Source of the DNA: a virus
Direction: 5' to 3' (one strand)
Virus record (IMG/VR): IMGVR_UViG_3300042380_000862
Span: 1 to 23,731 of that record
Length of the DNA stretch: 23,731 nucleotides
The notes under the pieces are model-generated. The model worked only from the letters and a program-made list of their open reading frames with translations, was not told where the DNA came from and did no database searches. How positions within the stretch are numbered: position 1 is the stretch's first letter; every line of letters starts with the position of its first letter. This document shows positions 1 through 23,731 of this stretch, one piece after another. The translations under genes were made by a program, and so were the position numbers.

Positions 1-2
1 CT

Positions 3-3000
3 TATACTGATACAAAAGGAGAAATGCGCAGAGGAACCGCGCCTTTATCTTCTCTTGAACAAATCATTCAAGTTTTAAGACAAAAAAGACATAAAGAAAT
101 TAGTATTTTAGGTGCTGGTTTGCCCGGTATAAAAGAAAGATTGGCTGCACTTGGAATTAAAGATTCTGAATATCAAGTTAGTGGTGGTTATGAATATTTT
201 CCTTTAAATCAATTTGGTGGATTTATTCCAAATTTTGCAAAACTAGGTTTGAATAATCAACGTTTAACTCAATATAATCGTTTTTCTAAAACAGTAAAAA
301 ATTTAAAAAATCAACAAGCATATAAAGGAAAAGTTCAAGATGAGGGTAAAATCGTAGATCAATTAACAATACCCAATATTCAAGTTGAAAAACTTAATGT
401 TGATAGCGATGAATTTAGAAGAGCGGCAAAACGCACAAAAGAATTAAGATCTGAAATAAGTAAAGCAATTCAAGCTGAAGGTAAAGCTTTTGAAACCGGA
501 ATTAAGAAAAAATATCCTCAATTAAAATTTACAAGCAATAACGAAGAAATCAAATTTGGGAGTTCTTCTGCATTGGATTTTGTTGATGATAAAACAGTAG
601 TTGAAGCTAAAGCTGGTAATTATAATTTTCAAAATGTTGAAGAAAAATTTTTCCGCTTTCCTTTTGAAAATATTAATAATCCAAATATTTCTAAAGATAT
701 AGCGCCGCAATTTTGGGGTGATAAAGCTGATAATGTTAAATTGTATCAAAATGAAATATTAAAATTAATTACAGCTCCAGAATCTATAGATAAAGAATCT
801 TTGTATCGCATTCCAGCTGGAGCAAGAAAGCAAACAGCTATTGAAAACATGGCTGCGAATATGGGTTTCATTCCAAATTTCGCTAACGCTATAGCTTTAA
901 ATAAAAGATACGAGTTCGATGGAAAATATGATTCTTTAAATGGTAAAAAACGATTCAATGATTTTGTTAAAGCCAATTCTACTGATAATATTATTCCTGC
1001 TTTTGTTGGTCCAAATGGAGTTTTTTATCATCATTCAATTCCAAGTCACGAAGGTTTAGTCAGACAGTTTGGATTAACAAGTTATGATCTTGAAAATTCA
1101 ATCAAAGCTTTTATTCAAAATGGAGTTTTAACGATTCCAAATTTAGAAGAAACTTTCCAGATGCAAGGAAAATTACGTAGTCAATCGCTTATTGATTACG
1201 CTGCCAAATCAACAAGAAATCATTTAAAAGAATCTGGTTTAACAAATATTATTGAAAAAACAAAGAAAAACGAAAAGAACGTTTTCTTTAAAGAATTGCC
1301 ACAAAGCGAAGTTTTTGCCGCTTTTAATTCTTTAAAAAATGCTTCTTGGAATGATTTTTCTGAGGAAAAAACTTATCAAAAAATTGAAAGTTTACCGTTA
1401 GATAAAGCTCGCGAAATCATAGGTTTGCTCGAAGCAAAGATGGATAATAGAATTGGCGATTTTGTACCAGATAATAACACAGCTCAAGCTCAAAAGAATT
1501 TCATTTCTGATGTTGCCCGAGTAAAAGCAGATTTACAACAAATTCTACAGGAAAAAGAAAAAGCTTCTCAAGAATTAAAGAAATTAAAAGGACAATTTGG
1601 GATTGGAGCGGGATTTTCAGGTGCATCGAGTTTTTCAAAGGGTTTTATTCCTAATTTTGCCACTGGTTATTTGAGTGACGTAATGAGTTTAGAAAGCAAT
1701 TTGAGCAATAACGCCGCTGTTCTTGATACAACAACTGGGCCTTATCCATTTATCAGAAATACTAGTCAGTCAAATTTTGCAGCCGCAATCAGCGATCATG
1801 GCGGCGAGAAAAAGGCTTTGGCTGATTCAATAACTAATCAAACAAATGCAGGATTGTTAAGTTCGAGAGGAATGATTCCTAATTTTGCTCCAGGTATGCC
1901 TCCGGTTGTTTCAGGCGCTCCGTCACAACAGTTAATGACATTGCAAGATGAATATGCTTTAAATATGGATTTGTTAGCAGAAACGCTTAAGCAGTTAAGA
2001 ACAAATCTTCAATTATCTGATAAAGAGATAAAAACTTTAACAAAAGAAGCTAAAAATTTAGCTGCTACATTAGATACTCAAGAAGCCTCCATCAAACAAA
2101 TGGGAGGACCTATAACTTCTGTTCGTGAAAGCGGTAAAAATATAGCCGAAGCTGGTAAAAGAAGTGGTTTACAAAGAGCTGCCGGGACTTTCGCAAATCT
2201 TGGTAATAATATTGGATTTACTTTGATAGCTCCACTTGTTGCAGGTCAAATTCAACAATTAATAGAGGGAAATAAAGAAAGATTTGAACAAAGCCAAAAT
2301 CAACGATTTGCCAGTGCTGCAATTGGATCAGGTTTAAGCACTTTAAGTACTGGTGCTACTATTGGTGGTCTTTTAGCGCCGATTTTAGGGCCTTTAGCTC
2401 CATTTGGTCCAGCAGTAGGCGCTGGAGCTGCTGCTATTATTAGTTTAACAAGTGCAGCTTTAGGCGCTTCTGACTCATTAGAAGATTTACAAAAGAAAAG
2501 TGAAAAATACGATAGACAAACTCAAGAAACAGTTGGTGCTGGAAAAAATATTATTGATACATTTAAATCTTTAGGATCTTTAGATCCTAATTCTTTGGAA
2601 TTTTTTGATGCTAATCAAAAATTACAAGATTATTTTGTTAAAATTTCTGAAACAGGTCTTGATCAAAAATTTCAAAAAGCAGGCACAGATGTTGAGTTAA
2701 TGACTCAGGCTATTAAAGAATACGAAATGGAAAGAGTTGATGAAGCGAAAAGATTAAGAGAAGACCAGCAGAGAAAATCTAGAGAAAGTGTTAGCATTGA
2801 AGAAATAGGAAAGGCAGGTCTTTTAAGAACGCAAGATAGAATTGAAAAACGCTATATGCGTCAATTTGTTGCTACTCCTGAACAAATACAACTATACGGA
2901 AAAAACGTTACAGAGGGTCAAGTTCCTTTTAATCAACAACAATTTCAAAATGTTACTTATGATGTAAATCTTGGAAAAGAAATAGTTTCACAAGGAGTAG

Positions 3001-6000
3001 CTGGAGAAGAAAACCGTAGAAAAATTCTAGCTCAAAACTCCCAATTATTTGAAGATTTAGGAAAAGTAGAATCAGCGATGGGTAAAAATTTTGAAAGTTT
3101 TGTAAAAGAATTTAGGGATCAAGCTAATGATGATTTACGAGCTGGAGGTTATTTAGGGGTCTTTAATGAAGGTTATATTTCTGAAATATTAAACAAATAT
3201 GAGATAAAAGGAATAGATAGTAAAAAATTTGCAGATCAGCTACAATTAATTGCTACTGAAAGTGGAGATTATGGACGTTTTATTGTTGATAATTTTGATA
3301 CTATTTTAACAGGAATTAAAGAAGGAAAATATAAAACTCCAAAAGAAGCAGCAAAGCAATTAGCGGCGGAAGTTCAACAAGCGCAAGAAAGTATTCGTCA
3401 AATTCTATTTAAAAATACTCAAGATATTGCTAATGGTTTAACTAATGTGGCTATTGAATTAGAAAAATATGAATTTGATAAAACTATTGGCAAACTTGGT
3501 CTTGAAAAATCAGCATCATTGATTAATACAGCTCTCGGCGCTATTGGTAAAAATATATTTGACGGCTTTAAGGCTCAGTTTGATTTGTTAACTGCTCAAA
3601 CACAGTTTCAACAAGGCAAACAGCAATTAGGTTTTGATGCGGCGAATTTTGAAAAAGGTTTAACTTTGCAGCTTCAGCAGCAAAGATTAGAACAACAAAA
3701 TAAATTAATTCCGGTTTTGCGTGAAGCGCTTGGAGATAATCAACAAAAAAATATTCAATCTTTTATTGATGAGTTTCAAAGAACTGGAACATTGCGATCA
3801 GCATTAGAATTAAAAACTGGAGAATTGAAAGGCGGTGAAGAGGGAAAACGTAAACTTCAAGATTTCCAAAGAACAGTTGAAAGCGAAAATAGGATTACAG
3901 CTGTTAAGCAGGATAATTCTAGAAAAATTTTTACTTCTGAACAGGTATATGCAAATTTAACTTTAGAATTAAATAAGAAAATTGCTGAAGAAGAATATAA
4001 ATTAAATGAGGGTCGTTATCAATACGCATTGAAAGAAAAAGCTCTTCTTGATTCTATTCAATTAAGCGCTCAAAAAGCGCAAATCGATACTCAGGCAGCA
4101 ATCGAGGCATTACGTTTACCAGCACAAAGTCCTTATTTTAAATTAGGTGCTGGTGAATTTGGTAGACAAGATATAAATAGAGGTATTGAACAGCGGGTCT
4201 TTCAAGAGCAAATCGCAGGTCAAGCTAAACAAGCTATTGCTGACGCTCAAATCGCTGATGTTCAACGTCAAGTATTAGAAGCTAATAGCGCGGCAACAAT
4301 AAACAATACTACTGCTATCGAAGCTTTGATTAATTCTTTGACAAAAACAGCCGCAGCTGAGTTTGAAAGTCAAAAACAACAAATTGCTATTATTGATAAA
4401 CAAATAGAAAATATTCCGTCGTCTGTTGAAAGTTTGGAAAGCATTCGAAGCGGAATAAGTGATTCGGCTCTTGAAAAAGATCCTTCTCTTCCAGAAAAAG
4501 AACGTCAAGCAACAATAGAAAAAGAACGCAAAAGACTGCAATTACAAAAAGAACAAATAACTTCTTCTCAATCTTACGCTCGAAACCAAGCTGTTTATCA
4601 AATTCAACAACAGCAGATAGAAAGAAGAGCCGCGCAAGCTGCTGCTGCAAGTCAAACTGTTAATCTAAGAGATATCACTGGCGGCATTCCTCTTTCTCAA
4701 ATTTCTAATCCAGTTGAATTTTTAAAACAAAAACAAATAGAAGAACAACAAAGATTAACTGATTTAGAAAATCAAAGAGCAGCCGAAACAGATCTAAATA
4801 AACGAGCCGCTCTTGATAAACAAATAGAAGCTCAAAGAACAGCCATCAATAAACTTGATGCTGTTAATTATGATATTCAACAAAAGATAAATAATGAAAA
4901 ATTAAAACAAAAACAATTAGATGAAGATCGTCTTAAGCGCGGTAAATTTTTGACTGGTGTTCAACAGGGATTTGATGAAATAGTTAGTCAATCACAAAAC
5001 TTTGAACAGAATTTCGGCAAAACAGCTGTAATGTCATTTAGAGACGGTTTAGCTGGCGCTATTGATGCTGCAATGAACAAGACTGATGACTTGGGCGCTG
5101 CTTTGATGGAAGTTGCTTCTGGTTTCTTGAGAACCATGCAACAAGCGTTAAACCAACAAATTGCTAATAATTTAATAATGGGTATTGGATCTGCGTTCCC
5201 TTCTGCCACCGGAATAAATGCTCAAAGTTTTGCAAGAAGAAGAGGTGGTATTATTCGTGCCCAAAATGGAATTTATGTTCCATCTATGGCTGGCGGAAAT
5301 GGAATGGGCATACAAGATCGCGGCAGAACTGGTGATGTCAATCCAGCTCTTCTCGAAGATGGTGAATATGTTTTAAATAGAAATGCAGTTGCTGCATTAG
5401 GTGGGCCAAGTGTTTTAGATAGTTTGAATTTCGGACAGTTTCCTAGATTTGCGAATGGTGGTCAAAATACAGGTTCCCTTTCTGCTAACGCTAATTTCAA
5501 TGAACCATTCTCTCAATTAAGCGAATTCGGCAAAGAACAAAGTCCAGAGTATAGAAATTATTTAGATAGATTGCGTGACCAGTGGGAAAAAGATCAAGCT
5601 AAGAAAAAACAACGTAGAGCATTTATAAATCAGTTGATCATGACTGGTGTGAGTGCGGCGTTTAGTGCTGGATTAGGAGCTTTTGCGCGTCCAGCTGTTA
5701 GTTCTCAGGGGACATCATCCCTTAATTCAATGTTTTCTAAAGGTGAGGTAGGATTTAGTTATGATAATTTTGTTAAACCATCACCGACATCATTAAGTCA
5801 ATTAAGCTATAGTGATATTTCTGCTCCAAGAATTAATGATTTAAGTTCTTCGGGAATAAGTATTAATCCATATCGACAAAAAGGAGGTTTAATGCGTTTT
5901 GCTTCTGGTGGTTATTTACCATATGGCAACCGTTTAAACGATACAATTCCAGCATTGTTAAGCGGCGGCGAATATATTGTTAATAGTCGTTCTGTCAGAA

Positions 6001-6314
6001 AATATGGCGTTGGTGGAATGAATCGCATTAATTCTGGAGTTGCCAGATTCGAAGATGGCGGTTTAGTTGGTGATCCCGGTAATCAAAATAATACTCCCGG
6101 TAATGTTGAATCTTCTAATTCTAATAATGTTAGTATAAATATTACTGTAAATAATAACGGCGGATCTTCTAGCGAACAAGAATCTAGCAATGGAGGTTTA
6201 GATGCCCAAGACAAAGATAATCAATTAGGACAAAGAATCAAACAAGCTGTTTTACAGGTCATTACGGATGAGCAAAGAACTGGCGGTCTATTAGACTCAA
6301 CAAAGAAAAAATAA
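3..6314 (+). CDS. Tail tape measure protein (gpH-like), probably 5'-partial, with N-terminal cargo-like segments
   Basis: Likely sets tail length and is ejected with the DNA. The frame is open to the window edge, so the true start is probably upstream; residues here count from the ATG at 24 (2096 aa). GGAG lies only two bases before that ATG, too close for a normal ribosome site. Seen: four G(F/M)IPNFA motifs at residues 66-72, 281-287, 540-546 and 616-622; a PD-(D/E)XK-like pattern (D185, E194, K196) at about 150-265; a hydrophobic Gly/Ala-rich stretch at about 729-815; long Gln/Lys/Glu-rich helical, coiled-coil-like sequence to about 1720; then tape-measure C-terminal hallmarks. These are two PALLxxGEYxxN blocks (1774 and 1976), a hydrophobic segment at 1867-1887, an INITVNNNG strand and a closing LGQRIKQAV...GGLLD. 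The C-terminal half supports the family call strongly. The N-terminal 620 residues are unusual and their role is unknown. Confidence 0.88.
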   Translation, partial: YTDTKGEMRRGTAPLSSLEQIIQVLRQKRHKEISILGAGLPGIKERLAALGIKDSEYQVSGGYEYFPLNQFGGFIPNFAKLGLNNQRLTQYNRFSKTVKNLKNQQAYKGKVQDEGKIVDQLTIPNIQVEKLNVDSDEFRRAAKRTKELRSEISKAIQAEGKAFETGIKKKYPQLKFTSNNEEIKFGSSSALDFVDDKTVVEAKAGNYNFQNVEEKFFRFPFENINNPNISKDIAPQFWGDKADNVKLYQNEILKLITAPESIDKESLYRIPAGARKQTAIENMAANMGFIPNFANAIALNKRYEFDGKYDSLNGKKRFNDFVKANSTDNIIPAFVGPNGVFYHHSIPSHEGLVRQFGLTSYDLENSIKAFIQNGVLTIPNLEETFQMQGKLRSQSLIDYAAKSTRNHLKESGLTNIIEKTKKNEKNVFFKELPQSEVFAAFNSLKNASWNDFSEEKTYQKIESLPLDKAREIIGLLEAKMDNRIGDFVPDNNTAQAQKNFISDVARVKADLQQILQEKEKASQELKKLKGQFGIGAGFSGASSFSKGFIPNFATGYLSDVMSLESNLSNNAAVLDTTTGPYPFIRNTSQSNFAAAISDHGGEKKALADSITNQTNAGLLSSRGMIPNFAPGMPPVVSGAPSQQLMTLQDEYALNMDLLAETLKQLRTNLQLSDKEIKTLTKEAKNLAATLDTQEASIKQMGGPITSVRESGKNIAEAGKRSGLQRAAGTFANLGNNIGFTLIAPLVAGQIQQLIEGNKERFEQSQNQRFASAAIGSGLSTLSTGATIGGLLAPILGPLAPFGPAVGAGAAAIISLTSAALGASDSLEDLQKKSEKYDRQTQETVGAGKNIIDTFKSLGSLDPNSLEFFDANQKLQDYFVKISETGLDQKFQKAGTDVELMTQAIKEYEMERVDEAKRLREDQQRKSRESVSIEEIGKAGLLRTQDRIEKRYMRQFVATPEQIQLYGKNVTEGQVPFNQQQFQNVTYDVNLGKEIVSQGVAGEENRRKILAQNSQLFEDLGKVESAMGKNFESFVKEFRDQANDDLRAGGYLGVFNEGYISEILNKYEIKGIDSKKFADQLQLIATESGDYGRFIVDNFDTILTGIKEGKYKTPKEAAKQLAAEVQQAQESIRQILFKNTQDIANGLTNVAIELEKYEFDKTIGKLGLEKSASLINTALGAIGKNIFDGFKAQFDLLTAQTQFQQGKQQLGFDAANFEKGLTLQLQQQRLEQQNKLIPVLREALGDNQQKNIQSFIDEFQRTGTLRSALELKTGELKGGEEGKRKLQDFQRTVESENRITAVKQDNSRKIFTSEQVYANLTLELNKKIAEEEYKLNEGRYQYALKEKALLDSIQLSAQKAQIDTQAAIEALRLPAQSPYFKLGAGEFGRQDINRGIEQRVFQEQIAGQAKQAIADAQIADVQRQVLEANSAATINNTTAIEALINSLTKTAAAEFESQKQQIAIIDKQIENIPSSVESLESIRSGISDSALEKDPSLPEKERQATIEKERKRLQLQKEQITSSQSYARNQAVYQIQQQQIERRAAQAAAASQTVNLRDITGGIPLSQISNPVEFLKQKQIEEQQRLTDLENQRAAETDLNKRAALDKQIEAQRTAINKLDAVNYDIQQKINNEKLKQKQLDEDRLKRGKFLTGVQQGFDEIVSQSQNFEQNFGKTAVMSFRDGLAGAIDAAMNKTDDLGAALMEVASGFLRTMQQALNQQIANNLIMGIGSAFPSATGINAQSFARRRGGIIRAQNGIYVPSMAGGNGMGIQDRGRTGDVNPALLEDGEYVLNRNAVAALGGPSVLDSLNFGQFPRFANGGQNTGSLSANANFNEPFSQLSEFGKEQSPEYRNYLDRLRDQWEKDQAKKKQRRAFINQLIMTGVSAAFSAGLGAFARPAVSSQGTSSLNSMFSKGEVGFSYDNFVKPSPTSLSQLSYSDISAPRINDLSSSGISINPYRQKGGLMRFASGGYLPYGNRLNDTIPALLSGGEYIVNSRSVRKYGVGGMNRINSGVARFEDGGLVGDPGNQNNTPGNVESSNSNNVSINITVNNNGGSSSEQESSNGGLDAQDKDNQLGQRIKQAVLQVITDEQRTGGLLDSTKKK
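219..1889 (+). repeat. Four dispersed G(F/M)IPNFA motif copies inside the tape measure gene
   Basis: Seven-residue motif copies lie at nt 219-239, 864-884, 1641-1661 and 1869-1889. The first three read GFIPNFA and the last GMIPNFA. Synonymous codons differ between copies, so the peptide rather than the DNA appears to be conserved. The intervals are 208, 252 and 69 residues and the intervening sequences are unlike one another. This looks like a linker or processing/recognition peptide delimiting modules. That role is inference. Confidence 0.85.
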
Positions 6315-7391
6315 ATGAAAAACGCAGTAGCACAATACGATGAAGTTGTTTATATCAATGGAATCAAATTAAAAGGCGTTTCGGCTGTTGATGGTTCTTA
6401 TAATCATCAATTTAAACCTTTAAATGTTTTAAGCCAAGGCGTTGTCAAAAGCATATTAGCAGGAGTTCCTGAAGCTAATTTTTCAATTACAAGAAATGTA
6501 GGATTTATTGATGTTTTAAATCCATTTAATTCAACAAGTATTACAGCTTTTGGCGCAAACAGTGTCAGGGGGTCACTGAATTACGGAACTAAAGTGTTTG
6601 GTTTTGAAACTGGATATTTGTCTTCTTATTCTTATTCAGCGAGTTTAAACGATTTTCCTCAATCTAATGTTGGCATAAAAGTTTTTGGAGATATTGGAAG
6701 TGGATTGTATATAACTGATTCTAATATACAAAATCTAAATCAACCAGGTACATTAAATGCAACTGGCAATAATTTTGATAGCGCAGATTTTCCAATTTAT
6801 GCAGCAAATATACTTTTAAATTGTAGAGGCGCTTCAACTAATAGAGTTACAAGTTTTTCTATATCTGCTAATGTTCCTCATCATGAGGTTTACGCAGTTA
6901 ATCAAACTGTGCCATTGCAAGTTTCTCCTAAATATCCAATTGAAGTTTTAGCTAGTATTACATTGGAGGCTGATGATTATGAAGTAAAAAGAATGTCTGA
7001 CGCATTAAAAACTGGAATTGTAGATACATTTTCTATTGCTGTTTATGGAACAGTTTATAGAGATGTTGCTTTGAGGGGCAACGTTGTAGATTCAAATATT
7101 TTATCGTCTTCAGATTTATTAGCTGGTGATTCTACTCCACTGTTTCTATATACAGCTGGTAATAGAAATTTAAAACTATTTGATTTTAATTCTTCGGCTT
7201 CAACAACGCGACTGGTTTCTGAGCAGGTTTCGGCGACTGCGGAAGACGTTGTAACTGTTAAACTTGATTACATCACATATATAAATTCAACAGACTCCAA
7301 CAAGGTAAGTAATTTTAATCAAGCTATATATCAACTAGAAAAAGCAGTTTCTATTAATAGCGAATTTTTAATTAGTACTGACGTTGTTTAA
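6315..7391 (+). CDS. Tail structural protein, beta-rich (tube-like fold suspected)
   Basis: 358 aa. The ATG directly follows the tape measure TAA (TAAATG), so the two genes are probably co-translated. No signal peptide or membrane segment is seen. The protein is rich in alternating hydrophobic/polar strands with few helices, apart from a predicted helix near 330-345. Residues 11-60 (VVYINGIKLKGVS and after) and 178-225 (from VTSFSISANVP) look like two strands-plus-turn blocks, as in tail tube and distal tail proteins. The second block resembles residues 163-210 of the gene at 9374, suggesting a shared domain. Lambda has no gene here: its tube gene V lies upstream of H. This could be a tube-like cap/ring or baseplate component. 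The CDS is well supported by position and composition; the function is only inferred. Confidence 0.7.
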   Translation: MKNAVAQYDEVVYINGIKLKGVSAVDGSYNHQFKPLNVLSQGVVKSILAGVPEANFSITRNVGFIDVLNPFNSTSITAFGANSVRGSLNYGTKVFGFETGYLSSYSYSASLNDFPQSNVGIKVFGDIGSGLYITDSNIQNLNQPGTLNATGNNFDSADFPIYAANILLNCRGASTNRVTSFSISANVPHHEVYAVNQTVPLQVSPKYPIEVLASITLEADDYEVKRMSDALKTGIVDTFSIAVYGTVYRDVALRGNVVDSNILSSSDLLAGDSTPLFLYTAGNRNLKLFDFNSSASTTRLVSEQVSATAEDVVTVKLDYITYINSTDSNKVSNFNQAIYQLEKAVSINSEFLISTDVV

Positions 7392-7430
7392 TATAATTTT
7401 AATGTTTTAAAGTGTATAATATAATGTTAT
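7392..7430 (+). promoter_or_regulatory. AT-rich 39-base gap with a TATAAT hexamer (possible promoter)
   Basis: This is the only intergenic gap longer than five bases. It is about 90% A+T and contains TATAAT at 7415-7420, 10 bases before the ATG at 7431. No TTGACA-like -35 stands at the usual distance, and such hexamers are common by chance in DNA this AT-rich. A weak TATAA/TTATA inverted pair overlaps it. Could be an internal promoter for the fibre gene or just a spacer. Confidence 0.2.
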
Positions 7431-9371
7431 ATGGCAAATTCAATACCAGAATTGAATCAAGTTACTCAAGTTTCCAGCAATTCTTTGTTTTTACTTAGTT
7501 ATTCTGGCGCTCCTTCACAAATTGTTAGCTTTTCTGATTTATTAAAGAATTTTTCTTATGTCCAATCTTACTCTGGTAATGATCTTTTGCTGGGGGTTGG
7601 TAGTTCAAGCGTTCCTGCTATTCGGGTAACTGATGATAATAAATTTGTTGGTATTGCCAATTCTAATTCTTTTTCTCCGCTTTCTTTATTACATATTAGC
7701 GGTACAAGTGGGATCAATACTTATTTTACTGTTGAAAATCCGCCTAACAGTACTGGTAGCATAAGATTATACGACGCAACAGGATCTTGGTTCATTTCGA
7801 AAGATTCTTTTAATAATTTTTCGATAAGCGGAACAAAAGCTAATGATATTTATAAAAACAGTTTATTTATTAATGCGAGCGGTGATGTTCTGATTACAGA
7901 TGGTTCTCAATATGTTAATACAAATGTAGATACAGGAATAAATATTCAATTATTTGCGGCTAACAATATCAGACTAAGCGTTGATAATAATAGTTCAGCT
8001 AATGATTTTACTTTTACATCAAATGGATTAAATTCATCTAATGATTTATATTTAGGTTATAATTTACCTTCTAATTCTGTTAGTGGTTCTTTTTTTGGAT
8101 TAAGTGGTGCCGTGTTTGTTGATAAAGATGATGCTACTGTGCGAATTGGGGATACTAATAGAAATACAGATGCTCGGTTGATGGTTTCTAATTCTGCTGC
8201 CGCTTCTTCTCCTTATAAAACATTCTTAGTTGAAGACGCTGGTGTCCCAAACATATTTTTTAGAACTACTGGAAATTCAAATACAGCTTCTATTTTATAT
8301 AATCAATCTATTTCTGAATTGCATTTTGCTTTAAATAAATCTTCCGCCGCAACAGCTTCTACTGATGCAATAATTTTTGATCTAAGTAATAAGCAATTAG
8401 GCATTGGTGGTGTTTCGCCAGATTATTCGTTAGATGTAATTTCTTCGACTACTCTTTTATCTCGTTTTCAAACAAATCAAAATTCAGCTTTAACTCGCAT
8501 TCAGTCTAATTATCCGGGTGGAAGCGGAGCTATCGATTTTGTTGCTACTGCTTTCGGTTCAGGAAATTATAATTCATTTTTAATCGGTTATGATTTTGAT
8601 AAATCCGTATCAGGGCCATCAGGTCCAAGTGCGAGAAACGGTCAATTTTTCTTTCAAACTGGTGATTCAACAAATTCTTATTTAAGTTCTCGAAATATTG
8701 TAACGATTTCTGATGCTGGTGATATTGATGCTAAAGGATTATATACAAGTGATAGTAATTATTGTTATGGCAAATTTTTACAAATACATAGAGCTAACTG
8801 TGTTAGTGGAAATCCTATTTATTTAAATTTTGATAATATTGATTATGGATTTCAAACTTCAGGTAGCGTAGCTTATCATACGCTATTTCCTGCTAGTGGT
8901 AGAATTATAGGTGTTGATTTTATGTGTCAGTTGAATAGCGGATTAAATAATGCCACTGGATATTTAGTTTTTACAAAGTATCCTAATTTACAAGAAATTA
9001 ATGTTGGTGGTGTAAATTATATTAGCGGTAGCAATAATGCTGGTGTTGCTGGATTTTTGCCAGTTTGGAATCCTTATACAAGCAATTATCAAGTTCCAAG
9101 TTTTTCAAATCATGCGTATGTCACAGGCGCAATTACTGGTCAAGGTATTCTTAATTTAAAAGCCAGAATAGGCAACTCAACAGTTGGTAATCGTTTTGTT
9201 GGTATTACGGCTAATTTAAATTTCAATAGATATCAGTTTGGCAGTTGGGTTGCTTATGCTGTTTCGTCGGCGGGGATATTTGCTCCATTAACTGGAGCTA
9301 TAAATTTAACTACAATGGCGGAATATTTTTATACATCTGATACAGATTCTGCAACTGGAGTTTATATTTAA
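7431..9371 (+). CDS. Tail fibre-like protein with VGI/LxV beta-repeats
   Basis: 646 aa. The N-terminus (PELNQVTQVSSNSLFLLS at 6-23) resembles the virion-anchoring start common in phage fibre proteins. Three blocks follow the fibre pattern of a (V/L)xIG strand, a loop and an LxVxx strand: residues 72-90 (FVGIANSNS...LLHIS), 237-253 (VRIGDTNRN...LMVS) and 322-337 (QLGIGGVSP...LDVIS). The third is close to the VGIGTxxPxxxLxV unit seen in trimeric phage fibres and adhesins. The rest is Ser/Asn/Gly/Thr-rich with many short strands. The C-terminal 200 residues, which include the aromatic GFLPVWNPYTSNYQVPS, may be a receptor-binding head. No C-terminal chaperone domain such as S74 is evident. It likely forms a side or tip fibre; the ligand cannot be predicted. 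Confidence 0.72.
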   Translation: MANSIPELNQVTQVSSNSLFLLSYSGAPSQIVSFSDLLKNFSYVQSYSGNDLLLGVGSSSVPAIRVTDDNKFVGIANSNSFSPLSLLHISGTSGINTYFTVENPPNSTGSIRLYDATGSWFISKDSFNNFSISGTKANDIYKNSLFINASGDVLITDGSQYVNTNVDTGINIQLFAANNIRLSVDNNSSANDFTFTSNGLNSSNDLYLGYNLPSNSVSGSFFGLSGAVFVDKDDATVRIGDTNRNTDARLMVSNSAAASSPYKTFLVEDAGVPNIFFRTTGNSNTASILYNQSISELHFALNKSSAATASTDAIIFDLSNKQLGIGGVSPDYSLDVISSTTLLSRFQTNQNSALTRIQSNYPGGSGAIDFVATAFGSGNYNSFLIGYDFDKSVSGPSGPSARNGQFFFQTGDSTNSYLSSRNIVTISDAGDIDAKGLYTSDSNYCYGKFLQIHRANCVSGNPIYLNFDNIDYGFQTSGSVAYHTLFPASGRIIGVDFMCQLNSGLNNATGYLVFTKYPNLQEINVGGVNYISGSNNAGVAGFLPVWNPYTSNYQVPSFSNHAYVTGAITGQGILNLKARIGNSTVGNRFVGITANLNFNRYQFGSWVAYAVSSAGIFAPLTGAINLTTMAEYFYTSDTDSATGVYI

Positions 9372-9373
9372 TC

Positions 9374-10885
9374 ATGGGGCGTTTTTTAACATTTGAAACA
9401 ACAGCCTTAAAGTTAAACGATTCAGTTTTTCCATGTAATTCTGTTTCTTTTTCTTTAAATGCTAATACTGTTCCAGTTTTTGATATAAATGGTAATCTTT
9501 TGTATTATTCGCCAACTGCGCCTATACAGGGAAAATTTCAAACTCAATTTTATTTAACTGGCGCATTACCAAATTTTTTAAAATTAGAAAATCAATCTGA
9601 AGTTCCTGTCGATGTAAAATTTAATCAATTTTATATTCCTAGTGCTTTTTTAACAAATTTAAATTTTAGTGTTGATCCTTTTCAACCTATTTTAGTCAAT
9701 GTAGATTTTGTTTTTTATCATGGTTTATTAGCTTTGAATACGGATTTAAATGATCAATACACAAATTTTAGTAATTCATTAGCTACTTTAAATGGTTTAG
9801 GCAGTTATGTTATAACTGATAACAGAAGTACTTACATTGAAACTGCTGGTGATTTTTTAGTAACTAATTTTAATTATAGTTTTTCTGTTGAACGAGAACC
9901 GGTGATTAGGATTAAGCAGTCTGTTCCATCTCGCGTTGCTATTAAACAGATAAATGCTGAATTTAATGTTGGCGCGAATAATTTAGATGGATTGTTGCAA
10001 GTGCAGGGCAACGTAGGTCTTTTTTCTGGTGTTTTGCGTGATAATGAAAATTTATCTACGTCTACAAATTTTACTGTTTCTGGTATTATTGTCGATCAAA
10101 GTTATTCTATTTCAGAGGGGAATTATGGAGTATCTAATATTAAAATGATACAAAGTATTAATCCTAGAAGAAGCATTCTTACTATACCTTATGAAGTTGA
10201 AGATTACAATATTTCAATACCTGAATTAACTATTGATGATCCAGTATTGAAGCCAAGAATTGTTTTTGATCCAAATGTTTTATGTCCGATTAAACCTCCA
10301 GACATTTCGCAACCTCCTGCGACTGCTGATAATAATCTTTATGTTGATATTTACTTATTAAATACTGTTGGCGATTTATATAATCTCGATGATGGCACGC
10401 AAATTAAAAATTTATCAAGGGTCGATTCTATAGATTTTGAAACTCTATCAGTTACGCAAGCGTCACAAACCGCTTCTTGTGCTGTTACTGCTAATAAGCC
10501 AGCATTTGAAGCCGATAAGACTTCTTATATTACCGCAGGTAAAACAGATCTTCAACTTTATGGTTTATATCAGTCAGCGCCTTTTAAAAATATGGCGCAA
10601 TGCATAATAAATAATAAAGACACATATGTATTACTAAGCAAACAAACAACTTTTTTTACTCATTCTTTTCATTTTAACGGCTCGGATTATTTTCCTAACG
10701 CGGAAAATAATCAAAGAATAGAAAAATATTCAGATTTTATTTCCATTCTTCAACATAGAATTGGTGGTCTTGCAGATAATTTAGGTTGTGTTCAAAAAAA
10801 TATACCAAATATCGGAACTTCAAAAGTTCCTTATATAATTTTATATAAGATTGATAGTAGCAACGGTGATGGACTTTTTGTATGA
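9374..10885 (+). CDS. Tail structural protein of unknown function, beta-rich
   Basis: 503 aa, starting two bases after the previous stop. Its TGA stop overlaps the next start (ATGA). Two regions are visible. Residues 1-285 are strand-rich and carry a block at 163-210 (from VTNFNYSFSVE) that aligns with residues 178-225 of the 6315 gene (shared VT-F, V, Q-VP and -V- positions). Residues 286-320 are Pro-rich (KPRIVFDPN...PIKPPDISQPP), probably a linker. The C-terminal 180 residues are less repetitive, with Cys at 369, 410 and 472. No catalytic motif, signal peptide or membrane segment is seen. Its place among tail-tip genes argues for a virion component that partners with or anchors the neighbouring fibre. 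I do not recognise a named family. Confidence 0.68.
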   Translation: MGRFLTFETTALKLNDSVFPCNSVSFSLNANTVPVFDINGNLLYYSPTAPIQGKFQTQFYLTGALPNFLKLENQSEVPVDVKFNQFYIPSAFLTNLNFSVDPFQPILVNVDFVFYHGLLALNTDLNDQYTNFSNSLATLNGLGSYVITDNRSTYIETAGDFLVTNFNYSFSVEREPVIRIKQSVPSRVAIKQINAEFNVGANNLDGLLQVQGNVGLFSGVLRDNENLSTSTNFTVSGIIVDQSYSISEGNYGVSNIKMIQSINPRRSILTIPYEVEDYNISIPELTIDDPVLKPRIVFDPNVLCPIKPPDISQPPATADNNLYVDIYLLNTVGDLYNLDDGTQIKNLSRVDSIDFETLSVTQASQTASCAVTANKPAFEADKTSYITAGKTDLQLYGLYQSAPFKNMAQCIINNKDTYVLLSKQTTFFTHSFHFNGSDYFPNAENNQRIEKYSDFISILQHRIGGLADNLGCVQKNIPNIGTSKVPYIILYKIDSSNGDGLFV

Positions 10886-13704
10886 AAGCTATTAACGATT
10901 ATAGAATTTTAATGCCAAATATCCCGTATTATGAAACGGGAATGCAAATTAATCAATTTGATATTGTTTATTATACTGGAATCACGCCGGGTGCATATTC
11001 TGTTCCTAATTTTTCAGAAAATGTTTCGGGGCCTTTTGCCACGGGATATTATTACGCTACTGGAAGATTAAATTCAGGAAGTAATTTTTTCTATTTGCGA
11101 CCTGATTCTGTTACGGGTCCTAGCGGTCCAAATGTTTGGACGCAAAAGTATTTTTTTGTTCCTACTTATGGTTCAACGATTAATTTTAAAGCAACATATT
11201 ACGAAAATATTTTTCAAGATTATTATCGAGTTATTTTAGGAAAAAGCGCAAACATAATACATTGCGACGCTTCTTTGCAGTTTAAAGGTATTTCAGATAA
11301 CGAAGCCAAATGTTTGAATCATTTTTATCAAAGCAGTTTTATTGCTAATCCTTTATCGGATGGCCAAGGCCATAAACCGATAAACATGTATTTATTTCCT
11401 CCTCATACGAAAAGTCAACCTTTTTATTTGAAGAGTATAGATAATAATTTTGAAAACATTAATTTTAACACAGTTTCTTTAAACGTCGAAAGCCCATTTA
11501 TTTCTTCGACAAGCTGGAAAGAAAAATTAATACCTTTTACATCAGAGCAAGTATACGGTTCTTCCAAAACATATAATCAACATAGTTATGTTTTTCTTGA
11601 TAACTTGTCTGCATCGTCAAATGGATTTTATTATTTTACAGGATCACAATCTGTTACTAATGTAGCGCCGCCTAATAGTCCTTGGATTAAGAATAAATTT
11701 TATTTTTCACCAGATCTTGTTCAACAATTAAATTTTGATTCTACTATTTATAAAAATGATTTAGGGAATTTTTATTTATATCAGGATGAAGGTTTAAACC
11801 CTAACTTTTTTGTTTTCGATTTATCATTTAATAATAGAAGCGATAAAGAAGCTAAAGCTTTATTGCATTTTTTAGAAAATCATAATGGTCTTGATGTGTT
11901 TAGTTATGACATGCATACATTTTTTACTGGCTCAAGAAATTTCTTTTGCCCCGAATGGAGTCATACTTATAATTATTTAGACAATAATACTATTTCTGCT
12001 AAATTTATTGAGTTTAAATTTTCTTCGGACAGACAAGTTAATTTTAATTCGGAATTAAAACCAACAGGTTTTGATTTTGGATTTTTGCCACAAGGGTTTA
12101 CTAAAATTAAAGAATATGAAGTAGGTAATAATAGCAGAAGATATACTATTACTTACACAATTGGTGATAAAAAAGAAGATCCAGCTTATAGCAGCGCGTT
12201 CTTTAGTTTCAATCCTAATAATAAAAGTATCAATGTAGAACCAGGTAAAACAGGTTATTTTGATGTTATTTTTTCTGTTCCGACAAATTTAAACGAATCA
12301 GCGATCAATAAAGATTTGAGGGGAGTTTTTGATATATATCAAGAAAGTGAAAATGTGGGGGCTATTGGCCCAATATTGCAAATCCAATATACCGGTCAAG
12401 TCGAAGAAGCTGATAAATTAGCTCCAAGTCCATTTTTATCAGGCGTTCAAAATTGTGTTGCTTCAACAATTTATGATAAAGACGCTGATCGTTTAGGCTT
12501 AAAAGTGCGTTGGACTTTGCCGGGTTCTGGTTATTATTATACAGATTTTTCAGGTAGAATTTCTTCGACTAGTGGTTTTGCGGTTTTTACAGGCGCAAAT
12601 GTTGATGTTGAATTAGATAATACAACATTTTTATACAATATAGGAACACCTAATCAAACAACTTATTCTTTAAATTTTTATGGTTTGACTTTTAATTCGC
12701 CTTATTATGTTTCAATTAGTGGCGTAAACGTTGATTATGATAATGCAGGTGGTCAATTTGTTTATGCTTCTGGTGTTTCAAATGTTGATGTATGGCCAAA
12801 TCCTTCTTTTACTTATAGCGCTGTCAATTCCGGGTTAACAACTGGTGTTTTATCTACATTAGGTATACTTCCGCCAAGCATTACTCTTAATAAACCTATT
12901 CAGGTTTATAATATAAATGGATTAAGTACTGGTTATTTTGATTTATATAAGTTTGTAGTTGAAAATTTACCTTTTGGAAATCGTTTTGCATATTATTCTG
13001 GCATAGTAATTAATTTTAATAACGTACAAATTGGACCGCCGAATGCTGTTTTTTATGACGATGTTTATAAAACGGGATCTTTTATTGTTACTGGCGATTA
13101 TTCTGCTATTGTAAGTGGCGTATCGTTGAATTTCTTTAATAATTCATCTGTTTATGGAAAAGGTGGAAATGTTGCTGATTATCTAATTAATAATTCCGCA
13201 GATAATGCTGGTAAAAACGCTATTTATATTAACTGTTCTGGTTTAATTAATATTGCGGTTGATGACACGTCTATTATTGCTGGCGGTGGTGGTGCTGGTG
13301 ATAATATTTTATTTAATGATATTGTTAATGCTCAAAACAGTAAATATGCTACCTTGAAAGATAGTTTTAATCTTTCTCCAACATATAAATATAATGGTCT
13401 TGCCGGTCCTAATTATAGTTTGACATATGATTATCAAAAAGTTCAACAGCTGTATTCAGATTTTAATAACACTTCTGTTTCTTTGAATAATAATTTTTGC
13501 ACAACTAAAGGTGCGGGAATTTTGTACGACTTTTTTAAACATAACGTTGTTGTTTATGGAGGTGCCGGGGCTCCGTTTGGAAATGGAAATGGAAGCTCTT
13601 TTGCAAACAAATATAGGGTAGATTCATTAAATGCGGAAAAAGATCATCCTTCTCGACAGCAATCATTGTATGGTTTAATTAATTTAGAAAAAGATTTATT
13701 ATAA
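10882..13704 (+). CDS. Minor tail protein, gpM-like, internally duplicated, with Ig/Fn3-like and glycine-rich C-terminal regions
   Basis: 940 aa against roughly 110 for lambda gpM; it overlaps the previous stop by four bases. Two gpM-like blocks lie at about 95-205 and 280-390. The second shows the family pattern clearly: an AKALLHFLENHNGLDVFSY segment, then a Cys-Pro-Glu-Trp, then a final ISAKFIEFKF strand. Each block is preceded by a short aromatic module (about 20-95 and 222-280) resembling CBM5/12, and the junctions W86...INF and W268...LNF align residue by residue. Residues 420-507 look Ig-like and 515-640 Fn3-like. At 700-905 there are glycine-rich strands, including AGGGGAG at 800-806 and YGGAGAPFG, as in phage adhesin tips. 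The protein probably joins the tape measure/tube to the tip and displays surface-binding domains. The gpM homology is fairly secure; the accessory domain names are inference from pattern. Confidence 0.75.
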   Translation: MKAINDYRILMPNIPYYETGMQINQFDIVYYTGITPGAYSVPNFSENVSGPFATGYYYATGRLNSGSNFFYLRPDSVTGPSGPNVWTQKYFFVPTYGSTINFKATYYENIFQDYYRVILGKSANIIHCDASLQFKGISDNEAKCLNHFYQSSFIANPLSDGQGHKPINMYLFPPHTKSQPFYLKSIDNNFENINFNTVSLNVESPFISSTSWKEKLIPFTSEQVYGSSKTYNQHSYVFLDNLSASSNGFYYFTGSQSVTNVAPPNSPWIKNKFYFSPDLVQQLNFDSTIYKNDLGNFYLYQDEGLNPNFFVFDLSFNNRSDKEAKALLHFLENHNGLDVFSYDMHTFFTGSRNFFCPEWSHTYNYLDNNTISAKFIEFKFSSDRQVNFNSELKPTGFDFGFLPQGFTKIKEYEVGNNSRRYTITYTIGDKKEDPAYSSAFFSFNPNNKSINVEPGKTGYFDVIFSVPTNLNESAINKDLRGVFDIYQESENVGAIGPILQIQYTGQVEEADKLAPSPFLSGVQNCVASTIYDKDADRLGLKVRWTLPGSGYYYTDFSGRISSTSGFAVFTGANVDVELDNTTFLYNIGTPNQTTYSLNFYGLTFNSPYYVSISGVNVDYDNAGGQFVYASGVSNVDVWPNPSFTYSAVNSGLTTGVLSTLGILPPSITLNKPIQVYNINGLSTGYFDLYKFVVENLPFGNRFAYYSGIVINFNNVQIGPPNAVFYDDVYKTGSFIVTGDYSAIVSGVSLNFFNNSSVYGKGGNVADYLINNSADNAGKNAIYINCSGLINIAVDDTSIIAGGGGAGDNILFNDIVNAQNSKYATLKDSFNLSPTYKYNGLAGPNYSLTYDYQKVQQLYSDFNNTSVSLNNNFCTTKGAGILYDFFKHNVVVYGGAGAPFGNGNGSSFANKYRVDSLNAEKDHPSRQQSLYGLINLEKDLL

Positions 13705-13705
13705 T

Positions 13706-15358
13706 ATGCCTTATTTCCCAAATCCCCCAACAGTTTTAGAATATGATTCTACGAATCTACCAAGATTGACTGAAGCTGAAAAAAGTAAATTACCAGATTC
13801 TACTAGATCTTTGATTTTGGTAGGTGGTGCTGGTGGTGGTTTAGGCGAAAAAAGCTACAAAGCAGAAGTTTTAATTGGTTCTCTTGATATAGCTACAGAA
13901 TCAAGAAGCGTTAATATTCAAAATGCAATTTCAACTTTAACTACCTCAAATATTGTAAAAATAAATTCAGAAAATGATGCAGGATACGCAATCAATTGTG
14001 TTCAAGACGCTCAAAATAAATGCACATTAAATATTAATAAATACTCATCTATTCCTGATGTGAGTATTTATCAAACTGGAACATTTTTAAATTTTACTGG
14101 TTGTTTTTCTGGTGTTGTCAATAATGGTTCTGCGATTAGTGATGGTGGTTCTTTTGGAGATTTCACTTTAGAAAGCAATTCTAATGTAACTCCACAACAG
14201 GATACGAATTTTGATTTAAATAGATATTATATTAACTTATTTAACAGTAATGATTTAACTGATTCAAGTAAAGGTATACATATTCAAAAATCTATAGATT
14301 TTACAAATCTTGATAATTTATTTTGTTTTTATGTCGTTGAAATGGATTATCAAGCTGGTATGTTAGCTTTTTCTCAAGCCGAAGGTATTTATAGCACTAG
14401 CGCAAAAACGATTCAGGTTAGTAGTACCTCGTCTCAAAATTTTGCACTTGGTGATCGTTTAAAAATTTCTGATCCTGACGATCTGTATTCTGCTGTTGGT
14501 ATTGTTTCTAGTTGCACTTCCTCTTCTTTGACGCTTTCTAATGTTACATATTTTAATTATAGAAATTCACTCAGCAATTCTTTGAATAAGAATTTTTCTA
14601 TTGGTTCGTCTATATCTCCTTGTGGTGCAGAATTTGATTTACCTGATTTAAAATTTTCAATGCTTTCAAAAGATGCGTTGACTGCGGAAACTAAAGAATA
14701 TTTTTCTGAAAATTATAATATTCCAGCTTTTAATTTGGGATTGCATTCAAATATTTATAAGAAAATTACCACTAATAATAAAGAAACAGTTTGTAATTTT
14801 AATCTTCTTAGAGATTGTTTTGGTATTTCGACATCTTTAAATACAGCTGAAACAGTTCCAATTTCTAAGGTTCTTCCTAAATTATTTTCTCGTTCTTATG
14901 CGATTGATCAATATGGGACAGACGCTCAAAAGCTTCTAATAAAAAATAAACAAAAATTCTGTCTTTTTTATAACGGTGTTGTTAAAGATCGTGCTGGATA
15001 TTCATATTTTTGCGGTTCTGATAATTTAGGCACATTTTTTTCTTATAGAGTGAATAATCAAGATCCTTTTCTTAGCGAATCTTCTGGTTATTTGATTATA
15101 GGTCAACCTTTTACTAAGAACGATTCAGGTTCTTTTCGTGCTTTTTATAGCGTTAAGCTATATGAAACTTTAGTTTATAAAAATTTACAATTCCCACCTT
15201 TTACTTCTTATGATCCTTTAGAGATCATAAGAAAAGAGCTTATTAATAAATACAAACAAAAACTTTATATTAATGCTCCTGTTGAATTATCTAGTTCCAG
15301 TATGTATTATAATACTACGGATAGGTTAAATATTTTAGGGAAAATTAAAAATGGTTAA
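13706..15358 (+). CDS. Tail-tip protein with a possible C-terminal LamG/concanavalin A-like domain
   Basis: 550 aa, starting one base after the upstream stop. The N-terminal 50 residues carry a Pro-rich start and SLILVGGAGGGLGE, a glycine-rich strand like those at the end of the gpM-like neighbour. The middle is Ser/Thr/Asn-rich beta sequence. Residues 417-517 (FCLFYNGVVKDRAG onward) end in a strand-turn-helix, AFYSVKLYETLVY then IIRKELINKYKQK, which is how LamG/concanavalin A-like lectin domains in phage and bacterial proteins commonly finish (a last strand, then a short helix ending in Lys-Tyr). Cys residues are scattered without a motif. Its position between gpM- and gpL-like genes has no lambda counterpart. 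A sugar-binding tip component is plausible but unproven. Confidence 0.62.
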   Translation: MPYFPNPPTVLEYDSTNLPRLTEAEKSKLPDSTRSLILVGGAGGGLGEKSYKAEVLIGSLDIATESRSVNIQNAISTLTTSNIVKINSENDAGYAINCVQDAQNKCTLNINKYSSIPDVSIYQTGTFLNFTGCFSGVVNNGSAISDGGSFGDFTLESNSNVTPQQDTNFDLNRYYINLFNSNDLTDSSKGIHIQKSIDFTNLDNLFCFYVVEMDYQAGMLAFSQAEGIYSTSAKTIQVSSTSSQNFALGDRLKISDPDDLYSAVGIVSSCTSSSLTLSNVTYFNYRNSLSNSLNKNFSIGSSISPCGAEFDLPDLKFSMLSKDALTAETKEYFSENYNIPAFNLGLHSNIYKKITTNNKETVCNFNLLRDCFGISTSLNTAETVPISKVLPKLFSRSYAIDQYGTDAQKLLIKNKQKFCLFYNGVVKDRAGYSYFCGSDNLGTFFSYRVNNQDPFLSESSGYLIIGQPFTKNDSGSFRAFYSVKLYETLVYKNLQFPPFTSYDPLEIIRKELINKYKQKLYINAPVELSSSSMYYNTTDRLNILGKIKNG

Positions 15359-15360
15359 TT

Positions 15361-16419
15361 ATGGCTGACGCAATTACAGCACAAGCTTTATTGGATTTAG
15401 ATCCAGATTCATTTGTTGATTTATTTGAAATTTATATCAGTGAGTCTGTTGGTGTGTTGCGATTTCATGCGGGAAAAAACTTTAACAATTTTATAATTTA
15501 TAGAGGTAATAAATATATTGCTGTTCCGATTGAGTATAGTGGTTTTGAGTTTTCTGCTGATGGCAAACAAAGCCGACCAACCATAAGAATAGCAAATATT
15601 AATGGTGTTATTACAGATGTAATTAAAAATAAAAATAATTTAGTCAATTCAAATTTAAAAAGATTAAAAGTATTTGTTAAAAATTTAGATGATGCGAATT
15701 TTTCAAATTCTGTAAATCCATTTTTTGGTTATCGCAAAAAACGATATGGTCCAGATAATTTTGGTAAAACATTTTTTGAAGAAACATACGTAGTTAATAG
15801 AAAAGTTCAAGAAAATAAATATACAATTGAATTTGAACTATCTAGTCCAATTGATTACGAAAATCAATCTTTGCCCAATAGAAAGATTTCAGATAATTTA
15901 TGCTCTTGGTCATTTCGTGGTTGTGGATGTAATTATGGCAAAATACCTTGGCGCACAATCACTAATGAAGATCAATTCGTTAAGGTCAACAATGTTAATA
16001 TTTCGGCGCAAACTGTTTTTGGATCAAGTAATTTAAATGTAGGGCTTCCATATGCTGATGAAAATGATAGATTGTTCTACGCTCAAAATGGTTATAATTT
16101 AAAACAAATTACATTTAAAAACTCTTGGTCTTCTACAGGTACTTATGATCCAGGCGATTTTGTTGTTTATTCTGATTCTATAAATTATAACTTTTTTGGA
16201 GATACGTATCAGTTTTCAGAAGATAACATTTCTTTATCTACCTATGTATGTGTGGCAACAGGAAATTCTGGAAAAGATCCAAGATACAATAATGAATATT
16301 GGGTTAAAGATAATTGTTCAAAAAGTATATTTGGTTGTTCTTTAAGATGGCTTAATCATAAAGATGGATTACCATATGGAGGATTTCCTGGAACTAGACC
16401 CTACAATTATCAAACATAA
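15361..16419 (+). CDS. L: Minor tail protein L (gpL-like), Fe-S cysteines, with inserted CBM-like module
   Basis: 352 aa against about 230 in lambda. gpL is a tail-tip component. The N-terminal 170 residues show the gpL beta domain (VDLFEIYIS...LRFHAG, IAVPIEYSGFEFSADG, RPTIRIANINGVIT). The C-terminal part has the cysteine pattern that binds an iron-sulfur cluster in this family: C181 and C188/C190 (LCSWSFRGCGC), then C319 and C326 (NCSKSIFGCSLRW), and a closing LPYGGFPGTRP. Between the two cysteine pairs, residues 252-318 insert a Trp/Tyr-rich segment with TYDPGDFVVY and a final EYW, like CBM5/12 carbohydrate-binding modules. This insertion accounts for much of the extra length. The last 56 bases overlap the gpK-like gene in another frame. 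Confidence 0.85.
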   Translation: MADAITAQALLDLDPDSFVDLFEIYISESVGVLRFHAGKNFNNFIIYRGNKYIAVPIEYSGFEFSADGKQSRPTIRIANINGVITDVIKNKNNLVNSNLKRLKVFVKNLDDANFSNSVNPFFGYRKKRYGPDNFGKTFFEETYVVNRKVQENKYTIEFELSSPIDYENQSLPNRKISDNLCSWSFRGCGCNYGKIPWRTITNEDQFVKVNNVNISAQTVFGSSNLNVGLPYADENDRLFYAQNGYNLKQITFKNSWSSTGTYDPGDFVVYSDSINYNFFGDTYQFSEDNISLSTYVCVATGNSGKDPRYNNEYWVKDNCSKSIFGCSLRWLNHKDGLPYGGFPGTRPYNYQT

Positions 16420-16771
16420 AAATCTTTTATTGAGCATAAAAAAATTTTTGCTAAGTAATTATCCGTTTGAATCTGGTGGTTTGATAGACGAAAATTTAAA
16501 TATACTGTATTACCCGTCTTTGCAAAACGATTGTCATTCTTATTATCCTCCTCCTCAGTTTTTTGTTTCTGTTGTAAAAAAGAAAATTCTTTTTTCTTTT
16601 CATAGTCATTTGCATATCTTGGATCCTTCTGAAGAAGATATATTTTTTTTAAAAAATTATAATATTCCTGTTATAATATATAGTTTAAATTATGATTGTT
16701 TTTTAAGTGTAAATATTAAAAATGAAGGAAGTCGTATTACATGGAATACTCAGAAAATTAACTTGTCCTAG
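16364..16771 (+). CDS. K: gpK-like tail-tip assembly protein, JAMM domain only
   Basis: 135 aa. Lambda gpK has an N-terminal JAMM (Mov34/MPN-type) metalloprotease domain and a C-terminal NlpC/P60 peptidoglycan hydrolase; here only the first is present. Seen: E36 in NYPFESGGL, and H80-x-H82 with S89 and D92 in FSFHSHLHILDPSEED, matching the zinc-binding JAMM pattern except that six rather than seven residues separate the second His from Ser. Hydrophobic strands surround it as expected. ATG 16364 and ATG 16376 are both possible starts. The helix IIKHKNLLLSIKKFLL needed before E36 favours one of them and implies overlap with gpL by 44-56 bases. The C-terminus overlaps the first gpI by 50 bases. 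The stop is TAG. Located between L and I exactly as in lambda. Confidence 0.8.
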   Translation: MDYHMEDFLELDPTIIKHKNLLLSIKKFLLSNYPFESGGLIDENLNILYYPSLQNDCHSYYPPPQFFVSVVKKKILFSFHSHLHILDPSEEDIFFLKNYNIPVIIYSLNYDCFLSVNIKNEGSRITWNTQKINLS

Positions 16772-17330
16772 AATTCAGGTTAAAGTGAATTCTTTTGATG
16801 AATTGATTTCATGTTTATTAAGCAATTTTGAAAAGCTTAATTCTAAATTATATGTGTTTTTAAAAAAAGCTCATGGTCTAATTATTTTGGCTGATGATAA
16901 AATAATCGCTAATCTTAAAACTTTAAACGCTAATTTCCATCTTTTCAAAAAGCTCGAACTTATTCCTGTGTCTCGTTTTTGTATTGCTGCCACCGCCACA
17001 ATAGCTTTTACGGCAATTAAGGTTAATGCTCTTCTTGCTTTTGCTATTAATACTATTATTTTCGCAGTTATTTCAATAGGTATTAGTCTTTTAATTTCTA
17101 AATTGTTAAGTCCTAAACAACCTAATCAAGTAAAAACTTCTTCGTATATTTTCTCTAGTAAAGAGAATTTAGCTCAACGAAATGCTTCTATTCCATTGTC
17201 TTATGGTCGATTGCGTTTGAATTCTTACATTGTAAGTTCTATTTTGTTGAATTTTGATTTAACTTCTGATTTTGATATTTCATCTTTATCTTCATCGGCT
17301 TCTTCTGGTTTATTAAGCGCAAATATTTAA
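16722..17330 (+). CDS. I: Tail assembly protein I (gpI-like), first copy
   Basis: 202 aa, similar to lambda gpI. gpI acts in tail-tip assembly with K, L and J. The start MKEVVLHGILRKL is the conserved beginning of the family, which fixes the start despite the 50-base overlap with the gpK-like gene. Residues 1-80 would form the ubiquitin-like beta-grasp part. Hydrophobic segments lie at about 86-106 and 107-128 (two membrane-like helices, typical of gpI). Residues 140-202 hold the conserved SSYIFSS...IPLSYGRLRLNS block. The C-terminus FDLTSDFD...SASSGLLSANI is almost repeated in the next gene. Identity to that paralogue is highest after residue 119 and low in the beta-grasp part. Confidence 0.85.
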   Translation: MKEVVLHGILRKLTCPRIQVKVNSFDELISCLLSNFEKLNSKLYVFLKKAHGLIILADDKIIANLKTLNANFHLFKKLELIPVSRFCIAATATIAFTAIKVNALLAFAINTIIFAVISIGISLLISKLLSPKQPNQVKTSSYIFSSKENLAQRNASIPLSYGRLRLNSYIVSSILLNFDLTSDFDISSLSSSASSGLLSANI

Positions 17331-17335
17331 AATTA

Positions 17336-17950
17336 ATGAAAACTATTATTTTTCATGGTTTGTTGAAGAAGTTGTTTTGTAAACAAATTAATTTGCGCGT
17401 TTTTAAATTTAAAGATATTTTTTCTTCACTAGCCGCAAACTACAATGATTATGAAAAAAAACTAAATAAAATTAGAAAAGAGTGTTTGGGTTTTGTTGTT
17501 TTAGTTGATGGTGATTTATTTTATAAAGATTTTGATGAAATAGACTGTGAAATTGAAAACGCAAAATGTATTGAATTGATTCCTTGTTGTAAGTTCAAAT
17601 TTTTTGGAAGCTTAGTTGCTGTTTTAATTTCAATAGGTTTAAGTACTTTGTTAGCAAATATAGTTTCTTTCTTACTTACCGCATTGATTTTATTTGGTAT
17701 CAGTTTTTTGATTTCTAAATTATTTGGTCCAAAAGGTCCTGGAAATCCAGTAAAAACGGCTTCTTATATATTTTCTAATAAAGATAATATAGCAGCAAGA
17801 AATACTCCTATATCTTTGAATTATGGTCGTTTGCGTCTTGGTTCAAACGTAACAAATGCTTTTATATTAAATTTTGATTTAACCTCTGATTTTGATTTGA
17901 ATTCAATATCTCAAAATGCTTCATCAGGTTTAAGTTCTGCTTTTATTTAA
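17336..17950 (+). CDS. I: Tail assembly protein I (gpI-like), second tandem copy
   Basis: 204 aa, five bases after the first copy. It starts MKTIIFHGLLKKLFC, parallel to the first copy's start. It has the same architecture: beta-grasp-like part at 1-85, hydrophobic segments at about 89-130, then SYIFSNKDNIAARNTPIS, NYGRLRLGS and LNFDLTSDFDLNS. The two copies share the ISxLISKLxxPK linker and the SYIFSxKxNxAxRN and YGRLRL blocks but differ elsewhere, so the duplication is old. A Cys-rich patch (CKxxEL...CCKF at about 71-86) is not shared with copy one. Both keep all conserved blocks, so neither looks like a pseudogene. They might form a heteromer or serve different steps of tip assembly. Confidence 0.85.
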   Translation: MKTIIFHGLLKKLFCKQINLRVFKFKDIFSSLAANYNDYEKKLNKIRKECLGFVVLVDGDLFYKDFDEIDCEIENAKCIELIPCCKFKFFGSLVAVLISIGLSTLLANIVSFLLTALILFGISFLISKLFGPKGPGNPVKTASYIFSNKDNIAARNTPISLNYGRLRLGSNVTNAFILNFDLTSDFDLNSISQNASSGLSSAFI

Positions 17951-17953
17951 TTT

Positions 17954-20900
17954 ATGACTTCTTCTGATTCTTTTGGTTCTAGAATGTTTAGCTATTTGCA
18001 ATCGAGGAGTGATAGTTTTGCTCCTTTTGTTAAGCAAGGTGCTGCTAATAATGTTTTAGAATCAAGTTCTAAATATTTTGTTCAAGATCTAATTGGAGAG
18101 GGTCCTCTTGCTGGGTTAGTCGGTCCAGATGGAAATGAATTAGTTTTATTTGATAATGGTCAAAACAATATAGAAATTTTAAAAGGAATTTATCTAAATG
18201 ATTATCCTATTGTTAATGATTTAACTAATTCTTATAATTATAATAGAGTTAACATTTATTCGAGATCTGGTACAGAATTTCAAAGCTTTTTGCCAGCTGG
18301 TGGTGTAGGTGGATTTTCTTTTGCTAATCCCGGTGTAGCTTATAGTTTCGATAAAACAATTTATGGAATAGCTAATTCTGTTTCTCCAAATCATGTAAAA
18401 GGCTCAAATCATTCTTCAAGTATTTTAATTTTTAAAAACTTTCAATTAGATAAAAGTTTTAATTTGAAAGATGGGGATTTTACAGCTTTAAAAGGGGCTT
18501 TTAATCCTAAAAACTTTCAAGAATCCTTTGGCGTTTATCATGAAATTAAAGAGCAAATCACAGATTATTTATTTCTTTCTCTTAAATTAAATGGCTTGTA
18601 TATCACTAGTGATGACGGATCGACACTGCCTAACACTGCGACGTTTGGTATTGAAATTGGTTATAAATTAAAACCTTCTGATAGCGTTTTTATTTTTCAT
18701 AAAGTATATGGCATTTCAACAAGCCCTTATGCTTTTGATTTATTTTTTGATGTTTCAGATTTTGATTTTTCTTTGCAGCCTTTTATTAGAGTATATAATT
18801 TTTCACCAAAACAAAATCCTACAGATTTTAAAAATGCCAGATCATTAGCCGTAACTAATATTACCGAAGTTACTTCTCTTAAATTTAAGTATCCAAATAG
18901 CTGTTATTTTTTAAGTATTTTTGACGGTAGAGGATTTCCAAATCCACCTAATAGAAGTTTTGATTTGAAACTATTAAAGATTAAAGTTCCTGAAAATTAC
19001 GATGCAGAAGGAAAATCTTATGATGGATTTTGGAATGGAGAATTTGATGCGGTATTAAGATGGACAGACAATCCTGCTTGGATTTTATATGATATAATTA
19101 CTAATAATCGATATGGTGTTGGTAAATTTGGTCTTCAGCAAAATCTTGTTGATAAATGGAATTTATATAAAATTGCTAAGTATTGCGATGAAATGGTTCC
19201 AACAAATGCTGTATCGAGGTTTCCAGTTCAGCCGATTTATGGTTTATCAGAAAATAAAATATCTATTTACACGCCCGGTCAGAAGTTGACATCTTTTTTT
19301 AAAATTTTTGATTATATCGATTTAGTTAATTTAAAATTTCAAGAGATTGATGAAAACGGTGAGCAGGTTGATGTTTATCGATCTTATAAAGCTATTATTT
19401 ACGATCTTGATTTTTGCTGTAATGATGAAGGCGTTATCATCACTTTAATTAATCCTTTTGGATTGCATAAAATATTGTCTCTTTTTCCAAACATAAGAAA
19501 TTATATTTATGAAAAATATAATAATCCAAAAGAAATAAATGTTTATAAAAGAGTTTTTGCGGACATTTTAGACTTAGTTGGTACTTCAGATCCAGCTTAC
19601 GCCGATTTCAATAATTATCTTCTTGGTCAACAAATTTTTTCTAATGATGATATTGTAAATTATGTTCAAGATAGTGGTGTTGCCGCCAGTGAATATCAAG
19701 GGTTTTCTCCATTGGTTGAACCAAGGTTTCGCTGTAATTTGTCAATTGCGAATGAAACAGATGTTATTAATTTAGTTAATAATATCTCTTCTGTTTTTAA
19801 GGGCATGGTATATTGGTCAAATAATTTAATTAATTTTGATAGCGATAGACCTAAATTGCCGATTTATTTCTTTAATAATTCTAATGTTAAAGATGGTATT
19901 TTTAATTATACAGGGTCTTCAAAAGATACAAGATACACCGTTGCAAAAGTTGTTTATTCTGATGAAACAGATTCTTTTAAAGATAAAACAGTTTATGTTG
20001 AAGACAAGTTTAATATTAGGCGATACGGTTATATTGAAAAAGAAATTATTGGTTTAGGTATCACTTCTAAATCACAAGCTAAAAGAATAGGGGAATGGTT
20101 TTTAATAACAAATCAAGTTGAAGAGGAATTGGTTTCATTTACGGCGGGTCCAGAGGCTTTATTGCTTGCTCCAGGTAATGTGATATCGATAACGGATCAG
20201 TTAAAATTGTCAGGAAGAAGAGGTGGAAGAGTTGTTAGTGTCACTGATGCTGGAATCGTAACTCTTGATGATAAATATGATTTCATTAAAGCTGGAGATG
20301 TTTTATCTTTTATTATTCCAAAAGCTGCAAAGACTGTTAATGATTTAGCTTTAGAAAGTCAAAAGACAAACGAAGTAACAGATAAAAGTATAAATCAACT
20401 TCAACCAACATTTATTTATAGATTTGAAGTATTTGATGTTTCTTTGGAAGGTAATTTTAGAACTCAAGTAACATTGAAACTAGATAGCGTTGAAACACAG
20501 CAGAATTTATACTCCATTTTCCCATCTGCTATGTGGGTTTATGAAAAAGACTCTGCCAATACTTCGATAGCTTTCTCGAAGCAATATAGAATCATATCAA
20601 TTAAAGAAAAAAGCCAAGTTGAGTTTGATTTTACAGCAGCTGAATATCAAAAGACTAAATTTGCTTATTTTGAAAACAATAAAAATATAATTGTTAACAA
20701 CTTATATTCCGATTCTTCCTCTAATACAAATTCAATTATTCCTATAGATATTTTAGGATATCAAAAGGGCAACGGATCAAGAGAGCTATCTGATTATATC
20801 AATATTGATATTAAAGTTTTTAACATTGGTGAGCAATTTGATTATATCATTCCTTCTTATGAATATTCTGATGATATTTATAGCAATCTTATTTCGGTTG

Positions 20901-21133
20901 TAGAGATAAAAAATTCAAATCTTTTCCAACTTGGTAAAACTTATAATTTAAATTGTAAGGGTTTTATTGTCGAATATGTCTTAAATTCAAAAAAAGTTTC
21001 TTATGTTTGGAGATTAGGTGATAAAAATTCTGTTTTTATCGCTGTTCCTAAAGTTGAATCTAACGTGTCTTTTGAAAATTTAAGAGTGTATATGATAGGA
21101 GACAACGACGTATTCATAAATCCAGTAACATAA
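17954..21133 (+). CDS. J: Central tail tip protein J (gpJ-like, host specificity)
   Basis: 1059 aa (lambda gpJ 1132). gpJ closes the tail tip and, in lambda, carries the receptor-binding C-terminus. Family hallmarks in order: QDLIGEGPLAGLVG (44-57), GIYLNDYPIVN (78-88), KVPENYDAEGKSYDGFW (344-360) and LRWTDNPAWILYD then RYGVGKFG (368-393), which is the most diagnostic block; next DKWNLYKIAKYCDEMV (400-415), CNLSIANETDVINLVN (594-609) and GYIEKEIIGLGITSKSQAKR (692-711), followed by EELVSFTAGP...PGNVISITD. Residues 100-340 correspond to the insertion domain region. The C-terminus ends soon after a beta-rich part (about 815-1059), without an obvious long coiled stalk or receptor domain; the next gene may supply it. 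It starts three bases after the second gpI. Confidence 0.92.
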   Translation: MTSSDSFGSRMFSYLQSRSDSFAPFVKQGAANNVLESSSKYFVQDLIGEGPLAGLVGPDGNELVLFDNGQNNIEILKGIYLNDYPIVNDLTNSYNYNRVNIYSRSGTEFQSFLPAGGVGGFSFANPGVAYSFDKTIYGIANSVSPNHVKGSNHSSSILIFKNFQLDKSFNLKDGDFTALKGAFNPKNFQESFGVYHEIKEQITDYLFLSLKLNGLYITSDDGSTLPNTATFGIEIGYKLKPSDSVFIFHKVYGISTSPYAFDLFFDVSDFDFSLQPFIRVYNFSPKQNPTDFKNARSLAVTNITEVTSLKFKYPNSCYFLSIFDGRGFPNPPNRSFDLKLLKIKVPENYDAEGKSYDGFWNGEFDAVLRWTDNPAWILYDIITNNRYGVGKFGLQQNLVDKWNLYKIAKYCDEMVPTNAVSRFPVQPIYGLSENKISIYTPGQKLTSFFKIFDYIDLVNLKFQEIDENGEQVDVYRSYKAIIYDLDFCCNDEGVIITLINPFGLHKILSLFPNIRNYIYEKYNNPKEINVYKRVFADILDLVGTSDPAYADFNNYLLGQQIFSNDDIVNYVQDSGVAASEYQGFSPLVEPRFRCNLSIANETDVINLVNNISSVFKGMVYWSNNLINFDSDRPKLPIYFFNNSNVKDGIFNYTGSSKDTRYTVAKVVYSDETDSFKDKTVYVEDKFNIRRYGYIEKEIIGLGITSKSQAKRIGEWFLITNQVEEELVSFTAGPEALLLAPGNVISITDQLKLSGRRGGRVVSVTDAGIVTLDDKYDFIKAGDVLSFIIPKAAKTVNDLALESQKTNEVTDKSINQLQPTFIYRFEVFDVSLEGNFRTQVTLKLDSVETQQNLYSIFPSAMWVYEKDSANTSIAFSKQYRIISIKEKSQVEFDFTAAEYQKTKFAYFENNKNIIVNNLYSDSSSNTNSIIPIDILGYQKGNGSRELSDYINIDIKVFNIGEQFDYIIPSYEYSDDIYSNLISVVEIKNSNLFQLGKTYNLNCKGFIVEYVLNSKKVSYVWRLGDKNSVFIAVPKVESNVSFENLRVYMIGDNDVFINPVT

Positions 21134-21134
21134 A

Positions 21135-23731
21135 ATGTTTCAAGATACATCATCTAGTAATTCTTTAAATATTGCGGCTAATGGCGCTTATAAATTTGCC
21201 AATCTTGCATGTAGTATAGAATCTTCAATTGTAACCAATCCTCAAGATTATGGTTTCTCGATTGATACTCCCGCTTCTTTGATTAGGGTAAGTTCTGATC
21301 AGTTCTCGATAGGTTGGGCAGTTCTTAATCCAAATACAAATAGAACCGCTGACTTGAGTGATGGTGTTTTTTCTTATTTTACAATAGATTTATTGGATAA
21401 AAATAATAAAGTAGTTTCTACTTTAGATTCTTCTCTTCGTGATTCAACTTATTTAATAAATGTTTCTGGTTTATTTAATTTATCTAAGACTCTTTATGGT
21501 GACGAAAATTATTTGCGCGATTGCAGAATATTAATAACCTCTTATAATATATCAGGTCAAACAGCAAAAGCTGTTTTTATATTAAACTTCTTAATACCTT
21601 CTTTTACTGCTGTTGATGTAAATTTAAACAATAAAATTGTTTGTTCTTACTCTTTGAGTAATGTTCAGTATGCTAAAAATATTATTTTAGAAAAAAGTAA
21701 AACAAATTCTTTTGAATATATTGATGAGCAGATTTTTTCTTCAATTGGTTCTTCTATCTTTTATGATCCGCAAAACTATTATGATAAAAATTATTATCGC
21801 CTCTCTGTAATAGATTATTATAATACGGGATCTTCTTATTCAATTGGGCAGATAAAACCTAATACTTTAGACTTATTAACTTACGATCAAAAACCGCAAA
21901 ATATAACAGGCGGAGTAGTTGTTAATTACGATTCAGTTGCTAAAAATTATGAACGCTATTTGTTTTTAAAATGGGCGATTAATTCTTCAAATGTTCCTTT
22001 AGATTATGAAATTCATATTGGCCCAAGTGGCGCAACTGGTTCAAATGAAATTCACAGAATATATAACTATTCAACACCTGTTGTAGAAAATATAAATTTT
22101 ATAGGCTTTGAAACAGGTGTTAATGCTTTTGTAAATTCAATTAGTGGTGTTAATCCTTACTATTCAGGATCTGGATATGCTCCTGTTTTTTCCATTTCAG
22201 ATAATGGCAGTGGAATAAGATGGCAAAAACATACAGTTTATACAGATGCTAAAGGATCTTTTCCTTCTGGAGTTTTTACTGGAGAAATTCCTAATTTATT
22301 ATACTATATAAATTTTGACACAGGGTCTATTCAATCTGATAGATTATTTTTAAATTATTATTTTGATACCGGCTCTGGTTCTTTTTTGTTTAGTACGTCT
22401 GGTAATATTTTATCTGGCACATATGATTCTGGTTATTACGGTGGCTTTTCTACGGGTGACGTAAGCGGTTTAAATTATTTAAAAAATTATACTGGCGTTT
22501 TAATTGCTGAAAAAGTTAATTTAAATTATCCTTCTGGATCAATTGTTATTGCAGGTACGGAGCCGCATTTTTATATTCCTATTTCATATTCTGATAATTA
22601 TGAAGTTAAGGTTAGGGGAATAATTTCTGATCAATCGTATACAAATTTCTCTGATATAGTTTATTTTTCAAAAAGCGCAATCGATTATGCTACAACAGGC
22701 GTTAAGAAATTAAATTTTTTAGAAGGAACTGGTGTTAGTGGTTATTTGCCTGTTTTTAATAGCGAAAATACTTTAACTACTGGAACTTTATATTATAGTG
22801 GCACAAATAATTTAGTTTTTACTGAACTACCAACGACAACAACTACTGCGACTGAATATTTAGTTATAGAAAATAATGTTGTAAAAAAACAAATTGGAAG
22901 CGGCGGAAGCGGTTCTGGTGGCACCTCTGGTAGCAGCGGCACCAGCGGTTCTTCTGGAACTAGTGGAACGAGCGGATCTAGCGGAACTAGTGGTACCAGT
23001 GGATCTAGCGGAACTAGTGGTACCAGCGGTTCTTCTGGAACTAGTGGTACCAGTGGATCTAGCGGAACTAGTGGTACCAGCGGTTCTTCTGGAACTAGTG
23101 GTACCAGTGGATCTAGCGGAACTAGTGGTACCAGCGGTTCTTCTGGAACTAGTGGTACCAGCGGTTCTTCTGGAACTAGTGGTACCAGCGGTTCTTCTGG
23201 AACTAGTGGTACCAGTGGATCTAGCGGAACTAGTGGTACCAGCGGTTCTTCTGGAACTAGTGGTACCAGTGGATCTAGCGGAACTAGTGGTACCAGCGGT
23301 TCTTCTGGAACTAGTGGTACAAGTGGATCTAGCGGAACTAGTGGTACCAGCGGTTCTTCTGGAACTAGTGGTACCAGTGGATCTAGCGGAACTAGTGGCA
23401 CCAGCGGTTCTTCTGGAACTAGTGGAACGAGCGGATCTAGCGGAACTAGTGGTACCAGCGGATCTAGCGGAACTAGTGGTACCAGCGGTTCTTCTGGAAC
23501 TAGTGGTACCAGCGGTTCTTCTGGAACTAGTGGTACAAGTGGTTCTTCTGGAACTAGCGGTACAAGTGGTTCTTCTGGAACTAGCGGTACAAGTGGTTCT
23601 TCTGGCACTAGGGGCACAAGCGGTTCTTCTGGAACTAGCGGTACAAGTGGTTCTTCTGGAACTAGCGGTACAAGTGGTTCTTCTGGAACTAGCGGTACAA
23701 GTGGTTCTTCTGGAACTAGCGGTACAAGTGG
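21135..23731 (+). CDS. Fibre-like protein with Ig/Fn3-like domains and a long (GTSGTSGSS)n repeat; 3'-partial
   Basis: Open from ATG 21135 (MFQDTSSSNSLNIAANG), one base after the gpJ stop, to the window edge, with no stop; at least 865 aa. Residues 1-250 are strand-rich: an Ig-like block (about 55-155) and an Fn3-like block (about 165-240, ending YYRLSVIDYYNTGS), resembling modules that follow the tip domains in gpJ proteins. Residues 250-575 are Gly/Ser/Tyr-rich beta sequence. Then ELPTTTTTATEYLVIENN (positions 566-583) leads into a Gly/Ser/Thr tract from residue 588 (nt 22896) to the edge. This tract is a regular 9-residue repeat with Gly at every third position. The gene is probably the host-contact tip fibre, acting with gpJ. 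Function beyond the repeat is not visible because the C-terminus lies outside the window. Confidence 0.82.
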   Translation, partial: MFQDTSSSNSLNIAANGAYKFANLACSIESSIVTNPQDYGFSIDTPASLIRVSSDQFSIGWAVLNPNTNRTADLSDGVFSYFTIDLLDKNNKVVSTLDSSLRDSTYLINVSGLFNLSKTLYGDENYLRDCRILITSYNISGQTAKAVFILNFLIPSFTAVDVNLNNKIVCSYSLSNVQYAKNIILEKSKTNSFEYIDEQIFSSIGSSIFYDPQNYYDKNYYRLSVIDYYNTGSSYSIGQIKPNTLDLLTYDQKPQNITGGVVVNYDSVAKNYERYLFLKWAINSSNVPLDYEIHIGPSGATGSNEIHRIYNYSTPVVENINFIGFETGVNAFVNSISGVNPYYSGSGYAPVFSISDNGSGIRWQKHTVYTDAKGSFPSGVFTGEIPNLLYYINFDTGSIQSDRLFLNYYFDTGSGSFLFSTSGNILSGTYDSGYYGGFSTGDVSGLNYLKNYTGVLIAEKVNLNYPSGSIVIAGTEPHFYIPISYSDNYEVKVRGIISDQSYTNFSDIVYFSKSAIDYATTGVKKLNFLEGTGVSGYLPVFNSENTLTTGTLYYSGTNNLVFTELPTTTTTATEYLVIENNVVKKQIGSGGSGSGGTSGSSGTSGSSGTSGTSGSSGTSGTSGSSGTSGTSGSSGTSGTSGSSGTSGTSGSSGTSGTSGSSGTSGTSGSSGTSGTSGSSGTSGTSGSSGTSGTSGSSGTSGTSGSSGTSGTSGSSGTSGTSGSSGTSGTSGSSGTSGTSGSSGTSGTSGSSGTSGTSGSSGTSGTSGSSGTSGTSGSSGTSGTSGSSGTSGTSGSSGTSGTSGSSGTSGTSGSSGTSGTSGSSGTRGTSGSSGTSGTSGSSGTSGTSGSSGTSGTSGSSGTSGTS
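22896..23731 (+). repeat. 27-bp in-frame tandem repeat encoding GTSGTSGSS, running off the window
   Basis: A Gly-Ser lead-in at 22896-22919 is followed by irregular triplets, then strict 27-base units from 22983: 27 complete units plus a partial one. Each unit reads as three Gly-X-Y triplets (Thr-Ser, Thr-Ser, Ser-Ser), a collagen-like spacing but without proline. Two DNA forms of the third triplet, GGATCTAGC and GGTTCTTCT, alternate in the 5' part. From about 23523 the units change to GGTACAAGT with GGTTCTTCT. No unit changes length, so the frame is kept. The repeat is about 52% G+C against about 30% around it. One Ser to Arg change occurs at 23610-23612. Confidence 0.93.

Follow-up and report, generated by a model that had tools for sequence, protein, structure and literature searches.

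Lambda-type tail modules carry a single gene I, and the module described here raises the question of why a phage would keep two diverged copies of it in tandem, and whether the two proteins share one role or divide it between them. The module lies in a 23.7-kb virus record, the whole of which (23,731 nucleotides) we refer to as the window. Read from 5' to 3', it encodes a 550-aa protein, gpL, a short gpK, two gpI-like proteins that we call I1 and I2, and gpJ; the genes of this module and their parts lie on the + strand. We refer to phages with both I1 and I2 as paired and to those with one gene I as single-I phages.

The gpL-like hub protein (15361..16419, 352 aa) matches Pfam PF05100 (Phage_tail_L, E 2.7e-34) and PHROG 18 (E 3e-50), is present as a single copy with a Cys-rich CSWSxRGCGCNYG motif, and is 65-75% identical across the paired clade. 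It extends approximately 150 aa beyond the Phage_tail_L match at its C-terminus, where additional conserved cysteines are found. A pattern search of bacterial genomes with gpL gave no match. The gpK-like protein (16364..16771, 135 aa) consists of a JAMM/JAB-type domain only, with the motif ESGG...FHSHLHxLxPSExD when aligned over 19 relatives; it lacks the NlpC/P60 part, nor did any other window protein submitted to the Pfam scan give an NlpC/P60 match. The K protein of a sister phage matches Prok-JAB weakly (E 0.0068, below the cut-off). This JAMM-only form of gpK, of about 135 aa and without NlpC/P60, is common to paired and single-I phages, and its JAMM spacing is shorter than that of the more distant L103.

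The gene for gpK overlaps that for I1 by 50 nt. The genes for I1 (16722..17330, 202 aa; PHROG 32 E 2.1e-12) and I2 (17336..17950, 204 aa; PHROG 32 E 2.7e-16) are 5 nt apart in the window and overlap by 4 nt in most relatives, an arrangement that is consistent with coupled translation. They are followed by the gene for a gpJ-like hub/central protein (17954..21133, 1059 aa; PHROG 31 E 4e-106; Pfam Phage-tail_3 E 5e-18), which is present as a single copy and, by analogy with lambda, is the expected docking partner of I1 and I2. Elsewhere in the window, a 940-aa protein (10882-13704) combines a gpM-like minor tail domain at residues 273-377 with a match to a Gp38-type tail-fibre adhesin at residues 747-812, which suggests that it may bind the receptor from a distal position in the tail. 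Between this gpM-like protein and a 2103-aa ORF that is possibly the tape measure, there are three large ORFs (358, 646, and 503 aa; 6315-10885), none of which matched a Pfam or PHROG family. In lambda, there is no gene between H and M. The gene 3' of J (21135-23731), which is open at the contig end, matches tail-fibre families and has collagen-like repeats near the contig end.

I1 and I2 can be aligned with one another over their full lengths at 43% identity and with 63% positives (E 3e-52), and the PHROG 32 'tail assembly protein' match covers residues 1-173 of I1 and 1-177 of I2. In the L-K-I-J order of the module, both genes stand where gene I is expected, after K and before J. Sequence, fold, and gene position place I1 and I2 in the gpI family as full-length members, and a preliminary description of this locus as a tandem duplication of gene I with both copies intact is borne out. 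That description had also contrasted conserved C-terminal blocks with strongly differing beta-grasp parts, and the regional identities in the window agree with it: the copies are least alike in the first hydrophobic helix (22%), followed by the beta-grasp domain (30%) and the second helix (43%), and most alike in the C-terminal arm (61%) and the tail (70%). Thirty-two alignment columns are identically conserved in I1, I2, and single I proteins, and at the threshold used only three columns are clean copy-specific switches. A further proposal, that only the second copy has a Cys cluster, is correct for the window, where I2 has cysteines at positions 15, 50, 71, 78, 84, and 85 and I1 has them at 15, 31, and 87, but it does not describe the family. 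Cys15 and Cys31 are common to I1, I2, and single-copy I families, while Cys50, 71, 78, and 85 each occur in less than half of the I2 proteins, if in any. Of the lineage-specific residues, the exception is Cys84, which is typical of I2 (82% weighted, compared to 0% in other I families). A functional Cys cluster or metal site in I2 is ruled out, since the residues are not conserved.

AlphaFold2 models of each monomer consist of a confident N-terminal domain, two helices (approximately residues 85-130), and an arm without resolved structure. In I1, the beta-grasp domain (16722..16973, aa 1-84) has pLDDT values of 74-90 over most of its length and is followed by a hydrophobic helix pair (16974..17111, aa 85-130; modelled helices 85-98 and 103-129, hydropathy peak 107-125) and by the C-terminal arm (17112..17258, aa 131-179), which aligns to the gpJ-docking strands of lambda gpI (8iyk/9e7m chains). 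The I2 protein has the same layout: a beta-grasp domain (17336..17587, aa 1-84; pLDDT 82-91), a first hydrophobic helix region that is hypervariable when orthologues are compared (17588..17659, aa 85-108), a second hydrophobic helix (17660..17725, aa 109-130; modelled helix 104-130, hydropathy peak 109-127), and a C-terminal arm (17726..17878, aa 131-181). The hydropathy peaks of the helix regions of the two proteins reach 2.4-2.5. When the N-terminal domains were compared to known structures with VIA-align, MoaD, Urm1, and SAMP proteins headed the lists, with Z scores of 7-9 for I1 (best 9.2) and 6-8 for I2 (best 8.2). A ubiquitin-like domain has previously been assigned to tail protein I (PMC1779556), and the present comparison agrees with it; plain Foldseek E-values for the models were weak. 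Solved gpI chains were absent from the PDB fold-comparison lists of these models, an absence that carries no weight because the C-terminal arm was unmodelled. Profile comparisons relate I1 to the lambda gpI of 8iyk (E 2e-4), while the I2 profile gives E 0.44 to lambda gpI and E 0.004 to 25vf_9, and I2 alone matches 25vf_9 with E 1.5e-4. The arms of I1 and I2 align with lambda gpI residues 173-205. A conserved Gly ending the beta-grasp domain, proposed as a JAB cleavage point, is typical of the family but not defining (PMC1779556). It is absent at this place from I1 (IPVSRFC) and from single I (LPVQVFS), and I2 has a Gly only at position 91.

Protein searches of IMG/VR revealed the I1-I2 pair in all 33 related contigs that reach both positions. 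With the window, there are 34 distinct paired contigs, many of which are near-copies of one another; the contig boundary truncates the first copy in two of them, and three further contigs end too early to show whether they are paired. I1 and I2 orthologues each best match their own kind. The same pair in 33 other contigs rules out an assembly artefact. We used gpL as an alternative query, since it is neutral with respect to the copy number of I, and this search of IMG/VR also identified the nearest sister group, 20 contigs (L082-L084, L086-L102) with the same L-K-I-J order and a single I. The gap between I and J in these phages is at most about 30 nt, which leaves no room for a hidden second copy, and their I protein scores closer to the I1 profile than to that of I2. 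More distant relatives have one I as well, and in two of them, L106 (6471-11122) and L112 (5987-7936), I and the N-terminus of J form an in-frame fusion. A survey of relatives had been proposed for the paired state, and its outcome is that every closer relative reaching both positions is paired and the sister group is not. The view that lambda-type modules have one copy is likewise supported among cultured phages, where a lambda gpI query found 1,512 places in 1,510 records; with two further gpI queries, the totals were 1,445 places (1,441 records) and 1,421 places (1,418 records). No report of a duplicated gene I was found in the open-licence papers searched.

The age of the duplication was addressed with a maximum-likelihood tree of a thinned set that included 14 I1 and 16 I2 sequences. 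I1 and I2 together form one clade (96/96). Within it, the I2 clade has support of 100/99 and a long stem of 0.66, making I2 the faster-diverging copy, while the ancestral-like I1 has a clade support of 86/70 and a stem of 0.12. In the simplest and best-supported history, gene I was thus duplicated once, at the root of the paired lineage, and most of the later change would have fallen on I2; a phylogeny had been suggested as a means of dating the event, and this is where the tree places it. The duplication could instead predate the split from the single-I sisters, which would then have lost one copy. AU tests do not reject the grouping of either I1 or I2 with single I genes (p 0.35 and 0.30), and the support for the I1 clade is moderate. 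However, the best tree joins I1 and I2, and one gain is simpler because all outer relatives are single, so we regard the older date as distinctly unlikely; it concerns the date only and is compatible with any mechanism discussed below. The preliminary description had named single-I relatives that are otherwise identical as the sign of a recent accidental copy, and no such relatives were found: the gpL proteins of the single-I sisters are only 56-62% identical to that of the window, and all closer relatives are paired. A recent accidental copy is also ruled out by the 43% identity between the copies, by the presence of orthologous pairs throughout the clade, and by purifying selection. The duplication is old and fixed.

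Pairwise dN/dS values for orthologues of close phages are 0.06-0.36 for I1 and 0.12-0.27 for I2, indicating that both copies are under purifying selection; since selection keeps both, paired phages seem to need both. The C-terminal arms are strongly constrained in both proteins, with dN/dS values of 0.14 for I1 and 0.10 for I2. The clearest functional difference between the copies lies in the first hydrophobic helix. Across the same nine phages, which are mutually related so that the counts are not independent, helix 1 has a mean identity of 93% in I1 compared to 51% in I2, whereas the other regions are similar in the two proteins (83 versus 79% in the beta-grasp domain and 82 versus 86% in the arm). 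The corresponding dN/dS values for helix 1 are 0.07 for I1 and 0.47 for I2, the latter being below 1, so that it could reflect relaxed constraint as well as diversification. Between the window and its nearest distinct relative, L005, the nucleotide identity of I2 helix 1 drops to 59% at the worst stretch of a gapped alignment, with a gradual fall to 80-86% in its flanks and mostly 90-100% in the DNA otherwise. It had been suggested that divergence with both copies intact points to different jobs, and two copies that are long retained, diverged, and each under selection imply as much.

In addition to these differences, the two genes share a stretch near their ends that is more alike than expected (the I1 end, NFDLTSDFD...ASSGL, at 17247..17321, and the I2 end at 17867..17941; permutation p 0.0025 for amino acids and 0.0005 for nucleotides). 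The homogenised columns are 185-213 in the protein and a longer run, 122-210, in the DNA; 13 phages were tested, and the corrected protein p is approximately 0.03. Excess likeness between the copies is also observed at about residues 32-70 of I1 and I2 in L029, where it is borderline, and in L030, where it is stronger at the DNA level. These patterns point to occasional gene conversion between I1 and I2 within one phage, and the homogenised C-terminal tails in the window suggest a shared constraint on the two proteins, although the stretch could also be a chance conversion without functional meaning.

In lambda, gpI is present in the virion, as demonstrated by mass spectrometry and cryo-EM (PMC10721106), where it forms a trimeric plug of the tube that is docked on gpJ by beta-augmentation and whose two hydrophobic helices are thought to enter the outer membrane (PMC10721106, PMC11101478). 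By analogy with lambda, I1 and I2 may have plug, docking, and membrane roles of this kind. It had been proposed that the two copies bind different K, L, or J partners, and the data do not support this: K, L, and J are single genes, gpJ of paired phages has no paired-specific insertion of more than 3 residues relative to single-I phages, and the J-docking arm is among the regions in which the two proteins are most alike. Heteromer formation, which had been suggested as the other possibility, is plausible. The one paired-specific insert found in gpJ is 3 residues long, and a new docking element in gpJ of paired phages was rejected as a candidate. The conserved and constrained arm, a gpJ without such an insertion, and the homogenised ends favour the placement of both proteins on the same type of gpJ site. 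Our preferred reading of these results is a mixed plug in which I1 is the constant and I2 the variable component, with the co-assembly of the two proteins itself being what we infer. To a mixed tail-tip plug, in which I1 and I2 would each bind an equivalent site on gpJ, we give about even weight, and the modelling of lambda gpI with threefold symmetry argues against it, because a mixed trimer would break that symmetry. In such a plug, the arms of I1 and I2 would, as in lambda, run between the hub domains of the gpJ trimer and be held there by beta-augmentation, and the plug would be either a heterotrimer or two kinds of subunit in one assembly. I1 would retain the ancestral, strongly conserved hydrophobic segment, and I2 would supply the fast-changing helix 1, which would be freed toward the host membrane upon opening of the tail. 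More tentatively, and with some doubt, we suggest that the plug might be an obligate heteromeric plug or membrane channel with I1 as its constant part and I2 contributing a helix that enters the membrane, diversifies rapidly, and is tuned to the host envelope. We know of no siphophage in which such a division of labour has been described.

The main rival to a mixed plug is that I1 alone is the plug of the virion and that I2 is a dedicated assembly factor missing from the mature tail, such as a chaperone bound to J or to the C-terminus of the tape measure, or an occupant of the site until I1 loads. The roles could also be reversed, but I2 is the likelier of the two in the assembly role. The much faster divergence of I2 after the duplication and the poor conservation of its helix 1 would fit such a factor. 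However, the I2 arm is as constrained as that of I1, I2 retains hydrophobic helices for which an assembly-only factor has no obvious need, and the lambda protein is found in the virion; we therefore consider this explanation unlikely. Quite improbable, in our estimation, is a pair of separate homotrimers, with I1 as the lumen plug and I2, at a different height in the gpJ cone, as a second layer or second membrane segment. The completeness and self-consistency of each copy would be expected from it, as would the location of the greatest difference between them in the hydrophobic helices (helix 1), but gpJ offers no paired-specific insertion of more than 3 residues as a second docking site. Finally, the copies could be redundant or held by chance for dosage, without any division of labour. 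The core columns shared by I1, I2, and single I proteins and the local homogenisation between the copies are what redundancy would produce; the extent of their divergence under purifying selection, the absence of loss in 34 of 34 contigs, the asymmetric rates, and the opposite conservation of helix 1 make it very improbable. We thus retain the mixed plug, constant in I1 and variable in I2, as the preferred reading.

The opening of the siphophage tail tip and the crossing of the outer membrane are only partly known, and gpI is a candidate for both the plug and the membrane segment. A split of roles between two proteins separates the constant parts (the I1 helices and the docking arm) from the changeable helix 1 of I2, and the paired lineage thus offers a natural experiment for telling the parts of gpI in contact with gpJ from those that may contact the host.

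Compared to lambda gpI (PDB 8iyk, 8xcg; PHROG 32; TAPI), I1 and I2 have the same beta-grasp N-terminal domain, hydrophobic helix region, and C-terminal arm, which aligns to the gpJ-docking strands, and their genes likewise lie between K and J with an overlap of K and I. Lambda has one gpI, whereas the window has two diverged paralogues, and the linker between helix and arm, which is the plug loop of lambda, falls short of the lambda length by approximately 6-7 residues, as judged by eye, in I1, I2, and the single-I sisters alike. The single-I sisters (e.g. L082, L093, L094, and L102) have the same order of a 550-aa protein, L, a JAMM-only K, I, and J, but only one I. In phage T5, the baseplate hub protein pb3 provides a trimeric plug that closes the tube where gpI sits in lambda (PMC10721106); this likeness is that of the published description, and the T5 plug is an insertion in the hub protein rather than a separate, duplicated gene. 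The MoaD, Urm1, and SAMP proteins share the fold of the N-terminal domains of I1 and I2, but I1 and I2 lack the C-terminal Gly-Gly and continue from this domain into hydrophobic helices and an arm. The departure of this lineage from the rest of the gpI family is one of copy number and of division of roles, and the pair itself is solid as a genomic fact.
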